DNA of 64,000 nucleotides from the NCBI RefSeq assembly GCF_900103935.1, contig NZ_FNIC01000003.1:372001-436000 (forward strand), in the 5' to 3' direction. Origin of the DNA: Nocardioides szechwanensis. Its GTDB lineage: Bacteria; Actinomycetota; Actinomycetes; Propionibacteriales; Nocardioidaceae. This document shows, one piece after another, positions 1-64,000 of this stretch. The notes beneath the pieces were generated by a model. That model saw only the letters and a list, made by a program, of their open reading frames with translations. It had not been told where the DNA came from and searched no databases. A program made the position numbers and the translations under genes. How positions within the stretch are numbered: position 1 is the stretch's first letter; each line of letters opens with the position of its first letter.

Positions 1-2018
1 CCGACCCGGGGGAAGTCGCCGTCGTCGAGGCCGACCAGACAGACCACGCGGTGGGGCACCGACCGCATCGGGACCATGGTGCAGACGGTGAGCGTGCCGG
101 TGCGGAAGTTGGCGCGGGTCGGCCGGCCGCCGAGCCGGGCGTGCAGCATCGCGCGTACGTCGGCGAGCCGGAGCTCGACGCCGCTGCCGCTCGCGCCGCT
201 GGTGGCATCGGCTGCGCGCGCCAGCTCGCGCTCGAACTGCGGCAGCTGCCAGGCGTCGTCGGCCGACACCTCGGCCAGGCCGCGTACGCCGTCGCGCAAC
301 GCGCCCATCCAGTCGGCCACGGTGACGGCGTCATCCATCGCGTGCAGGCAGGTGTCGAGCCGGTGCACCAGCTCGGCGAGCCGGCCGGCGAGGTCGATGT
401 CGTCGCTGCCCACGTCGTCGAGGGGCAGCCCGCGACCGAGGTGGTGGTGGTCGTCGCCGCTCATGGCGACCCCGAGCAGGATCCGGTCGAGGCCGGCCCG
501 CCAGGTGTTGTGCTCGAACTGCTGCATGTCGAACGACGCCCGTTGCGCGGCGTCGAGACCCCACCGGATGCCGGCCTCCGCGACCCAGCCGGCGACCCGC
601 GAGAGGTGGTCGTCGGTCAGCCCGAACCGCAGCCGGACCGGCTCGGTGCCGGCCAGGTCGAGCACCTCGCTCGCCGTCACCCGCCCACCGGCCAGCTCGA
701 CCAGGCTCGCGGCGACCCCCAGCAGAGGGTTGGTGCTGCTGAGCGCGCGGTCGGCGAGCCGGACCCGCAGTCGGTGGGCCGGGTGGCCGTCCTCGTCGCT
801 GCTCTCCACCACGTCGGCCAGGCCGAACCCGGCCGAGATCAGTGGCGCGTAGGTCTCGATGTCAGGACACATCACGACGATGTCGCGGGGCTCGAGCGTC
901 GGGTCGTCCTGGAGCAGCCCGACCAGCACCTCGCGGAGCACGTCGATCTGGCGGGCGGGGCCGTGGCAGGCGTGGATCTGGAGGCTGCGGTCGTCGACCC
1001 GGTGCACCCGCAGGGCTCGCGTGGCCGGGTCGGGAGCACGGTTGGCGCGCAGGTCGGCCTGGAGCCAGCCGAGCATGGTGTCGCTCTCCGGGATGGCGCT
1101 GGTGGGGACCGACGGGCCGTCCAACCCGTCGAGGACCCGGCGCAGCTCGCGGGTGTCGCGCCCCAGCGACGCGAGCAGCGGGTGGTCGACCAGGTCGGCG
1201 GAGGTGTCGTCGGCGCGCGCGACGACCCCGCCCGCCCCGGTCAGCGCGTCCCACAGCGCCGGCGAGGGCTGCGGCAGCCAGAGGTGGACGTCGCGGTGCT
1301 CGCCGAGCGCGCGCAGCAGCGCCACCTCGGTGACCGGCAGCCGGGTGTGGCCGAACAGCGACAGCCGCGGCGGCAGGTCGAGCCCGTCGCCGCCGGCGGC
1401 CAGGAGCCCGAGCGTCCGCTCGTGTCGTACGTCGGGCGGCTCGGCGTCGACCCGCTCGAGCAGCCGTCGCCACAGCTGGGGCTGCCACGCGAGGTCGGGG
1501 TCGAGCTCACGGCCGACGCCGTCGGTGTCACGCCCCTCGCGCCAGTCGGTGACGAGCTGCGGCCTCTGGACGGCGTAGGACGCGAAGAGGCCGGCGAGGC
1601 GGCGGGCGACGGAGTAGCGGCGGTTGCGTCGCAGCAGCCGCTCGTCGCCCTCGAGCCCGTGGCCGAGGTGGGCGGCGAGGGTGGCGCACCACGGCTCGTC
1701 GAGGCTGTCGTCGATGGTCGCGAGCAGCGGCCACACCATCCGGTCGGGGTCCCACACGTCGTCGCGCTCGCGGTCGAGCAGCAGGCTCACCAGCGAGCGG
1801 GGGTTGAGGAACCGCACCCCCGCGCAGACCCCGTCACCGCCGCGCGGACCGGCCCCGAGCCGGTGCGACAGCCGCTGGGTCAGCCACCGCTCCACGCCCT
1901 TCGCGGGCACCACCACGACCTCCTCGGCGAAGGGGTCGGCCAGCGGAGACGCGAGCAGCTCGCCGAGGGCGTCGGCGAGCTGGTCGGTGCGCGGCGCGCG
2001 GTGGAGCTGGAGCGTCAT
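1..2018 (-). CDS. recC: RecC, exodeoxyribonuclease V subunit gamma (3' end outside window)
   Basis: RecC is the Chi-recognising subunit of the RecBCD helicase-nuclease, which processes double-strand breaks for RecA. About 672 N-terminal residues are inside the window; the family is usually about 1,100 long, so the C-terminal part lies to the left. The N-terminus reads MTLQLHRAPRTDQLADALG. Near residues 640-670 the conserved RecC stretch CTMVPMRSVPHRVVCLVG is followed by LDDGDFPR. ATG 2018 was chosen because the frame begins with the family's N-terminus there and a TAGGGT -10-like box lies nine bases upstream. recB and recD would be expected beyond the left edge. The gene above ends 37 bp away on the same strand. 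Confidence 0.93.
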   Translation of the reverse strand, partial: MTLQLHRAPRTDQLADALGELLASPLADPFAEEVVVVPAKGVERWLTQRLSHRLGAGPRGGDGVCAGVRFLNPRSLVSLLLDRERDDVWDPDRMVWPLLATIDDSLDEPWCATLAAHLGHGLEGDERLLRRNRRYSVARRLAGLFASYAVQRPQLVTDWREGRDTDGVGRELDPDLAWQPQLWRRLLERVDAEPPDVRHERTLGLLAAGGDGLDLPPRLSLFGHTRLPVTEVALLRALGEHRDVHLWLPQPSPALWDALTGAGGVVARADDTSADLVDHPLLASLGRDTRELRRVLDGLDGPSVPTSAIPESDTMLGWLQADLRANRAPDPATRALRVHRVDDRSLQIHACHGPARQIDVLREVLVGLLQDDPTLEPRDIVVMCPDIETYAPLISAGFGLADVVESSDEDGHPAHRLRVRLADRALSSTNPLLGVAASLVELAGGRVTASEVLDLAGTEPVRLRFGLTDDHLSRVAGWVAEAGIRWGLDAAQRASFDMQQFEHNTWRAGLDRILLGVAMSGDDHHHLGRGLPLDDVGSDDIDLAGRLAELVHRLDTCLHAMDDAVTVADWMGALRDGVRGLAEVSADDAWQLPQFERELARAADATSGASGSGVELRLADVRAMLHARLGGRPTRANFRTGTLTVCTMVPMRSVPHRVVCLVGLDDGDFPRV

Positions 2019-2027
2019 TTGCCGCCG

Positions 2028-2033
2028 ACCCTA
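2028..2033 (-). promoter_or_regulatory. -10-like box of recC (leaderless type)
   Basis: TAGGGT on the minus strand, nine bases before the recC ATG. It fits the TAnnnT box that recurs just upstream of several starts in this window. No convincing -35 was seen. Confidence 0.4.
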
Positions 2034-2055
2034 GTGCGGGGTGCCGACAGGTCGG

Positions 2056-2664
2056 TCAGAGCAGGTCCTGCACCCGGTCGACGAGCGAGTCCTTCACGGC
2101 CTGGGTGACCGCGGCCTCGACCTGCGCGTTGAGGCTCGCCTGGTCGTCGAGGTCCGCCAGGACCTCCCGCAGGTCGAGGTCCTCGATCGCCCGGACGAGC
2201 ACGTCGTCGGTCTTCAGGGCGGAGTCGATGACGGAGTCCGGGAGCGCGCGGATCGCGATCTCGAGGAAGCGGTTGAGGTCCGCGTTATCGAGTGCCTCGT
2301 CGACCAGCTCCGAGGAGGGCGGCAGCGTCCCGTCGTCCTCCATCCGCCGTACGGCGGCCGTCAGGCCGTCGCGCAGGGCGTCGACCTCCTCGTCGGTGCG
2401 GGTCCCACCCTGGCCGAGCTCGAGCGTGAGCGCCTCGCGGCTGACACCGAGCGCGCAGGCGGCCTCGTCGATGCCGATCAGCACCAGCCGCTCGGTGAGG
2501 CCGTCGATGCCGTCGGCCTGCGAGGTGACGATGCGCTCCAGGCACGGGTCGGCCGTCTTCAGCGGCTCGAACGACCCGCCGCCCTGGGCGACCTGGACCG
2601 ACAGCACCCCGCCGACCAGGACCAGCGCGGCCACCGCCAGGCCGGCATCGCCCGGGCGGATCAT
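2056..2664 (-). CDS. Membrane-anchored protein of unknown function, co-translated with the MFS transporter
   Basis: I do not recognise a family. The 202-residue protein has one N-terminal hydrophobic segment (about residues 7-27, rich in Ala, Val and Leu), then a soluble, acidic, mostly helical region with many Asp-Leu pairs. It is therefore probably anchored in the membrane with its bulk outside the cell, although the topology is inferred. Its ATG overlaps the stop of the MFS gene by four bases (ATGA), so the two are translated together and may work together. The transporter itself carries a charged extra segment that could be a contact surface. Codon use is like the neighbours. Confidence 0.75.
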   Translation of the reverse strand: MIRPGDAGLAVAALVLVGGVLSVQVAQGGGSFEPLKTADPCLERIVTSQADGIDGLTERLVLIGIDEAACALGVSREALTLELGQGGTRTDEEVDALRDGLTAAVRRMEDDGTLPPSSELVDEALDNADLNRFLEIAIRALPDSVIDSALKTDDVLVRAIEDLDLREVLADLDDQASLNAQVEAAVTQAVKDSLVDRVQDLL

Positions 2665-4007
2665 GCCGACCTCCGCCGGCGCGGTGCGACCACGACGAGC
2701 AGGGCCACCAACGCCAGGCCACCGCCGATCAGGAACGAGTCGCGGAAGGCCCGGTTGGCGGCCCGCTCCAGCTGCGAGTCGAGGGCTCGCTCGAGCTCGG
2801 CCGCGGCCGCCCGCTCCTCAGCCGTGTCGAGGTCCAGCGTCCCGAAGGCGCGGTGCAGGTCGGGGACCTGGCCCTGCTGCTGCGACAGCTCGTCGCCGAG
2901 TGCCTCCACCAGCTCGATCTTGTCCTCCGGCTTCAGCGGTGCGTCGATCACCAGGGAGGTGATCGCCTCCTGGGCGGGCACCTCGGCGTCGCGGAGGTCC
3001 GAGGTGAAGACCGGCGTCAGGATCGCGAGTCCCACGACCACGCCGAGGTGCCGGGCACCGATCGTCCACCCCGCGTGCCGCGCGCGCGGCAAGCGCAGGT
3101 CCAACGCCTGGGCCGTCAGCCGGTCGACGGTCAGGCCGAGCCCGAGGCCGACCAGCGCCTGCGGCGCGACCGTCCAGAGCAGGTGAGACGACGGGAGGAG
3201 CCCCAGCCCGACGAGCCCCCCGGCGACCAGGAAGCAGCCCACCGCCGCCTCGACCTCGGGCGAGGGCCGCAGCAGGCGCGCGAGCGGGCTGGAGGCCAGC
3301 GCCGCGACCGGCACGACCGACACGGTGAGGGCGGCGGTCGCCGGCGAGCGGCTCCAGCCCTCGACCAGGAGCAGTACCAGCAGGAACAGCGCCGCCGTGA
3401 GTGCCGCCGACAGCAGGGCGAGGGTGAGGTTCGGGCGTACCGCCGGACGGTGCCGGTCCGGCGTCAGGTCCGGTACGGCGCGTACGGCGAGCGCCGCCGG
3501 CACCGCCAGCGCCGCGAACGGCACCTGCACCACGAAGATCGCCTCCCACGAGAACGCCTCCGTCAGCAGCCCGCCCGCGACCGGGCCGGCCGCCGTACCG
3601 ACCACTCCGGCGGTCACCCAGGCCGCCACCCCGCGGCGCTCGCCCCAGTCGGCGACCATGAGCTCCAGGCAGCCGACCAGCGCCAGCGCCCCGCCGACCG
3701 CCTGCACGCACCGGGCCGTGATCAGCATGTCGATCGAGCCCGCGACCGCGCACCAGGCCGAGGCGCCGGCGAACACCGCGATCCCGACGGCGGCGAAGAT
3801 CCGCGGCGGGACCCGCACCAGACCCATCGCAGTCGGCACCGCGCAGAGCCCGAGCACGAGGTTGAACGAGATCAGCACCCACGCGACCTGGCCGACGGTG
3901 GCGTCCAGCTCCTGGAGGATGTCGGGCAGGGCGAGCGTCACCACCGCCGAGTCCGCGAGCACCAGCGCCACGGTCACGGCGAGCAGGGGACCCACGGCGC
4001 GACGCAC
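2661..4007 (-). CDS. MFS transporter, DHA2/EmrB-QacA-like
   Basis: A 448-residue major facilitator, probably a proton-driven drug or metabolite exporter in the inner membrane. TM1 (about residues 5-28) contains the DSAVVTLALPDI motif typical of the DHA2 group. Further features are ARCVQAVGGALAL, and TAGVVGTAAGPVAGGLL, a form of antiporter motif C. Unusually, about 100 charged, helical residues (roughly 310-420) lie between the penultimate and last membrane segments. The substrate cannot be read from the sequence. It overlaps the downstream 202-codon gene by four bases and diverges from the cupin gene across 75 bp. Confidence 0.85.
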   Translation of the reverse strand: MRRAVGPLLAVTVALVLADSAVVTLALPDILQELDATVGQVAWVLISFNLVLGLCAVPTAMGLVRVPPRIFAAVGIAVFAGASAWCAVAGSIDMLITARCVQAVGGALALVGCLELMVADWGERRGVAAWVTAGVVGTAAGPVAGGLLTEAFSWEAIFVVQVPFAALAVPAALAVRAVPDLTPDRHRPAVRPNLTLALLSAALTAALFLLVLLLVEGWSRSPATAALTVSVVPVAALASSPLARLLRPSPEVEAAVGCFLVAGGLVGLGLLPSSHLLWTVAPQALVGLGLGLTVDRLTAQALDLRLPRARHAGWTIGARHLGVVVGLAILTPVFTSDLRDAEVPAQEAITSLVIDAPLKPEDKIELVEALGDELSQQQGQVPDLHRAFGTLDLDTAEERAAAAELERALDSQLERAANRAFRDSFLIGGGLALVALLVVVAPRRRRSA

Positions 4008-4069
4008 GCGGCCATCTTGTCAGGCGGCCGCGCGGGTGGATTCCACGACGAAACGCCGGGTCCATCCCC

Positions 4070-4075
4070 TAGGTT
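4070..4075 (+). promoter_or_regulatory. -10-like box of the cupin gene (leaderless type)
   Basis: TAGGTT lies seven bases before the ATG at 4083, so a transcript from it would start at or next to the start codon. There is no Shine-Dalgarno sequence, which agrees with a leaderless mRNA. Confidence 0.45.
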
Positions 4076-4082
4076 GCGCAGC

Positions 4083-4568
4083 ATGAACCTCAAGAGCCTG
4101 CTCGCCCCCGCCGCTGCCGTCGCCCTGGTCGCCTCGGGAGTGGGGGTCGGCTGGAGCGCCGCCGCCGAGGACCCCGAGCCGGTGGTCGTGGTCCGCGAAC
4201 TGCTGGCCCAGGACGACGCCCCGAAGGGGGCTGCCGACCGGACCCTCGGGCTCAACCGGGTCACCGTGATGCCCGGCGCCAAGCTCGCGTCACACCACCA
4301 CCCGGGCACCCAGATCGCCTATGTCGAGACCGGCGTCCTCACCTACACGGTCGAGACGTCGTCGGTGGTCGTCCACACCGGACCCTCCGACGACCCCCGG
4401 GTCGTACGCCGGGTCGCGGCGGGCCAGACCGCCCGGCTCAAGCCCGGGATGTGGATCGTCGAGCAGCCGAACATGACCCACCACGCGGCCAACAAGGACG
4501 CCACTCCGGTGGTGCTCTACATCTCCACGCTGTTCCGCACCGGCGCTCCGGCCGCCATCCTGGATTGA
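4083..4568 (+). CDS. Secreted cupin-domain protein
   Basis: A 161-residue protein with an N-terminal signal peptide (positive MNLK, then a hydrophobic stretch to about residue 27, likely cleaved near SAAAED). A small cupin barrel follows. Residues 71-73 are three His in SHHHPGTQIAYVETG, the usual first cupin motif, and MTHHAANKD supplies His near the second motif, so a bound metal is plausible. The enzymatic role is unknown; secreted cupins of this size may be binding proteins or small dioxygenases. ATG 4083 gives a proper signal peptide; the open frame continues far upstream but only as a shadow of the MFS gene. Confidence 0.82.
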   Translation: MNLKSLLAPAAAVALVASGVGVGWSAAAEDPEPVVVVRELLAQDDAPKGAADRTLGLNRVTVMPGAKLASHHHPGTQIAYVETGVLTYTVETSSVVVHTGPSDDPRVVRRVAAGQTARLKPGMWIVEQPNMTHHAANKDATPVVLYISTLFRTGAPAAILD

Positions 4569-4580
4569 CCGGGGAGCGGG

Positions 4581-5069
4581 TCAGTCGTCGCCCCAGTGGG
4601 CTTCCTCGTCGGCGCGCTCGAGGTCGGCCTCGAGCCGGGCGACGGCATCGGCGTCGCCGTGGAATCGGCGGTAGCTGTAGACGATCAGCGCCAGCGCGAT
4701 GAACGCGGACACGATCTGGGTGCCCGCGGTGGCGAGCCCACCGGGCAGCCACCACGAGTCGGAGACCGGCCACCACTCCGGTGACGGCGGGGACCAGATC
4801 CAGAGGCCACCGGCGGCGAACAGGAGGAGTGCCCCGGTCACGGAGGCGACCACCCGGGGGATGGTCTCGACGCTCTCGGCAGCGCCCTTGAGCGCGCGGA
4901 ACTTGATCGGCGCCAGCCGGCGCTCCGCCCATTCGTACTGCTGGGACAGGATCGCGAGCCCGCCGAAGACCATCAGCAGCCCGGGCCCGGGGAGCACGAG
5001 GGCGGCGATGCCGGCCACCACGAGCAGCCAGCCGACGGCCTCCACCCCGATGCGCTTGGCCGTCTTCAT
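4581..5069 (-). CDS. PGPGW-family transmembrane protein
   Basis: A 162-residue membrane protein of the putative PGPGW transmembrane family, whose role is unknown. The signature appears as LVLPGPGLLMVFGGLAILS around residues 23-41, followed by QYEWAERRL and a short amphipathic part. Two further membrane segments lie near residues 80-98 and 120-142. It converges on the cupin gene with 12 bp between stops, and its product probably sits in the inner membrane. Its ATG at 5069 follows an 8-residue basic N-terminus (MKTAKRIG). Nothing suggests regulation. Confidence 0.82.
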   Translation of the reverse strand: MKTAKRIGVEAVGWLLVVAGIAALVLPGPGLLMVFGGLAILSQQYEWAERRLAPIKFRALKGAAESVETIPRVVASVTGALLLFAAGGLWIWSPPSPEWWPVSDSWWLPGGLATAGTQIVSAFIALALIVYSYRRFHGDADAVARLEADLERADEEAHWGDD

Positions 5070-5132
5070 GTGGCGAGCATTCCAGAGCCGACCAACCCAG
5101 GCATCCGGGTTGACCCTGGGTCGACCCCCGGG

Positions 5133-5624
5133 CTACCCCCCGAACTGGGCGACGTAGGCCCGCCCCTCGTCGCTGAGGGTGCCGTGCGCCTCGGCCACCT
5201 TCGCCCACCGCAGCGACATCCGCATGAAGCGCAGCGGGTTGTAGATGTCCTCCTCGCGGCTGAAGAGTCCGTCGCCGGCGTAGGTCATGATCGTCAGGTT
5301 GGACGCCTCGTGCACCGAGCCGTCGCCGGGGTCGGGCATCAGGTTGCGCACCTCGCAGATCAGCCGCGAGGTCGGCGCGTCGACCACCTGCCAGGCCAGC
5401 GGGAAGCCGGTCATCGCCCCGCCGGGGAACGACGTCATCGTGGCGACCGACCACTCCCGGATGGCGTCGCGGCCACGGAAGGTGCCGAACGCGTGCTCGA
5501 CGTACTCCGCGTCCTCGGTGAAGCTCAGCGCGAAGTCGTCCCAGTCGCCGGTGCGCGCGTGCTCCTGCACCCGGGCGTGCATGGCGGCGTAGGCCTCGGT
5601 GATCTCGTCGGCGCTGAAGGTCAT
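5133..5624 (-). CDS. NTF2/SnoaL-like protein
   Basis: A 163-residue protein with the cone-shaped NTF2-like fold, a family that includes ketosteroid isomerases, polyketide cyclases and hydratases. Visible signs are the helical N-terminus (DEITEAYAAMHARVQEHA), WDDFALSFTEDAEYVEH with the usual Trp-Asp and Asp-Ala pairs, GRDAIREW, and the later LICEVRN strand. An in-frame TTG at 5636 would add four residues; ATG 5624 is preferred because the family begins there and a weak GGTTGG ribosome site is nearby. The palindrome at 5646-5659 resembles the KstR operator of sterol catabolism, which would fit a steroid-active enzyme, but this is only a hint. Confidence 0.8.
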   Translation of the reverse strand: MTFSADEITEAYAAMHARVQEHARTGDWDDFALSFTEDAEYVEHAFGTFRGRDAIREWSVATMTSFPGGAMTGFPLAWQVVDAPTSRLICEVRNLMPDPGDGSVHEASNLTIMTYAGDGLFSREEDIYNPLRFMRMSLRWAKVAEAHGTLSDEGRAYVAQFGG

Positions 5625-5645
5625 GGCCACATCCAACCAAGGAAC

Positions 5646-5659
5646 GAGAACAGGTTCTA
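5646..5659. promoter_or_regulatory. KstR-like palindromic operator
   Basis: GAGAACAGGTTCTA contains the perfect 12-bp palindrome AGAAC-AG-GTTCT. It matches seven of the eight fixed positions of the published mycobacterial KstR consensus TnnAACnnGTTnnA. It lies 21 bases upstream of the NTF2-like gene start. Other TetR-type repressors use similar palindromes. Confidence 0.45.
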
Positions 5660-5685
5660 GTGGCTCAGGGCACAGGAACGTCGGC

Positions 5686-5715
5686 TTGCTCTACTGAGTC
5701 CGGTCAATGCATAAT
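5686..5715 (+). promoter_or_regulatory. Possible promoter of the TauE/SafE gene
   Basis: TTGCTC (5686-5691) and CATAAT (5710-5715) are separated by 18 bases in the AT-richest part of this region. This would give a leader of about 80 bases before ATG 5800. The rest of 5625-5799 shows no open frame. Confidence 0.4.
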
Positions 5716-5799
5716 CTCTAGTAAGTCAGTAGCAAACTGGCGTACACACGACTATGTCGGGTCCGGTGCAGGACTCGAACGGCCGGAAGGTTCACCCGC

Positions 5800-6714
5800 A
5801 TGCGCAAGCTCATCGTCCTGGGGTTCGTCGGACTCCTCGCCCAGCTCATCGACGGCTCGCTCGGCATGGCCTACGGGGTGACGTCCTCGACGCTCCTGCT
5901 GGCCGCCGGCCTGGCTCCCGCGTCCGCCTCGGCCGCCGTCCACTTCTCGGAGATCGGCACCTCGCTGGTCTCCGGCTTCTCCCACCACAAGCTCGGCAAC
6001 GTCGACTGGCGCACGGTCTCGATCCTCGCTCTCCCCGGCTTCGTCGGCGCCTTCGCCGGCGCCACGTTCCTCGCGAGCCTCGACGGCGACGCCGCCAAGC
6101 CCTGGGTCGCGGGCCTGCTCCTGACGCTCGGCGTGTACGTCGTGTGGCGGTTCCTGGTGCTCGGCGGGCGCCGGCCCACCTTCAAGAGCCGCCCGTCGGC
6201 CGCGATGCTGGCGCCCATGGGCCTGTTCGGCGGCGCGCTCGACTCGATCGGCGGCGGCGGCTGGGGCCCCGTGGGCACCACCACCCTGCTCTCCTCGGGT
6301 CGGCTCGAACCGCGCAAGGTCGTGGGCTCGATCGACACCTCGGAGTTCGTGGTCGCGGTCGGTGGCTCGCTCGGCTTCCTCTTCGCGCTGAGCTCGCAGG
6401 AAATCCCCTGGAGCTACGCCCTGGCCCTCCTGGCCGGCGGCGTGATCGCCGCTCCGGTCGCCGCCTGGCTGGTCAAGAAGCTCGCCGCACGGGTGCTCGG
6501 CGTGGCCGCCGGCGGCCTGATCATCGTCACCAACTCCAAGACCATCGCCGAGGCGCTCGGCGCCGGCACCACCACGGTCATCGCGGTCGCCGCCACCCTC
6601 GCCGTCGTCTGGGTCGTCGGGATCGTCGTGGCCGTGCGCCAGGAGCGCTACTCGCGCCTAGCGGACAGCGATGTCAGCGACCGACGCCTTGAAGTGGCGG
6701 GCGAGCGTGCGTGA
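5800..6714 (+). CDS. TauE/SafE-family membrane transporter
   Basis: A 304-residue inner-membrane protein of the TauE/SafE (sulfite/organosulfonate exporter, formerly DUF81) family. The N-terminus MRKLIVLGFVGLLAQLIDGS leads into GMAYGV and ASAAVHFSEIGTSLVSGFSHH, a well-conserved stretch, and a second half repeats the pattern (LDSIGGGGWGPVGTTTL). About eight membrane helices are apparent. The actual substrate is unknown; sulfite, sulfonates or sulfur-containing acids are usual. A GGAAGG ribosome site lies nine bases before ATG 5800. The last 57 bp overlap the 3' end of the convergent SGNH gene, more than is usual here. Confidence 0.88.
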   Translation: MRKLIVLGFVGLLAQLIDGSLGMAYGVTSSTLLLAAGLAPASASAAVHFSEIGTSLVSGFSHHKLGNVDWRTVSILALPGFVGAFAGATFLASLDGDAAKPWVAGLLLTLGVYVVWRFLVLGGRRPTFKSRPSAAMLAPMGLFGGALDSIGGGGWGPVGTTTLLSSGRLEPRKVVGSIDTSEFVVAVGGSLGFLFALSSQEIPWSYALALLAGGVIAAPVAAWLVKKLAARVLGVAAGGLIIVTNSKTIAEALGAGTTTVIAVAATLAVVWVVGIVVAVRQERYSRLADSDVSDRRLEVAGERA

Positions 6715-7530
6715 CCTGGTCGCGCTGAGGTGCAGGTCGTCGAAGAACGTGTAGATGTCGTCGACCTTGCCGTAGCAGGTCTCGGCGGTGCACACGGCTC
6801 CGTTGGTCGTGAGGTAGCGCCCCTTGCCCACGAGCGGCCTCATGGCGTTCTTGACCCAGCGCCTGTTGGCACCCTCCGAGTGGAGCGCCTGGTTGCGCGG
6901 CAGTGAGCAGACGAAGGGCCGGCGACCCTCGGGGCACAGCGCGCCGTCAGGGACCTCCAGCGACTGCCCGATCACGTCGGTCGAGACCCGCGCCGCACCG
7001 AGCCGGCGGAAGAGCCGCGGGGTGTCGGTCTCGAGGTCCTGCGCGATCAGCGCGGCGTAGCTCTCCTCCGGCGGCGTGCCCTGGCGCAGCGGCGTGAGGT
7101 AGCGGTCCCAGGCGCCACCCAGGACGACCTTCGTCTTGAGGCCCGCGCGCTTGCGGTTGAGCACGTAGCGCAGCGCCAGGTCGTTGGACTTCTCGCAGGA
7201 CGACGCGTTCTTGCGCTGCTTCGGCGTCTTCAGGTTGGGGTCCATCGGCGGGCACCCGCCCATCAGGAACGCCACCAGGTTGACGTTGCGGCCCTTGGTC
7301 GCTCCCTTCAGCGCCGGGATCATCTGCCACGCGTGCGAGTCGCCCCACAGCACCACCGTGGGCCGACCCTGCTGGTAGGTGGTGAGCTTGCACATCCCCG
7401 GCTTCTGCGGGATCAGGTCCTGGGGGTCCACGCAGCTGCGCGGCATCCGGGGGTAGTCGCGCCGGGGGCTGGCCGCGTCGGCAGGAGCCGCCAGCCCGAG
7501 CCCCGAGATCATCAGCGCCAGCGCCAGCAC
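6658..7530 (-). CDS. Stand-alone SGNH-domain protein, paralog of the acyltransferase C-terminus
   Basis: About 290 residues: a signal-like hydrophobic N-terminus cut near PADAASP, then an SGNH hydrolase-fold domain. The nucleophile motif GDSHAW is at residues 63-68 (Ser65) and the D-x-x-H pair is in FFDDLHLS (Asp264, His267). The domain is clearly similar to the C-terminal domain of the 690-residue acyltransferase in the same operon (shared DLIPQKPG, PTVVLWGDSHAW, VNLVAF). It probably acts outside the cell as an O-acyl transferase or esterase. The start is uncertain: GTG 7530 gives an N-terminus without positive charge, whereas the in-frame upstream codons (RSPLRYAGA) look like the missing n-region but have no ATG or GTG. 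Confidence 0.8.
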   Translation of the reverse strand: MLALALMISGLGLAAPADAASPRRDYPRMPRSCVDPQDLIPQKPGMCKLTTYQQGRPTVVLWGDSHAWQMIPALKGATKGRNVNLVAFLMGGCPPMDPNLKTPKQRKNASSCEKSNDLALRYVLNRKRAGLKTKVVLGGAWDRYLTPLRQGTPPEESYAALIAQDLETDTPRLFRRLGAARVSTDVIGQSLEVPDGALCPEGRRPFVCSLPRNQALHSEGANRRWVKNAMRPLVGKGRYLTTNGAVCTAETCYGKVDDIYTFFDDLHLSATRSRTLARHFKASVADIAVR

Positions 7531-7587
7531 TGCGCCGGCGTACCGAAGTGGAGACCGCAGGAGAGAGTGGTGAAGGGTGACGATGGC

Positions 7588-8331
7588 TCAGCCCATCCGT
7601 TCCGCGTAGGTCGTCGCCGCGGCGTGCACCGCGTCGACGTAGCTCTGTGCATGGTTGTAGGAGTAGATGCCGCCGGCCCAGCCGGCTCCGGTCGTGAGGT
7701 CGCGCCCGTCGGCGCACAGGTAGCGGGCAGCAGCGTAAGCGGCGTCGTCGATGTCGTTGGGATCGGCCACGCCGTCGCCGTCGCCGTCGGAGGACCAGTC
7801 GTCCCAGGTCGACGGGATGAACTGGAGCTGCCCCACGGCGTGGTCCCAGTCGGCGTCGCCGTGCCACACGGTCGACTCGGGTGAGGCGCGGATCGCCGCG
7901 ACCGGGCCGACCCCGTCGAGCGCCGGACCCAGGATCCGGCTCGAGGAGGTGCCGTCCGCGCGCAGGGTGCGGCCACCGATGGTGCCGTGCTGCGACTCCA
8001 CCCAGCCGATCCCGGCGAGCGTGGTCCAGCCGAGGCCGCAGTCGGACTCGGACATCACGGTGGCCCGGGCATACGCGAGTACGGCGGCCTCGGGGATCCC
8101 CACGCGCGCAGCGGTCGCGCTGACCCAGGCGGGGTCGACCACCGGCACCGTGCTGGCCGGTGGCGCGGCGGCGGTGGCCGGCGCCGCAGCGAGCGGCGGG
8201 GCCGAGGTCGGCGTCAGGTCCAGCACCTCGGGCTGGCCGAACAGCGTCTGCTGGAACAGGAACGTCGCGCCGCCCATCGCCGCCAGGGCCACGACGAAGA
8301 GCAGGGCGCTGCGCAGCGGGTGGCGGCTCAC
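7588..8331 (-). CDS. Secreted lytic transglycosylase with Ca-binding loop (MltB/Slt35-like)
   Basis: A 247-residue enzyme that cleaves peptidoglycan glycan strands to 1,6-anhydromuramoyl products. A signal/anchor helix (residues 8-28) and a Pro-Ala-rich linker (40-65) precede the catalytic domain. The catalytic Glu is Glu112 in GIGWVESQHG. VGQLQFIPSTWDDW is the conserved substrate-groove motif, and residues 182-196 (DGDGDGVADPNDIDD) form an EF-hand-like calcium loop as in Slt35. NHAQSYVDAV closes the domain. The GTG start at 8331 overlaps the acyltransferase stop by four bases (GTGA), so the two are translationally coupled. Confidence 0.9.
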   Translation of the reverse strand: MSRHPLRSALLFVVALAAMGGATFLFQQTLFGQPEVLDLTPTSAPPLAAAPATAAAPPASTVPVVDPAWVSATAARVGIPEAAVLAYARATVMSESDCGLGWTTLAGIGWVESQHGTIGGRTLRADGTSSSRILGPALDGVGPVAAIRASPESTVWHGDADWDHAVGQLQFIPSTWDDWSSDGDGDGVADPNDIDDAAYAAARYLCADGRDLTTGAGWAGGIYSYNHAQSYVDAVHAAATTYAERMG

Positions 8332-10400
8332 AGGACGCCCTCGACGCTCGGCTCGAAGTAGCCCTCCAGCGTCCGGACGAAGCTGGCGCTGAGGTGCTGG
8401 TCGTCGAAGTAGGTCACGGTGTCGTCGACCTTGACGTGGCAGGTCGACTCGTCGCAGATCTCGCTGTTGACGTCGATCAGGCGCGGGTCGCCGGCCAACG
8501 ACTGCATCTGCTCCTCGAGCCAGGCGCGGGTGGCCGACCCCGGCTGAGAGGTCTCGCCCACGGGCACGTCGCAGGAGTAGGGCCGGGCCAGTGCCAGGCA
8601 CAGCGGCGGGTTGCGCGGCATGCCGACGGTCGGGGCGATCACGTCGACCGGCACCCCGAGCTCGCCCAGGGTGCGGAACAGCTGGGGAGTGCCGGTGTCG
8701 AACAGAGGACGGATCCGCTTGATGTACTCGACCGACCCGGGGTTGGGCGCGCGCTGGTCCATGAGCGACGGCGACTCGATGCCGCGGTAGCGCTCCCAGC
8801 TCGCGCCGAGCAGGACCTGGATCCCGGCGTCGGTCTTGGCGCGCTCCTTGACGAACGCCAGGGCCTCGTCGTTGTTGACCTCGCACGCGATCCGGCCCGC
8901 GCGCCGGCCCTTGCCCGTGGGCAGTTGGGGGTCGAGGGGCGGGCAGGCGCCCATCACGAACGCCACCAGGTTGACCTCGCGGTCGGCGACGGCCTCTTGG
9001 AGCGCCGGGATGAACATCCAGGCGTGCGAGTCGCCCCAGAGCACCACGGTGGGCCGGTCCTCGTCGTACGGCGTGAGCTCGCAGGCGCCGGGCTTCTGCG
9101 GGATCAGGTCCTCGGCATCGACGCAGCTCGCGGGCATCCGCGGCACGTCGTCGAGCTGGCTCTGTACGGCGGCCCACTCCGGCGAGGTGGCCTCGTGGCG
9201 GGCGAGGGCGTAGGCGCCGCCGGCCAGCGACGCGACCAGCGCCATCGCCGTGACGCCGCTGAGGATCGCGGTGCGGGGCTTGAAGTTGACGGTGGACTTG
9301 GCGCCGCCGCGGGAGTAGAAGATGCCCTCGATGAAGCGGTAGCTGAGCCAGGCGACCAGGAGGCCCAGCATCACCAGGCCGACCCGCGCAGCCAGCGGCG
9401 GCGGCGCGAGGTTGACCGACTCGCCGAGGACCAGCAGCGGCCAGTGCCAGAGGTACCAGCCGTAGGACAGCAGGCCGAGCCACACGAACAGCGGGAACTT
9501 CAGGAACCGCGTGGCCACGGTGTCGGCGCCACAGCCCGCCCAGACCAGCAGCGCCGCGGCCGCGCAGGGCACGAGGGCGGCGAGGTCGGGGTAGCCGGCG
9601 GTGGGCAGGGTCCAGATCATGCAGTAGGCGATCAGGGCCAGCCCGACCGCGCCGAGGACCTCCCGGAGGGCCTGAGGGAGCGTGACCTTCGCGGCCACCA
9701 GCGACAGCGCGACGCCCAGCAGGAACTCGTAGGCGCGGGAGAACGGCAGGTAGTAGGCGGCCTCCGGGTGGTTGTCGGACAGCGCCACGGCCAGGAAGAT
9801 CGAGCCCGCGGTCAGCGCCAGGCAGCCGACCAGCAGGATCCGGCGTACGTCGAAGCGGAACAGGCGGGCGACCACCAGCGCCAGGATCAGCACCAGGGGC
9901 AGCATCAGGTAGAACTGCTCCTCCACCGACAGCGACCAGGTGTGCAGCAGCACGCCAGTGCCGGGCTGGTGGCCGAAGTAGCTGACGTCGGCGTTCTGCC
10001 AGAAGAAGAAGTTGGAGACGAAGCCCGCGGCCGCGGCCGCCGAGCGGGCGGTCTCCTGCTGGGCGCCGAGCGGCGTGAGCAGGAAGTAGCTCAGGAACAG
10101 CACGCCCAGGAGCATCGTGGCCTTCGCGGGGATCAGCCGCCGGGCCCGGCGCGCGTAGAAGGCGCCCCACTTGATGCTGCCGGTCTTGTCGTACTCGTTG
10201 AGCAGCAGGTTGGTGATGACGTAGCCGGACAGCACGAAGAAGAGGTCGAGGCCGATGAAGCCGCCCTCGAGGCCGGGCACCTTGGCGTGGAAGCCCATGA
10301 CCCCGATCGCGGCGATGCCGCGGATCCCGTCGATGTCGGGTCGGTAGTTGAGACGGGTGCGCTGGGCGGTCGCGACGCCCTTTGCGCTCGCCTCACTCAC
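8328..10400 (-). CDS. Acyltransferase-3/SGNH fusion, OafA-like cell-surface O-acyltransferase
   Basis: A 690-residue integral membrane enzyme that moves acyl groups, usually acetyl, across the membrane to O-acylate surface glycans. Residues 20-400 are the acyltransferase-3 domain with about ten helices: His38 in GVMGFHAK, the FFVLSGYVI motif, basic YARRARRL (82-89) and LHTWSLSVEEQFY (152-164). Residues 420-690 are an extracytoplasmic SGNH domain with GDSHAW (456-461, Ser458) and the FDDQHLS pair (Asp666, His669). GTG 10400 has an upstream GGGAGC ribosome site. It leads an operon with a lytic transglycosylase and a second SGNH protein, so peptidoglycan is a likely acceptor; that is inference. 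Confidence 0.9.
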   Translation of the reverse strand: MSEASAKGVATAQRTRLNYRPDIDGIRGIAAIGVMGFHAKVPGLEGGFIGLDLFFVLSGYVITNLLLNEYDKTGSIKWGAFYARRARRLIPAKATMLLGVLFLSYFLLTPLGAQQETARSAAAAAGFVSNFFFWQNADVSYFGHQPGTGVLLHTWSLSVEEQFYLMLPLVLILALVVARLFRFDVRRILLVGCLALTAGSIFLAVALSDNHPEAAYYLPFSRAYEFLLGVALSLVAAKVTLPQALREVLGAVGLALIAYCMIWTLPTAGYPDLAALVPCAAAALLVWAGCGADTVATRFLKFPLFVWLGLLSYGWYLWHWPLLVLGESVNLAPPPLAARVGLVMLGLLVAWLSYRFIEGIFYSRGGAKSTVNFKPRTAILSGVTAMALVASLAGGAYALARHEATSPEWAAVQSQLDDVPRMPASCVDAEDLIPQKPGACELTPYDEDRPTVVLWGDSHAWMFIPALQEAVADREVNLVAFVMGACPPLDPQLPTGKGRRAGRIACEVNNDEALAFVKERAKTDAGIQVLLGASWERYRGIESPSLMDQRAPNPGSVEYIKRIRPLFDTGTPQLFRTLGELGVPVDVIAPTVGMPRNPPLCLALARPYSCDVPVGETSQPGSATRAWLEEQMQSLAGDPRLIDVNSEICDESTCHVKVDDTVTYFDDQHLSASFVRTLEGYFEPSVEGVL

Positions 10401-10461
10401 GCCCTGCTCCCCACGATCGGCTGTCCCTGACTTCGACGGTCAGTATGCGTCATTGCGCCGC

Positions 10462-10467
10462 TAGGGT
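10462..10467 (+). promoter_or_regulatory. -10-like box of the adenylate cyclase gene (leaderless type)
   Basis: TAGGGT is six bases before ATG 10474, so transcription would begin at the start codon. No Shine-Dalgarno sequence lies between. Confidence 0.45.
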
Positions 10468-10473
10468 CCGGGG

Positions 10474-12012
10474 ATGTCTCGCAACCCGTTCGGCTCCCGG
10501 CTCCTCGGCGCGGCCGACCAGTCGGCGCGGGCGCTGCGGATCAGGGTGCAGGTCCTGCTGACCGCGTTGCTCGTGACCACCAACCTGGTCGGCGCCGCCC
10601 TCGTCGTGGTCATCTCCTACTTCGTCGTCCCGGCCCCAGCGCCCAACGGCCGCACCGTGGTGGCGCTGGCGATCTCCATCCCCGTCTACGTCGCGCTCGC
10701 GGTGGTCATCGGTGCCGCCGTGGGTACGACGACCACGCTGCGGGCCCTGCGCTGGGCGACCGACGACACCGCCCCGGACGACGAGGACCGGCGCAAGGCG
10801 CTCCGGGTGCCGCTGCGGCTGACCCAGCTCCAGGCGCTGATGTGGGTCACCGCGACGGTGCTGTTCACGCTGCTCGCCGTCGTGCTCCAGCCCGCGCGAG
10901 CCCTGAGCACCGGGCTCACCGTGGGCATCGCCGGACTGATCGCGTGCGGGGTGGCCTACCTGCTGACGGAGTTCACGCTGCGACCGCTCTCGGCGCGCGC
11001 CCTGGCGGGCGAGTCGTTCACCCGGCGGCCACGCGGGGCCGGGGTCGGCGACCGGATGGTCATCTTCTGGTGCCTCGGCACGGGCGCCCCGGTGGTCGGT
11101 CTGACCGTGGCCGCGATCGTGGCGCTCACCGACGAGAGCACGACCCGGACCCGGCTGGCGGTGATCTGCCTGGTCGTCGCCGGGGTGGTGCTGACCTTCG
11201 GATTGTTCATGACCGTGCTCAACGCGCGTTCCGTGGTCGCGCCCATCCTCTCGGTGCGTGACGCGCTGCTCGACGTCGAGCGCGGCGACTTCGACCGCGA
11301 GGTGCCGGTGTACGACGGCACCGAGCTCGGGCTGCTCCAGTCCGGCTTCAACCAGATGGTCCACGGTCTGCGGGAGCGCGAGCACATCCGCGACCTGTTC
11401 GGGCGCCACGTCGGCCGCGAGGTGGCGGATGCCGCCGCGCTGGGCGACATCGAGCTGGGTGGCGAGACCCGCGTGGTGTCGGTGGTCTTCGTCGACCTGG
11501 TCGGCTCGACGTCGTACTCCACCGAGCACTCACCGACCGAGGTCGTCGCCGTCCTCAACCGCTTCTTCGAGGTCGTGGTCGACGAGGTCGACCGCCACCG
11601 GGGACTGGTCAACAAGTTCATGGGCGACGCCGTCCTCGCCGTCTTCGGCGCCCCCGTCGACCTGCCCGACCACGCGCGCGCGGCCCTCTCGGCGGCCCGG
11701 TCGATGGCGGCGCGGCTGGCCGCCGAGGTGCCCGAGATCGGGGCGGGGATCGGCGTGGCGACGGGCGAGGTCGTCGCCGGCTACGTCGGCCACCACGAGC
11801 GCTTCGAGTACACCGTGGTCGGGGACGCCGTGAACTGCGCGGCGCGGCTGACCGACCTGGCCAAGGAGGTCGACGGCCGGCTGCTCGCCACCTGGCAGAG
11901 CGTCGAGGCCGCCGCGGGCGAGGAGGGGGACCGGTGGACCCGGCACGGGAGCACGACGCTGCGTGGGCGCTCCGAGGAGACCGTGCTGGCGGTGCCGGCA
12001 ACTGTCTCCTGA
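10474..12012 (+). CDS. Membrane-bound class III adenylate cyclase with HAMP
   Basis: A 512-residue enzyme making cyclic AMP from ATP. The N-terminal half has about six membrane helices (25-50, 62-82, 121-138, 145-165, 195-220, 227-250), then a HAMP linker (about 250-303) and the catalytic domain (330-490). Metal-binding Asp341 is in VVFVDLVGST and Asp385 in NKFMGDAVLA. Lys381 and Asp451 (YTVVGDAVNCAARL) are the adenine-specifying residues, and Asn454/Arg458 are transition-state residues, so an active adenylate rather than guanylate cyclase is predicted. It precedes a response-regulator gene by 29 bp on the same strand. A CRP-like palindrome exists upstream of the rhamnose operon. Confidence 0.92.
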   Translation: MSRNPFGSRLLGAADQSARALRIRVQVLLTALLVTTNLVGAALVVVISYFVVPAPAPNGRTVVALAISIPVYVALAVVIGAAVGTTTTLRALRWATDDTAPDDEDRRKALRVPLRLTQLQALMWVTATVLFTLLAVVLQPARALSTGLTVGIAGLIACGVAYLLTEFTLRPLSARALAGESFTRRPRGAGVGDRMVIFWCLGTGAPVVGLTVAAIVALTDESTTRTRLAVICLVVAGVVLTFGLFMTVLNARSVVAPILSVRDALLDVERGDFDREVPVYDGTELGLLQSGFNQMVHGLREREHIRDLFGRHVGREVADAAALGDIELGGETRVVSVVFVDLVGSTSYSTEHSPTEVVAVLNRFFEVVVDEVDRHRGLVNKFMGDAVLAVFGAPVDLPDHARAALSAARSMAARLAAEVPEIGAGIGVATGEVVAGYVGHHERFEYTVVGDAVNCAARLTDLAKEVDGRLLATWQSVEAAAGEEGDRWTRHGSTTLRGRSEETVLAVPATVS

Positions 12013-12041
12013 CGGGGGCCCGGATGTGCGATGCTCCCGAC

Positions 12042-12434
12042 ATGGCCACGGTGCTGATCGCCGACGACGACCCCGACATCTGCTACCTCCTGGAGCTGCA
12101 TCTCGGCCGCGCCGGGCACGAGGTCATCAGCACGTCCGACGGTGCACAGGCGCTCGAGGCGTACGCCGCGCACGACATCGACATCGCGGTGCTGGACGTC
12201 TCGATGCCCGACAAGTCCGGGCTCGACGTCATCCGGTCCATCCGGGCCGGCGACCGTCGCCCCGAGCTGCCGATCGTCCTGCTCACCGCGCTGGCGCATC
12301 CCGACGACCGGGAGCGCGGGCTTCAGGCCGGCGCCAACGACTACGTCACCAAGCCGTTCAGCCTGCGTGGGCTGGTGACGCTGGTCGACAGGCTGCTCGC
12401 CGAGGGCCGCTCACCCCGACGCTGGATCGACTGA
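12042..12434 (+). CDS. Single-domain response regulator
   Basis: A 130-residue CheY-like receiver without output domain. IADDDPDI supplies the acidic pocket, Asp52 in AVLDVSMPDKSG is the phospho-acceptor, LLTALAHP carries the conserved Thr and YVTKPFS the Lys. It must act by protein contact or phosphate relay; the hybrid kinase at 13484-16669 ends in a phosphotransfer domain and is a reasonable partner. ATG 12042 gives the standard receiver N-terminus (MATVLIADDD). An in-frame ATG at 12024 would add six residues and has GGGGG upstream, so the start is not certain. Confidence 0.88.
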   Translation: MATVLIADDDPDICYLLELHLGRAGHEVISTSDGAQALEAYAAHDIDIAVLDVSMPDKSGLDVIRSIRAGDRRPELPIVLLTALAHPDDRERGLQAGANDYVTKPFSLRGLVTLVDRLLAEGRSPRRWID

Positions 12435-12465
12435 ACCGGATCGACCGAACCGGATGGACTGGGCC
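12424..12465. repeat. Three tandem 14-bp repeats between convergent stops
   Basis: GGATCGACTGAACC, GGATCGACCGAACC and GGATGGACTGGGCC follow one another without gap. The array starts ten bases before the receiver-gene stop and ends at the base before the aldo/keto reductase stop. No strong hairpin is evident. Confidence 0.75.
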
Positions 12466-13458
12466 CTACCAGCGGTCGTGGACGGCCGCGCGGAAGCGCT
12501 CGTCGTAGATCCGCCGGACGCCCTCCAGCAGCTCGTCCCCGAGCGGCGCGGCGCGGCCGGCGGCCGCGTTGGAGCGTGACTGCTCGACGCTCCGGGCGCC
12601 CGGGATCACGGTGGTCACGCCCGACTGCTGCCACACCCACGCGATCGCGGCCTGGGCCGGGGTGAGCCCGTCGGGCACCAGCGAGGCGAACTCCTGGGCG
12701 GCGCGCACGCCGGTCTCGAAGTCGACCCCCGAGAACGTCTCGCCGACGTCGAAGGCGCTGCCGTCGCGGTTGTAGGTCCGGTGGTCGTCGGGCGCGAAGG
12801 TGGTCGTGGCGTCGTACTTGCCCGAGAGCAGGCCCGAGGCCAGCGGCACCCGCGCGATGATGCCGACGCCGGCCGCCTCCGCCGCGGGCAGCACCGCATC
12901 GAGCGGCTTGAGGCGGAACGCGTTGAGGATGATCTGCACCGAGGCCACGTGCGGGCGCGCGATCGCGCTCAGCGCCTGGTCGGCGGTCTCGACGCTGACG
13001 CCGTACGCCGCCAGGGAGCCGTCGTCGACGAGCGCGTCGAGCGCGTCGTAGGTGCGGTCGTCGTCGATGACCGCCGACGGCGGGCAGTGCAGCTGCACCA
13101 GGTCGAGCCGGTCGACACCGAGGGTGCGCCGCGAGCGGTCGACCCAGGCGCGGAAGGCCTCGGGCACGTAGCTCTCGGGCACCTGCTCGGCGCGGCGGCC
13201 CATCTTGGTCGCGACGACCAGGCCGTCGTCGGGGTGCGCGGCGAGGAAGCGGCCCACGATCTGCTCGCTGCGCCCGTCGCCGTAGACGTCGGCGGTGTCG
13301 TAGAACGTGACCCCCTCCGCCGCGGCCGTCTCCAGGACGTCGCGGGCGTCGCTCTCCGACACGTCGCCCCAGTCGGCGCCGAGCTGCCAGGTGCCGAGGC
13401 CGACGACGGAGACGGGGCGTCCGGTGCGGCCGAGGGTGCGGTGCTGCATGGGCTCCAT
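12466..13458 (-). CDS. Aldo/keto reductase
   Basis: A 330-residue NADPH-dependent oxidoreductase with the (beta/alpha)8 fold, reducing aldehydes or ketones; the substrate is unknown. Visible signatures: GLGTWQLGADWG, TFYDTADVYGDGRSE with catalytic Asp and Tyr, VVATKMGRR with catalytic Lys, LVQLHCPP with the active-site His, and the cofactor-binding C-terminus VTTVIPGARSVEQSRSN. ATG 13458 was preferred over a longer frame beginning inside the kinase gene because a TAAGGT box lies seven bases upstream and the family starts with RTLGRTG. ATG 13449 is also possible. It lies 25 bp downstream of the hybrid kinase, on the same strand. Confidence 0.9.
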   Translation of the reverse strand: MEPMQHRTLGRTGRPVSVVGLGTWQLGADWGDVSESDARDVLETAAAEGVTFYDTADVYGDGRSEQIVGRFLAAHPDDGLVVATKMGRRAEQVPESYVPEAFRAWVDRSRRTLGVDRLDLVQLHCPPSAVIDDDRTYDALDALVDDGSLAAYGVSVETADQALSAIARPHVASVQIILNAFRLKPLDAVLPAAEAAGVGIIARVPLASGLLSGKYDATTTFAPDDHRTYNRDGSAFDVGETFSGVDFETGVRAAQEFASLVPDGLTPAQAAIAWVWQQSGVTTVIPGARSVEQSRSNAAAGRAAPLGDELLEGVRRIYDERFRAAVHDRW

Positions 13459-13465
13459 GGAACCG

Positions 13466-13471
13466 ACCTTA
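13466..13471 (-). promoter_or_regulatory. -10-like box of the aldo/keto reductase gene
   Basis: TAAGGT on the minus strand, seven bases before ATG 13458, within the 25-bp gap behind the kinase gene. It allows independent, leaderless transcription. Confidence 0.35.
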
Positions 13472-13483
13472 GGCCGCGCCCGG

Positions 13484-16400
13484 TCAGGTGTTGAGCCGGG
13501 TCTCGGCGAAGTGCTCGAGCTCGGCACCGGCCGCCCGGATCTCGGCGTCCAGGGTCGCGAGCGTGCCGTCGGAGGGGAGCCGGCCGGCCCGCGCCTCGCT
13601 CTCGATCTCGCTGCACACCGCGGCGAGCGCGGTCAGGCCGAGGTTGGCGGCGCTGCCCTTGAGGGAGTGCGCCTGCGCGGCCACGTCGCCGGCGTCGCCC
13701 GCGCGCACCGACGCTCCCAGGGTGGCCCCCACGATGAGCGCGCCGCTCTCGAAGCGCTCGATGATGCGGACGACCAGCGAGGGGTCGATGCCGTCGCGCT
13801 CGATCAGCTCGCGCAGGCGTACGAACGCCGGCGACTCGGCCGGCTCCGCAGGCGGCGGGGCCTCCTCGGCCTCCTCGTGTCCGGGCGAGCTCGGTGCCCA
13901 GCGGGCGAGCGTCTTGCCGAGGAGCGCGACGTCGACGGGCTTGGCCAGGAAGTCGTCCATGCCGGCCGCCAGGCACCGCTCGCGCTCCTCGGCGACGGCG
14001 GCCGCGGTCATCGCGATGATCGGGGTGCGGGTCCCGCCGCGCTGCATCGCCCGGATCGCCCGGGTGGCGTCGTAGCCGTCCATCACCGGCATCTGGCAGT
14101 CCATCAGGATCGCGTCGAAGCCGCGGTAGTCGTCGGCCACTGCCGCGACGCCGGCCGCACCGTTGTCGGCCAGGTGCACCTCGTAGCCGAGCCCGTGCAG
14201 CACGCCCTCGGCCACCAGCTGGTTGACCTCGTTGTCCTCGACGACAAGCACCCGTCCGCGGCGCCGGGCCGGTACGGCACGTGGGGTCTCGACCGGCCGG
14301 TGGTCCAGGCGGCCCAGGCGGCCACCCAGCCTGGCGAGCACGTCGAGGAGACGCGTCGGCAGCACCGGCTTGCTCAGGAAGGTGTCGATCCCGGCATCGG
14401 CCAGCCACTCGGGGCTCGGCTCCAGCGCCGAGGAGAGCAGCGCCAGCCGGGTCCGGTCGTGAACCCGCTCGGAGCGCAGCGCGCGGGCCAGCTCCTCGCC
14501 GTCGGTGCCCGGCATCATGTAGTCGAGCAGCACCACGTCGTACGGCGAGCTGCCTCGCGCGGCGGAGCTGAGCTCGGCCAGCCCGTCGGCAGCCGACTCG
14601 ACCGCGGTCACCGTCACTCCCCAGGCACTGAGCTGCTCGACGAGGATGAACCGGTTGGTCTCGTTGTCGTCGACCACGAGCACCTGGAGCCCGTGGACCG
14701 CCTGTTCCCGCTCGTGGTCGCGCAGTGGGTCGTCGCCCACGGGGGGTTCGAAGTCGACGGTGAACCAGAACGTGCTGCCCAGGCCGGCGTCGCTGTCGAC
14801 GCCGATCTGGCCGCCCATCGCGGACACGATCCGGCGGCTGATCGCCAGGCCGAGACCCGTGCCGCCGTACTCCCGCGTGGTGGAGCTGTCGGCCTGGGTG
14901 AAGGGCTCGAAGAGCCGGTTGGCCGCCTCGGGGTCGATGCCGACCCCGGTGTCGCGGACCTCGACCCGCACCCGGGGGCCGTCGGGGCCGGTCTCGCCGG
15001 TGGCCCGGATGACCACCTCGCCTTCGGAGGTGAACTTCACCGCGTTGCTGGCCAGGTTGGTGATCACCTGGCCGAAGCGCACCGGGTCGCCCCGGACCTG
15101 GGCCGGCATGTCTCCGGCGCTCGAGACGACGAGCTCGAGGTGCTTGTCTCGGGCCAGGTCGGCCACCAGCGACGCGCTCTGCTCGACGACCGAGCGCGGG
15201 TCGAAGTCGACTGCCTCCAGGTCGAGCCGCCCGGCCTCGATCTTGGAGAGGTCGAGGATGTCGTTGACCAGGGCGAGCAGGGTGCGTCCGGCGTGCTCGA
15301 CGCCGTCGGCCAGGCGCCGCTGATGGGGGGTCAGCTCGGTGCGCGCGAGCAGCTCGCTGAGCCCGAGCACGCCGTTGAGCGGCGTCCGGATCTCGTGGCT
15401 CATCGTGGCCAGGAACTCCGACTTGGCGCGCGAGGCGCTGAGTGCCTGGTCACGGGCGTCGGCAAGGTCCTGAGCCGCCGACTCGCGTTCGGCCACGTGG
15501 GCGAGGAACGTGAGCATCTGGTTGAAGATGATCAGCTCCCAGGGGGGCGGCTCGACCGCGGTGAGGCTGTCGGAGACCACCACCGCCGCCACCTGGTCCC
15601 CATAGACCACCGGCCCGGCCACGAGCGCGGTGCCCGAGGGGCCGACCTCGTGGATGGTACGGCGCGCGTCGGCGGCCGCGGTCGCCAGCGCCCGGGCTGC
15701 CTCCCCCAGGGGCTCGGAGTGCTCGCCCCACGCGACGTCGAGGAAGAGCAGCTGGTCGGGTTGCTCGGGGTCACGGGCAGCGACCAGGACCGCAGGCCAC
15801 CGCGCCAGCTGCCGCACGCTCTTCTCGGAGGCGATCAGCACCTCTTGGAGCGTCGTGGCCTGGTTGGCCGCCGCCGCCATCGCGCTGAGGAAGGAGAGCC
15901 CTTCCTCGTTACGCTTGGTCGCGGTGGTGTCCTGCAGGGTCCCGTCCAGCCGCACCAGGCGACCGTCGGCGTCAAAGACAGCGCGGCCCTGCGCCCGGAC
16001 CCAGGTCGGCGACCCGCCCTCGTGAACCAGCCGGGACTCGAAGTCCAGGGTCGGGGCTCCCGCGAGGACGGCGTTGAACGCGGTCTCCGCATCCACCCGG
16101 TCATCGGGGTGGAGGCGCTCGAAGAACGTCTCGGGGGTCACCACCACCGAGCCCGGGACAACGCCGACGAGCCGGTAGGTCTCCTTCGACCAGATGACCT
16201 CGTTGGTGACGAGGTCCAGCTCCCAGCTGCCGATGTGCGCGATCGCCTGGGCCTCCGAGAACTGGTGCTCACGGCGCTGCGAGAGCTCGAGCAGGTCGTG
16301 CTGCTCGGCGTTGTCCTTGATCCGGTGCATCCAGCCGACCAGCCGGCCGTCGTCGCCGACCACCGGCTCGGGGCTGACCAGCACCCAGACCGACGTACCG

Positions 16401-16669
16401 TCGGGCCGGTGGAGCCGGCACTCGCGGTCGCCGCGGGTGCCCGGGGCGGGTGGCACCGCCGGGTCGACGTGCTCGGCGAGCCGCTGGCGGAGCACCGCGG
16501 CGCCGGACTCGTCCAGGGCCTCGTAGGCGGAGAAGCCGGGCATCTCGGCGGCGGAGCGGCCGAGCAGGGTGAGCAGCGGGTCGTTGGCGAAGATGGTGCG
16601 ACCGTCGGTGTCGAGCAACCACAGCCCATCGGGGACCGACCGCAGCAGCAGCGCCGGGTCGGGGGTCAT
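13484..16669 (-). CDS. Hybrid sensor histidine kinase: PAS-PAS-GAF-HisKA-HATPase-REC-REC-Hpt
   Basis: A 1,061-residue soluble phosphorelay kinase. Two PAS-type domains (about 1-120 and 130-255, the second with a PAC tail) and a GAF-like domain (260-400) lead to HisKA with His425 (ATMSHEIRTPLNG), a HATPase domain (520-645: N-box SNAVKFT, DTGVGI, GTGLGLAI), two receiver domains (Asp716 in LLDYMMPGTDG; Asp857 in LMDCQMPVMDG) and a C-terminal Hpt domain (His1001 in AHSLKGSAANLG). No membrane segment is present, so it senses a cytoplasmic signal. ATG 16669 gives MTPDPALLLRSV; a TTG 48 bp upstream would overlap the divergent gene. The single receiver at 12042 is a candidate final target. Confidence 0.93.
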   Translation of the reverse strand: MTPDPALLLRSVPDGLWLLDTDGRTIFANDPLLTLLGRSAAEMPGFSAYEALDESGAAVLRQRLAEHVDPAVPPAPGTRGDRECRLHRPDGTSVWVLVSPEPVVGDDGRLVGWMHRIKDNAEQHDLLELSQRREHQFSEAQAIAHIGSWELDLVTNEVIWSKETYRLVGVVPGSVVVTPETFFERLHPDDRVDAETAFNAVLAGAPTLDFESRLVHEGGSPTWVRAQGRAVFDADGRLVRLDGTLQDTTATKRNEEGLSFLSAMAAAANQATTLQEVLIASEKSVRQLARWPAVLVAARDPEQPDQLLFLDVAWGEHSEPLGEAARALATAAADARRTIHEVGPSGTALVAGPVVYGDQVAAVVVSDSLTAVEPPPWELIIFNQMLTFLAHVAERESAAQDLADARDQALSASRAKSEFLATMSHEIRTPLNGVLGLSELLARTELTPHQRRLADGVEHAGRTLLALVNDILDLSKIEAGRLDLEAVDFDPRSVVEQSASLVADLARDKHLELVVSSAGDMPAQVRGDPVRFGQVITNLASNAVKFTSEGEVVIRATGETGPDGPRVRVEVRDTGVGIDPEAANRLFEPFTQADSSTTREYGGTGLGLAISRRIVSAMGGQIGVDSDAGLGSTFWFTVDFEPPVGDDPLRDHEREQAVHGLQVLVVDDNETNRFILVEQLSAWGVTVTAVESAADGLAELSSAARGSSPYDVVLLDYMMPGTDGEELARALRSERVHDRTRLALLSSALEPSPEWLADAGIDTFLSKPVLPTRLLDVLARLGGRLGRLDHRPVETPRAVPARRRGRVLVVEDNEVNQLVAEGVLHGLGYEVHLADNGAAGVAAVADDYRGFDAILMDCQMPVMDGYDATRAIRAMQRGGTRTPIIAMTAAAVAEERERCLAAGMDDFLAKPVDVALLGKTLARWAPSSPGHEEAEEAPPPAEPAESPAFVRLRELIERDGIDPSLVVRIIERFESGALIVGATLGASVRAGDAGDVAAQAHSLKGSAANLGLTALAAVCSEIESEARAGRLPSDGTLATLDAEIRAAGAELEHFAETRLNT

Positions 16670-16716
16670 GGCCCCATCGTCGCGCACGAGCGCAACCCTC
16701 GGGAGAGGATTGCCCA

Positions 16717-17925
16717 ATGGGACACGGACACTCGCACGGACATTCGCACCGGGCCGACCGTTCAGCGCCGGAGTTCGAGGTCGCCCGGGCGCCGCGGGTC
16801 GCGCTGCTGTCGGTCCTCGCCGCGGTCGGCGTCGCCACGCTGGTAGGCCTGCTCCTGCTCTGGCCCGACAGCACGAAGGCCGACGACCTCCAGGGCTCGC
16901 TCACCTTCGCGGCCGAGGGCGTCACCTTCCCGGAGGCCGTCGTCTCAGAGGTCGAGCCGCCGTGTGCCGAGTTGGCGGACGAGGCGGCCGAGTGCGGCCG
17001 GATCCACGCGACGGTCGACGAGGGACCCGACCGCGGGACCGACGTAGTTGTCGAAGTACCACCCCAGGTCAGCGACTCCGGGCTCGGCGAGGGGGACCGG
17101 ATCAAGCTGGTCAGCCACCCCGAGGAGCCCGACGGGGGCGAGGGGCGTTTCGCCTACTCCGGCACCGACCGCTCGACTCCCCTGTGGACGCTGCTGATCG
17201 TCTTCGTGGTCGTGGTGGTGGCGATCGCCCGGTTCCGGGGGCTGATGGCGCTGCTCGGGCTCGCGTTCGCGAGCGCCGTGGTGTTCGTCTTCGCGCTCCC
17301 CGCGCTGCTCACCGGCGAACCCGGCATCGCCGTGGCACTGGTGGCTGCCACCTCGATCATGTACGTCGTCCTCTACACCACCCACGGGTTCTCGATCCGC
17401 ACCAGCACCGCCCTCGCCGGGACGCTGGCCGGCCTGGGCGTCACCGCTGCCGTGGGCTGGTGGGCCGTGCGCGCGACCCACCTGAGCGGCATCACCGGCG
17501 AGGAGGGCGGCGTGCTGACGACGTACGCCCCGGACGTCAGCTTCCAGGGCCTGCTGACGGCGGCGGTGATCATCGCCGGCCTCGGTGTCCTCAACGACGT
17601 GACGATCACGCAGTCCTCCGCCGTCTGGGAGCTGCGGGCGGCCTCGCCGACGATGGGCCGCGCCGAGCTCTTCACCAGCGGGATGCGGATCGGCCGGGAC
17701 CACATCGCCTCGACGATCTACACGATCGTCTTCGCGTACGCCGGCACGGCGCTCGCCCTGATGCTCGTGCTCCAGCTCTACGACCGCTCCACCGTCGAGC
17801 TGATCGGCACCGAGGAGATCTCGCAGGAGATCGTGCGCTCGCTGGTCAGCAGCATCGGGCTCGTGCTCGCCGTACCGCTCACCACCGCGATCGCGGCGCT
17901 GACCGTCCCGGGCGCGCGCGACTGA
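16717..17925 (+). CDS. YibE/F-family membrane protein
   Basis: A 402-residue protein of the YibE/F family, multi-pass membrane proteins of unknown function. The N-terminus is His-rich (MGHGHSHGHSHRAD), which could bind metal. One helix (about 28-50) precedes a roughly 100-residue extracytoplasmic domain, followed by about seven helices from residue 148 onward with the family stretches SIMYVVLYTTHGFS, LGVLNDVTITQSSAVWELR and IGRDHIASTIYTIVFAYAG. A GGGAGAGG ribosome site lies about eight bases before ATG 16717. It diverges from the hybrid kinase (47 bp apart). Confidence 0.9.
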   Translation: MGHGHSHGHSHRADRSAPEFEVARAPRVALLSVLAAVGVATLVGLLLLWPDSTKADDLQGSLTFAAEGVTFPEAVVSEVEPPCAELADEAAECGRIHATVDEGPDRGTDVVVEVPPQVSDSGLGEGDRIKLVSHPEEPDGGEGRFAYSGTDRSTPLWTLLIVFVVVVVAIARFRGLMALLGLAFASAVVFVFALPALLTGEPGIAVALVAATSIMYVVLYTTHGFSIRTSTALAGTLAGLGVTAAVGWWAVRATHLSGITGEEGGVLTTYAPDVSFQGLLTAAVIIAGLGVLNDVTITQSSAVWELRAASPTMGRAELFTSGMRIGRDHIASTIYTIVFAYAGTALALMLVLQLYDRSTVELIGTEEISQEIVRSLVSSIGLVLAVPLTTAIAALTVPGARD

Positions 17926-17998
17926 CGAGACCGGGTGGTCACACTCGGCCCGGCTCGTGCGTCAGGGGGGTGACGACAACGGTGAAAGGGTGGAGGAC

Positions 17999-18862
17999 AT
18001 GGACCAGACGGACCTGTTCGAGGCGGAGCGACCGCGGCTGGTGGGCATCGCGAGCCGGGTGCTCGGCGACCACGCCGAGGCCCAGGACGTCGTGCAGCAG
18101 GCGTGGCTGCGGCTGCACGGGACGGACGCCGAGATCGAGAGCCTCCCGGCCTGGCTGACCACCGTGGTCACCCGGCTGTGCCTCGACCGGCTGCGCTCGC
18201 GCACGCCCGTCCCCGTCGAGGACGTCGGACAGATGGGCGCCGGCGAGACAGTGGGCGACCCGGCCGACGACGTCGCGCTCGCCGACACCGTCGGCCTCGC
18301 GCTGCACGTCGTACTGGACCGGCTCTCGCCGCGCGAACGGGTCGCCTTCGTGCTCCACGACAGCTTCGGCTTCGAGTTCCCGACGATCGCGGCGGTCCTC
18401 GACACCACCCCGGTGGCCGCCCGCAAGCTGGCCTCGCGGGCCCGCGCCAAGGTCGCCCAGCCCCATCCCGAGGACCAGCTCGCCGACTGGGAGGTGGTCG
18501 ACGCCTTCATGGCCGCCGCCAAGAACGGCGACTTCGACCGGCTGCTCCAGCTGCTCGCACCCGACGTCACCGTCACCGCCGACGACGCCGCGATCTTGGT
18601 CGGCACACCGGAGCAGATCGAGGGACGCGAGGAGGTGGCGACGTTCTTCAACGGCGGCGCCTCGGCCGCACTGGCGGTCTTCGTGGCCGACCGGCCCGGC
18701 TCCGCGTGGTTCCAGCTCGGCGGGGCCAAGGTCGTCTTCGACTTCACCGTCGTCGACGGCCTGGTCCACGCCATCACCTTCCGTGCCGCGCCCGAGGTGC
18801 TCTCGCAGGTCGTACGCCGCGACGGTCAGCACATCAAGACCCCCAAGACCACCGAGAAGTAG
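17999..18862 (+). CDS. SigJ/ECF41-like sigma factor with SnoaL-like C-terminal domain
   Basis: A 287-residue extracytoplasmic-function sigma factor that would direct RNA polymerase to its own promoter set. Region 2 covers about residues 5-75 (LFEAERPRLVGIASRVLGDH, AQDVVQQAWLRL, LPAWLTTVVTRLCLDRLR). Region 4 covers 110-160 (LSPRERVAFVLHDSFGFEF, the helix-turn-helix). From about 165 an NTF2/SnoaL-like domain follows (DWEVVDAFMAAAKNGDFDRL), which in this group replaces a separate anti-sigma factor. ATG 17999 sits just behind GGTGGAGG; GTG 17990 is an alternative. Such factors often neighbour a carboxymuconolactone-decarboxylase-like oxidoreductase; here the next gene encodes a DUF1059 protein instead. 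Confidence 0.9.
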   Translation: MDQTDLFEAERPRLVGIASRVLGDHAEAQDVVQQAWLRLHGTDAEIESLPAWLTTVVTRLCLDRLRSRTPVPVEDVGQMGAGETVGDPADDVALADTVGLALHVVLDRLSPRERVAFVLHDSFGFEFPTIAAVLDTTPVAARKLASRARAKVAQPHPEDQLADWEVVDAFMAAAKNGDFDRLLQLLAPDVTVTADDAAILVGTPEQIEGREEVATFFNGGASAALAVFVADRPGSAWFQLGGAKVVFDFTVVDGLVHAITFRAAPEVLSQVVRRDGQHIKTPKTTEK

Positions 18863-18875
18863 AGGAAGACGACCC

Positions 18876-19112
18876 ATGAAGACCATCACCTGCCAGGACC
18901 TCGGAGGCCCCTGCGACCTCGAGCACCACGGCGACAGCGCCGACGACGTCATCAACGCCCAGGACCGTCACCTCAAGGAGGCGGAGAAGGCCGGCGACGC
19001 CACCCACCAGGAGGCCCGCGACGCCATGAAGAGCCGCTGGCGGCACCCCAGGAAGTCGATGGGTTGGTACAAGGAGACCAAGGCGGCCTTCGCCACCCTG
19101 CCTGACAGCTAG
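18876..19112 (+). CDS. DUF1059-family small protein
   Basis: A 78-residue protein whose N-terminal half matches the DUF1059 pattern: TITCQDLGGPCDLEHHGDSADDV with two Cys and two His that could hold a metal, then an acidic helix. The function is unknown. The C-terminal half is basic and rich in Trp and Lys, ending in KAAFATLPDS. AGAGGAAG lies upstream of ATG 18876, and the gene is 13 bp behind the SigJ-like factor, so they are one operon. It could be a target or partner of that sigma factor. Confidence 0.82.
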   Translation: MKTITCQDLGGPCDLEHHGDSADDVINAQDRHLKEAEKAGDATHQEARDAMKSRWRHPRKSMGWYKETKAAFATLPDS

Positions 19113-19115
19113 CGG

Positions 19116-19763
19116 TCAGCGCCGCCAGAAGAGGTGGTGGTCCGCCCGGCCCGTGGGGCTGGGCACGACGTCGCGGTGGTAGCTGTCGAGGAGCTCGTCG
19201 GGCGACTCCCACAGCCGGGACCCGGCGCCCAGCTCCACCGGGCAGACCGCGACGTGCAGCGTGTCGATGAGCCCCGCGTCGAGGAACTGCCGGACGGTGT
19301 CGGCGCCACCACCCAACCGGACGTCCTTGCCGTCCGCGGCCTCCAGCGCCTTCTCCAGCACCGACGCGGGATCGCCGCTGACGAAGTGGAAGGTCGTGTC
19401 GGAGAGCGTGAACGACGGCCGCTCGTGGTGCGTCATCACGAACACCGGGGTGTGGAACGGCGGCTCGTCGCCCCACCAGCCCTGCCAGCTCTCGTCGGCC
19501 CACGGCCCGCGCTGCGGGCTGAACTTGTTGCGTCCCATGATCTCGGCGCCGATGTTGCGGTGGAAGTCGCGCACCAGGTAGTCGTCGAGCCCGCGGCTCC
19601 CGCCGGGGTCCGCACGGTTGGGCCAGCTCGCCGTCGCCCCCGCCCACGACATCATGACCGCGGGCTCCGCATGGCCGAAGGGACGCTCCAGGCTCTGCCC
19701 CTCCCCTGCGCCGTACCCGTCGCTGGACACCACGAAGTTGTGAACCCGGACCATCTGCGTCAC
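19116..19763 (-). CDS. Dihydrofolate-reductase-like (RibD C-terminal) protein
   Basis: A 215-residue protein of the RibD C-terminal/dihydrofolate-reductase superfamily. VRVHNFVVSSDGYGAG is the usual first strand and loop, IMGRNKF is the nucleotide-side helix start, and VFVMTHHERPSFTL and DVRLGGGADTVRQFLDAGLIDTLHV are the conserved later motifs. It is likely an NAD(P)H-dependent reductase of unknown substrate rather than true folate DHFR. GTG 19763 was chosen because AGGAG lies five bases upstream; ATG 19754 would be too far from it. The gene converges on the DUF1059 gene with only three bases between stops. Confidence 0.87.
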   Translation of the reverse strand: MTQMVRVHNFVVSSDGYGAGEGQSLERPFGHAEPAVMMSWAGATASWPNRADPGGSRGLDDYLVRDFHRNIGAEIMGRNKFSPQRGPWADESWQGWWGDEPPFHTPVFVMTHHERPSFTLSDTTFHFVSGDPASVLEKALEAADGKDVRLGGGADTVRQFLDAGLIDTLHVAVCPVELGAGSRLWESPDELLDSYHRDVVPSPTGRADHHLFWRR

Positions 19764-19907
19764 TTCTGCTCCTCATGAGATGTCGTCGTTGCAATGTACG
19801 ACCGCCGTGCGGCACCGAACTCATCGGAGCTGGCAGCAAGCGCTGGCCCGGTCTGCTCCGAACACCTGTTGTTCGATCCTCGACAACTTCCCGAGAGAGC
19901 CGAAGCC

Positions 19908-20126
19908 ATGGACGAAATCGGAACAGGTCCCGCCAAGCCCACCCAGCGGCACCTGCTCACGCCCGAGACCGTGACCAGGACGGGCGCCGGCCTCGATGCC
20001 GATCTCACCCGCAGGCACGGGCAGAGCAACGGCTTGCGGGTCCACGGCCTGTACTTCGCCGCGGTCTCGTTGGTCGCACTCGTGCTGATCATCGCCGCGA
20101 TCGTCCTCGCCACGACGACGATGTGA
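19908..20126 (+). CDS. Small single-pass membrane protein, unknown function
   Basis: A 72-residue frame with a hydrophilic N-terminal half and one C-terminal membrane helix (about residues 48-68, ALVLIIAAIVLATTTM at the end). No family is recognised. The only support is an intact frame with ordinary codon use, a GAGAGAG stretch upstream and the absence of any other gene in 19764-20147. The frame can be extended upstream to 19794. Confidence 0.5.
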   Translation: MDEIGTGPAKPTQRHLLTPETVTRTGAGLDADLTRRHGQSNGLRVHGLYFAAVSLVALVLIIAAIVLATTTM

Positions 20127-20147
20127 CCACCCCACCGGCACGACAGA

Positions 20148-21470
20148 CTAAGTGATGTCGACGGTGCCGGTTGGCGCGGTGATGAGCCACTGGCCGTGGG
20201 GTTCGTGCCAGAGGAAGGTGCCGGGTGCGAGGGACTGATATCGCCAACCCGCATGGGTCTTGAGGCGGTGGTGATGTCGACACAACGGGGCGAGGTTGGC
20301 CTCGGTGGTGGGGCCTCCTTCGAGCCACGGGATGAGGTGGTCGAGGTCGCAGGCCCGGGAAGGTCTCGCGCAGTGGGGGAACACGCAGGTCGGGTTGCGC
20401 AGGATCACTCGTTCGCGTAGTGACTCCGACGGGGTGTAGCCCTCGCAGCCGGGGTGGGAGTCGTTGAGGTCGATCACCGGGCGGACGGTGACGTGGCGGT
20501 CTGTGCGCAGGCACCAGGCGCGGAACGTGGCCTCGAGCCAGGTCCGGCCGTGCTCGTCACGGGCGAGGGGGTCGAGGCCGCGGACGGCTTCCTCGGTGAG
20601 GTGGACGTAGGCCACGACCTCCCGGGTCGGTGCCGGCGGCTCCTCGCCGTTGATCAGGGCGAGCGCGCGGGCGGGGTCGGCGAGGACCCCGATGGCCATC
20701 GCGCGGCGTACGTCGAGAGGCTCGGTGTTGCCGTCGCGCTTCAACGCGGCGGCGACCAACGAGAGTGCCTTGTCGAAGTCCTTGAGATCGGCCCACTCCG
20801 CGCGCAGGGCCATCTCCGCGACGCCGGTGTGGTTGAGCGAACGTTCGCTCAACCGTGCGTAGCGAGCGTCGAGGGCCTCGAGCTGTTCTTCCTCCCGCTG
20901 CTCGGGGTAGAGGAAGGTCATCGCTTGGTCGAGGACCCGGTCGAGGGTGACGGTGCCGACAGCGTGGGCGGTCCTGGCGAGCTCGGTGTCGACGTAGGCG
21001 GCGACGTCGGCGGGCTTGCCGATCACGGCCTGCGCGATCCTTCGGGCCCGCCACACCGGCACCTGGTGACTGACGACACACGCGAACACCCCAGGGAGCC
21101 GGTGCCGAAGGATCAGCGCGTCGCGCAGGAATGCCTTGCCCGCCGTGGTGGTCATCGCGTTGGCTGCGGCGAACGCCGCAGGGGCGTCCCAGGCCACGTC
21201 GGGGATGCCGAACCACTCCAGGTCTTCGACGTCATCAGTGTCGCTGGGGCTGCCGTCTTCGTCACCGGACGCCGCCGGCGCGTGCCACGACGCGTCTCCC
21301 GGAACGAGCGGATGACTGTGCGCCCACGCGACCGCGAGCCGCAGCAGGTCGACCTCGGCCCGATCGGCCGTCGCCCGCGCGTCGCGCACCCGGGCGATCA
21401 GCTCTGCCGCGGTGGTGTCCTCCAACTCGCCGGCGTCGGGCCGGTTCTTGTCGAGGCGGGTGATGGACAT
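20148..21470 (-). CDS. DUF222-HNH endonuclease-domain protein (13E12 repeat family type)
   Basis: A 440-residue protein with an N-terminal helical DUF222 region (about 20-300) and a C-terminal HNH nuclease domain (about 340-400): CVFPHCARPSRACDLDH, then NLAPLCRHHHRLK, with the metal/catalytic His and paired Cys. This is the architecture of the mycobacterial REP13E12 proteins, several of which are in the LexA (SOS) regulon; their biological role is unclear. Start ATG 21470 was chosen because a near-consensus promoter ends five bases upstream; a longer frame from 21521 would run through that promoter. Actinobacteria often carry many copies of this family. Confidence 0.88.
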   Translation of the reverse strand: MSITRLDKNRPDAGELEDTTAAELIARVRDARATADRAEVDLLRLAVAWAHSHPLVPGDASWHAPAASGDEDGSPSDTDDVEDLEWFGIPDVAWDAPAAFAAANAMTTTAGKAFLRDALILRHRLPGVFACVVSHQVPVWRARRIAQAVIGKPADVAAYVDTELARTAHAVGTVTLDRVLDQAMTFLYPEQREEEQLEALDARYARLSERSLNHTGVAEMALRAEWADLKDFDKALSLVAAALKRDGNTEPLDVRRAMAIGVLADPARALALINGEEPPAPTREVVAYVHLTEEAVRGLDPLARDEHGRTWLEATFRAWCLRTDRHVTVRPVIDLNDSHPGCEGYTPSESLRERVILRNPTCVFPHCARPSRACDLDHLIPWLEGGPTTEANLAPLCRHHHRLKTHAGWRYQSLAPGTFLWHEPHGQWLITAPTGTVDIT

Positions 21471-21475
21471 GGTCC

Positions 21476-21505
21476 ATACTAAACGAACGTATGTTTGCTT
21501 GTCAA
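21476..21505 (-). promoter_or_regulatory. Consensus leaderless promoter with SOS-box-like operator
   Basis: On the minus strand TTGACA (21505-21500), an 18-base spacer and TAGTAT (21481-21476) form a near-perfect housekeeping promoter. Only five bases separate it from ATG 21470. The spacer holds CAAACATACGTTCGT. Over positions 21498-21483 it matches nine of twelve fixed bases of the mycobacterial LexA box TCGAAC-N4-GTTCGA. Confidence 0.75.
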
Positions 21506-21548
21506 GCAGCAGATCCGCCAACGGACTCGGCTTCTGGGGAGGCTCGGG

Positions 21549-21601
21549 GTCAAGGACGGCCGAAGGCCGCCGCGAAGCAGGCGCCGTAGGCGATCCTTGA
21601 C
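21549..21601. terminator. Inverted repeat, possible terminator or structured RNA
   Basis: GTCAAGGA (21549-21556) pairs with TCCTTGAC (21594-21601). The 37-base loop contains the smaller hairpin CGGCC-GAA-GGCCG. It lies between the HMG-CoA lyase stop and the DUF222-HNH promoter, so it could end the HMG-CoA lyase operon. There is no T-run. Confidence 0.4.
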
Positions 21602-21634
21602 GCCGAGGCCCGGACTGCTACCGCGCGGGCCGAC

Positions 21635-22534
21635 CTAGGAACGCGCGCGCACAGCCCGCAGCAGCCTGCTGGGTACGGCGTGCCCGACCACGTCGGCGGC
21701 CACTTCCGCCGCGACGACGCAGGCGTCGAGGTCGATCCCGGTCGACAGCCCACCGTCCTCGAAGAGGTGCACGAGCTCCTCGGTGGCGATGTTGCCGCTG
21801 GCGCCGGGGGCGAAGGGGCAGCCGCCGAGGCCTCCGGCCGAGGCGTCGAGACGGCGTACGCCGGCCTGGTAGGCCGCCCAGGCCGAGGCGAGGCCGGAGC
21901 CGTAGGTGTCGTGGAAGTGCGCTCCCAGCGGCACCCCCGGCACGGCTTCCACCGCGGCGCCCACCAGGGCCCCCACCCGCACCGGGGTCGCGGTGCCGAT
22001 CGTGTCGCCCAGGCACAGCGAGTCCGCACCCAGCGTGTGCGCCCGGCCGAGCAGGTCGACCGTGCGAGCGACAGGGGTGCGCCCCTCGAACGGGCAGTCC
22101 CACGCCATGGCCACGATCACCTCGAGCAGGCCACCGGCGCCGTGCACGGTGTCCGCCACCTCGGCGGTCTGGGCCAGCGCCTCAGCAGTCGAGCGCCGGG
22201 CGTTGGCCTGCGAGTGGGTGTCGGATGCGGACACCACGTACTCGACCCGCGTGATCCCCGCCGCCACCGCCCGACGGGCACCGCCGGGGCTGGCCACGAG
22301 TGCGGAGAACTCCACGTCGGGCCACTGCGACAGCAGCTCCGCGACCTCAGAAGCGTCGGCCATGGCGGGCACCGCCCGCGGCGAGACGAACGCCGTCGCC
22401 TCGATCCGTCGTACGCCGGTCGCGACCAGCGCCGCGATCAGCCGCGCCTTGGCCGCGGTCGACACGGGCTTCTCGATCTGGAGCCCGTCACGGGGAGCGA
22501 CCTCGCGGATGTCGACATCGAGAACGCCGGTCAC
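21635..22534 (-). CDS. Hydroxymethylglutaryl-CoA lyase
   Basis: A 299-residue HMG-CoA lyase (3-hydroxy-3-methylglutaryl-CoA to acetyl-CoA plus acetoacetate), the usual length. Motifs in order: EVAPRDGLQIEK with the catalytic Arg-Asp, EATAFVSPRAVPAMAD, LGDTIGTATP, the metal ligands in GAHFHDTYG, and the C-terminal GLGGCPFAPGASGN with the active-site Cys. A related acyl-CoA lyase specificity is possible. The GTG start overlaps the CoA-transferase stop by four bases. It is the last gene of ALDH - CoA-transferase - lyase, consistent with leucine, isovalerate or acyclic isoprenoid breakdown. Confidence 0.92.
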   Translation of the reverse strand: MTGVLDVDIREVAPRDGLQIEKPVSTAAKARLIAALVATGVRRIEATAFVSPRAVPAMADASEVAELLSQWPDVEFSALVASPGGARRAVAAGITRVEYVVSASDTHSQANARRSTAEALAQTAEVADTVHGAGGLLEVIVAMAWDCPFEGRTPVARTVDLLGRAHTLGADSLCLGDTIGTATPVRVGALVGAAVEAVPGVPLGAHFHDTYGSGLASAWAAYQAGVRRLDASAGGLGGCPFAPGASGNIATEELVHLFEDGGLSTGIDLDACVVAAEVAADVVGHAVPSRLLRAVRARS

Positions 22535-23724
22535 ACGACCCCCGCCGCGACCAGGTCGTCGAGCTCCGCCCGGTCGAGCCCGAGCAGCTCGCGATAGACG
22601 TCGTCGTTGTGCACCCCGGGCTCGGACGGCCCGGCCCAGCGCACCTCGCCGGCGGTGTCACTGAGGTGCGGGACGACGCCGACGCCCTTGACCGCGTGGC
22701 CGGTCTGCTGGTCGACGTGGTCGACGAAGAGCCCGCGTTCGACGAACTGCGGCTCGACCACCACCTCGGCGACCGTGTTGACCCCGCCGGCCACGACACC
22801 CGCCGCGTTGCAGCGGTCGATCAGCTCCTGGGCGGTGATCGTGCCGGCCCACTCGGCGATCAGGTCGTCGAGCTCGTCCTGGTGCTCGCCACGCGAGGTG
22901 TGGTTGACGAAGCGAGGGTCGACCGCCAGCTCCGGACGACCCATGAGCTCGGCGAGCCGCGCGAACACCGTGTCCTGGTTGGCGGCGATGAGCACCGGGA
23001 GGCCGTCCTTGGCCCGGTAGAGGTTGGACGGCGAGACCCGGTCGAGACGGGTGCCGCCGGGCTGGCGCACGTGGCCGGTCTGGTCGTAGTCGGGGACGGT
23101 CGACTCGAGGATCGCCAGGCAGGCCTCGGTGAGCGCCGTGTCGACGACCTGCCCGCGGCCGGTGCGGTGGCGGGCGTGGAGCGCGGCCAGGATCCCCTGG
23201 TAGGCGAACATGCCGGCCAGCGAGTCGCCGAGCGACAGCGCGATCCGCGGCGGCAGCTGGCCGGGATAGCCGTTGAGGTGGCGCAGTCCGCTGACCGCCT
23301 CGGCCACCGAGGCGTAGCCGGCGCGATCGGCCAGCGGACCGGTCTGGCCGTAGCCGGAGACCCGCGCCAGCACGATGCGCGGGTTGACCGCCGCCAGTAC
23401 GTCGTACCCGAGACCCCAGCGCTCGAGCGTGCCCGGTCGGAAGCTCTCCAGCACCACGTCGGACTGCTCCACCAGCCGCAGCAGCAGGTCGCGGCCACGG
23501 TCGGTGCGCAGGTCGAGGGTGACGCAGCGCTTGTTGCGGGCGTGCACGGTCCAGAAGAACTGGTGCCCGCCGGACGCCTGGCCCCACTCCCGCAAGGGGT
23601 CTGGTCGGTCGGGCGCCTCCACCTTGATCACGTCGGCGCCGTTGTCGGCCAGCAGCCGACCGGCGTACGGCCCGGCGATGAGGGTGCCGAGCTCGAGCAC
23701 CCGGACGTCGTCGAGGGCGCCCAT
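22531..23724 (-). CDS. CaiB/BaiF-family CoA-transferase
   Basis: A 397-residue class III CoA-transferase, which moves CoA between carboxylic acids via an aspartyl-CoA anhydride. The family N-terminus LDDVRVLELGTLIAGPYAGR, the ADVIKVEAP strand, NKRCVTLDLRTDRGRD and the catalytic Asp near residue 167 (SLGDSLAGMFAYQG) are all visible. Length is standard. The donor and acceptor acids cannot be told; the neighbours suggest that it activates the acid made by the aldehyde dehydrogenase. ATG 23724 shares its A with the dehydrogenase stop (TGATG), so translation is coupled. Confidence 0.92.
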   Translation of the reverse strand: MGALDDVRVLELGTLIAGPYAGRLLADNGADVIKVEAPDRPDPLREWGQASGGHQFFWTVHARNKRCVTLDLRTDRGRDLLLRLVEQSDVVLESFRPGTLERWGLGYDVLAAVNPRIVLARVSGYGQTGPLADRAGYASVAEAVSGLRHLNGYPGQLPPRIALSLGDSLAGMFAYQGILAALHARHRTGRGQVVDTALTEACLAILESTVPDYDQTGHVRQPGGTRLDRVSPSNLYRAKDGLPVLIAANQDTVFARLAELMGRPELAVDPRFVNHTSRGEHQDELDDLIAEWAGTITAQELIDRCNAAGVVAGGVNTVAEVVVEPQFVERGLFVDHVDQQTGHAVKGVGVVPHLSDTAGEVRWAGPSEPGVHNDDVYRELLGLDRAELDDLVAAGVV

Positions 23725-25184
23725 CAGAACATCATCTGGACGGTCTTCTCCTCGGTGTAGGCCTCGATGCCCGCAGGCCCGAGCTCCCGACCGAGTCCGC
23801 TGCCCGCGCGCCCGCCCCAGGGGGTGGTCAGGTCGGGGATGCCGAACGCGTTGATCCACACGTTGCCGACCTGGAGCTCGCGCGCGGCGCGCTGCGCGAG
23901 GTTGAGGCTCTCGGTGTAGACGATCGCGTTGAGCCCGAAGTGGGTGTCGTTGGCCAGCTCGATCGCCTCGTCCGGGGTGCTGAACGGGATGACGGTGGCG
24001 ACCGGCCCGAAGATCTCGTCGCGGGCGATCGCCAGGTCCTGGCTGCCACGGAAGACGGTCGGCTCCACGAACCAGCCCTCGCGGTCCTGGCGCTTGCCGC
24101 CGGTGACCAGGGTCGCGCCCTCGGCCGACCCGCCGTCGACGTAGCCCATGATCTTGGTGAGGGCGGCCTCGTTGATGACCGGTCCCATGCCCACGGCGTC
24201 GTCGAACGGGTCGCCCAGCGTGATCCCCTGCGCGTGCGCCGCGAGCCGCTCGACGACGTCGTCGACCAGCGAGTCGTGGACGTAGACGCGGGTGCCGGCG
24301 GCGCAGACCTGGCCCTGGTGCAGGAAGTTGCCGGCCGCGATGAACGGCATCGCGCCGTCGAGGTCGGCGTCGGGGAAGACGATCTGCGGGTTCTTGCCGC
24401 CGAGCTCGAGGGTGACCTTGCGGAACTGCCCGCCGGCGTGGTGCTGCATCAGCGCTCCGACCTCGGGGCTCCCGGTGAAGCTCAGCTTGTCCAGGCCCGG
24501 GTGCGCGGCCAGTGCGGCGCCCGCAGTCTCGCCGAGGCCGGGTACGACGTTGAAGATCCCGGCCGGGACACCGGCCTCGTGGAGGATCTCGGCGAGGCGC
24601 AGCAGCGACAGCGCGGCGTCCTCGGGCGGCTTGACCACGATCGCGTTGCCGGCGGCCAGCGCCGGCGCGATCTTCCACCCGGCGACCACGATCGGGTTGT
24701 TCCACGGGGTGATCGCCCCGACCACGCCCAGCGGCTCGCGCAGCGTGTAGTTGAGCCGGTGCCGCCCCGCGTAGTCGGGCAGCTGCACCGTCGTGCCGTA
24801 GAGCTTGTCGGCGAAGCCGGCGTAGTAGCGGAACGTCGCCACGGCAGCGGGCAGGTCGCCGAAGAGGCCGTCCTTGTAGAGCTTGCCGACCTCGAGGGTC
24901 TCCAGCGCCGAGAGGTACTCCGCGTCGCGGGCGATCGCGTCGGCGGCGGCGAAGAGCACCCGTCCGCGCTCGGCACCGCCCAGCTCGCGCCAGCCGCTCT
25001 GCTCGTACGCCGTGCGCGCGGCGCGCACCGCGGCGTCGACGTCCTCGGGCTGCGCGTCGGCGATCTCGGTGATCGGGGTGTCGTCGACCGGGTTGCGGCT
25101 CACGTAGGTCGCGCCACCGGTGGCGGGTCGCCACTCGCCGCCGATCCACAGATCACGCGGGGGGAGCTGGGTGGGAGCGGGCAT
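23724..25184 (-). CDS. Aldehyde dehydrogenase family protein
   Basis: A 486-residue NAD(P)-dependent aldehyde dehydrogenase: aldehyde to carboxylic acid. The cofactor stretch ITPWNNPIVVAGWKIAPAL, FTGSPEVG, the general base in TLELGGKNPQIV (about residue 262), catalytic Cys near 294 in HQGQVCAAGTRVY and the C-terminal EIFGPVATVIPF and PWGGRAGSGLGRELG are as expected. GAGGAGG lies eight bases before ATG 25184. It starts an operon with CoA-transferase and HMG-CoA lyase, so its product acid probably goes to CoA. The 94 bp upstream contain a GATAAT box flanked by GTGTCC and GGGACGAC, a possible operator. Confidence 0.93.
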   Translation of the reverse strand: MPAPTQLPPRDLWIGGEWRPATGGATYVSRNPVDDTPITEIADAQPEDVDAAVRAARTAYEQSGWRELGGAERGRVLFAAADAIARDAEYLSALETLEVGKLYKDGLFGDLPAAVATFRYYAGFADKLYGTTVQLPDYAGRHRLNYTLREPLGVVGAITPWNNPIVVAGWKIAPALAAGNAIVVKPPEDAALSLLRLAEILHEAGVPAGIFNVVPGLGETAGAALAAHPGLDKLSFTGSPEVGALMQHHAGGQFRKVTLELGGKNPQIVFPDADLDGAMPFIAAGNFLHQGQVCAAGTRVYVHDSLVDDVVERLAAHAQGITLGDPFDDAVGMGPVINEAALTKIMGYVDGGSAEGATLVTGGKRQDREGWFVEPTVFRGSQDLAIARDEIFGPVATVIPFSTPDEAIELANDTHFGLNAIVYTESLNLAQRAARELQVGNVWINAFGIPDLTTPWGGRAGSGLGRELGPAGIEAYTEEKTVQMMF

Positions 25185-25278
25185 GGGTCCTCCTCGACTG
25201 GGTGTCGAGCGTCACTCTAACCACGAATCCCGATTTGTGAAGATGTCGTCCCTATTATCGGACACACTTCGACCGGGT

Positions 25279-25923
25279 TCAGCCCAGCAGGATCTCGCCC
25301 AGCTCCCGAGCGGCCGCCTCGATCCGCGGCGCCCAGGTGGAGGTGTCCGCGGCGGCCAGCGTCACGACGCCGACGCAGCAGGCCAGACCGACCGACCCGG
25401 GGATCGAGGCGACGACGCCTTTGGCGCCGGCGATCAGCTCGCCCTCGCTCTCGAAGACCTCGGCCCGGCCCTCGCGGGCGGCCAGCAGCGCGCGGCCGAG
25501 GGCGCCCACGCCCAGTGGCGTCCGGCTGCCGGGACGGTAGGCGAGGTGGAAGGTCGTGGTGCGTGGCTCGACCACGGAGATGGCCAGCGCCTCCTCGCCG
25601 TCGGCGATCGCCAGGTGCGCGGTGGCACCCAGCTCCTCGGCGAGCTGCTCGAGCACCTCGCGGGAGCCGTTGCGCAGCGTCGGCGCGATGTTCTGGCTCA
25701 GACTCACCGTGCCCAGGCCGGCCGTCAGCAGACCCTCCGCGTTCCGGCGTACCAGCCGGTGCTCGACGAGCGTGCCGACCAGGCGGTAGACGATGGTGCG
25801 GCTCAGTCCGAGCTCGGTGGAGATCTGTGCGGGGGTCAGCCCCTCGGTCGAGGCAGCCACCAGCTCGAGGACGTCCAGCCCCCGGCCCAGCGTCTGGGAG
25901 GTGTCACCGGGCTTCGTCGTCAT
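25279..25923 (-). CDS. IclR-family transcriptional regulator
   Basis: A 214-residue regulator. The N-terminal winged helix (about 8-65: TLGRGLDVLELVAASTEGLT, AQISTELGLSRTIVYRLVGT) precedes an effector domain (80-214) with the typical GSREVLEQLAEELGATAHL start. It is somewhat shorter than most IclR proteins (about 250), mainly at the C-terminus. ATG 25923 lies five bases after the hydrolase stop, so it is the last gene of the dioxygenase-like - hydrolase - iclR operon and probably controls it, with the inverted repeat at 28373-28412 as candidate operator. GTG 25932 is an alternative start. Confidence 0.87.
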   Translation of the reverse strand: MTTKPGDTSQTLGRGLDVLELVAASTEGLTPAQISTELGLSRTIVYRLVGTLVEHRLVRRNAEGLLTAGLGTVSLSQNIAPTLRNGSREVLEQLAEELGATAHLAIADGEEALAISVVEPRTTTFHLAYRPGSRTPLGVGALGRALLAAREGRAEVFESEGELIAGAKGVVASIPGSVGLACCVGVVTLAAADTSTWAPRIEAAARELGEILLG

Positions 25924-25928
25924 GGTGC

Positions 25929-27113
25929 TCACCCTAGGAGACCGCGGTCGCGGCACCAGCCTTCGAGGGTGTCGAGGCACTCGGCGAGGTGGTCGGGCTG
26001 CCCGACGTAGTAGTGCGTGGCGCCTTCGACGACGTGGTAGCTGGCGTCCGGCGTCGCCAGCGCGGCCCGCACGGTCGGGTTGTGGGTGGCGGGGACCGCG
26101 TCGTCGGCGGAGTTCTCGATCTGGAGCACCGGCGTCGCGCGGATCCGGGCGGCGTTGGCCGCGCCGCCGCCCCGGGACGCCTCGAGGCTCCACTGGCTGA
26201 GCCACGACCGCAGTGTCGTGTAGCGGGCCAGCCCGACCGGCCCGACGTTGGCCGTGCGCGGGTCCCCGAGGTAGCACCAGCCGGGGTGCCGGTCGTTGGG
26301 GTCGACCGCCGGGTCGAGCCACCGGACGTCGCACATCGTGCGGTGCACCAGGAACGGCCGTTCCACCTCCGGGCCGGCCTCGGCGCGCAGCCGTTCGAGC
26401 TCAGCCCGCGCCCAAGCCGTGATCCGGGCGTTGCGGTCGCGCTGCGCCTGCCGGAAGTCGGCCACGAACCCGGCGTCGTACGGCGGTAGGTGCGCGGCGT
26501 CCTCGGCGTAGATGTCCAGCTCGGGGTCGCGCCGCGCCGGGTCGGTCTCGTCGGTCACGGACGGGTCCATCCACTCGGTGAGCGTCTCGGCGCGCGACAG
26601 GTGCGCGGCGATGAAGACCACGGCGTCAGCCGGCACCAGGCCGGCGCCGACGACCTCGACCGGGTCGCCGGCCGGCGTGCTCCTGATCGTGGGCGACTCG
26701 GCCTCGGCCTGGTAGAGCAGCGACAGCGAGCCGCCGCCGGACCAACCGACCAGCACGACCCGCTCGTAGCCGGCGCTCTCGCGCGCCCAGCGCACCCAGG
26801 CGCCGAGGTCGAGCACGACCTTCTCCAGGATCAGCGAGGAGTCGTTCTTGGGGTAGCGGCTCGCCGCGCACAGGACGTGGTGGCCGCGGTCCGCGAGGGC
26901 GGCGGGCATCGGGAGCAGGTTGAGGGTGCTGGTGGGGTGCATGAAGACGAAGACCGTGCCGCTCTCGGCCTCGCCCCGCAGCAGCTGGCCCTCCAGGACC
27001 GTGCCCTGGCTCCCGGTGAACCCGTACGTCTCGCGCACCGCGGCCACCTCGTCGGTGTGCAGCACCAGCGCGACCCGGCGGAACGCCTCGGGCCGCTGCT
27101 CGGCCCGGATCAC
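25929..27113 (-). CDS. Alpha/beta hydrolase
   Basis: A 394-residue alpha/beta-hydrolase-fold enzyme. The nucleophile elbow is GWSGGGS with Ser125; VFMHPTSTLN before it resembles the oxyanion region, and the C-terminal VVEGATHYYVGQPDH provides the catalytic His. PVLQIENSADDAVP carries the likely acid. The substrate is unknown; C-C bond hydrolases and esterases acting on ring-cleavage or lactone products are common next to dioxygenases. The GTG start at 27113 overlaps the dioxygenase-like gene by four bases (GTGA), so they are one translational unit. The insertion between nucleophile and His (about residues 160-260) is larger than in minimal hydrolases. Confidence 0.85.
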   Translation of the reverse strand: MIRAEQRPEAFRRVALVLHTDEVAAVRETYGFTGSQGTVLEGQLLRGEAESGTVFVFMHPTSTLNLLPMPAALADRGHHVLCAASRYPKNDSSLILEKVVLDLGAWVRWARESAGYERVVLVGWSGGGSLSLLYQAEAESPTIRSTPAGDPVEVVGAGLVPADAVVFIAAHLSRAETLTEWMDPSVTDETDPARRDPELDIYAEDAAHLPPYDAGFVADFRQAQRDRNARITAWARAELERLRAEAGPEVERPFLVHRTMCDVRWLDPAVDPNDRHPGWCYLGDPRTANVGPVGLARYTTLRSWLSQWSLEASRGGGAANAARIRATPVLQIENSADDAVPATHNPTVRAALATPDASYHVVEGATHYYVGQPDHLAECLDTLEGWCRDRGLLG

Positions 27114-28366
27114 GCGAGGGCGCCCTGAGGACCCCGGCCCGACCAGGTCCACGGGTAGTCCGGCTCGTCGCAGGCGAGGGCGGCCTCCCCCAGCTCCAGC
27201 GGCCGGAAGGTGTCGAGCATGAAGGCCATCTCCATCGGCTCGGTCATGCCGGGCGAGTCGAGGTAGGCCTCGCGGCGCGGGCCGTGGGTGTAGGCAGCGG
27301 GGTGCAGCGACACCGAGCCAGTCGCGATGCCCGAGCCCTTGCGGGCCGCGGTCTCGCCGGCGAAGTAGAACATCACCTCGTCCGAGTCGACGTTGGAGTG
27401 GTAGTAGGGCACCTTGATCGCGCCCTCGCCGAACTCCAGCGGTCGGGGCACGAAGTTGCAGATGACGAAGCCGTCGGCCTGGAACACCTGGTAGGTGGGC
27501 GGCGGCATCAGCGTGCGCCCGACGACGGGCGCGAAGTCCCGGTAGTTGAAGGCGTAGGGGTAGAGCTGCCCGTCCCAGCCGACGACGTCGAACGGGTGGT
27601 GGTCGTAGGTCACCACCGACCCCGCGACCCCGCTCGCGCTGCGGTGCCGCACGTAGACGTCGGTGTCGCTCCCGGCCGCGTCGGGAACGGCGAGCAGCGG
27701 CCCCTCGGGCACCCGGAAGTCGCGCTCGGTCATCGGCGATCCCTCGAGGAACTGGCCGAAGCGCGACCGGTGCTTGTCGGGCGGCCGGACGTGGCCGGAG
27801 GCTTCGACGCACAGCGCCCGGAAGGGGCCGTGCGTGTCCACGTCGACCGGCAGCCACCGGTGGATGGTCACCCGGGGCACGACGACGTTGTCGCCCTGGC
27901 GCACCTCGATCCGGCCGAACACGCTCTCCAGCACGGCCGCGCCGCTCTGGACGAAGACGACCTCGTCGCCGACGCCGTTGCTGTAGAGCGGCGAGTCGGC
28001 ACCGGCCACGACGTAGCTCATCCTGACGTCGGCGTTGCCGAGGAAGGTCCGGCGGTGGCGTACGGCGTCGCGCCCGTGCGGCTCGTCGTCGGGCCAGAGG
28101 TCGGGCAACCGCAGGTGCCGCGGGCGCAGCGGGGTGTTGGGGGTCAGCGACTGGTCGCCGAGGTCCCAGTGCCGACTGTCCACCAGGTTCGACGGGACGC
28201 CGAGGTGGTAGAGCAGGGAGCCGGTCCCGGAGAAGCCCTCCTCGCCGATGAACTCCTCGAACGTCGGGGTGTCGCCGTCGACGGAGAAGGCGACGTGGCG
28301 CTGGGGCGGGACCTGGCCCACGCTGCGGTAGTACGGCACGGAGGCATCCTTCGGGTAGTCCAGCAC
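27110..28366 (-). CDS. Homogentisate 1,2-dioxygenase-like protein
   Basis: A 418-residue double cupin of the homogentisate dioxygenase family, non-haem Fe(II) enzymes that open a hydroquinone-type ring. Candidate iron ligands are His323 (VPYYHSNVDSDE), Glu330 in the same stretch and His361 (YTHGPRREAY); His256/257 in TYDHHPFD may be catalytic. In the human enzyme the His and Glu ligands are six residues apart; here Asp is at +6 and Glu at +7, so the site is a variant. No maleylacetoacetate isomerase or fumarylacetoacetase is nearby, so homogentisate may not be the substrate. GTG 28366 has no Shine-Dalgarno sequence and lies 12 bases behind a TATAGT box. Confidence 0.82.
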   Translation of the reverse strand: MLDYPKDASVPYYRSVGQVPPQRHVAFSVDGDTPTFEEFIGEEGFSGTGSLLYHLGVPSNLVDSRHWDLGDQSLTPNTPLRPRHLRLPDLWPDDEPHGRDAVRHRRTFLGNADVRMSYVVAGADSPLYSNGVGDEVVFVQSGAAVLESVFGRIEVRQGDNVVVPRVTIHRWLPVDVDTHGPFRALCVEASGHVRPPDKHRSRFGQFLEGSPMTERDFRVPEGPLLAVPDAAGSDTDVYVRHRSASGVAGSVVTYDHHPFDVVGWDGQLYPYAFNYRDFAPVVGRTLMPPPTYQVFQADGFVICNFVPRPLEFGEGAIKVPYYHSNVDSDEVMFYFAGETAARKGSGIATGSVSLHPAAYTHGPRREAYLDSPGMTEPMEMAFMLDTFRPLELGEAALACDEPDYPWTWSGRGPQGALA

Positions 28367-28372
28367 ACAGTC

Positions 28373-28412
28373 AGTTTCACTATATGCGATCCCGTGTCCT
28401 ATATGTGAAACT
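28373..28412. promoter_or_regulatory. Long inverted repeat, candidate IclR operator over the dioxygenase-like promoter
   Basis: AGTTTCAC (28373-28380) and GTGAAACT (28405-28412) are perfect 8-bp arms. The arms extend inward as TATAT (28381-28385) and ATAT (28401-28404), out of register by one base. The left arm covers a minus-strand TATAGT -10 box 12 bases before GTG 28366. The right arm reaches into the stop codon of the preceding gene. Confidence 0.65.
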
Positions 28413-29476
28413 CAGTGCAGGGCCACCAGCTCGTGCAGGGTCCGTCCGGTCTCGGTGCGGGTCACGCCGTCGAGGGTGACGGTCAGCTCGAAGGTCGAGT
28501 CGAAGCGGAAGTAGCCGGGCCGGCCCACGATCCGGTTGAGGATCGGCTTGATCAAGCGGCTGCGGGCGATCGGCACGTCGTCGAGCAGGTCGTGGGCGTG
28601 GATCACCTGCTGCACGTCGAGGCGCAGGTCCACGACACCGTCGACGGTCAGCCGGATCCACTGCGGGTACTCCCGGTGGGCGACGTCGGAGTAGAGCATC
28701 GGCCCCTCGGTCAGGGTCACCTCGCCGGTGCTGAGCACGACGTCCCGGCCGCGGGCCAGCATCAGCGGCCGGGACTCGTGGAAGTCGAAGCGCTTCTGCG
28801 TCTTCACCGTCGCGAACAGGAGCGAGAGCTCGTCGGTGTAGAGCCGGCCCCAGTGCCACCGGTCGATGATCCGGGGCATGTTGCCCACGCCCCAGTTGTG
28901 GTCGTGGTAGCCGCGGCCGGCGACCTCGCGGGTCTCGCCGTCGAGGGTCACGGTCCCGGTCACCGCGCAGCGCGGGCCGGGCACGACCCAGCCGAAGTAG
29001 TCGGTCTCGTTGAAGTCGGTCTGACCGCCGCCGGGCATCCACGAGGGCGTCTCGTTGGTGAAGGTCAGGTCGAAGACCAGGTCCTCCTCGGCGGCGTACA
29101 CGTGATGCACCGGGAGGTCTCCGCTGTAGTCGGAGCTGGCGTGGCTCGCCCCGATGCGTACGTCGCACCGCTCGGACGAGGCCGAGAAGTCGCTCTTGGG
29201 GTGGTGCTGGGTGACCTGCCGGCGGGTGCCGTCGGGGTAGTAGACGAGCAGCTCGACGATCGGCTTGCTGCCCGGGGGCTCCTCGGGCCGGCGCTTCTGG
29301 AGGAACGCGACGACGGTGTGCCCGGAGTCGAGCCGGGCGTCGAAGTACCAGTGCTCGAAGGCCCATTTGCTGTCACTGTGGTGCAGCGCGTTGTCCTGCT
29401 CGGTGACGACGGTGAGGGTGCCGTCCTGGCGGCCGGGGCCGTTCCAGGCCTCGACGATGTCTGTCTTCGTGGGCAC
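28412..29476 (-). CDS. CrtC/AttH-like lipocalin-domain protein
   Basis: A 354-residue protein with the double lipocalin-like fold of the CrtC/AttH group, which includes carotenoid 1,2-hydratases that add water to isoprenoid double bonds. The hallmark is GRGYHDHNWG at residues 187-196; GWVVPGPRCAVTGTVTLDG before it and RWHWGRLYTDE after it also fit. It has no signal peptide. The true reaction is unknown; hydratase or hydroxylase-like activity on a lipid is inferred. GTG 29476 has a strong AGGAG seven bases upstream, which decides the start. It follows the MpaB-like oxygenase gene by 56 bp on the same strand. Confidence 0.78.
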   Translation of the reverse strand: MPTKTDIVEAWNGPGRQDGTLTVVTEQDNALHHSDSKWAFEHWYFDARLDSGHTVVAFLQKRRPEEPPGSKPIVELLVYYPDGTRRQVTQHHPKSDFSASSERCDVRIGASHASSDYSGDLPVHHVYAAEEDLVFDLTFTNETPSWMPGGGQTDFNETDYFGWVVPGPRCAVTGTVTLDGETREVAGRGYHDHNWGVGNMPRIIDRWHWGRLYTDELSLLFATVKTQKRFDFHESRPLMLARGRDVVLSTGEVTLTEGPMLYSDVAHREYPQWIRLTVDGVVDLRLDVQQVIHAHDLLDDVPIARSRLIKPILNRIVGRPGYFRFDSTFELTVTLDGVTRTETGRTLHELVALH

Positions 29477-29532
29477 TGCGGTTCTCCTGAGGTGGGTTTC
29501 GGGTGAGGTGGTGGGAGGTCGGCGGCGCAGAG

Positions 29533-30792
29533 TCAACGGCGCAGGGAGCTGCTGGCGTCGAACTCGGCCTGGCGGCCCTCCATCTGGGCCTTCCACCAGC
29601 TCTCGCGGTGGCGGTCCATGAGCTCGAGGTGGGCCTGCTTGAGGCCGGGCACCCGCCGGAGCAGCTCGGTGACGGTGACCAACGGCCAGCGCGCGAGCAG
29701 GATCATCAGCCACGGGAACGCCGGCGGCAGGTCGTAGGCCTTGCGAGTCGGCGGCATCATCCACAGCGCGGTGTAGGCGGAGTAGATGCCGTGGTTGTAG
29801 CGGGCACGCAGCTTCTTGAGGCCCTTCTGGCCCTCCCGCGGCGCGAAGGCCGCGGGGAACGACTCGATCAGCTCCTTGCCGGCCTCACCGGAGTCCCACG
29901 AGCGCGCGGCGGTCGTCATCGCGACCGTCTGGAGGGTCTCGACGATCGTGGTGGGCGCCCAGCGCGGCTGGACGCCGAGCAGGTGGCCGAGGTAGCGGTT
30001 GAAGTGGATCAGCGCCCGGATCTCCTTGGGCGTGGTCTGGTAGCCGAGCAGCCACAGCGACAACGCCGGGACCGTGCTGCCGCCGATCTGCGTCATCTGC
30101 TCGTAGGTCTGGCAGATCGGCAGGCCCCAGGCGTCGGTGTCCCACTCGGGGTGGTCGCCCACCCGCTTGCGGACCGCGACGTGCATGATCCGCACCTGCA
30201 TGGCGGTCGCGCGCCCGGCAGCGCCCTGCTCGAACAGCGCCCCCGGCTGGGAGGTGTCGATCCAGAAGCGCGAGGTCTCGAGGAAGCGACGCAGCGCGTT
30301 GTCGCCGGCATAGCCACCGGCGAGCGACAGCGGCATCGCCACCGCACCCTCGGTGTAGATCTCCAGGGTGATCACGCCGGCGACGCTGAACAGCATCGTG
30401 CCCCAGCGTTTCCAGACCGACGCCCCGAGCTCGACGAGGTCGCGGTCGACCCAGTCGGGCACGTTCTCGAACTCGGCGAAGAGCTCGCGCATCGAGTCCG
30501 GTGCGTCGGGCACCGAGTCGATCCCGTGCTCGAGCGCCTGAGTCACCATCTCCCGGCCGCGCTTGTGCCCGATCTCGCCGAAGAACACCTCGTCGACGAA
30601 ACGCTCGGCCACCGGGTCCCCGGCGAAGAGGTCCTCGCACAGCGCGGTGGCCTGCTCGTCGGTGGGGAACAGGTCGTGCCCGGTGAGCTTCTTGAACACC
30701 CGGCGCCGCTTCGTCCAGGTGGGCGTGTCCTTGGTCTCCCAGTAGCGGAAGGCGGTGGGGCAGGTGCGGTCGGGGCCGGTGGTCACGGTCAC
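29533..30792 (-). CDS. MpaB-like oxygenase (DUF2236 family)
   Basis: A 419-residue protein of the DUF2236/oxygenase-MpaB family, related to latex-clearing protein; members are haem proteins that cleave isoprenoid C=C bonds to aldehydes or ketones, and fungal MpaB acts on the prenyl chain of an aromatic compound. The signature VRIMHVAVR is at residues 200-208 (His204, a likely haem-side residue), with FNRYLGHLLGVQPRW and a helical core around 130-160. There is no export signal. GTG 30792 has GAAAGG upstream. It leads the operon with the CrtC-like gene and is divergent from the TetR gene across 105 bp, which probably controls it. Confidence 0.82.
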   Translation of the reverse strand: MTVTTGPDRTCPTAFRYWETKDTPTWTKRRRVFKKLTGHDLFPTDEQATALCEDLFAGDPVAERFVDEVFFGEIGHKRGREMVTQALEHGIDSVPDAPDSMRELFAEFENVPDWVDRDLVELGASVWKRWGTMLFSVAGVITLEIYTEGAVAMPLSLAGGYAGDNALRRFLETSRFWIDTSQPGALFEQGAAGRATAMQVRIMHVAVRKRVGDHPEWDTDAWGLPICQTYEQMTQIGGSTVPALSLWLLGYQTTPKEIRALIHFNRYLGHLLGVQPRWAPTTIVETLQTVAMTTAARSWDSGEAGKELIESFPAAFAPREGQKGLKKLRARYNHGIYSAYTALWMMPPTRKAYDLPPAFPWLMILLARWPLVTVTELLRRVPGLKQAHLELMDRHRESWWKAQMEGRQAEFDASSSLRR

Positions 30793-30872
30793 GGTCGGGC
30801 CTTTCGTCGGGACGTGTCCCTGATATCGCTACTAGTTGTCCGGAATGTGATGTGGGATACCGTAACGCACTT

Positions 30873-30890
30873 CCATACATTTGTGTACGG
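30873..30890. promoter_or_regulatory. Palindromic TetR operator
   Basis: CCATACA-TTTG-TGTACGG: 7-bp arms with one mismatch and a 4-base spacer, in the divergent region between the MpaB-like and TetR genes. It overlaps the TACGGT -10 box (30886-30891), which sits six bases before the TetR GTG. The TetR protein could therefore repress itself and the oxygenase operon. Confidence 0.6.
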
Positions 30891-30897
30891 TTGGGGT

Positions 30898-31464
30898 GTG
30901 ACCACCCCTCGCAGCACCCGGCCGCGGCTCGCCGCGAAGGACTGGGTGACCGCCGCGCTCGACCTGGTGCGCACCGACGGCATGGAAGCGGTGACCATCA
31001 ACCGCCTGTGCGAGCACCTCGGCGTGACCCGGGGCAGCTTCTACTGGCACTTCGCCGACCTCGACGCGCTGCGCGAGGCGATCACCGAGCACTGGTGCGC
31101 CGAGACCCGGGCCGTGCTCGACGGGCTGGTCCACCTCGAGCTGCTGCCCCCGCTGGAGCGGCTGCGGGCGATGACGCTGCGACTCGTCGACGAGCGCTCG
31201 GCCAGCGTGGAACGCGCCCTGCGCGACTGGGCCCGCACCGACGCGCGGGTGGGCGACGCGGTGGCCGCCGCCGATCTCTTCGTGTTCGGGACCGTGCAGG
31301 GTGCCCTGCTGGAGCTGGGCCACGAGCCCCTGGAGGCGCGCCAGCGCGCCGGACTGCTCGTCTACGCCGGCCTCGGCTTCGCCCACGGCCACGCCGCGCT
31401 GCCGGTGCCGACGCCCGAGGAGATCGAGCGGCTGCTGGCACTGGTGGCCCTACAGGGGCTGTAG
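30898..31464 (+). CDS. TetR-family transcriptional regulator
   Basis: A 188-residue repressor. The N-terminal helix-turn-helix covers about residues 12-58 (DWVTAALDLVRTDGMEAVTI, then LCEHLGVTRGSFYWHFADLD, a textbook TetR recognition helix); the rest is a helical ligand-binding domain. GTG 30898 starts at the end of a leaderless promoter (TACGGT six bases upstream), and the palindrome at 30873-30890 overlaps that box. It faces the MpaB-like/CrtC-like operon and its 3' end overlaps the last mce-operon gene by 15 bp. A fatty-acyl or isoprenoid ligand is plausible but not shown. Confidence 0.9.
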   Translation: MTTPRSTRPRLAAKDWVTAALDLVRTDGMEAVTINRLCEHLGVTRGSFYWHFADLDALREAITEHWCAETRAVLDGLVHLELLPPLERLRAMTLRLVDERSASVERALRDWARTDARVGDAVAAADLFVFGTVQGALLELGHEPLEARQRAGLLVYAGLGFAHGHAALPVPTPEEIERLLALVALQGL

Positions 31465-31989
31465 GTCGTCGACCTTCCAGGAGTCGCCGACCCGGACCAG
31501 GTGAACCGTGACCCGGGTCTGCCCGACCTTCACCGGGTCGTCGGGCCCGAGGTCCTTGCTCGCCACCAGCACCTGGTCGACGTAGACCAGGCACACGACG
31601 TGGTCGTCGGTGTGGCTGACGATGCCCGCCGCCCGCACCCGCGCCTGCGAGACCGCCTGCTTGGTGGTCGCCAGCGGCCGGACCGTGGCGTCGAAGGTGG
31701 TGCGGAACTCCTCGGCGAACTCGACGGTCATCCGCGACGCCGCCGCCGTGACCGTGCGCTCGAGGTCACGATGGTCGTAGGAGAGCGCGATCGGTACGAC
31801 GTCGACCGCCGCCTGGACCGCGGCGCGCGGCTCCCCGGTGACCGTGCCGACCGTGTAGGTGCCGTCCTCGGCGACGGCCGGCTGGACGGCAGCGGACGGC
31901 TCACGGTCGGCGAGACGCCACGTGAGCACGGCCGCGCCGACGACGAGCAGCGCCAGCACCGCGACCAGGATCTTCCGCCGCCCGGTCAT
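31450..31989 (-). CDS. Mce-associated membrane protein
   Basis: A 179-residue accessory protein of Mce transporters: one N-terminal membrane helix (about 6-25, KILVAVLALLVVGAAVLTW), then an extracytoplasmic NTF2-like domain (70-179) ending in DSWKVDDLQPL. These proteins stabilise or assist the Mce complex. ATG 31989 overlaps the preceding Mce-associated gene by four bases. It is the last gene of the ten-gene mce operon and converges with the TetR gene, overlapping it by 15 bp. Confidence 0.85.
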   Translation of the reverse strand: MTGRRKILVAVLALLVVGAAVLTWRLADREPSAAVQPAVAEDGTYTVGTVTGEPRAAVQAAVDVVPIALSYDHRDLERTVTAAASRMTVEFAEEFRTTFDATVRPLATTKQAVSQARVRAAGIVSHTDDHVVCLVYVDQVLVASKDLGPDDPVKVGQTRVTVHLVRVGDSWKVDDLQPL

Positions 31990-32471
31990 CCGACCTGCTC
32001 CAGCCCGGAGACCCGCCAGGCGGCCTCGTCGTCGACCCACGACAGCCGCACCCGCACCCGGTAGTTGTTGGTCTCCGTGCCCCCGTCGGGCAGCGTCGTG
32101 GTCGCGTCGACCGCCACCAGCACCTGGGCACGGTCGCCGTCGAGGAACTCCAGCGCGGCGCCGTTGTCGGGCACGGCAGCCGTCACCTCGAGGCCCTTCG
32201 ACTCGACCTCCTCGACCAGCCGGTCACGCTGCGCCTCGTAGTCGGTCCTGAACTCCCCCGTGCTGAGCTCCAGCATGGCGTCGACGGTGGCGTCCACGTC
32301 GGCGGCGTCCAGGGTGAAGAACGTGCTCGCCGCCGTGCGGGCGGTCGTCGACGCGGCGGCGGACCGGTCGCTCTCGCGGCCGTCGTACCAGAGCCAGGCG
32401 GAGGCCCCGAGCAGGGCCACGAGCACCACCGCCAAGGCGGCGGGCAGCGCGCGGGACAGCCGTGTGGTCAT
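31986..32471 (-). CDS. Mce-associated membrane protein
   Basis: A 161-residue second accessory protein with the same plan: a membrane helix at about 9-29 (ALPAALAVVLVALLGASAWL) and an outside domain (45-161) with STFFTLDAADVDATVDAMLE and the terminal strand AWRVSGLEQVG. It lies 12 bp downstream of mceF and overlaps the next accessory gene by four bases. Paired accessory genes of this kind at the 3' end are typical of actinobacterial mce operons. Confidence 0.85.
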   Translation of the reverse strand: MTTRLSRALPAALAVVLVALLGASAWLWYDGRESDRSAAASTTARTAASTFFTLDAADVDATVDAMLELSTGEFRTDYEAQRDRLVEEVESKGLEVTAAVPDNGAALEFLDGDRAQVLVAVDATTTLPDGGTETNNYRVRVRLSWVDDEAAWRVSGLEQVG

Positions 32472-32483
32472 GGGGTCAGGCTC

Positions 32484-33878
32484 TCAGTAGGTGAGGTTCT
32501 GGGTCAGCAGCCAGCCGAGGTCGGCACTGCCGTCGGTCGGGACCGACGTGACGCTGCTGGTGAGCTGGTACGCCGTGCCGTCCGGCGCCACGATGGTGCC
32601 GGTGTTGGGGTTCATGATCGCGGTGCCCCACCCGGGGGTGGCCCGGCCGGCGGTCCCGCCCGGTCGTGGGATGTTCTGGAAGCCGCGCACGTTGGGGGTG
32701 TTCGGGTCGGTCGGCGGCGCCGCGCAGTGTGCGTCGTAGTTGGGCGGGGCGTCCGGCCCCTGGCGGGGACCGGTCCGGTCGGCCGGCTCGCCGTTGGGGA
32801 GGTGCCGCTCGGTGCCCTCGTAGCCGCGCGTGCACGGGTTGTAGGGCGCGTTGCCGCGCAGCTTGACCACGTCGGCGATGTGGGCGCTCCAGATCGGCAG
32901 CCCGTCCTTGTCGTAGTGGCAGGTGCCCCGGTCGGGGCGGCCGGTGACCGGGTCGACCTTGTCGCAGTAGCGCAGCGCCTGGGAGTTGTACTCCAGCACC
33001 CAGGGGAAGACGACCAGGCTCTTGCGGATGCCGGCCAGGTTGTCGACGCCGAGGTCGGTGAGCGACACCAGGTCGTTGAGGAGCACCGGCAGTGCCGCCT
33101 GATTGTCACGCAGCAGCCCGGTGACCTGGAGCCCGGCGGCCACGCCGCGGACGAAGACCGCGTCGAAGGTCGGGTCCAGCTCACGCAGCCGGGTGGTCAG
33201 CCCGGCCAGGTCGGAGAGCGCCGCGCGGGTGCCGCCGGCGAGCTCGACCTGGGTGTCGAGCACCGTCTGCGCGTCGTCGATCAGTGCGGTCAGGTCGTCG
33301 ACGTTGCGCAGGGCGCTGGCGGACAAGGTGTCGGCGTGGTCGAGGATCCGGCGCAGCTCGGGGGAGAGGTCCTGGAGCGCGGCGGCGCCCTCCAGCAGCA
33401 CGGTGCGCAGGTCGTCGCGCGGCAGCGAGCGCACCAGCGCGTCGAGGTTGCCGAGGAGCTCGGCGAGGTCGGGCGGGGACAGGGTGCGCTCGAGGCGCAC
33501 GGTGTCGCCGTCGGTGAGCGTGGGGCCGCCCGTCGAGAGCGGCACCAGCTGGACGTACTGCTCGCCGATCGCGGACTTCGACGACGCCTCCGCCCGTACG
33601 TCGGTCGGCACGGCGGCATCGTGGTCGAGCTCGACCACGACCGTGGCGGCGGTGCCGGGCCCGGGGACCACCTCGCGCACGGTGCCGACCCGCACTCCGA
33701 GGACGTCGACGTCGGCGCGCGGGTAGATGCCCTGGGGGTCGGCGAACACGATCCGCACGACGTCGGGCCGCTGCACCATCCGCTCGACGTGCAGCAGCTC
33801 AGTGGCGCCGTACGCGAACGCCACGACGGAGACCACGAGAAACGCGAACAGCTTGGTCCGCACCGGTCCGATGGTCAT
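32484..33878 (-). CDS. MCE-family protein MceF
   Basis: A 464-residue sixth MCE subunit. One N-terminal anchor helix (about 8-25) precedes the MCE domain (38-115: FADPQGIYPRADVDVLGVRV, then VTVVV-type strands), followed by a long helical domain (130-300) that in this family builds the periplasmic needle. The C-terminal 150 residues are a Cys-containing tail with many Gly, Pro and Asn. The MCE ring and needle carry hydrophobic substrates across the cell envelope. It overlaps mceE by four bases at its start and is followed by the two accessory genes. Confidence 0.9.
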   Translation of the reverse strand: MTIGPVRTKLFAFLVVSVVAFAYGATELLHVERMVQRPDVVRIVFADPQGIYPRADVDVLGVRVGTVREVVPGPGTAATVVVELDHDAAVPTDVRAEASSKSAIGEQYVQLVPLSTGGPTLTDGDTVRLERTLSPPDLAELLGNLDALVRSLPRDDLRTVLLEGAAALQDLSPELRRILDHADTLSASALRNVDDLTALIDDAQTVLDTQVELAGGTRAALSDLAGLTTRLRELDPTFDAVFVRGVAAGLQVTGLLRDNQAALPVLLNDLVSLTDLGVDNLAGIRKSLVVFPWVLEYNSQALRYCDKVDPVTGRPDRGTCHYDKDGLPIWSAHIADVVKLRGNAPYNPCTRGYEGTERHLPNGEPADRTGPRQGPDAPPNYDAHCAAPPTDPNTPNVRGFQNIPRPGGTAGRATPGWGTAIMNPNTGTIVAPDGTAYQLTSSVTSVPTDGSADLGWLLTQNLTY

Positions 33879-35098
33879 CGCGCCGGCCCCGCCATCAGAT
33901 CGGCCAGCGAGGCCGGGAGCCGGTCGTCGACGACGCCGGGCCGCTGCCCCGAGGCGCGCTGGGCCAGCTGCTGACCCAGCACGTCGAACGCCTCCTGCAG
34001 CCCGGGCAGGGCCGGGAGCCCGGGCAGTCCGGGCACGGTCGGCAGGCCGGGGAGCCCGGGCAGCTCGGGGTCGTCGGGGAGGTCCGGCTGGCCGGGCGTC
34101 TGGTCCTCGAGGTCGGCGAGCAGCGTCAGCACGGTGTCGAGGTCGAAGTTGGCCTGCACGTAGGCGCCCTGGTAGTCGCTCTTGATCGTCGAGAGCGTGT
34201 TGCGGTTGAACGGGAACGACGTGATCCGCTCCAGGGTCGGCGCGATCTCCTCGCCGGCCACGGCGAGCTGCTCCAGCACCGGCCGCAGGTGCTCGAGGTC
34301 GGCCACGGTGTTGTCCCGGCTCTGCTGCACGAGCGGCACCACGGTGCGTGAGAGGCGGGCCAGCCGCTGCAGCGCCCGGGTGAGGCGGGGCCGCTGGCGG
34401 TCGAGGACGGCGAGCCCGGCCGGCAGCCGGTCGAGGGTGTCGGCGAGCACGTCACGCTGCTGGGACAGGGTCGTCGACAGGTCACCCATCGCCGCCAGGG
34501 TCGCCACGAGGGTGGCCCGGTTGGCGTCGAGGCTGGTGAGCAGCTCGTCCAGCCGCCGGGCCGCCGAGCGGGCCTGGCCGGCACGTCCGTCCAGGGCGGT
34601 GCTGAGCTCGCGCGAGATCGTGGAGATGCTGCCGAGCGAGCCACCGTTGAGCACCTGGGACAGCGCGCCCAGCACGATCTCGGTGTTGGGGTGCACCACG
34701 GTGTCGCTGACGGGGATGACCGCGCCGTCGGCGAGCGTGCCCGTCGGCTCCTCCCCCGCCGGCACGTCGAGCGCCACGTAGCGCTCGCCGAGCAGGCTGG
34801 TCTCGCGCAGGGTCGCCCGGACGTTGCCGGGCAGGTCGGCGGTCCGCTCGATCCGGCACACCACCTCGGCGTCGAAGCTCTCGTCGAGCTCGACCGAGAC
34901 CACACTGCCGACCACGGTGTCGTTGGCCCGGCAGGTCTCCTTGGGCACCAGGTTGGCGGCGTCCTCGAACGTGATCGTCACCGTGTAGCCGCCGTCGCCC
35001 GCGGCGCCGGGCAGCGGCAGGCTCTGGGCGCCGTCGAAGCCACACGACGACAGGGCCAGCGCCGCCACCAGGCCGGCCGCTCCCGCGCGGGCGCTCAT
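33875..35098 (-). CDS. MCE-family lipoprotein MceE
   Basis: A 407-residue MCE subunit anchored as a lipoprotein: the lipobox ALSSC places the lipidated Cys at residue 19, as is usual for MceE. The MCE domain (about 36-115: YTVTITFEDAANLVPKETCR, VVGSVVSVELDE) precedes helical needle segments (150-310). Residues 344-367 are a run of Pro-Gly-Leu-Pro triplets (PGLPGLPTVPGLPGLPALPG), an odd repetitive stretch near the C-terminus. ATG 35098 overlaps mceD by four bases. Confidence 0.92.
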   Translation of the reverse strand: MSARAGAAGLVAALALSSCGFDGAQSLPLPGAAGDGGYTVTITFEDAANLVPKETCRANDTVVGSVVSVELDESFDAEVVCRIERTADLPGNVRATLRETSLLGERYVALDVPAGEEPTGTLADGAVIPVSDTVVHPNTEIVLGALSQVLNGGSLGSISTISRELSTALDGRAGQARSAARRLDELLTSLDANRATLVATLAAMGDLSTTLSQQRDVLADTLDRLPAGLAVLDRQRPRLTRALQRLARLSRTVVPLVQQSRDNTVADLEHLRPVLEQLAVAGEEIAPTLERITSFPFNRNTLSTIKSDYQGAYVQANFDLDTVLTLLADLEDQTPGQPDLPDDPELPGLPGLPTVPGLPGLPALPGLQEAFDVLGQQLAQRASGQRPGVVDDRLPASLADLMAGPAR

Positions 35099-36297
35099 CG
35101 CCGGTCCCCCGCGGCCGAGCGCAGCCGGCGGTAGAGCTCGGCCTGGCTGACCGACTCGCCGGAGGCGCTCATCATGCTGATCTCGGAGAGCAGGACGCCG
35201 AGGTCGTTGCCCGCCGCCGCGAGCGCGTCACAGAGCGGGGCGAGCTGCGCCGCCTGCGGTCCGCTGACCGTCCGGCAGACCTGGACCAGCGTCGAGGAGA
35301 GCGTGACCCCGAGGTTGCTGGTGTAGATGCCGCGCTGGAGGAAGGACGTCGTGCGGCCGAGGGGGGTGCTGGCCCGCGGGTCGTCGGCGTCGTAGTTGGT
35401 GGGCAGGTTGATGTTCATCGCGTCGACGAACCCGACCGGCGCGAGGGCGAGCAGGTCCTGGAGGTCCTGGGTGTGCCGCGTGAGCACCCGGGTCACGTCG
35501 CGCAGCCCGGCGACGCTGCCCTTGATCCGGCTGCGGTTGGTGCGCACGAAGCGCGCGACGTCGTCGAGCGCTCCGGAGAGGTCGGTGCTGGCGCGGCCGA
35601 TGTCGTCACGCTGGGCGTTGAGCTGCCCGCTCACCCGGGCGAGCGCCAGGACCAGGCGTCGTACCGTCTTGTCGTTGGCCAGCAGGGTGCGGGTCAGGGT
35701 GCCGGTCTGGTCGACGGTGTCCTGGTAGGCGCCGTCGCTGCTGGCGAGGGTGTCGAGGGCGCGGGCGAGCTGCTGGATGCTCCGGTTGAAGCGGCGGCCG
35801 TTGCCGTCGAGGCCGGCCGCGGTCGCGCGCACCAGCCGAGACAGGGCGCCGTCCTGGTTGGCGCCCTGCGGCCCGAGGGCCTCGGAGAGTGCGTCGAGCT
35901 GGCGGTAGGTGTCGTCGAGCTCGACGGGTACGCCGGTCCGGTCCAGGCCGAGTGTGGCCCCGTCGGCGAGCGCCTCGCCGCCGGTGTAGGCCGGTGCGAG
36001 CTGCACGAAACGGTCGCCGACGATCGACGGCGGCACGATCAGCGCGTGCACGTCGGCGGGCAGCCGCACCTCGTCGTAGGTGATCTCGACCGTGACGGCG
36101 GTGCCCTCGACCTCGACCGAGGTCACCTCGCCGACCTGGACGCCGAGGACCTTCACCTGGGCGCCCTCGTAGAGGTTGACGGTGCTCGGGAAGGTCGCGG
36201 TCAGGTGTCGGGAGCTCGAGTCGTCACCCCGCATCAGGACGATCCCGGCGACGGCGAGCGCCGCCACGACGAGGAGGACGAGCAGGCGGCGGGTCAC
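35095..36297 (-). CDS. MCE-family protein MceD
   Basis: A 400-residue MCE subunit. The membrane anchor is at residues 5-22 (LLVLLVVAALAVAGIVLM), the MCE domain at 33-110 (TATFPSTVNLYEGAQVKVLG, VEVEGTAVTVEITYDE) and helical needle segments from 140 to 300. GTG 36297 overlaps the mceC stop by four bases; the frame extends further upstream but only into mceC. It contributes one of six different subunits of the hetero-hexameric ring. Confidence 0.9.
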   Translation of the reverse strand: MTRRLLVLLVVAALAVAGIVLMRGDDSSSRHLTATFPSTVNLYEGAQVKVLGVQVGEVTSVEVEGTAVTVEITYDEVRLPADVHALIVPPSIVGDRFVQLAPAYTGGEALADGATLGLDRTGVPVELDDTYRQLDALSEALGPQGANQDGALSRLVRATAAGLDGNGRRFNRSIQQLARALDTLASSDGAYQDTVDQTGTLTRTLLANDKTVRRLVLALARVSGQLNAQRDDIGRASTDLSGALDDVARFVRTNRSRIKGSVAGLRDVTRVLTRHTQDLQDLLALAPVGFVDAMNINLPTNYDADDPRASTPLGRTTSFLQRGIYTSNLGVTLSSTLVQVCRTVSGPQAAQLAPLCDALAAAGNDLGVLLSEISMMSASGESVSQAELYRRLRSAAGDRR

Positions 36298-37391
36298 TGG
36301 CCACCTCCGGACGAGTCGGCGGCCGGCCCGAGCGGCAGGCACGGCTGGGTGCTGCCGTTGACCGCCTCGTTGAGCTCGCTGAGGATCGGGTCGAGCACGC
36401 CGGACAGCGCGTTGCTGGGCTCCACCGTGCAGACCGCGAAACCGCGCGGGTAGGTGATCGCGCCGTCGAAGAAGCGGCCGGTGCCGCCGAGGTTGGTGAA
36501 CTCGCGGCCGTAGACGCCGGTGAGGGTGATCGACTCGTCGAGGGCGTCGCGGTTGGCCCGCAGCGTGTCGAGGACCCGCTCGAGCTTGGCCAGGGCCGGG
36601 CCCACGGTGGCCCGGTTGTCGGCGACCAGCCCGCGCAGCTGGCGGGCCAGCGAGCCGGTCTCGGTGATGATCCGGGCGATCACCTGGCGGCGCGCGTTGA
36701 GCGTCTCGAGTACGTCGGTGCTGTCACCGAGGAGCCGCACGATGTCGGCGTTGCGGGCCTCGAGGGTCTCGGTGACGCCGTCGGCGCTGCTGAAGAGCTG
36801 CTGGATCTGCTGGTCACGCGACGCGACCGACTGCGACAGCCGGCCGAGCCCGGTCAGCGTGGCGCGGACCTCCGGAGCAGTGGCCTCGAGCACCTCGGAG
36901 ATCGCGTCGAACGCCTCGGCGACCTGCTGGGTGTCGATCTCGTCGATGGTCTCGGTGAGCTGCTGGAACGCCGGCACCACGTTGAGCGGCGTACTGGTCC
37001 GTGACAGCGGGATCGTGCCCCCCGCCTCCAGGCTCCCCGGCCCGTCGGGGGTGACGCTCAGGTAGTGCTGCCCGAGCAGGGTCTTCACCTCGATGCCGGC
37101 GGTGGTGGCCTCGCCGAGGCGCGGTCCGTCGACGTCGAAGGTGACCACGACGGTGTCACCGGAGAGCTCGATGTCGCGCACCAGGCCGACCTTGACCCCG
37201 GCGACGCGCACCTCCTCGCCGACCTGGAGGCCGCTCGCGTCGGTGAACTCGGCCTGGTAGGTGGTGCCGGTGAAGAACGGCAGCCGCGACGCGTTGAGCG
37301 CGACCGCCAGCAGGACAGCGATCAGCACCAGTCCGTGCACGGCCAGCAGCGCCGGACGGCGCCGCCCCAGGTCGACGAGCGAGGCTGCCAT
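36294..37391 (-). CDS. MCE-family protein MceC
   Basis: A 365-residue MCE subunit with a membrane helix (about 13-33, PALLAVHGLVLIAVLLAVAL) and an MCE domain (40-118: YQAEFTDASGLQVGEEVRVA, GVKVGLVRDIELSGDTVVV). A helical region follows, then a C-terminal part with GRFFDGAITYPRGFAVCTVE. ATG 37391 shares one base with the mceB stop; GTG 37394 immediately before it would give the GTGA overlap seen elsewhere in this operon. Confidence 0.9.
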   Translation of the reverse strand: MAASLVDLGRRRPALLAVHGLVLIAVLLAVALNASRLPFFTGTTYQAEFTDASGLQVGEEVRVAGVKVGLVRDIELSGDTVVVTFDVDGPRLGEATTAGIEVKTLLGQHYLSVTPDGPGSLEAGGTIPLSRTSTPLNVVPAFQQLTETIDEIDTQQVAEAFDAISEVLEATAPEVRATLTGLGRLSQSVASRDQQIQQLFSSADGVTETLEARNADIVRLLGDSTDVLETLNARRQVIARIITETGSLARQLRGLVADNRATVGPALAKLERVLDTLRANRDALDESITLTGVYGREFTNLGGTGRFFDGAITYPRGFAVCTVEPSNALSGVLDPILSELNEAVNGSTQPCLPLGPAADSSGGGQ

Positions 37392-38455
37392 CACTCGGCC
37401 CCTCTCGCGCAGACGGTGTCGCGCTCGTTGGCGGCGAGGTTGGGCGACTGGAGCAGGTAGTCGTCGCCGAGGAGCCGCAGGTTCATCGAGATCCCACAGA
37501 GGTAGAAGTTGAACGCCGAGCTGTAGGAGCCGGTGCGCGCGAGCGCGCGCAGCCGGCGCGGCATCCGCTGGAGCACCTCGGCGAGGGTGCCGCGGCTGCG
37601 GTCGAGCTTGCCGGCCAGGTCGTCGAGGGCGCGGATGTCGGCGGCCAGCGGCCCACGGACGTCGCCCACCAGCCCGGAGGAGACGGTCAGCAGGTCGGCG
37701 AGCCCGGGCAGGCTGGTCGCGATGGTGGCGCGGTCCCCCGCCAGCCCCGTCATCAGGCTGCGGAAGGTCACGATCAGCTCGGTGAGCTTGGTGTCGCGCT
37801 CGTCGATGGTCCGCAGCACGGTGCCGAGGTTGGCGACCACGCGACCGATCACGGCGTCCTTGTCGGCCAGCTCGTTGGTGAACCGCGCGGTGCTGGCCAG
37901 CAGGCTCTGGTACGTCGACCCCTCGCCCTGCACCGCCTGGAGCACGAGGGACGCGAGCCGGTTGACCTGCGTGGGCTCGAGCGCTCGGAAGAGCGGCTGG
38001 AACCCGTTGAAGAGCACGGTCAGGTTGAGCGCGGGCGTGGTCCGCGAGACCGGGATGGTCGCGCCCTCCTCCAGGGCGTCGCCGGCGCCCGGCTCCTCGG
38101 TGATCTCGAGGTAGCGCTGGCCGACGATGTTCTCGTAGCGCAGCGCGAACGTCGCGGACTCGTAGACGGGCACGGCCTCGTCGACCGTAAAGGTCACGGT
38201 GGCGACCTGCTGGTCGCCGACACCGTCGAGCTCGACCCCCGTGACCCGGCCGACCTCGACGCCGGACAGCCGGACCCGGTCACCCTTGGTGACGCCGGTG
38301 GCGTCGGTGAACTGGGCGTGGAAGGCGCGGCTCGGCGCGAACGAGAGGTTGCCGATCAGCACCGCGAGGATGCCGAGCAGCAGCATGGTCACGGTCGTGA
38401 AGACCGCCATCTTGTAGGCCGACGAGGGGATCCGGGTGCGCACGGCGGGCGTCAC
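37391..38455 (-). CDS. MCE-family protein MceB
   Basis: A 354-residue MCE subunit. The membrane anchor is at about 15-38 (MAVFTTVTMLLLGILAVLIG), the MCE domain at 46-125 (FHAQFTDATGVTKGDRVRLS, GVEVGRVTGVELDGVG) and helical segments follow. The C-terminus FNFYLCGISMNLRLLG is the usual MceB ending. GTG 38455 overlaps the mceA stop by four bases. Confidence 0.9.
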   Translation of the reverse strand: MTPAVRTRIPSSAYKMAVFTTVTMLLLGILAVLIGNLSFAPSRAFHAQFTDATGVTKGDRVRLSGVEVGRVTGVELDGVGDQQVATVTFTVDEAVPVYESATFALRYENIVGQRYLEITEEPGAGDALEEGATIPVSRTTPALNLTVLFNGFQPLFRALEPTQVNRLASLVLQAVQGEGSTYQSLLASTARFTNELADKDAVIGRVVANLGTVLRTIDERDTKLTELIVTFRSLMTGLAGDRATIATSLPGLADLLTVSSGLVGDVRGPLAADIRALDDLAGKLDRSRGTLAEVLQRMPRRLRALARTGSYSSAFNFYLCGISMNLRLLGDDYLLQSPNLAANERDTVCARGAE

Positions 38456-39732
38456 GGTAGCGCCACCCGACCGTCGTACAGCAGCGGGCCGAGCAGCAGG
38501 CCCGAGAGCCGGGAGCCGGTGGTGCCGGTCATCTCGTCGCCGAGCGCCTGGGCGAGGCGGGGGTCGGTCACGCCCGCGACGGACTGGAACGGCAGCGGCG
38601 CGAGGCTGAACGGGTCGGCGTCCTTGACCTGGCGCGCGAGGAGGCCGAAGCGCGGGCAGTGCGGGTCCCAGCTGGGGATTGTCGACGGCAGCACGTCGAC
38701 GTTGGCGTCGCTGCGCGGGCCGTCGGGCAGGTCGCGCGGGTAGACGTAGGGGTCGCCCTGCACCAGGACGTCGACGTTGAGCAGGGTGAACGGGCCGCGG
38801 CCGCCGGTCACCTGGTTGCCCAGCTTGTCGAGCAGGTGCAGCCCCTTCATCGAGCACGGGAGCACCGACGCGTAGCGCTCCAGGAGCGCCAGCAGCGGCC
38901 GGGCCCGACCGGTCAGGGTGATCAGCGCGTCGGCGTTCTCGCCGAGCACCTCCTCGGTGGTCTCCGAGGTGGTGACCACGGTGTCGAGCAGCTCCTGAAG
39001 CCGGGCCTCCGCCGGCACCAGCAGCTCGGCGCTGATGGCCGACGCGTTGGCCATCGTGCGCAGCAGGTCGGGCGCCGCCTCGTCGTACGACGCCAAGGTG
39101 GTGGTCAGCTTGCGCAGGTCGGCGTGCAGCACCCCGAGGTGGGGGTTGAGCTCCGCGAGGAACGCGTCGGTCTGCACGATCGCGCGGCCGAGCTGGTCGC
39201 CCTTGCCGTCGAGGGTGCGCGCCAGCGTGCTGAGCACGGTCGAGAGCTGGGCCGGGTCGACCGCGCGCAGCAGCGGGACCAGCCGGGCGTAGACGTCGCC
39301 GAGCTCGACCGCCGTACGCGACTGGGTGATCACGTCGCCGGCGCCGAGGCGCGACTCATCGGGGGCGACCGGCATCAGCAGGTCGACGAACTTCTCGCCG
39401 AAGAGGGTCTTGGGCACGATCGCGGCGTCCACGTTGCGCGGGATCAGCACCGTCTCGTCGGGGTCGATCGCCAGGTGCACCGTCGCCACCCGGCCGTCGG
39501 ACTCCACGCGGTCGACGCGGCCCACGAGGCGACCCTGGATCTTCACGTCGGAGCCGGGGTTGAGCTCGAGGCCCGGGTGGTCGGTCACGAGGGTGACGTC
39601 GGTGGAGTGCTGCCAGGGCAGGTCCTTGCGGTAGGCCAGCACCGAGCCGGCGATCAGGGTGGCCGCCACCAACAGGTAGACCAGGCCCAGCAGCGGCAGC
39701 CCGCGGTCACTGGGCGTCATCCTGGGCGTCAT
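38452..39732 (-). CDS. MCE-family protein MceA
   Basis: A 426-residue first MCE subunit. The anchor helix lies at about 12-34 (LPLLGLVYLLVAATLIAGSV), the MCE domain at 45-125 (VTLVTDHPGLELNPGSDVKI, QGRLVGRVDRVESDGRVATV), with the needle helices and a long C-terminal domain beyond. ATG 39732 overlaps the permease stop (ATGA); a second ATG 12 bases later is possible. No ATPase (MceG/MlaF) is encoded in this operon, so that subunit must come from elsewhere in the genome, as in mycobacteria. Confidence 0.92.
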   Translation of the reverse strand: MTPRMTPSDRGLPLLGLVYLLVAATLIAGSVLAYRKDLPWQHSTDVTLVTDHPGLELNPGSDVKIQGRLVGRVDRVESDGRVATVHLAIDPDETVLIPRNVDAAIVPKTLFGEKFVDLLMPVAPDESRLGAGDVITQSRTAVELGDVYARLVPLLRAVDPAQLSTVLSTLARTLDGKGDQLGRAIVQTDAFLAELNPHLGVLHADLRKLTTTLASYDEAAPDLLRTMANASAISAELLVPAEARLQELLDTVVTTSETTEEVLGENADALITLTGRARPLLALLERYASVLPCSMKGLHLLDKLGNQVTGGRGPFTLLNVDVLVQGDPYVYPRDLPDGPRSDANVDVLPSTIPSWDPHCPRFGLLARQVKDADPFSLAPLPFQSVAGVTDPRLAQALGDEMTGTTGSRLSGLLLGPLLYDGRVALP

Positions 39733-40577
39733 CCGGCGATCCGCACGGTTGTGGTCGAGCCCCAGAGGGCGAGGCTGAGGAAGAAGTCGGCGACCACGAT
39801 CATCACGGTCGCCAGCCGGACGGCCCGCCCCACCGCGACGCCGACCCCGGCCGGCCCGCCGCTGGCGTGGTAGCCGTAGTAGCAGCAGATGAGGGTGAGG
39901 ATCACCGAGAAGACGAGGACCTTGCCGAACGAGTAGAGGATGTCGATCGGTGGCAGGAACAGCTGGAAGTAGTGGTCGTAGGTGCCGGTGGTGAGGCCGT
40001 AGTAGTAGACGGAGACGGCCTGGGTCGACGCGTAGGTGCCGATCAGGGCGATCAGGTAGAGCGGGATCACGGCGATGAACGCCGCGATGATCCGGGTGGT
40101 GACCAGGTAGGGCACCGAGCGGATCGCCATCACCTCGAGGGCGTCGATCTCCTCGCTGATCCGCATCGCGCCCAGCTGGGCGGTGAAGCCGGCGCCGACC
40201 GTGGCGATCAGCGCGTTGCCGGCCACCAGCGGCGCGACCTCGCGGGTGTTGAAGTAGGCCGACAGGAACCCGACGTAGGGCTGGATGCCGACCTGCTTGA
40301 GCCCCTGGTAGCCGACCAGGCCGACCACGCTGCCGACGGCGACCACCTCGAAGATCAGGATGCCGACGGTGCCGGCGACGAGCACCATGGCGCCGCGGCC
40401 GAACGTCACCTCCGAGAGCACCCGCCAGATCTCGCGCCGGTAGGAGATGGCCGCGTGCGGCACCCCGGCCAGGCTCCGGCCGTAGAAGCGGGTCTGTCTG
40501 CCGAGCTCGGTGAGGACCCCGTGGACCCCCGCCGGGACGGCCCGCACCCACTCCATCGTCGCCATCGCTCCGCTCAC
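39729..40577 (-). CDS. MlaE/YrbE-family ABC permease (second)
   Basis: A 282-residue permease that forms the membrane channel under the MCE ring together with its neighbour. About five membrane helices are seen. Family marks are VPHAAISYRREIWRVLSEVT, AQLGAMRISEEIDALEVMAI (the EExDAL coupling region facing the ATPase) and SVYYYGLTTGTYDHYFQLFL. GTG 40577 overlaps the first permease gene by four bases. The unknown MceG-like ATPase would power it. Confidence 0.92.
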   Translation of the reverse strand: MSGAMATMEWVRAVPAGVHGVLTELGRQTRFYGRSLAGVPHAAISYRREIWRVLSEVTFGRGAMVLVAGTVGILIFEVVAVGSVVGLVGYQGLKQVGIQPYVGFLSAYFNTREVAPLVAGNALIATVGAGFTAQLGAMRISEEIDALEVMAIRSVPYLVTTRIIAAFIAVIPLYLIALIGTYASTQAVSVYYYGLTTGTYDHYFQLFLPPIDILYSFGKVLVFSVILTLICCYYGYHASGGPAGVGVAVGRAVRLATVMIVVADFFLSLALWGSTTTVRIAG

Positions 40578-41362
40578 AGGCCCTTCGGCGGGACGAGCTG
40601 GTAGTAGACGGCGGTGAGGATCGCGTTGGCGAGGAACAGCAGCACGAACGAGACGACCACGGACTGGTTGACACCGTTGCCGACGCCCTGGGGGCCGCCC
40701 TTGGCGTTGACCCCCTGGTAGGTCGCGACGATCCCGGCGAGCAGCCCGAAGACCAGCGCCTTGAGCTCGCCGACGTAGAGGTCGGGCAGCTGCGCGAGGG
40801 CGGTGAAGGACTGGACGTAGGCACCCGGCGACCCGCCCTGGACGCCGACGTTGAACGCGTAGCCGCCGATCGTGCCGACCGCCGTGGTGACCGCGTTGAG
40901 CAGGCAGGCGACGACGCCCATCGCGATCACCCGGGGTACGACGAGGCGCTGCACCACGGAGATGCCGAGCACCTCGAGCGCGTCGAGCTCGTCGCGGATC
41001 TTGCGGGAGCCGAGGTCGGCGGCGACCGCGGTGCCGGCGGCCCCGGCCACGATCACGACGGTGGCGATAGGCGCCGCCTGCTGCACGATCCCGACCACGG
41101 CGACGGCTCCGGTGAAGGAGCGGGCCCCGAGCTGGCCGAACAGCGAGCCGATCTGGAGGGCGAGCACGGCACCGAACGGGATGGTGATCGCGCAGGCGGG
41201 GAGCAGGGAGACACGGGTGACGAACCAGGCCTGGTCGCTGAGCTCACGCCACTGGAACGGGCGGCGGAACATGGCCGCGAAGACCTCGAGTGCGAAGGTG
41301 AACAGGTTGCCCACGGGGACCAGTGGGCGCGTCAGGGCAGAGGGAGGGGCGACTGCGGTCAC
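40574..41362 (-). CDS. MlaE/YrbE-family ABC permease (first)
   Basis: A 262-residue permease and the first gene of the mce operon. The coupling region ADLGSRKIRDELDALEVLGI, the amphipathic start PFQWRELSDQAWFVTRVSLL and about five membrane helices place it in the MlaE/YrbE family. AAGGAGG lies about eight bases before GTG 41362. The ten genes from here to 31450 overlap or nearly touch, so one transcript from the region 41363-41440 is expected, controlled through the palindromes at 41395-41432. Confidence 0.92.
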   Translation of the reverse strand: MTAVAPPSALTRPLVPVGNLFTFALEVFAAMFRRPFQWRELSDQAWFVTRVSLLPACAITIPFGAVLALQIGSLFGQLGARSFTGAVAVVGIVQQAAPIATVVIVAGAAGTAVAADLGSRKIRDELDALEVLGISVVQRLVVPRVIAMGVVACLLNAVTTAVGTIGGYAFNVGVQGGSPGAYVQSFTALAQLPDLYVGELKALVFGLLAGIVATYQGVNAKGGPQGVGNGVNQSVVVSFVLLFLANAILTAVYYQLVPPKGL

Positions 41363-41394
41363 GCGCGTCCCCTCCTTGACCGGCGAGCAAGTGG

Positions 41395-41432
41395 AACTGC
41401 GATAATCGGTAACGCAGTTGCGAATATCGCAA
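41395..41432. promoter_or_regulatory. Paired palindromic operators upstream of the mce operon
   Basis: A perfect palindrome TTGCGA-ATA-TCGCAA (41418-41432) lies beside AACTGCG (41395-41401) and CGCAGTT (41413-41419), which form another inverted repeat with an 11-base spacer. The cores TGCGATAATCG (41398) and TGCGAATATCG (41419) start 21 bp apart, two helical turns. They lie between the divergent mce operon and the FAD oxidoreductase gene. The regulator is not identified. Confidence 0.7.
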
Positions 41433-41490
41433 ATGTACGGTGACTCCCGTCACCTGGCAAGACAACGACCGGGACCCCCTGGAGGTGACG

Positions 41491-42384
41491 ATGACCAGCG
41501 CAGTCGTGGTCGGCAGCGGCCCCAACGGGCTCGCCGCCGCGCTCACGCTGGCCACCGCCGGGGTCAGCGTCCGGGTGATCGAGGCGGCCGGGTCGCCCGG
41601 TGGCGGCACCCGCAGCGCCGAGCTCACGCTGCCCGGCCTCCTGCACGACGAGTGCTCGGCGTTCCATCCGCTGGCCGTCGACACCCCCTTCTCCCGGGCC
41701 GCCGGGCTGGACGCCCACGGGCTGGAGTGGTGCTGGCCGGAGATCCAGTACGCCCACCCGCTCGAGAGCGGTGACGGCGCCTCGGCCTGGCGCTCCGCGA
41801 CCGACACCGCCGCCGACCTGGGGCGCGACGGTCCCGCGTGGCAGGCGGTCTTCGGGGAGCTCGCCGACCGGCTCGACCGGATCAGCGAGGACCTGTTCGA
41901 GCCGATGCTGAGCCTGCCCCACCACCCACTCGACCTGGCGCTGTTCGGCTCGCTGTCGGCGCTCCCCGCCTCGCTGCTCGCGCGGCGGTGGCGCGGCCCG
42001 CGGGCGCAGGCGCACGGCGTGCACCCGGTCTACGCCTACGCGCACGTGCCCTCCGGCTGGCCCGGCGACGCGACCGCGCTCGTCGAGGCCCAGATCGAGC
42101 GGTTCGCTCCGGGGTTCGGCGAACGCGTGCTCGCCCGCCACGTGCGCGACGTCGCGGCGATGTCGTCGTACAACGCGAACTACGTGGGCGGCGACATCGT
42201 GACCGGCGCCAACACGCCGCGCCAGCTGGTGGCCCGGCCCCGGGCGGCGCTCGACCCCTACTGGCTCGGCACCGGCCTCCTCTACCTGTGCTCGGCGGCC
42301 ACGCCTCCCGGCGGCGGCGCGCACGGCATGTGCGGCTACAACGCGGCACATTCCGCCCTGCGGCGCCTCACCCGAAGGGGTTGA
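41491..42384 (+). CDS. NAD(P)/FAD-dependent oxidoreductase with missing middle (phytoene-desaturase-like)
   Basis: Family members are about 500 residues; this frame encodes only 297. The N-terminal Rossmann FAD site is intact (VVVGSGPNGLAAALTLATAG, residues 5-24, then EAAGSPGGGTRS), as is the C-terminal FAD-binding part (YVGGDIVTGANTP, then the terminal GGGAHGMCGYNAA). Between them, near residue 170-176 (WRGPRAQAHGVHPVYAYAHV), the roughly 200 residues of the substrate domain are absent without a frameshift. The product is probably inactive or an unusual mini-protein. GGAGG lies eight bases before ATG 41491, so it may still be translated. It diverges from the mce operon. Confidence 0.78.
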   Translation: MTSAVVVGSGPNGLAAALTLATAGVSVRVIEAAGSPGGGTRSAELTLPGLLHDECSAFHPLAVDTPFSRAAGLDAHGLEWCWPEIQYAHPLESGDGASAWRSATDTAADLGRDGPAWQAVFGELADRLDRISEDLFEPMLSLPHHPLDLALFGSLSALPASLLARRWRGPRAQAHGVHPVYAYAHVPSGWPGDATALVEAQIERFAPGFGERVLARHVRDVAAMSSYNANYVGGDIVTGANTPRQLVARPRAALDPYWLGTGLLYLCSAATPPGGGAHGMCGYNAAHSALRRLTRRG

Positions 42385-42426
42385 CCGCACTCCCGGCGCA
42401 CGCGATCCTGACGGTCCATCCCCCCG

Positions 42427-43854
42427 ATGAATCGCGAGACCCTCATGGTCGGCTCCCTCCGCCGGCGCTGCGCGGCGCTGCTCGCTGCCCTCCTGACGGC
42501 AGCCTGCCTCAGTGTCGTCACCGCACCCCCCGCCGCGGCGGCGGAGTCGTACGTCGTCAGCTACCCGCTGCCGGCGCGCTACTACGTCGACAGCAGCCAG
42601 TCGCTGACGGTCGGGGTCACGGACTTCGAGCCTGACGTCGATCCCGACCAGAACGTGCGCACCGCCGAGGTCCGCGCCGTCTACCCGGACGGCTCGTCGG
42701 TCGAGCACGAGGTGACGCTCACGCTCCTCGTCCCGTCGGCGACCGTCCCGTTCCCCACGCAGCGGCGGGCGCCCCTCGCCTACTCCGTGACGTTCTTCGA
42801 CGCCGACGGCGACTTCCTCGACCAGCGGGCCTTCACGGCAGAGATCATCGGCTGGCCCTCCGACCTGAAGGCCGGCTGGCCGACGGCGTCACGCATCCGC
42901 GAGCGCACGTCGTACGTCGTGCGCGGGCAGGTCGCGGGTGGGGCCCGGAAAGTGCTCGTGCAGCGCAAGGCCACCGGCACCTGGATCACGTTGGGGGCGG
43001 GGCAGTCCCAGGCCAACGGCAGCTACGCGGTGAAGGTCGACACCCGGTGGGTGACCACCCACCGGCTGCGGGCGCTGGTCACGGAGACCCGGACCCACAA
43101 CGCCGACGTGGCAGCGAAGCCGAGCGCGCTCACCGTGACCCGTTCCTACAAGCCCCGGCCGGGAACGGCCTGGAAGCCGATCCACAGCAGCGGCTTCCCG
43201 GGCCAGCGCTGGACTCCCTGCGGCGCCGCCCCGGGCGTGCTCACCTACCGGGTCAACCCGGCCCGAGCGCCGCGCGGCTACCTCGCGGAGATCCGCAAGG
43301 CGTTCGCCCAGGTCACGGCCGCCACCGGCTTCGGGTTCCGCTACGCCGGCACCACCACCCTCGTCCCGCTCAAGCCCGGCAGCCAGGCGATCACGCGCAA
43401 GGCCGACGTCACGATCGCCTACGCCACCGCGCGGATGGTCCCGGCGCTGCGCGGCGGGGTCATCGGGGTCTCCCCGGTCGCCTCGCAGTACGCCTACACC
43501 GACTGGTGGCGGGTCTTCGCGGCCGCGGTCGTGCTCGACACCCAGGCCGGGCTGGCGCCCGGCTTCGGGGGCGGCAAGGCCACCCGCGGCTCAGTCCTCA
43601 TCCACGAGCTCGGACACGTGATGGGGCTCGACCACGTCTCCGACCGGCGCCAGATCATGTACCCCGCCATCACCCGCGCCGAGGCCCGCTACGCCAACGG
43701 CGACCTCCGCGGCCTGGCGAACGTGGCGGTCTCGCGCGGCTGCTTCCCGTTCGAGCCCAACCCCTACGGCCGCGCCGGCTCCACCGCTACGGCTCGACGG
43801 CTTCCGCCAGGCCCCACCCGGACGGTCGTGCACACCGTCGGGCTCGCCCCCTGA
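42427..43854 (+). CDS. Secreted matrixin-like zinc metalloprotease
   Basis: A 475-residue exported protein. A signal peptide (basic SLRRR, hydrophobic stretch, cut near AAAAE around residue 39) is followed by beta-rich domains (40-250) and a zinc protease domain (about 260-450). The zinc motif is HELGHVMGLDH, with ligands His393, His397 and His403 and catalytic Glu394; the later IMYP supplies the Met-turn. This is the matrixin/metzincin pattern. It probably degrades extracellular protein or matures cell-surface proteins. ATG 42448 would give a tighter signal peptide than ATG 42427. It is 42 bp downstream of the deleted oxidoreductase. Confidence 0.88.
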   Translation: MNRETLMVGSLRRRCAALLAALLTAACLSVVTAPPAAAAESYVVSYPLPARYYVDSSQSLTVGVTDFEPDVDPDQNVRTAEVRAVYPDGSSVEHEVTLTLLVPSATVPFPTQRRAPLAYSVTFFDADGDFLDQRAFTAEIIGWPSDLKAGWPTASRIRERTSYVVRGQVAGGARKVLVQRKATGTWITLGAGQSQANGSYAVKVDTRWVTTHRLRALVTETRTHNADVAAKPSALTVTRSYKPRPGTAWKPIHSSGFPGQRWTPCGAAPGVLTYRVNPARAPRGYLAEIRKAFAQVTAATGFGFRYAGTTTLVPLKPGSQAITRKADVTIAYATARMVPALRGGVIGVSPVASQYAYTDWWRVFAAAVVLDTQAGLAPGFGGGKATRGSVLIHELGHVMGLDHVSDRRQIMYPAITRAEARYANGDLRGLANVAVSRGCFPFEPNPYGRAGSTATARRLPPGPTRTVVHTVGLAP

Positions 43855-43865
43855 CGCAGCCTCCG

Positions 43866-44213
43866 ATGAGCACCATCGCCGACTTCCTCGACCTGGCCGT
43901 CCAGCTCCCGGGAGTACGACATACCGACCACGGCCGCTACACCAAGCTCCAGGTGCACGCGCAGACGTTCGGCTACCTCTGGGAGCCCACCCGCACGGTG
44001 GGTCTCAAGCAGACGCGCTCCGAGCAGCTCGCCCTGGTCGCCGAGCGTCCCGACGTCTTCGAGGTGCAGTTCACCGCCGGGGCCTTCGGCTGGGTCGTGG
44101 TCTACCTCGACGGCGTCGAGCGCGACGAGCTGGCGGAGCTCACCTTCGAGGCGTGGCGCCTCACCGCCCCGTCCGCCGTCGTCGACGAGCGCGCGGACCG
44201 CCTGCCCACCTGA
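43866..44213 (+). CDS. MmcQ/YjbR-family protein
   Basis: A 115-residue protein of the MmcQ/YjbR group, a small fold related to DNA-binding double-wing proteins, role unknown. It shows the usual FLDLAVQLPGV start, KLQVHAQTFGYLW and QTRSEQLALVAERPDVFEV, and ends in an acidic-basic helix (ELAELTFEAWRLTAP). It lies 11 bp behind the protease gene. ATG 43866 gives the family N-terminus; the frame also runs back through the protease gene as a shadow. Confidence 0.82.
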   Translation: MSTIADFLDLAVQLPGVRHTDHGRYTKLQVHAQTFGYLWEPTRTVGLKQTRSEQLALVAERPDVFEVQFTAGAFGWVVVYLDGVERDELAELTFEAWRLTAPSAVVDERADRLPT

Positions 44214-44220
44214 GCCCACG

Positions 44221-44226
44221 TAGCCT
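44221..44226 (+). promoter_or_regulatory. -10-like box of selO (leaderless type)
   Basis: TAGCCT lies six bases before GTG 44233, the same arrangement as at the cupin and adenylate cyclase genes. No ribosome-binding site is present. Confidence 0.35.
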
Positions 44227-44232
44227 CGTGGT

Positions 44233-45708
44233 GTGAGCGTCCTTCCCGCACCGACCGTCGTACTCGGCGACAGCTTCGCGCGCGAGCTTCCCGAGCTCGC
44301 TCTGGCGTGGCAGGCGGAGGCCGCTCCCGACCCGCGGGTCCTCGTGCTCAACGAGCCGCTGGCCACCGAGCTCGGCATCGACCCCGCGGCCCTACGCTCC
44401 CCCGAGGGCGCCCGTCTGCTGGTCGGGAACCTGGTGCCCGAGGGCGCCCAGCCCGTGGCCCAGGTCTACGCCGGTCACCAGTTCGGCGGCTTCAGCCCGC
44501 GCCTCGGCGACGGCCGGGCCCTGCTGCTCGGCGAGCTGACCGACGTACAGGGCCGGCTGCGCGACCTCCACCTCAAGGGCTCCGGCCGTACGCCGTTCGC
44601 GCGCGGCGGCGACGGGCTGGCCGCGGTCGGCCCGATGCTGCGTGAGTACGTCGTCAGCGAGGCGATGCACGCCCTCGGCATCCCCACGACCCGCGCGCTG
44701 TCCGTGGTCGCGACCGGCCGCAAGGTCCAGCGCGAGACAGTGCTGCCGGGCGCCGTACTCACCCGCGTGGCCAGCAGCCACCTGCGGGTCGGCAGCTTCC
44801 AGTACGCCGCGGCGCAGGGCGACGTCGACCTCACCCGCCGTCTCGCCGACCACGCGATCGCCCGCCACCACCCGCACGCGGCCGACGCGGAGCAGCCCTA
44901 CCGCGCGTTCTTCGAGTCGGTCGTCGCGGCGCAGGCGTCACTGCTCGCGCAGTGGATGAACGTCGGCTTCGTCCACGGCGTCATGAACACCGACAACATG
45001 ACGATCTCCGGCGAGACCATCGACTACGGGCCGTGCGCGTTCATGGAGGCCTTCGACCCGGCCACCGTCTACAGCTCGATCGACGAGGGCGGTCGCTACG
45101 CCTACGGCAACCAGCCCCTCATCGCCGAGTGGAACCTCGCCCGGCTCGCCGAGGCGCTGCTCCCCCTGCTCGACGACGACCAGGAGCAGGCGGTCGCGTT
45201 GGCGGTCGAGTCGCTCGGCACGTTCAGGCCGGCGTACTCCGACGCCTGGACCCGCAGCATCCACGCCAAGCTCGGCCTTCCCGAGGGCCCAGTCGACAAC
45301 GGGGCCGACGATGTCGCGCAGCCCCTCGTCGGTGACCTGCTCGACCTGATGAAGACCAGTCGGGTCGACCACACGTCGTTCTTCCGTGCCCTCGGGGCCG
45401 CCGCCCGCGGTGACGCCGAGCCGGCCCGCAGCCTGGTGCTCGACCTCGCCGGCTTCGACGCCTGGGCGGAACGGTGGCGAGCCCTCGGGCCAGACGCCGA
45501 CGCGATGGACCGGGTCAACCCCGTCTACATCGCGCGCAACCACCTCGTCGAGGAGGCGCTCGACGCCGGCACCGAGGGCGACCTCGGCCCGCTCGAGCGG
45601 TTGCTCGAGGCCGTCACCGCGCCGTACGACGAGCGCCCCGGCCTGGAGCGCTACGCCGCCCCGGCGCCCGACGACTTCGGCGACTACACGACCTACTGCG
45701 GGACCTGA
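44233..45708 (+). CDS. selO: SelO (YdiU/UPF0061) protein adenylyltransferase
   Basis: A 491-residue pseudokinase-fold enzyme that transfers AMP from ATP to Ser, Thr or Tyr of target proteins, linked to redox stress in other bacteria. Conserved runs: [40 protein letters not shown] with the nucleotide-binding Lys, [18 protein letters not shown], and the active-site loop [25 protein letters not shown] with the metal-binding Asn and Asp. Length is normal. GTG 44233 gives the family start and has a leaderless -10 box upstream. Its last 16 bases overlap the convergent PspC-domain gene. Confidence 0.95.
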
Positions 45709-45953
45709 CCGGGGTACGGCTGGCCCGGCCCGGCCACGACGGTCTCCTCCGACGGCATCAGGATCCACAGGATCGGGTAGATCAGGATCTGGCTGCCGGG
45801 AACGACCATCAGGACCAGCACGAACAGCAGCCGTGCCATCCAGGCGCTCATCCCGAAGCGGCGGCCGATGCCGGCGCACACGCCACCCAGGATGCGGTCG
45901 CCGCGCGGTCGGACCAGGCCTTGCTGGGCGAAGCTCTGCTGGATGGTGTTCAT
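45693..45953 (-). CDS. PspC-domain membrane protein
   Basis: An 86-residue protein with a single PspC domain: [20 protein letters not shown] then a long hydrophobic hairpin (about 40-68) ending in LWILMPSE. PspC proteins take part in envelope-stress responses. The C-terminus is Pro-Gly-rich. ATG 45953 has GGAG 11 bases upstream. The gene is convergent with selO (16-bp overlap) and divergent from the DUF1918 gene. Confidence 0.88.
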
Positions 45954-46103
45954 GGGGGTCGTGCTCCTTCGGTCGTGGCCGGGGTGTCTCCCCGACGACT
46001 CCAGTCTTGCTCGCACCGACGCCAGGTTCCATCGGGTGTGGCCCTGGTCCGACCCTGAGAGACCCGCGTCACATCCCAAGCGGGGCTGGCGAAACTCCCA
46101 GGT

Positions 46104-46145
46104 GGCAGGGGACCAACGTCCCTGCCCGAACCTGTCTAAGACAGG
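46104..46145. promoter_or_regulatory. Two adjacent inverted repeats upstream of the DUF1918 gene
   Basis: GGCAGGGGAC (46104-46113) pairs with GTCCCTGCC (46118-46126) with one bulged G. Immediately after comes the perfect palindrome CCTGTC-TAA-GACAGG (46131-46145). They lie in the 231-bp divergent region between the PspC and DUF1918 genes. Operators or a leader structure are possible; the rest of the region shows nothing distinct. Confidence 0.5.
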
Positions 46146-46184
46146 CATCTTTGTAGGTGAAACCAGCAACCAGGAGACACTGCG

Positions 46185-46415
46185 ATGTATGCACATGAGG
46201 GCGACCGGATCGTCGTCCGAGGCCACCACTTCGACCAGCCCGAGCGCGAGGCCGAGGTGCTCGACGTCGAGCACGAGGACGGCCGTCCGCCGTACCAGGT
46301 CAGGTGGGTCGACACCGGCGACGAGGAGCTCTACCACCCCTGCCCCGACGCGATCATCGACCACGTGGGACCGCAGTACCCGCCCGAGTACGAGCCCCAG
46401 CTCGTCTGCAGCTGA
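46185..46415 (+). CDS. DUF1918-family protein
   Basis: A 76-residue protein matching the DUF1918 pattern: AHEGDRIVVRGHHFDQPERE, AEVLDVEHEDGRPPYQVRWV, DTGDEELYHPCPDA. It forms a small SH3-like beta barrel in known relatives; the role is unknown. CAGGAGA lies about nine bases before ATG 46185. It converges on lutC with 15 bp between the stops. The two inverted repeats upstream suggest regulated expression. Confidence 0.88.
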   Translation: MYAHEGDRIVVRGHHFDQPEREAEVLDVEHEDGRPPYQVRWVDTGDEELYHPCPDAIIDHVGPQYPPEYEPQLVCS

Positions 46416-46430
46416 CCTGACGTCGGCCCG

Positions 46431-47033
46431 TCAGCCGACGACGATCACGTGCAGGACCCGAGGTCCGTGGACGCCCTCGACCCGGTCGAGCTCGATGTCG
46501 CTGGTGGCTGAGGGACCGCTGATCCAGGTCAACGGCCGGCTCGGGTCGAGCAGGACGATGGCGTCCGGGACGTCGGGCACCACCTGGTCGGAGCGGACGA
46601 TGCACACGTGCTTGTCGGGGACCAGGCTGATCGCTCGCCGGCCCTGACCTGCGCCGTGGTCGAGCACGATGGTGCCCGTCTCCGCGATCCCCACCCGTGC
46701 CTCGGTGACCACGGCGTCGAAGCCGTCCAGTTCGAGCGCGGACAGGACTCGACCGTCGGCGCCGTCCACGACAGCACCCTCCACGTCGACGGACAGCCCA
46801 GCGGGCACGACGACCCGCGACCCGGCCGGAAGCGCCGCCGCGACGGCCTCAGCGAGACCGGCCTCGGCGCACCGCTCGACGACGGCGCGGTAGTCGGCCA
46901 CGCGCTCCGCGAAGAGACCGACCACGTCGGGCCGGGCAGTGACGACGGGAGCAACCACCGGCTCGCGGTCCGGCTCCACCTCGGCCAGCGCAACGCGGAC
47001 TCGCGCGAGGATCTCGTCGCGGGCGCTGGTCAC
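46431..47033 (-). CDS. lutC: LutC-like LUD-domain protein, L-lactate oxidation
   Basis: A 200-residue LUD-domain subunit of the LutABC L-lactate dehydrogenase complex, which oxidises L-lactate to pyruvate. Signs: SARDEILARVRVALAEVEPD start, ARVGIAETGTIVLDHG and RAISLVPDKHVCIVRSDQVV, then SGPSATSDIELDRVEGVHGP, the conserved LUD C-terminus. GTG 47033 overlaps lutB by four bases. It is the last gene of the run that begins with the rhamnose importer. Confidence 0.92.
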   Translation of the reverse strand: MTSARDEILARVRVALAEVEPDREPVVAPVVTARPDVVGLFAERVADYRAVVERCAEAGLAEAVAAALPAGSRVVVPAGLSVDVEGAVVDGADGRVLSALELDGFDAVVTEARVGIAETGTIVLDHGAGQGRRAISLVPDKHVCIVRSDQVVPDVPDAIVLLDPSRPLTWISGPSATSDIELDRVEGVHGPRVLHVIVVG

Positions 47034-48511
47034 CGTCGGCCTCCGTCGGTGCGCTTCCACCAGGCGCGGAACGACTCGGCCGGCGGGGCGGGCAGGTCGC
47101 GCGCGGAGGTCCAGGCCGACGCGCCGGGACCGGGGATCCGGCCCGCGGCCCGTCGACCACCGGGGAGCGTGGCCCGGCCGAAGCGGCCGAGTACCCGGCC
47201 GGCCAGCCCTGACACCTTCTCGACCGCGGCCAGGCGGCGAGCGTCGCTGAAGGCGTACGCCGCCGCCTTCATGGCGACCGCCTCGGCCTTGGGCACGGTG
47301 TCGTCGCGGTGCCCGTCCACGACCTTCGAGCGCAGGTGGACGAGCACCTCGGGGATGTCGATCCGCACCGGGCAGGCCTCGAAGCAGGCGCCGCACAGGG
47401 AGGAGGCGTAGGGCAGGGAGTCGGTCTGCGGGTCGCCGGTCCCCTTGAGCAGCGGGTTCAGGATGGCGCCGATCGGTCCCGGGTAGACGGAGCCGTACGC
47501 ATGCCCACCAGTGCGCTCGTAGACGGGGCAGACGTTGAGGCAGGCCGAGCAGCGGATGCAGCGCAGCGCCTGGCGGCCGACGTCGTCGGCCAGCGCGCGG
47601 GTGCGTCCGTTGTCGAGCAGTACGACGTGCACCTCCTGCGGACCGTCGCCGGGAGTGACCCCGCTCCAGGTGGACGTGTAGGGGTTCATCCGCTCGCCGG
47701 TCGAGGAGCGCGGCAGCAGCCGGAGCAGCGGGTCGAGCTCGGCCCAGGTCGGGACCACCTTCTCGATCCCGACGACGGAGACCAGGACCTCGGGGAGGGT
47801 CAGGCACATCCGGCCGTTGCCCTCGGACTCGACGACGACCAGGGTCCCGGTCTCGGCGATCGCGAAGTTGGCGCCGGAGACGGCGACCTTGGCGCGCAGG
47901 AACTTCTCGCGCAGGTGCTCGCGTGCCGCGCCGGCCAGCACGGCCGGGTCGTCGGTGAGGTCCGCCGGGGCGGGCCGGCCGGCGCCGCCCATCTCCCTGA
48001 GGAAGATCTCGCGGATCTCCGCCCGGTTGCGGTGGATCGCCGGGACCAGGATGTGGGAGGGCAGGTCGTCGCCCAGCTGCACGATGAGCTCGGCGAGGTC
48101 GGTCTCCCAGGCGGCGATGCCCTCCTCGGCGAGCGCCTCGTTGAGGCCGATCTCCTGGGTGACCATCGACTTCACCTTGACGACCTCGTCGACGCCGTGC
48201 GCCTTGGCCACGGTCGCGACGATCGCGCACGCCTCGGCCGCGTCGCGCGCCCAGTGGACGGTCGCGCCGCCAGCGGTCAGTGCGGCCTCGAGGTCGACGA
48301 GATGGGTCCCCAGGTCGCGCAGGGCCCGGTCCTTGACCGCGGCGCCGGCGAGCCGGAGCTCCTCCCAGTTCTCCACCTCGGCCACGACCGCGGCCCGCTT
48401 CGCGCGGATCACTCCGGTCGCGTGGGCGAGGTTGTGGCGCAGCTGCGTGTCGGCCAGGGCTGCGCGCGCCGCAGCCGGGAAGGCCGGCATCCCCACGAAG
48501 GTGCGGCTCAT
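47030..48511 (-). CDS. lutB: LutB-like iron-sulfur protein, L-lactate oxidation
   Basis: A 493-residue iron-sulfur subunit. The N-terminal LUD domain (about 60-300) includes VKVKSMVTQEIGLNEALAE and ETGTLVVVESEGNGRMCLTL. Two ferredoxin-like 4Fe-4S sites follow: CIRCSACLNVCPVY and CGACFEACPVRIDIPEVL. Electrons from lactate pass through these clusters. ATG 48511 overlaps the lutA stop by four bases. The C-terminal tail (LPAPPAESFRAWWKR) is the family's usual end. Confidence 0.94.
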   Translation of the reverse strand: MSRTFVGMPAFPAAARAALADTQLRHNLAHATGVIRAKRAAVVAEVENWEELRLAGAAVKDRALRDLGTHLVDLEAALTAGGATVHWARDAAEACAIVATVAKAHGVDEVVKVKSMVTQEIGLNEALAEEGIAAWETDLAELIVQLGDDLPSHILVPAIHRNRAEIREIFLREMGGAGRPAPADLTDDPAVLAGAAREHLREKFLRAKVAVSGANFAIAETGTLVVVESEGNGRMCLTLPEVLVSVVGIEKVVPTWAELDPLLRLLPRSSTGERMNPYTSTWSGVTPGDGPQEVHVVLLDNGRTRALADDVGRQALRCIRCSACLNVCPVYERTGGHAYGSVYPGPIGAILNPLLKGTGDPQTDSLPYASSLCGACFEACPVRIDIPEVLVHLRSKVVDGHRDDTVPKAEAVAMKAAAYAFSDARRLAAVEKVSGLAGRVLGRFGRATLPGGRRAAGRIPGPGASAWTSARDLPAPPAESFRAWWKRTDGGRR

Positions 48512-49254
48512 CCGCGCACCTGGGCGGTCTCGGTGGCGGCCAGGATCTCGGCGAGGTGCATCACGCGTACGCCGGACTGTTGGCGCGACAGCATCCCGCC
48601 GACGTGCATCAGGCACGAGCTGTCGCCCGCGACCAGCACCTCGGCACCGGTCTCGCGGACGTGGCGGGCCTTGTCGGCGCCCATCGCGACCGAGGTGTCG
48701 GCGTTCTTGACCGCGAACGTGCCGCCGAACCCGCAACACTCCTCCGCGGACGGCAGGTCGACCAGCCGGATCCCGCGCACCTGCTCCAGAAGCCGCTGCG
48801 GCCGGTCGCCGACCCCCAGCATCCGCAGCGAGTGACAGGTGGGGTGGTAGGTCACCCGGTGCGGGAAGTAGGCACCGACGTCGGTCACGCCGAGCACGTC
48901 GACCAGGAACTCGCTGAGCTCGTAGGTCTTCGGCGACGTCTCGGCCACGGCGGCCACGAGGTCCGGGTCCCCCGAGCGACGGGCGACCAGCGCGTGCTGG
49001 TGACGTGCGGACCCCGCGCACGAGCCCGACGGCGTCACGATCGCGTCGTACCCCGCGAACGCGTCGACGAAGGTGCGCACCACCGGGACCGCCTCGTCGA
49101 GGTAGCCGGTGTTGACCATCGGCTGCGCGCAGCAGGTCTGGGCCGCGGGGAACTCCACGTCGACCCCCAGCCGCCTCAGCAGCGTGACGACCGCCTTCCC
49201 CGTCTCCGGAAACATCGCGTCGTTGACGCAGGTGACCATCAGGGCGACGCGCAT
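48508..49254 (-). CDS. lutA: LutA-like (Fe-S)-binding protein, L-lactate oxidation
   Basis: A 248-residue protein of the CCG-domain type, catalytic-core partner of LutB and LutC. Two Cys-rich motifs are evident: AQTCCAQPMVNTGY and SAEECCGFGGTFAVKN, plus VTYHPTCHSLRMLG. ATG 49254 lies five bases after the rhamnulokinase stop, so lut genes are transcribed with the rhamnose genes. Its job here would be to burn the L-lactate formed from lactaldehyde. Confidence 0.94.
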   Translation of the reverse strand: MRVALMVTCVNDAMFPETGKAVVTLLRRLGVDVEFPAAQTCCAQPMVNTGYLDEAVPVVRTFVDAFAGYDAIVTPSGSCAGSARHQHALVARRSGDPDLVAAVAETSPKTYELSEFLVDVLGVTDVGAYFPHRVTYHPTCHSLRMLGVGDRPQRLLEQVRGIRLVDLPSAEECCGFGGTFAVKNADTSVAMGADKARHVRETGAEVLVAGDSSCLMHVGGMLSRQQSGVRVMHLAEILAATETAQVRG

Positions 49255-49259
49255 GGAGC

Positions 49260-50762
49260 TCACGCTACGGCCCGCGCCGGCAGCCGCGCCTCGGCCGCGT
49301 CCCAGTCCGGTCCGGGCCGGGGCTCGTAGCGCAGCACGCCCTGGGTACGCCGTACGAGGTCGCGCATGGCGGTCAGGTCGGGCAGGTCGGCGCCGAGGGT
49401 GCGGGCCTGGACGAGCACGTTGCCCAGCGCCGCTGCCTCGGCCGGCCCGGCCAGGACCGGGAGGCCGCAGGCGTCGGCGGTGAGCTGGCAGAGGAGGGCG
49501 TTCTGCGAGCCGCCCCCCACCACATGGACGACGGACACCTCGCGGCCGGCGAGCTCGGCGGCGGTGCGGAGGTGGCGGCGGTAGGCCAGTGCCAGGCTGT
49601 CGAGGATGCAGCGCGTGATCGCGACCGGCGTGCGCGGGATCGGCTCCCCGGCCTCGGCAGCGAGCCGCTGGATCCGCGACGGCATGTTGTCGCCCCTGGT
49701 CCCCGGAGCGAGGAGCCGGGGGTCGTCGATGTCGACCACCGTCCGCAGCGGCGGCGCCTCGCGCGCCCCGCCGAGCACGGCGACGAGGCCGGCCTCGACG
49801 ATGCGCTCGTCCTCCCAGTGCCGCAGGGACTCCGAGAGGACCCACAGGCCCATGACGTTCTTGAGGAACCGGACGGTGCCGTCGACGCCGCCCTCGTTGG
49901 TGAAGTCGGCGAGCCGGGCGGCCTCGGTGAGCACCGGCGTCTCCAGCTCGAGCCCGACCAGCGACCAGGTGCCCGAGGAGATGTAGGCGAAGTCGTCCTC
50001 GGTCGCGGGTACGCCGACCACGGCCGAGGCGGTGTCGTGGGAGCCGACCGCGACGACCGGGAGACCGGTGGGGACGCCGAGCTGCTCGGCGACCTGGTCC
50101 AGGACCGCGCCGACCACGTCGCCCGGGTCACGCAGCGGCGGCAGCACGGCCCAGGGGATACCGATCCGCTTGGCCAGGTCGAGCGCCCACTCGCGCGACC
50201 GGACGTCGTACATCCCGGTCGTGGAGGCGTTGGTGCGCTCCGCACCCACCTTGCCCGTGAGCCAGTAGCCGAGCAGGTCCGGCAGCAGGAGCAGGGTCTC
50301 GGCGGACTCCAGCGCCGGCGTCCCGCGCGCGGCGACCAGCTGGTAGACGGTGCTGAACGGCAGGTTCTGCAGCCCGGTTGTGGCATACATCTCCGCTGCC
50401 CCGACCGTGGAGAGCACCGTCTCGGCGACGCCGTCCGTGCGCGAGTCACGGTGTGAATAGGGGTTGCCGAGCAGGTGACCGTCCCGGTCGAGCAGGCCGT
50501 AGTCGATGGCCCACGAGTCGATGCCGATGCCGTGCAGAGGACCGGTGCGAGCGACCTTGGCGATGCCGGCCAGCGACTCGCGGTGGATGCCGAGGACGTC
50601 CCAGAAGAGCGAGCCGTTGGCGCGGACACCACCGTTGGGGAAGCGGTGCAGCTCGTCGAGGTGGAGCGACCCGGGGCCGACCCGGCCGGCCATGACCCGC
50701 CCGCTGGTCGCCCCGAGGTCGACGGCCGCGACGCGGACCGGCCCGGTGGCGGTGGGACTCAT
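49260..50762 (-). CDS. rhaB: Rhamnulokinase
   Basis: A 500-residue FGGY-family kinase that phosphorylates L-rhamnulose to rhamnulose 1-phosphate. Conserved parts: AAVDLGATSGRVMAGRV (phosphate-binding), GIGIDSWAIDYGLLDRDGHL, VAVGSHDTASAVVGVP with the catalytic Asp, YISSGTWSLVGLELE and HVVGGGSQNALLCQLTADAC with the adenosine site. ATG 50762 overlaps the aldolase/dehydrogenase gene by four bases. Length is normal for the family. Confidence 0.94.
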   Translation of the reverse strand: MSPTATGPVRVAAVDLGATSGRVMAGRVGPGSLHLDELHRFPNGGVRANGSLFWDVLGIHRESLAGIAKVARTGPLHGIGIDSWAIDYGLLDRDGHLLGNPYSHRDSRTDGVAETVLSTVGAAEMYATTGLQNLPFSTVYQLVAARGTPALESAETLLLLPDLLGYWLTGKVGAERTNASTTGMYDVRSREWALDLAKRIGIPWAVLPPLRDPGDVVGAVLDQVAEQLGVPTGLPVVAVGSHDTASAVVGVPATEDDFAYISSGTWSLVGLELETPVLTEAARLADFTNEGGVDGTVRFLKNVMGLWVLSESLRHWEDERIVEAGLVAVLGGAREAPPLRTVVDIDDPRLLAPGTRGDNMPSRIQRLAAEAGEPIPRTPVAITRCILDSLALAYRRHLRTAAELAGREVSVVHVVGGGSQNALLCQLTADACGLPVLAGPAEAAALGNVLVQARTLGADLPDLTAMRDLVRRTQGVLRYEPRPGPDWDAAEARLPARAVA

Positions 50763-52795
50763 CGCAGGAACGCCGCCGCCACGCCCGCGTCGACCGGCAC
50801 GTGCAGCCCCGTCGTGTGGGTCATCTCGGGACCGCACAGCACGAAGACCGCGTTGGCGATGTTCTCCGGCAGCACCTCGCGCTTGAGGATCGTGCGCTGG
50901 GCGTAGAACTTGCCGAGGTCCTTCTCCTCCACGCCGTAGACGGCGGCCCGGTTGGCTCCCCAGCCGCTGGCGAAGATGCCCGAGCCGGCGACGACCCCGT
51001 CGGGGTTGACGCCGTTGACCTTGACGCCGTACTGGCCGAGCTCGGCCGCGAGCAGCCGGACCTGGTGGGCCTGGTCGGCCTTGGTCGCGGAGTAGGCGAT
51101 GTTGTTGGGTCCGGCGAAGACGGAGTTCTTCGAGGAGATGTAGACGATGTCGCCGCCCATCTCCTGCTCGATCAGCACCTTGGCCGCGGCCTTCGACACC
51201 AGGAACGAGCCCTTGGCCATCACGTCGTGCTGCAGGTCCCAGTCGGCTTCCGTGGTCTCCAGCAGGGTCTTCGAGAGCGACAGACCGGCGTTGTTGACGA
51301 CCAGGTCGAGGCCGCCAAAGGCGAGCACGGCGGCGTCGACCATCGCCTGGACGGCGGCCTCCTTGCTCACGTCGGCGGCGACGCCGATGGCGACGTCCGG
51401 CCCGCCGATCTCGGCCGCCGCTGCTTGCGCCCTCTCGAGGTCGAGGTCGGCGATGACGACGCAGGCGCCCTCGGCCGCGAGCTTCTTGGCGGTGGCCTTG
51501 CCGATGCCACCGGCGGCACCGGTGACCAGCGCGATCCGGGTGGCGAGGGGCTTGGGCTCGGCCATCCGCTGCAGCTTGGCCTCCTCCAGCGCCCAGTACT
51601 CGATGCGGAACTTCTCCGCCTCGTCGATGGGGGCGTAGGTCGACAGCCCCTCGGCGCCGCGCATCACGTTGATCGCGTTGGTGTAGAACTCCCCGGCCAC
51701 ACGGGCGGTCTGCTTGTCCTTGCCGAAGCTGAACATGCCGACGCCGGGCACCAGCACGACCAGCGGGTCCGCCCCACGGATGGCGGGCGAGTCCGGGGTG
51801 GCGTGACGGTCGTAGTAGGCCTGGTAGTCCTCGCGGTAGGAGACCGCAAGCTCCTTGAGCCGCGCGAGGCTCTCCTCGACCGAGGCGCTCGCCGGCAGGT
51901 CGAGGACCATCGGCTTGACCTTGGTGCGCAGGAAGTGGTCGGGACACGAGGTGCCCAGCCCGGCCAGCCGCGGGTGCTCGCTGCTGGCGAGGAAGTCGAG
52001 GACGACGTCGTGGTCGGCGAAGTGGCCGACCATCGGACGGTCGTGGCTGGCGAGGCCGCGGATCGTGGGCGCGAGGGCCGCGGCCTTGGCCCGGCGCTCG
52101 GCGGCCGGCAGGGCGGCGTACCCCGCGAGCGGCGGGCCGAACGGCTCGGGCCGGCCGTGCTCGGCGATGTAGGCCGCGGCGGTGTCGATGACCCACAGCG
52201 AGTTGGCCTCGGCCTCGGCGCTGGTGTCACCCCACGCGGTGATGCCGTGGCCGCCGAGGATGCAGCCGACCGCCTGCGGGTTCTTCTCCTTGATCTCGGC
52301 GATGTCGAGGCCGAGCTGGAAGCCGGGGCGGCGCCAGGGCACCCACACGACCTTGTCCCCGAAGATCGTGGTGGTCAGCTCCTGGCCGTCCGCGGCGGTG
52401 GCGATCGCGATACCGGAGTCGGGGTGCAGGTGGTCGACGTGGGGGGCGTCGACCAGGCCGTGCATGGCGGTGTCGATCGACGGGGCCGCACCGCCCTTGC
52501 CGTGCAGGCAGTAGTCGAAGGCCGCGACCATCTCGTCCTCGCGGTCGAGGCCCGGATAGACGTCGACCAGCGCGCGCATCCGGTCGAGGCGGAGCACGGC
52601 GAGGCCGGGCTCGGTCAGGGTGCCCAGGTCGCCGCCCGAGCCCTTCACCCAGAGCAACTCGACGGGCTCACCGGTGACCGGGTCGGTCTCGGTGCCCTTG
52701 GCCGAGGTGTTGCCGCCCGCATAGTTGGTGTTCTTGGGGTCGGCGCCGAGGCGGTTGGACCGGGCGATCAGCTCGGCCGCAGCAGGGTTGGTCAT
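50759..52795 (-). CDS. Bifunctional rhamnulose-1-phosphate aldolase / L-lactaldehyde dehydrogenase (RhaE-W type fusion)
   Basis: A 678-residue fusion. Residues 1-400 are a class II aldolase domain that splits rhamnulose 1-phosphate to DHAP and L-lactaldehyde, with zinc-binding histidines in VDAPHVDHLHPDSGI and CILGGHGITAWGDTS. Residues 420-678 are a short-chain dehydrogenase: nucleotide motif LVTGAAGGIGKATAKKLA, VVNNAGLSLS, and catalytic Tyr-x3-Lys in NNIAYSATKADQAHQ with Ser in VYISSKNSVF; it would oxidise lactaldehyde to L-lactate. Joining the two steps avoids free aldehyde. It lies 66 bp after the isomerase gene. Confidence 0.93.
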   Translation of the reverse strand: MTNPAAAELIARSNRLGADPKNTNYAGGNTSAKGTETDPVTGEPVELLWVKGSGGDLGTLTEPGLAVLRLDRMRALVDVYPGLDREDEMVAAFDYCLHGKGGAAPSIDTAMHGLVDAPHVDHLHPDSGIAIATAADGQELTTTIFGDKVVWVPWRRPGFQLGLDIAEIKEKNPQAVGCILGGHGITAWGDTSAEAEANSLWVIDTAAAYIAEHGRPEPFGPPLAGYAALPAAERRAKAAALAPTIRGLASHDRPMVGHFADHDVVLDFLASSEHPRLAGLGTSCPDHFLRTKVKPMVLDLPASASVEESLARLKELAVSYREDYQAYYDRHATPDSPAIRGADPLVVLVPGVGMFSFGKDKQTARVAGEFYTNAINVMRGAEGLSTYAPIDEAEKFRIEYWALEEAKLQRMAEPKPLATRIALVTGAAGGIGKATAKKLAAEGACVVIADLDLERAQAAAAEIGGPDVAIGVAADVSKEAAVQAMVDAAVLAFGGLDLVVNNAGLSLSKTLLETTEADWDLQHDVMAKGSFLVSKAAAKVLIEQEMGGDIVYISSKNSVFAGPNNIAYSATKADQAHQVRLLAAELGQYGVKVNGVNPDGVVAGSGIFASGWGANRAAVYGVEEKDLGKFYAQRTILKREVLPENIANAVFVLCGPEMTHTTGLHVPVDAGVAAAFLR

Positions 52796-52861
52796 GATGC
52801 CTTTCGATTCCTATCGGTGGTTGAGGTGCGAGGAGCCCTGGCGACGAGCCTCGAAACCCCC

Positions 52862-54034
52862 CTAGTTCCAGGAGAGCTGGGTCCCACCGCGGCGGGACTC
52901 CTCGATCTCCTGCTGGTAGCCGGACTCGGCGTAGGCGCGCATCGGTGAGGCCGGCAGGCCGCGCTCCTCGCGCCACGCGGCCAGGGCCGGGCGGACGTCG
53001 GTGGAGAACGCGTCGATGTAGATCTCGTGGGCACCGAGGACGTCACCGTCCTGTTGCGCCACGAGCAGCGCGTCCCGGTCGATGAGCAGCGCGCGTGCGG
53101 TCATCTCCTGGACGTTGAGCACCGAGCGGATCTGGCCGGGGATCTTGTCCTCGATGTTGTGGCACTGGTCGAGCATGAACGCGACGTCGCTGTCGGCGTC
53201 GAGCCCGCCGCCGCGGATGACCTCGGCCATGATCCGGAACAGCTGGAATGGGTCGGCGGCGCCGACGATCAGGTCGTCGTCGGCGTAGAAGCGGGAGTTG
53301 AAGTCGAACGAGCCGAGCCGGCCCAGCCGCAGCAGCTGCATGACGATGAACTCGATGTTGGTGCCGGGCGCGTGGTGGCCGGTGTCGAGGCACACCATGG
53401 CGCGCTCGCCGAGGGCGACGACCTGGGCGTACGACGTACCCCAGTCGGGGACGTCCGTGTGGTAGAACGCCGGCTCGAAGAACTTGTACTCGAGCACCAG
53501 CCGCTGGTCCTCGCCGATCCGCTCGTAGATCGTCGCCAGCGACTCGGCCAGCCGGTCCTGGCGTCCGCGCAGGTCGGCCTGGCCCGGGTAGTTGCTGCCC
53601 TCGGCGAGCCAGACCTTCAGGTCGCGCGAGCCGGTGGCGTGCATGACGTCGATGCACTCGAAGTGGTGGTCGATGGCCTTCTGTCGGACCACCTTGTCGG
53701 TGTGCGTCAGGGCGCCGAGCTTGTAGTCGTCGTCCTGGAAGGTGTTGGAGTTGATGGTGCCCAGCGCGACGCCGAGGTCCTCGGCGTAGCTGCGCAGCGC
53801 GGTGTAGTCGTCGACCAGGTCCCACGGGATGTGCAGTGCCACCGACGGCGCCAGGCCGGTGAGCCGGTTGACCACGGCGGCGTCGGCGATCTTTTCCTCG
53901 ACCGATCGCGGGGTGCCGGCCGAGCCGAAGACCTTGAAGCGGGTGCCCGAGTTGCCGTAGGCCCAGGACGGGACCTCGATGGCGAGTCGCTCGAGCTGCG
54001 AGGTGATGGCGGCGAAGCCGCTGGGGTCGGTCAT
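52862..54034 (-). CDS. rhaI: L-rhamnose isomerase
   Basis: A 390-residue xylose-isomerase-like TIM-barrel enzyme that turns L-rhamnose into L-rhamnulose, of the RhaI type rather than E. coli RhaA. Metal and substrate residues lie in EYKFFEPAFYHTDVPDWGTS, MVCLDTGHHAPGTNIEFIV and GSFDFNSRFYADDDLIVGAA. The N-terminus ITSQLERLAIEVPSWAYGNS is characteristic. The ATG lies directly behind the mutarotase stop (one base apart). Its own stop is followed by 66 bp without features before rhaD. Confidence 0.94.
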   Translation of the reverse strand: MTDPSGFAAITSQLERLAIEVPSWAYGNSGTRFKVFGSAGTPRSVEEKIADAAVVNRLTGLAPSVALHIPWDLVDDYTALRSYAEDLGVALGTINSNTFQDDDYKLGALTHTDKVVRQKAIDHHFECIDVMHATGSRDLKVWLAEGSNYPGQADLRGRQDRLAESLATIYERIGEDQRLVLEYKFFEPAFYHTDVPDWGTSYAQVVALGERAMVCLDTGHHAPGTNIEFIVMQLLRLGRLGSFDFNSRFYADDDLIVGAADPFQLFRIMAEVIRGGGLDADSDVAFMLDQCHNIEDKIPGQIRSVLNVQEMTARALLIDRDALLVAQQDGDVLGAHEIYIDAFSTDVRPALAAWREERGLPASPMRAYAESGYQQEIEESRRGGTQLSWN

Positions 54035-54035
54035 G

Positions 54036-54383
54036 TCAGCCTTCGGTCTGTGCGCTGGTGAGCTGGTCGGCGAGGTGGAACACCTCTGTCAGCCGCACGA
54101 ACCCCTCGTCGGGGGCGCGGCCGTCGTTGTCGAAGAAGGGAGCCATCTCGGCCTGCCACCGGCGGTTGACGTCGGTGTCGGCCATGGCGTCGAGGGCGGT
54201 CTCGAGGTCGTCGGACTCGACGTAGCCCACGAGGAGCCCGTCGTCCCGCAGGAACAGGGAGTAGCTGCGCCAGCCGGTCGACTCGAGCGCGGCGAGCATC
54301 TCGGGCCAGACGGCCGCGTGACGCTCGACATACTCCTGCTTGCGCTCCGGGCGGACCTGGAGGGTGAAGCAGTATCGGGGCAT
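54036..54383 (-). CDS. rhaM: L-rhamnose mutarotase
   Basis: A 115-residue enzyme that interconverts alpha and beta L-rhamnose anomers. It matches RhaM throughout: RYCFTLQVRPERKQEYVERH has the catalytic Tyr18 and His22 at the same numbers as in E. coli RhaM; VWPEMLAALESTGWRSYSLF and NRRWQAEMAPFF follow. It would speed entry of imported sugar into the isomerase. The next gene downstream is rhaI (one base gap); the upstream lipoprotein gene ends 45 bp away. Confidence 0.94.
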   Translation of the reverse strand: MPRYCFTLQVRPERKQEYVERHAAVWPEMLAALESTGWRSYSLFLRDDGLLVGYVESDDLETALDAMADTDVNRRWQAEMAPFFDNDGRAPDEGFVRLTEVFHLADQLTSAQTEG

Positions 54384-54428
54384 GGCTGACTCCCTGTTCC
54401 TGCGGTCAGGTGACGGGTGCTGGGTGGA

Positions 54429-55466
54429 TCAGAACTTGAACTGGTCGATGTTCTCGGCGTCGAAGACGTACGGCTCGCCGAGCACGACGACGCCGTCGGC
54501 GCCCACGGTGTACTCACCGAGCTTGCCGGCCTCGAAGGTGTCGCCCTCCGCGCCCTCGATGTCGCCGGACGCCAGAGCGTTGGCGGCGAAGGCGGCCAGG
54601 TAGCCGAGGTCCTCGGGGTTCCACAGGGCGAACTCGGTGACGGTGCCGTCCTCGATGAAGGCCTTCATCTGGCTCGGGGCGCCGAGGCCGGTCAGCGCGA
54701 CCTTGCCCTTGGCGTCCGAGGTCGACAGGTAGCGCGCCGCTGCGGCGATGCCGACCGTGGTGGGCGAGATGATGCCCTTCAGGTTGGGGTGTGCGGACAG
54801 CAGTGCCGCGGTCTGGTCGAAGGACTTCTGGTCGTCGTCGTCGCCGTAGACGATGTCGACGAGCTCGATGTTGGGGTGGTTCTCCTCGAGGTCGGCCTCC
54901 ATGAGCTCGATCCACGCGTTCTGGTTGGTCGCGTTGGCCGCGGCGGACAGGATCGCCACCTCGCCCTCGTCACCGATCTGTGCGGCGATCAGCTCGACCT
55001 GCTTGGCGGCGATGCCGGCGGCGTCGGCCTGGTTGACGAAGATGTCGCGGCACTCGGGCTCGGTGTCGGAGTCGAAGGTCACGACCTTCACCCCGGCGCT
55101 GCTGGCCTCCTCGAGCGCGTCGCAGATGGCCGACGGGTCGTTGGCGGAGACGACGACCGCGCCTGCGCCCTGCTGGGCCGCGGTGTTGATGAACGAGACC
55201 TGCGAGTCGGGCGTGGCGGTGTCGGGGCCGACCTCCTCGACCGAGCCGCCGAACTCCTCGGCAGCGGCCTCGGCGCCGGCGGTGCTGGCGTCGAAGTACG
55301 GGTTACCGAGGTTCTTCGGGATCATGGTGATGCTGCTGCTGTCGCCACCGGAGCCGCCGTCGCCGCCGTCACCGCCGTCGTCGTCACTGCCGCACGCGGT
55401 CAGACCGAGGCTGGCCAGCAGGGCCAGGCCGGCCAGAGCGGCGGTCCTCTTCTGGAGGTTCTTCAT
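54429..55466 (-). CDS. rhaS: Rhamnose ABC transporter substrate-binding lipoprotein
   Basis: A 345-residue periplasmic-binding-protein-fold lipoprotein. The signal peptide ends in the lipobox LTAC with lipidated Cys25; a Gly-Asp-Ser linker (26-47) tethers the binding domain. The domain has the RhaS-like ribose-type pattern: ITMIPKNLGNPYFDASTAGA, VVVSANDPSAICDAL and LKGIISPTTVGIAAAARYLS. It delivers L-rhamnose to the RhaPQ permeases. It lies 24 bp after rhaQ, often a spot for higher expression of the binding protein. Confidence 0.93.
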   Translation of the reverse strand: MKNLQKRTAALAGLALLASLGLTACGSDDDGGDGGDGGSGGDSSSITMIPKNLGNPYFDASTAGAEAAAEEFGGSVEEVGPDTATPDSQVSFINTAAQQGAGAVVVSANDPSAICDALEEASSAGVKVVTFDSDTEPECRDIFVNQADAAGIAAKQVELIAAQIGDEGEVAILSAAANATNQNAWIELMEADLEENHPNIELVDIVYGDDDDQKSFDQTAALLSAHPNLKGIISPTTVGIAAAARYLSTSDAKGKVALTGLGAPSQMKAFIEDGTVTEFALWNPEDLGYLAAFAANALASGDIEGAEGDTFEAGKLGEYTVGADGVVVLGEPYVFDAENIDQFKF

Positions 55467-55490
55467 GGGTAGTGCCTTTCTGGTGGGTGG

Positions 55491-56609
55491 TCAGTGCGAC
55501 CGGGTGGCGTCGGACGCAGCCGACTGCTGAGGGTTGTGCGGCGGCGGTGGTGGTTCCCGCCGAGCCCGTCCTGAGGTCAACGCCGAGACCCAGGACAGGA
55601 CGCTGGTGAGCATCACCGAGCCGACGAGCAGCAGGCCGATGACGATGTTGGCGATGTTGGTGCTGGTGCCGTCGAGCCGCATCGCCGACTGCAGGACGCC
55701 GATGAGGAGTACGCCGGCGACGACGCCGTGCAGCGCGCCACGGCCGCCGAAGATCGAGACCCCGCCCAGGAGAACGGCCGCGATGACCTGCAGCTCGTAG
55801 TACTCCGCGTTGTCCCCGCGGGCGCTGCCGAAGCGGAGCGTGTAGTAGATGCCGGCGAAGGCCGAGACCACCCCGCTGAGCACGAAGAGCCACATCTTGG
55901 TGCGCTCGACGTCGACGCCGCTGAAGCGCGCCGCCTCGTCGTTGAGCCCGATCTCGTAGACGCCACGGCCGAAGGACGAGAAGTGCAGCAGCCACACGAA
56001 GGCGACCAGGAGCACCACGAACGGGATGAGGATGACCGGGTAGCTGTCGATCGCCCCTCCGGTGAGCTCGTCGCCGACGAGCCGCTGCTTGGCGAGGTCG
56101 GTCCAGTACTCGGGGAAGTCGGTGATCGCCTCGGTGCCGAGCAGGCCGACGGCGATGCCGCGGTAGAGCGCGAGGGTGCCGATGGTGACGGCGAGGGAGG
56201 GCAGTCCGACGTACGCGACCAGGAAGCCGTTGGCCCCGCCGCAGACCGCACCGACGGCGAGCGCGAGCAGGATCGCGACCGGCATCGGCAGCCCGACGTC
56301 GGAGAAGCCGATGCCCAGCATGACGCTCGTCAGGCCCATGATGCTTGCCACCGAGAGGTCGATCTCGCCGGTGATGATGACCAGCGTCATCGGCAGCGCG
56401 ATCAGCATGATCGGGGCGGTGTCGAGGAACAGGTAGTAGAGCGTCAGCGGGCCGTCGAAGTTCGGGATCTGGCCGGTGGCGTAGGTGAAGACGGTGATCA
56501 GCACGGTGATGATCGCGAACTCGCGCGTCATCACCAGGCGCCACAGCAGCGGGCGCGAGTAGCTGGCGTAGGTGCGCTCGTCGACGGCGCGCTCGATGGT
56601 CGTGGTCAT
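55491..56609 (-). CDS. rhaQ: Rhamnose ABC transporter permease
   Basis: A 372-residue ribose-type ABC permease with about nine or ten membrane helices. The family stretch MTLVIITGEIDLSVASIMGL and the coupling region EAARFSGVDVERTKMWLFVL are present; the C-terminal 30 residues are a hydrophilic Pro-rich tail (PPPPPHNPQQSAAS). ATG 56609 overlaps the rhaP stop by four bases. With RhaP it makes the heterodimeric channel. Confidence 0.93.
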   Translation of the reverse strand: MTTTIERAVDERTYASYSRPLLWRLVMTREFAIITVLITVFTYATGQIPNFDGPLTLYYLFLDTAPIMLIALPMTLVIITGEIDLSVASIMGLTSVMLGIGFSDVGLPMPVAILLALAVGAVCGGANGFLVAYVGLPSLAVTIGTLALYRGIAVGLLGTEAITDFPEYWTDLAKQRLVGDELTGGAIDSYPVILIPFVVLLVAFVWLLHFSSFGRGVYEIGLNDEAARFSGVDVERTKMWLFVLSGVVSAFAGIYYTLRFGSARGDNAEYYELQVIAAVLLGGVSIFGGRGALHGVVAGVLLIGVLQSAMRLDGTSTNIANIVIGLLLVGSVMLTSVLSWVSALTSGRARREPPPPPHNPQQSAASDATRSH

Positions 56610-57655
56610 GACTGGTCCCTCGCCTCGATGAGCCTGCGTTCCTGTCGCTTCTTGAGCACGCGGTCGAGGACGACGGCGCCGATGATCAGGGCGCCGACGA
56701 CGGCGCGCTGCCAGAAGTCGGGGATGCCCAGGACGGGCAGCGCACGGTCGATGGTCACGAGCAGGAAGGCGCCGGCGGCGGCTCCCCAGACGGTGCCGCT
56801 GCCGCCGAAGATGGCCACGCCGCCGATGACGGCGGCGGCGACCGCCTCGAGCTCGATGTTGCGGCCGGCGTTGGAGCTGATCGAGCCGTAGCGGGCGGCG
56901 TAGAAGACGCCGGCCAGTCCGGCCAGGGCCCCACACACCACGAAGGCCGCGAGCACCCGGCGCGTGACGGGCAGCCCGAACAGCTGGGCCGCGTCGGGGT
57001 CGGAGCCGATCGCGTAGAGCTCGCGGCCGCCTCGCGACGTGTGGAGGTAGTAGCCGACGGCGGCGACCACGACCAGGGCGATGATGGTCAGGACCGGGAT
57101 GGTCAGCAGCTGGTCGGTGCCGAGGCTCAGGAAGCCGGCGGGCAGGTCGGAGGGGTTGATCCGGTCACTGCCGGCCCACTCGAGGAAGACCCCGCGGTAG
57201 ATCATCAGCGTGCCCAGCGTGATCACCAGGGCCGGGACGCGACCGAAGGCGACGAGGAGGCCGTTGACCAGGCCGAGGAGCGCGCCGAAGGCGAGCCCGG
57301 CCAGGAACACCAGCGGGACCGGCAGGTCGGGCACCTCGATGAACAGCTTGCCGGTCAGGTAGGCGGTGAGGCCGAGCGTCGAGCCGACCGACAGGTCGAC
57401 GTTGCGGGTGATGATCACCAGCGTCTGTCCGGCGGCCAGCAGCAGCAGGATCGACGGCGTGACCAGCAGGTCGCGCCAGCCGTCCCCACCGAACAGGAAG
57501 TTGCTGCTCTTGGCGGTGGTCACCACGACGAGCAGGACGAGCACGAGGAGTACGGCGAGCTCACGCGAGCGGAGCAGGCCGCCGAGCACGCGGCGGGCGG
57601 CGCTCGCAGAGGACTCCGCGGGCGCGGGGGGACGGGTCAGCGTGTGGCTGCTCAT
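56606..57655 (-). CDS. rhaP: Rhamnose ABC transporter permease
   Basis: A 349-residue ribose-type ABC permease and partner of RhaQ. Family marks are GQTLVIITRNVDLSVGSTLG, VITLGTLMIYRGVFLEWAGS and GSDPDAAQLFGLPVTRRVLA (ATPase contact loop). About nine membrane helices are visible after a 25-residue cytoplasmic start. ATG 57655 overlaps the rhaT stop by four bases. Having two different permeases with one fused two-domain ATPase is typical of the rhamnose system. Confidence 0.93.
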   Translation of the reverse strand: MSSHTLTRPPAPAESSASAARRVLGGLLRSRELAVLLVLVLLVVVTTAKSSNFLFGGDGWRDLLVTPSILLLLAAGQTLVIITRNVDLSVGSTLGLTAYLTGKLFIEVPDLPVPLVFLAGLAFGALLGLVNGLLVAFGRVPALVITLGTLMIYRGVFLEWAGSDRINPSDLPAGFLSLGTDQLLTIPVLTIIALVVVAAVGYYLHTSRGGRELYAIGSDPDAAQLFGLPVTRRVLAAFVVCGALAGLAGVFYAARYGSISSNAGRNIELEAVAAAVIGGVAIFGGSGTVWGAAAGAFLLVTIDRALPVLGIPDFWQRAVVGALIIGAVVLDRVLKKRQERRLIEARDQS

Positions 57656-59217
57656 GCGGTCACCTCGTGGACCATCTCGGCGTCCTTGGAGAGCGAGAGC
57701 TCGGACGGTGCGGTGTTGGTGGCGGCGGCCATGACCGTCTCGGGGGTGGCGGTGTCGCGGTCGAGCTCGGCGGTGATCCGCCCCTCGCAGACGACCAGAA
57801 CCCGGTCCGCCATGCCGAGCACCTCGGGGAGCTCGCTGGAGATCATCAAGATGGCGATGCCCTGGCCGGCCAGCTCGGAGAGCAGCCGGTGCACCTCGGC
57901 CTTGGTGCCGACGTCGATGCCACGGGTGGGCTCGTCGATGATGAGGAGCTTGGGGGTGGTGGCCAGCCACTTGGCGATGACCACCTTCTGCTGGTTGCCG
58001 CCGCTCATGGTCGTGGCGGCCATGTCCAGGGCGTTGGTCTTGACCTCCAGGGCGGCCGCCCAGGGCGCCGCAGCGCGGTTCTCGGCGCGGCCGGTGAGCA
58101 GGCCACCGCGGGTGAGGCCGCCACGGATGACGCTGGCCACGTTGCGGGCGACCGAGCTGTCGACCACCAGGCCCTGCTGGCGCCGGTCCTCCGGGATGAA
58201 CGCGATCCCGGCCTTGATGGCCGCGCGCGGCGACCGCGGCGGGACGGCCCGGTCGCCGATGCGCACCGAGCCGGAGTCGTAGCCGTCGACGCCGAAGACC
58301 GCGCGGGCGATCTCGCTGCGGCCGGCTCCGACCAGTCCGGCGAGGCCGACGATCTCACCGGCCCGCACCTGGAAGGTCACGTCGTGGAAGACGCCGGCCG
58401 ACTGGAGGTCGTCGACCTGCAGGATCGGCTCGCCGATCGTGGCCGGCGACTTGGGGTAGAGGTCGCCCACCTCGCGACCGACCATCTCCTTCACCAGCTC
58501 CGGCACCGTGGTGTCGGCGACGCGGTGGGTGCCGACGTACGCCCCGTCGCGCATCACAGTGACGGTGTCGCAGAGGTCGAAGACCTCGTCGAAGCGGTGC
58601 GAGATGAACACCAGGGCGCGGCCCTCGTCGCGCAGCGAGCGGGCGACGGCGAAGAGCCGCTGCACCTCCACGCCCGACAGTGCCGCGGTCGGCTCGTCCA
58701 TCACCAGGAGGCTGGCGTCGAGCGAGATCGCCTTGGCGATCTCGATGATCTGCTGGTCCGCGATGGACAGACCCAGCGCCGGGCGGCGCGGGTCGATGTC
58801 GACGCCGAGGCGCTGGAAGAGCTCGCGGGCCTCGGCCCACATCGCCTTGCGGTCGATGCGGCGACCCCGGCCGCGGGGCATCCGGCCCATGAAGATGTTC
58901 TCGGTGACCGACAGGTCGGGGAAGAGCGTCGGCTCCTGGTAGATGACCGCGATCCCGGACCCCTTGGACTCCGCCGTCGAGCCGAAGTCGACGTCGCCGC
59001 CCTGGAAGCGGAAGGTGCCGCTGTCGCGACGGTGCACGCCAGCGACGATCTTCACCATCGTCGACTTGCCTGCGCCGTTCTCGCCGATCAGGGCGTGGAT
59101 GGAGCCGGCGTCGACGCTCAGGCTGCCGGACCGCAGCGCCACCACGGGGCCGAACGACTTACGGACCTCGGCGAGCTCGAGGACCGGGCTCTGCGGGGCC
59201 TTCACGACCTCGGCCAT
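57652..59217 (-). CDS. rhaT: Rhamnose ABC transporter ATP-binding protein
   Basis: A 521-residue ribose-type ATPase with two nucleotide-binding domains (about 10-245 and 260-505). The first has an intact Walker A (GENGAGKST), signature LSIADQQ and Walker B LLVMDEPTAAL. The second has the usual degenerate Walker A (GLVGAGRSE), signature MSGGNQQK and LLIIDEPTRGID. It powers import by RhaPQS and is the first gene of the rhamnose-lactate operon. AGGGA lies seven bases before ATG 59217, and a LacI-type operator lies in the leader 17-28 bases upstream. Confidence 0.94.
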   Translation of the reverse strand: MAEVVKAPQSPVLELAEVRKSFGPVVALRSGSLSVDAGSIHALIGENGAGKSTMVKIVAGVHRRDSGTFRFQGGDVDFGSTAESKGSGIAVIYQEPTLFPDLSVTENIFMGRMPRGRGRRIDRKAMWAEARELFQRLGVDIDPRRPALGLSIADQQIIEIAKAISLDASLLVMDEPTAALSGVEVQRLFAVARSLRDEGRALVFISHRFDEVFDLCDTVTVMRDGAYVGTHRVADTTVPELVKEMVGREVGDLYPKSPATIGEPILQVDDLQSAGVFHDVTFQVRAGEIVGLAGLVGAGRSEIARAVFGVDGYDSGSVRIGDRAVPPRSPRAAIKAGIAFIPEDRRQQGLVVDSSVARNVASVIRGGLTRGGLLTGRAENRAAAPWAAALEVKTNALDMAATTMSGGNQQKVVIAKWLATTPKLLIIDEPTRGIDVGTKAEVHRLLSELAGQGIAILMISSELPEVLGMADRVLVVCEGRITAELDRDTATPETVMAAATNTAPSELSLSKDAEMVHEVTA

Positions 59218-59233
59218 CTGTCATCCCTACGAT

Positions 59234-59245
59234 TGAAAGGTTTCA
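59234..59245. promoter_or_regulatory. LacI-family operator before the rhamnose operon
   Basis: TGAAA-GG-TTTCA, a palindrome with the arms of the common LacI/GalR-family operator, inside the intergenic region between rhaT and the divergent LacI gene. A matching half-site CGTTTCAG lies at about 59362, near the LacI gene start. The LacI protein at 59384 is the natural binder. Confidence 0.65.
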
Positions 59246-59265
59246 TTAGCTGAGGAAGAACGTAG

Positions 59266-59279
59266 GTGACCGCGGTCAC
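59266..59279. promoter_or_regulatory. CRP/GlxR-type palindrome
   Basis: GTGACCGCGGTCAC is a perfect 14-bp palindrome; with its flanks it matches TGTGA-N6-TCACA except for the first T. It would allow cAMP-dependent control of the rhamnose operon. It sits between a minus-strand TTGCGT and TACGTT that could be -35 and -10 boxes. Confidence 0.55.
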
Positions 59280-59383
59280 AAAACGCAAGGGGTTCGGCCA
59301 GATTGATACGAGACTCGGCCCTTTGACCCGCAACAGGCAACCAGTCCCTAGTCTGTGCGTACGTTTCAGAACAGGGAGGGCAG

Positions 59384-60412
59384 ATGAGCGTCGACGGCGT
59401 GCGCAACGCGTCAGTGAAGGACGTCGCCGCCCTCGCCCGGGTCAGCCTCGGCACCGTGTCCAACGTGCTCAACCGCCCCGAGCGGGTGAGCACCTCGACC
59501 CGCGAGCGGGTCGAGGCGGCGATGGCCGAGCTCGGCTTCGTGCGCAACGAGTCGGCCCGGCAGCTGCGGGCGGGGACCAGCCGCACGCTCGCCTACGTGA
59601 TGCTCGACGGCGGCAACCCCTTCTTCACCGATGTCGCCCGCGGCATGGAGGAGGCCGCCGAGGAGGCCGGGCTGTCGCTGGTCATGTGCAACAGCAACCA
59701 GGACGGCGCGCGTGAGGCCGGCTACCTGACGCTCTTCCAGCAGCAGCGGGTCCAGGGCGTGCTCGTGACGCCGGTCGACGCGGCCTCCCCCGCGCTCGAC
59801 GCGATCCGCGACCGCGGGACGCCGCTGGTGATCGTGGACCGCACTCGCGACGACGCGTCGTTCTGCTCCGTGGCCGTCGACGACGTCCTCGGTGGCCGGC
59901 TGGCCGCAGAGCATCTGATCGACCGCGGCCACCGCCGGATCGCCTTTGTCGGCGGGCCGATGGACCTCGGCCAGGTGCGCGACCGCCTCGAGGGTGCCCG
60001 CCTCGCCTGGGCCGACGCGGGTCTCCCGGCCGACGACCTCGTCGTACTCACCACGTCCTCGCTCGGGGTCGCCGAGGGTCGCGGCGCCGGCGAGCGCCTC
60101 ACCGGGCTGGCTGCCCGCCGGCGCCCTACCGGCGCCTTCTGCGCCAACGACATGACGGCCCTGGGCCTCCTCCAGCACGCCATCACCCACGGTGTCCACG
60201 TCCCCGAGCACTTGGCCATCGTCGGCTACGACGACATCGAGTTCGCCGCCGCTGCCGCCGTACCCCTGACCTCCGTGCGTCAGCCCCGCCACGAGCTGGG
60301 ACTGACCGCCGCCGCGCTGCTCCTCGACGAGTCGACCAACCTCGACCACACCCACGACCAGGTGCTGTTCACCCCCGAGCTCGTCGCACGCGCCTCCACC
60401 GCAGGCCGATGA
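59384..60412 (+). CDS. LacI-family regulator of the rhamnose operon
   Basis: A 342-residue repressor. The N-terminal helix-turn-helix and hinge (residues 5-60: SVKDVAALARVSLGTVSNVL, NRPERVSTSTRERVEAAM) are standard LacI, followed by a sugar-binding domain (about 65-335: TLAYVMLDGGNPFFTDVARG, FVGGPMDLGQVRDRLEGARL, PTGAFCANDMTALGLLQ). GGGAGG lies about five bases before ATG 59384. It diverges from rhaT across 166 bp that hold a LacI-type operator, so it very likely senses L-rhamnose or a product such as rhamnulose; the inducer is not visible in the sequence. Confidence 0.92.
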   Translation: MSVDGVRNASVKDVAALARVSLGTVSNVLNRPERVSTSTRERVEAAMAELGFVRNESARQLRAGTSRTLAYVMLDGGNPFFTDVARGMEEAAEEAGLSLVMCNSNQDGAREAGYLTLFQQQRVQGVLVTPVDAASPALDAIRDRGTPLVIVDRTRDDASFCSVAVDDVLGGRLAAEHLIDRGHRRIAFVGGPMDLGQVRDRLEGARLAWADAGLPADDLVVLTTSSLGVAEGRGAGERLTGLAARRRPTGAFCANDMTALGLLQHAITHGVHVPEHLAIVGYDDIEFAAAAAVPLTSVRQPRHELGLTAAALLLDESTNLDHTHDQVLFTPELVARASTAGR

Positions 60413-60446
60413 CGTCGAACTGGACGGAGTCTTGAGACCGCCAGAG

Positions 60447-62510
60447 TCAGGACAGTCCGTCACCCAGGAGGTCGAAGGCTGACGACAGCCGCTCCTCGTC
60501 CGGAGGTCCACCGGCGAGGTCCAGCCGGAACCACACCGACTTGCCCTGCTCTCGCGGGGTGACGCCCCAGTCGTCGGAGAGGCTCTCAACGAGTCGCAGG
60601 CCGCGTCCGGATGTCTCGGTGCTGCCCAGTGCACGGACCCGGGGCATCCGGTGGCTGGACTCGAAGACGTCGACGCGCAGGACCGTCCCGAGGAACTCGA
60701 CGGAGACGCGGATGCTCTCCTCTGCGTGCCGCAGGGCGTTGCTGAGCAGCTCGGTCAGCAGCAAGGTGGCCGTCTCGCTGTTGTCCCTGAGGTCCTCGGT
60801 GTCGTGCAGCCGGCCGGTCGTGACCCACACCTCGATCACGTCGACGAGCCAGGCACGTGCGATGGGCGCGCTGATCGGTCTCACGGGAAGCAGGCGTTCG
60901 GCAACCGCGCGCGCGTCCGAGGTCACCCGGGCGGCGAGGACGGCGGCGTCGTCCTCCACGGCGTGGACGCCGATGAGTGCGCGGGTGAGCTCGTCGAGGT
61001 CGGCGGTCGCCGCGTGACGTGCGACGTTCATCAGGGCGGCGAACTGGTCGTCGTAGCCGCCCTCCCGCTCCAGCAACCCGTCGGTGAACATCACGATCGT
61101 CGCGTCCGGGGGAAGCAGCAGCGTGCGCTCGGTCCACCGGTAGTGGCCGCCGACCCCTAGTGGGGGGCCGATCTCGTGGTCGAGGAGGCGCGGGGCGTCG
61201 CCGTGGGCTGGGATGAGCATGGGCGGAGGGTTCCCCGCGATGGCCACCGTCATCAAGCGGTCTTGTGGGTAGAGCTGCACGTAGGCCAGCGACACGAGCC
61301 GCTCGATGTGTGCCTGCACCAGGAACTGGTGCACCCGTCCGAGCAGGATCGACGGCGGGTGTCCCTCCAAGGCGTGGCTGTGCACCGCGGCGCGCACCTG
61401 CGCCATGACTGTCGCCGCGGCCAAGTCGTGGCCCTCCACGTCACCGATGACCAGGGCGAGACCGCCGTCCGGGAGCACGATCGTGTCGTACCAGTCGCCC
61501 CCGATCTCCTTCTCCTCGCCCGCGCCGGCGTAGCGCGCGGAGACCTCGACCGACTCCGTGTCCTGGATCTGCCGCGGGAGAAGGTGTGACTTCAAGGTCG
61601 CCGAGGTCTCCCTCGCGTCCTCGAGCAACTGCTCCACAGCGCCGAGGCTGTCGCGCAGCTGTGCCTCGCGCCGGTCGAGCTCCGCCTCCGCATAGTGCTC
61701 CAAGCCGCGCACCATGCGCAGGACGACCGCCACCGCGGCGCCGGCCAGCACCGCGTACGTGGCGACCCTCATCGAGAGGCTCGACCACCAGATCGCCGAG
61801 AACCGTGCCTCGGAGAGCGCGTTGAGCGCGAGGTCGTAGACGGCGAAGGTCTGGGAGATGCCCACCCACCCCACGAGCGGCCGCGGAGTGACCCCGCCGC
61901 GCGCCAACCAGAGCCAGGCGCACGCCGCAGTCAGAGCGGCCAAGAGGATTTCGGTGCCGATTAGGACATCGGTGAAGCCCTGGTCGGCGGTCAGCAACGT
62001 CGGCAGCGGCACGAGGTCGAAGCCCAGGGCCAACGCGGCCACCACGCCGAAGGTCAGGAACAGCCCGCGCCCGCGGACGGACCTCCGGGTGGCGCCGAGC
62101 AGGAGGCCGGCCGAGGTGGCCGCATGGAAGAGCAGGTAGAGGGCGGCGTTGCTGTTCTGGGTGGTCCCCAGCAGTCCGCCGTCCGGCGCCACCGAGGGAA
62201 AGGACGCGATCTGCAGCACCATGGCGAGCAGCGCGATGGTCAGCCCCGTGTTGAACCAGCGCAGGTCGGGGCGCACCGACTCGTGCTGGCGCGACCACAA
62301 GATCCCCAGGGCGATCGCCGCGAGGACCGGGGTCATGACGAACATCGCCACCGAGAGCGAGCGGGGAGGCAACGGGTTGAGCGTGAGCGCCACGACGTAG
62401 GCCCCGGACGCGGCGACGGCGGCGGCCCCGACGCCGACGACCGCCAGACGCGGGTCCGGGCGCGGGCGTCGGGCATCCACCCGACCCTGCCCTGCCCTGC
62501 CCTGCGCCAT
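60447..62510 (-). CDS. Membrane-bound SpoIIE-type phosphatase with HATPase domain
   Basis: A 687-residue regulator. About eight membrane helices fill residues 20-260, then a coiled linker (270-315), a PP2C-type SpoIIE phosphatase domain (about 320-515: EIGGDWYDTIVLPDG, VIGDVEGHDLAAATVMAQVR, IVMFTDGLLEREGGYDDQ with metal-binding Asp residues) and a C-terminal RsbW-like ATPase domain (545-680: LLTELLSNALRHAEE). It joins a phosphatase and an anti-sigma-like kinase domain in one chain, a partner-switching design that would control an anti-sigma antagonist; no such partner is in the window. ATG 62510 follows a short CCTGC repeat on the plus strand. Confidence 0.9.
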   Translation of the reverse strand: MAQGRAGQGRVDARRPRPDPRLAVVGVGAAAVAASGAYVVALTLNPLPPRSLSVAMFVMTPVLAAIALGILWSRQHESVRPDLRWFNTGLTIALLAMVLQIASFPSVAPDGGLLGTTQNSNAALYLLFHAATSAGLLLGATRRSVRGRGLFLTFGVVAALALGFDLVPLPTLLTADQGFTDVLIGTEILLAALTAACAWLWLARGGVTPRPLVGWVGISQTFAVYDLALNALSEARFSAIWWSSLSMRVATYAVLAGAAVAVVLRMVRGLEHYAEAELDRREAQLRDSLGAVEQLLEDARETSATLKSHLLPRQIQDTESVEVSARYAGAGEEKEIGGDWYDTIVLPDGGLALVIGDVEGHDLAAATVMAQVRAAVHSHALEGHPPSILLGRVHQFLVQAHIERLVSLAYVQLYPQDRLMTVAIAGNPPPMLIPAHGDAPRLLDHEIGPPLGVGGHYRWTERTLLLPPDATIVMFTDGLLEREGGYDDQFAALMNVARHAATADLDELTRALIGVHAVEDDAAVLAARVTSDARAVAERLLPVRPISAPIARAWLVDVIEVWVTTGRLHDTEDLRDNSETATLLLTELLSNALRHAEESIRVSVEFLGTVLRVDVFESSHRMPRVRALGSTETSGRGLRLVESLSDDWGVTPREQGKSVWFRLDLAGGPPDEERLSSAFDLLGDGLS

Positions 62511-62565
62511 AGTCCCTGCCTCCCGCGCTCAGTATGGTGTCGACGGCCTCAGCAGGTGCCGGACC

Positions 62566-63450
62566 TCACGTCTGCACGGCCGGGTAGCGCGCGGCGACCC
62601 ATGCGCCGAGACGGCCCGCGAGCGACTCCATGGTCGCCGCCGCCACGCTGCGGCCGTCCCAGGCGGCGACCAGCCGGATGCGCAGCAGCCCGTCACCTGT
62701 CGTCACGCGGAGCGGCACCAAGCCGAAGCGCGGGTCGTCCGACACCACCGCCACCCCACGCCCGGCGGCGGCAAGCGCCTGGGCGATGGTCCCGTTCGCC
62801 GCCTCGACGAAGGACGAGAAGCCACCCCCGTCGACGCCCACTGCCGCATCGAGGGCCTCGCGAGCCGTGAAGGTCGTGGGCAGACCGATGACCTGGCGGC
62901 TCACGAGCTCCCCGAGCGAGACGCTCCCCCGCCCGCTCCACGGGTCCTCCTCCAGGACGTAGGCCCACACCGGGAGCACCGCGAGGTCCCGCGAGCGATA
63001 GGGCGGCTGCGGCCGGTCGGTGCCGATCGCCAGGTCCGCTCCTGTGCTGAGCATCGCTGCCGTGGTCTGCCCGTCGCCGGCGCGCACGTCCACCACCGGG
63101 TCCTCGGGGGACGTCGTCGCCACGAACGGCGACACCACATCAGTGAGGGTGACCGTGGGAGCCGCGATGGTCAGCCGGCGTACGCCACCGGCCGCATGGA
63201 AGCTTGCGGCCGAGCGCAGCACGTCTCCCGCCGCCAGTACGTCGCGCGCCAGCGGCAGCAGCTCGGCTCCGGTGCGGCTCACGGTGAGACGCCCCGCGCC
63301 ACGTTCGAAAAGCGTGACGCCGAGGTCTTGCTCGAGCTGGCGCAGCTGCCGGGACAGGGCGGGCTGGGTGACGTGCACACGCGAGGCCGCGGCGCTGACG
63401 GTCCCCGCCTCCGCGGTCGCGACGAAATAGCGCAGGTGCCTCAGCTGCAT
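62566..63450 (-). CDS. LysR-family transcriptional regulator
   Basis: A 294-residue LysR protein. The N-terminal winged helix (residues 1-60: QLRHLRYFVATAEAGTVSAA, ASRVHVTQPALSRQLRQLEQ) precedes an effector-binding domain (about 90-290). It is divergent from gabT (73 bp between starts) and probably controls it. ATG 63450 was preferred to the adjacent ATG 63453 because GGGAGG is too close to the latter. The ribosome site and first ATG lie in a perfect hairpin (63451-63467), which may restrain translation. Confidence 0.9.
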   Translation of the reverse strand: MQLRHLRYFVATAEAGTVSAAASRVHVTQPALSRQLRQLEQDLGVTLFERGAGRLTVSRTGAELLPLARDVLAAGDVLRSAASFHAAGGVRRLTIAAPTVTLTDVVSPFVATTSPEDPVVDVRAGDGQTTAAMLSTGADLAIGTDRPQPPYRSRDLAVLPVWAYVLEEDPWSGRGSVSLGELVSRQVIGLPTTFTAREALDAAVGVDGGGFSSFVEAANGTIAQALAAAGRGVAVVSDDPRFGLVPLRVTTGDGLLRIRLVAAWDGRSVAAATMESLAGRLGAWVAARYPAVQT

Positions 63451-63467
63451 CATGCCTCCCAGGCATG
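63451..63467. promoter_or_regulatory. Perfect hairpin over the LysR gene ribosome-binding site
   Basis: CATGCCT-CCC-AGGCATG: 7-bp perfect arms and a 3-base loop. In the lysR mRNA the GGGAGG ribosome site falls in the loop and 3' arm, and the first ATG (63453) lies inside the stem. It could also be a protein-binding palindrome. Confidence 0.6.
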
Positions 63468-63470
63468 GAG

Positions 63471-63517
63471 ATTGGGCAGAACAAGTATTGGACAGCATAG
63501 GTGGCACTGTCGAGACT
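63471..63517 (+). promoter_or_regulatory. gabT promoter with 9-bp direct repeat
   Basis: ATTGGGCAG (63471-63479) and ATTGGACAG (63487-63495) repeat with a 16-bp offset. The second holds TTGGAC (63488-63493), which with an 18-base spacer and GAGACT (63512-63517) forms a possible promoter ending six bases before ATG 63524. LysR binding over the repeats would place it at the -35. Confidence 0.5.
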
Positions 63518-63523
63518 GCGCCC

Positions 63524-64000
63524 ATGACCTTGACCGACGTCTCGCACGTGACCCAACGGCGCCTGCTCGTCACCGACCTCCCGGGCCCGCGCTCCCGCGC
63601 GCTGATGGAGCGCAAGCTGGCCGCGGTGGCGTCCGGCGTGGGCACCACCATGCCCGTCTTCGCCGCCCGGGCCGCCGGCGGCATCGTGGTCGACGTCGAC
63701 GGCAACCACCTCGTCGACCTGGGCTCCGGGATCGCGGTCACCACCGTCGGCGCGAGCGCACCCCGGGTCGTGGAGGCGGTCCGCGCGCAGGTGGCCGCCT
63801 TCACCCACACCTGCTTCATGGTCACGCCGTACGACGGCTACGTCGAGGTCGCCGAGGCGCTCAACCGGCTGACCCCGGGAGACCACGAGAAGCGCACCGC
63901 TCTGTTCAACTCCGGGGCCGAGGCGGTGGAGAACGCGGTGAAGATCGCCCGGGTCCACACGGGACGCGACGCGGTGGTCGTGTTCGACCACGCCTACCAC
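63524..64000 (+). CDS. gabT: Class III aminotransferase, probably 4-aminobutyrate aminotransferase (3' end outside window)
   Basis: The first 159 residues of a PLP-dependent aminotransferase that would convert 4-aminobutyrate and 2-oxoglutarate to succinate semialdehyde and glutamate. The start TQRRLLVTDLPGPRSRALME, VDVDGNHLVDLGSGIAVTTV, FTHTCFMVTPYDGYVEVAEA and the phosphate-binding FNSGAEAVENAVKIARVHTG agree with GabT; the PLP lysine lies beyond the edge. ATG 63524 fits the family N-terminus and a leaderless promoter six bases upstream. A succinate-semialdehyde dehydrogenase gene would be expected further right. Confidence 0.9.
   Translation, partial: MTLTDVSHVTQRRLLVTDLPGPRSRALMERKLAAVASGVGTTMPVFAARAAGGIVVDVDGNHLVDLGSGIAVTTVGASAPRVVEAVRAQVAAFTHTCFMVTPYDGYVEVAEALNRLTPGDHEKRTALFNSGAEAVENAVKIARVHTGRDAVVVFDHAYH

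Follow-up and report, generated by a model that had tools for sequence, protein, structure and literature searches.

The 13E12 genes of Mycobacterium tuberculosis form the closest described system. According to the available parts of two papers, 13E12-family genes belong to the LexA regulon of M. tuberculosis (PMC5005354, PMC4181829), and the first of them bears out what the original prediction had stated about several REP13E12 proteins. In the portions at hand, these genes are further said to have characteristics of mobile elements that DNA damage activates (PMC5005354, which cites Davis et al. 2002), a mismatch-repair role is proposed for the 13E12 HNH proteins (PMC4181829), and gene conversion is described as frequent at REP13E12 loci (PMC13061034, a preprint). 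The accessible text of another study reports that mitomycin C induction of five putative HNH endonucleases, unnamed there, requires RecA in M. tuberculosis (PMC8151990). Two regulatory sequences, likewise taken from partial texts, are used for comparison: the RecA-NDp promoter of mycobacteria, tTGTCRgtg-8 nt-TannnT (PMC5656591), and the lexA box TCGAACGTGTGTTT, which LexA of Streptomyces venezuelae binds in vitro (PMC9380542) and which is close to the box studied here as read on the plus strand, CGAACGTATGTTTG.

The window is the whole 64-kb stretch of DNA that was analysed, and the window gene is the HNH gene on its minus strand (Table 1). Its family resembles M. tuberculosis 13E12, as presented in the available part of PMC4181829, in being multi-copy, in having putative members in the LexA regulon and in encoding HNH proteins. 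But the window gene is of a divergent subfamily without Pfam DUF222 match and comes from another genus, its box lies inside the -35/-10 spacer, and most copies in its own genome carry the RecA-NDp motif instead. Since LexA control of 13E12 genes is known in M. tuberculosis, the idea for the window gene is not new, and the LexA reading of this gene extends a known kind. Our open-access literature search returned no report of the breadth of damage control or of operators over the start codon, none of LexA control of the family outside mycobacteria, and none linking RecA-NDp/PafBC to DUF222.

We know of no role for the DUF222-HNH genes, a large multi-copy actinobacterial family that is tied here to the broken-DNA response. 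If nearly all copies in one genome answer to damage through two separate regulators, the question of function narrows to damaged DNA and becomes testable, and the family promoters are ready reporters.

Promoter of the window gene

The promoter 30-mer at 21476-21505, TTGACAAGCAAACATACGTTCGTTTAGTAT on the minus strand, leads into the gene in the order TTGACA-AGCAAACATACGTTCGTT-TAGTAT-GGACC-ATG. This is just the arrangement that had been described, TTGACA-18-TAGTAT five bases from the ATG, with GGACC between the -10 hexamer and the ATG at 21470-21468. The pattern TTGACA-N18-TANNAT has a single occurrence in the window and none in 100 shuffles. Because the ATG sits 5 nt after the -10, the transcript is predicted to be leaderless. 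The longest ORF of the gene begins upstream of the promoter, at a TTG at 21521, and the layout of the paralogue and the homologues favours the ATG as the start.

Table 1. Features of the window gene and its promoter
Feature	Position	Strand	Remark
ORF of 440 aa, stand-alone HNH protein, assigned to the DUF222-HNH group (divergent subfamily)	20148..21470	-	
HNH domain, residues 366-406	20253..20375	-	PF01844, E 4.9e-7; conserved Cys, Asp-His, His in alignment
-35 hexamer TTGACA	21500..21505	-	cTTG-like element at same place in homologues
LexA-box-like palindrome CAAACATACGTTCG (plus strand CGAACGTATGTTTG)	21484..21497	.	within -35/-10 spacer
-10 hexamer TAGTAT	21476..21481	-	TAGAAT-like consensus among homologues
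ATG start codon	21468..21470	-	5 nt past -10; similar geometry in paralogue and homologues

Read from the sequence, the spacer palindrome has one mismatch to CGAAC-N4-GTTCG (9 of 10 fixed bases), and the claimed agreement with nine of the twelve fixed bases of TCGAAC-N4-GTTCGA is correct. As a signal significant within the window by itself the box is rejected: four one-mismatch boxes were observed against 2.99 expected, and 34 of 100 shuffles had at least four. Such boxes come at about three per window by chance, so this one needs support from outside the window.

Gene product and neighbouring genes

The window gene had been called a DUF222-HNH gene. The HNH part stands, with 30.2 bits against the Pfam cut-off of 21.4, and the product is a predicted endonuclease. 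The Pfam DUF222 model (PF02720) gave no match at E≤1, and DUF222 homology comes instead through the paralogue P0002 (C12:112774), which is 77% identical to the window protein and matches DUF222 with 31 bits against a cut-off of 24.4. The window protein also matched, at E≤1e-3, a local DUF222 HMM. This HMM was made from 59 ORFs chosen at PF02720 loci, and some of these may be mispicked. In the wide sense its place in the DUF222-HNH group holds, as judged by homology rather than by Pfam score. The promoter of the paralogue has the same layout as that of the window gene, with a perfect box.

The predicted structure (mean pLDDT 76.4, pTM 0.57) shows a helical N-terminal part ahead of the HNH domain at the C-terminus. 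Its best PDB matches are the HNH domains of ScoMcrA, EcoKMcrA and the Gme HNH nickase, and they are weak; Foldseek returned nothing at E≤0.001, and the helical part had no confident structural match. The domain, C-terminal in the window protein, recalls those of ScoMcrA, the Gme HNH nickase, IscB and Cas9 through weak matches, but with none at that Foldseek threshold. From the translations, we take the upstream neighbour to be an HMG-CoA-lyase-like gene; downstream there are a small ORF and, presumably, a dihydrofolate-reductase-like gene.

LexA boxes of the own genome

We searched the own genome with CGAACNNNNGTTYG (CGAAC-N4-GTTYG) and identified 16 distinct sites. They make up 15 rows in the forward direction and 14 in the reverse, where the reversed pattern, used as control, gave 1 and 2. 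The lexA gene, recognised by its LexA_DNA_bind and Peptidase_S24 domains, carries the box CAAACACCTGTTCG, identical to the window box at all ten fixed positions, and the window box is one off the recA box. So the comparison proposed with the original prediction found the lexA and recA boxes not clearly different from that of the window gene, which by this match is a putative member of the LexA/SOS regulon of its genome. CGAAC-N4-GTTCG occurred at recA, ruvC and a dnaE-type (PHP/DNA_pol3_alpha) gene, and further boxes at a LysM gene divergent from lexA, a 2OG-Fe(II) oxygenase (AlkB-like) gene and a DUF6504 gene. Four of the 16 sites (L034, L035, L041, L046) are inside or at the start of other ORFs, so not each match is an operator, and L039 and L044 were left without gene assignment. 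Three sites, that of the window gene included, are at family promoters, where 0.03 would be expected (P ~5e-6, binomial with 350 bp per gene).

Nine boxes outside the family were used to build a scoring matrix, on which the window box reached 11.6 and the paralogue box 14.1, compared with 22.3-29.1 for the nine training boxes scored on themselves. The flanks of the window box do not fit the matrix and its core is one mismatch off. Because of this difference in score, LexA repression may be weaker at the window box.

Conservation of the box among homologues

Matches to the window protein at E≤1e-50 were present in 101 of 147 genus genomes. We examined 31 loci, namely the window gene, the paralogue and 29 homologue loci, one per genome, whose products share 38-65% identity with the window protein over the BLAST alignment. 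Of these 29 loci, 15 have a box within one mismatch; counting all 31, the number is 17, and 11 have a perfect box. The genes behind these counts, as behind the family and sample counts below, were picked by BLAST, match strand or local HMM, since choosing the longest GC3-biased ORF sometimes hits the wrong strand or the wrong start. The other 14 homologue loci had no box within one mismatch from -250 to +120 of the start of the longest ORF. At the 19 loci with two mismatches or fewer, cTTG-like and TAGAAT-like elements are in register around the box. The box lies across the promoter, and 15 of the 29 homologue loci have retained it. One of these 19 loci, L271, looks spurious.

The box might be a chance near-match in a strong constitutive promoter, and the window gene then would not be controlled by LexA. 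The chance frequency of one-mismatch boxes, the low matrix score and the 14 of 29 homologue loci without box would all suit this explanation. It is improbable, however, in view of the lexA box that agrees at all fixed positions, the perfect box at the same place in the paralogue and the box that 15 of 29 homologue loci have kept. We consider LexA control of the window gene likely on these comparisons, and the original reading of a LexA-box promoter is supported.

From the sequences, the conservation, the enrichment and the family-wide pattern described below, we infer LexA binding and damage induction. The palindrome in the spacer of this presumably strong and probably leaderless promoter would be the operator, and LexA, the DNA-damage repressor of bacteria, would block RNA polymerase when bound there. 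DNA damage would cause RecA-stimulated self-cleavage of LexA and free the promoter. The solitary HNH endonuclease would then be made together with RecA, RuvC and the dnaE-type polymerase, and might process or recombine damaged DNA.

Two damage motifs at the family genes

The own genome has 25 family genes, 23 of them with readable promoters; C13:10 and C6:257, cut at contig starts, were excluded. The scan of the other family promoters, which had also been proposed, gave a LexA box within one mismatch at six of the 23 genes (L002, L004, L017, L018, L029 and the window gene) and the RecA-NDp (PafBC) motif TGTCRGTG-N8-TNNNNT at 14 others, a union of 20 of 23. One of the RecA-NDp genes, L006, additionally has a two-mismatch LexA box. 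Among the three genes without either motif, L007 and L005 are one base off the RecA-NDp motif and L001 is weak. Judged by these motifs, the scan shows damage-type promoters to be the rule for the family in this genome, presumably via two regulators.

The RecA-NDp pattern had 34 matches in the genome, whereas its reverse had 1. Besides the 14 at family genes, matches lie upstream of recA, polA and uvrB, and several of the remainder were left without gene assignment. The sister genes and these three genes share the motif of the mycobacterial RecA-NDp/PafBC promoters, but most of the family copies have T or G in place of A as the second base of the -10, and PafBC control of them is putative. The window gene, unlike those promoters, lacks TGTCRGTG-N8-TNNNNT. 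A pair of WYL-domain genes 1 kb apart (C10:904454 and 905476) has the arrangement expected of pafBC.

One more of the 34 matches is at L275 (C5:32627), an HNH gene without Pfam DUF222, where TTGAACACATGTTCGAG spans a start codon downstream of the RecA-NDp motif. Four of the 18 contigs of the genome apparently have an end within a DUF222 gene (C13:10, C6:257, C16:270608, C9:410822), as would result from repeats breaking an assembly.

Motifs in other genomes

DUF222-HNH matches were present in 140 of 196 class genomes, and within the genus sample a single genome had as many as 43 matching stretches. The LexA box was found at 13 of 29 genes of the genus sample (control windows 1/201) and the RecA-NDp motif at 3, with a union of 16 (control 1/201). 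The class sample, 29 of 30 loci after L105 was dropped for too little upstream sequence, gave 16 genes with the LexA box (control 9/190), 4 with RecA-NDp and 19 with either (control 11/190). Reversed motifs occurred at 0 of 29 genes in each sample. Among 40 copies from six genomes, of which L100 and L115 had already been counted in the class sample, 15 had the LexA box (control 9/275), 5 RecA-NDp and 20 either (control 10/275). Because the controls are mostly coding DNA and the sampled genes are related, these contrasts overstate independence and are descriptive; the genus and class genes were picked by the local HMM, and taking the best HMM match per genome is not random sampling. In the genome G034, all 16 fetched copies, which are mutually related, had a RecA-NDp promoter. 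Outside the own genome, roughly one sampled gene in two had neither motif at these thresholds, and the related-genome samples agree in part with the pattern of the own genome.

Several of the copies from the genome G150 (L481, L485-L488) have a CGAAAGTAAGTTCT-like two-mismatch box, mostly at about -100, which is perhaps a lineage-specific LexA variant.

LexA boxes over the start codon

Several copies have the box lying across the ATG, as in TATAATCGAAAACATGTTCGAG at L018, and its right half-site therefore encodes Met-Phe-Glu or Met-Phe-Asp. We scanned genome contigs with TANNNTCGAANNNATGTTCGA and obtained at least 117 stretches at no fewer than 80 loci, with ORFs of at least 20 aa at 69 of 80. 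Among the matches listed, Pfam DUF222 was found in 27 of these 69 downstream ORFs, followed in frequency by HNH (4) and UvrD (3), while RmuC and RuvC each occurred once. The local HMM classed as DUF222-like 30 of the 59 actinobacterial loci among the matches listed and none of the 21 others, the taxa being taken from record titles. The SOS motif of M. tuberculosis is given as MKWMTCGAAMRYWTGTTCGA in the available part of PMC4181829, and such a motif would allow a box over the start codon.

Again among the matches listed, TGTCRR at the RecA-NDp spacing occurred in 8 of 30 DUF222-like start-codon-box loci, and TGTCRR anywhere in the same 25 bp in 9 of 29 other actinobacterial loci, which include shortened ORFs that may be DUF222. 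The two are about equally common, and so this counts against dual control in the start-codon-box scan.

Dispersed copies and possible roles of the nuclease

Two copies of the own genome, L010 and L016, have 93% identity over 1311 bp. Counted per 100 bp, their identity is 96-100% across the RecA-NDp promoter and the first 800 bp, and their flanks are unrelated from 78 bp before the motif and from just after the ORF. Among the G034 copies (L424-L439), many pairwise alignments begin near -74 and others extend 200-435 bp upstream. On these alignments, the repeated unit is taken to be the promoter plus the ORF. The median dN/dS of ten G034 copies was 0.15 over 45 pairs (range 0.10-0.21), and such low values fit a homing-like as well as a host role.

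For the job of the nuclease we favour the processing of damaged or stalled DNA, and such a host role is put forward tentatively. Its main rival is a homing-like selfish unit, in which the dispersed promoter plus ORF would cut related loci and spread, or be homogenised, by gene conversion when the recombination machinery is induced, with damage control timing its activity. The near identity of L010 and L016 inside unrelated flanks, the RecA-NDp promoter in 16 of 16 fetched G034 copies with many alignments starting near -74, and the gene conversion at REP13E12 loci in the available part of PMC13061034 (a preprint) speak for such a unit. But neither integrase nor target duplication nor empty site was found at the G034 copies, at L010/L016 or at the HMG-CoA-lyase-like loci of relatives, and plasmids and phages yielded few matches to the window protein at E≤1e-5 (5 of 72,556 and 2 of 50,697 records, respectively). 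At those HMG-CoA-lyase-like loci, 0 of 16 (15 genomes) had a family gene in the 1.5 kb flanks, with the neighbour at 44-55% identity and perhaps in non-orthologous places. We regard a homing-like unit as possible, though rather unlikely.

An anti-phage or anti-plasmid nuclease under damage control has little probability. The HNH domain does resemble those of McrA-type restriction enzymes, with matches to 5zmm and 6ghc that do not reach E≤0.001, and another family member, P0003, had a weak PADLOC match to a type II restriction enzyme (E 0.0013). Against this, neither the window protein nor its paralogue had a PADLOC match at E≤0.01, and no partner or modification gene was recognised beside the window gene in the ORF list of the window. 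A damage-triggered suicide nuclease, destroying the chromosome of cells damaged beyond repair, is very unlikely: the M. smegmatis HNH nuclease MSMEG_1275, perhaps not a DUF222 protein, cuts chromosomal DNA and inhibits growth when overexpressed, but the effect was seen in 1 of 5 overexpressed HNH proteins (PMC9416677, available part), and more than 20 copies in one genome are hard to reconcile with suicide. Phage cargo is unlikely, as our scan confirmed no relative of the window protein in viral contigs, and the start-codon-box scan of viral contigs (at least 80 loci) gave 0 of 68 DUF222-like ORFs of at least 20 aa among the matches listed.

DnaA-box-like sites and PPF tails

Of the hexamers in the 120 bp ahead of the damage elements, TCCACA showed the strongest enrichment, with 36 of 92 compared with 61 of 1466 control windows, and TTNTCCACA occurred in 16 of 92 against 1 of 1466; the reversed hexamer was not enriched there (4 of 92 vs 67 of 1466). 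The high-affinity DnaA boxes of M. tuberculosis and S. coelicolor are given as TTGTCCACA in the accessible text of PMC4285127. In the own genome, the DnaA-box-like core was present at 7 of 12 family RecA-NDp sites examined, compared with 1 of 18 RecA-NDp and 0 of 9 LexA sites outside the family. The window gene, read from its sequence, has no DnaA-box-like site.

TCCACA or TTNTCCACA stands upstream of the damage elements of family genes, often by about 30 bp (L274, L277, L279, L285, L289, L293, L297; L249, L251, L257, L258, L260). By eye, an inverted-repeat-like CTCAGAA...TTCTGAG around CCCTTGTGGATAAGGG can be seen in the 70 bp before the RecA-NDp motif of own copies (L274-L302).

Some products end in PPF, for example DDEPPPF. 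Among the matches listed, this end was found in 9 of 25 full-length DUF222-like start-codon-box ORFs, and in a stricter set of those in 5 of 11 against 0 of 312 other ORFs. None of 29 genus ORFs had it, and in the class (29 ORFs) and homologue (28 ORFs) sets there was one each, which speaks against an SSB-like tail as a general feature of the family, and the window protein lacks it.

The DUF222-HNH genes could be damage-timed units of promoter plus ORF throughout the Actinomycetes, under LexA, PafBC or both, some with operators over the start codon, many with DnaA-box-like sites and some with SSB-like acidic PPF tails, whose nuclease would be recruited to stalled or damaged replication forks and promote recombination between dispersed copies. 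Taken as a whole, we consider this proposal speculative and on balance doubtful.

The main SSBs of eight genomes examined end in DDEPPF, DEEPPF or SEEPPF. Mostly acidic PPF tails that look like the SSB tails of the same genomes were seen at L128, L143, L151, L173, L178, L105 and L260.
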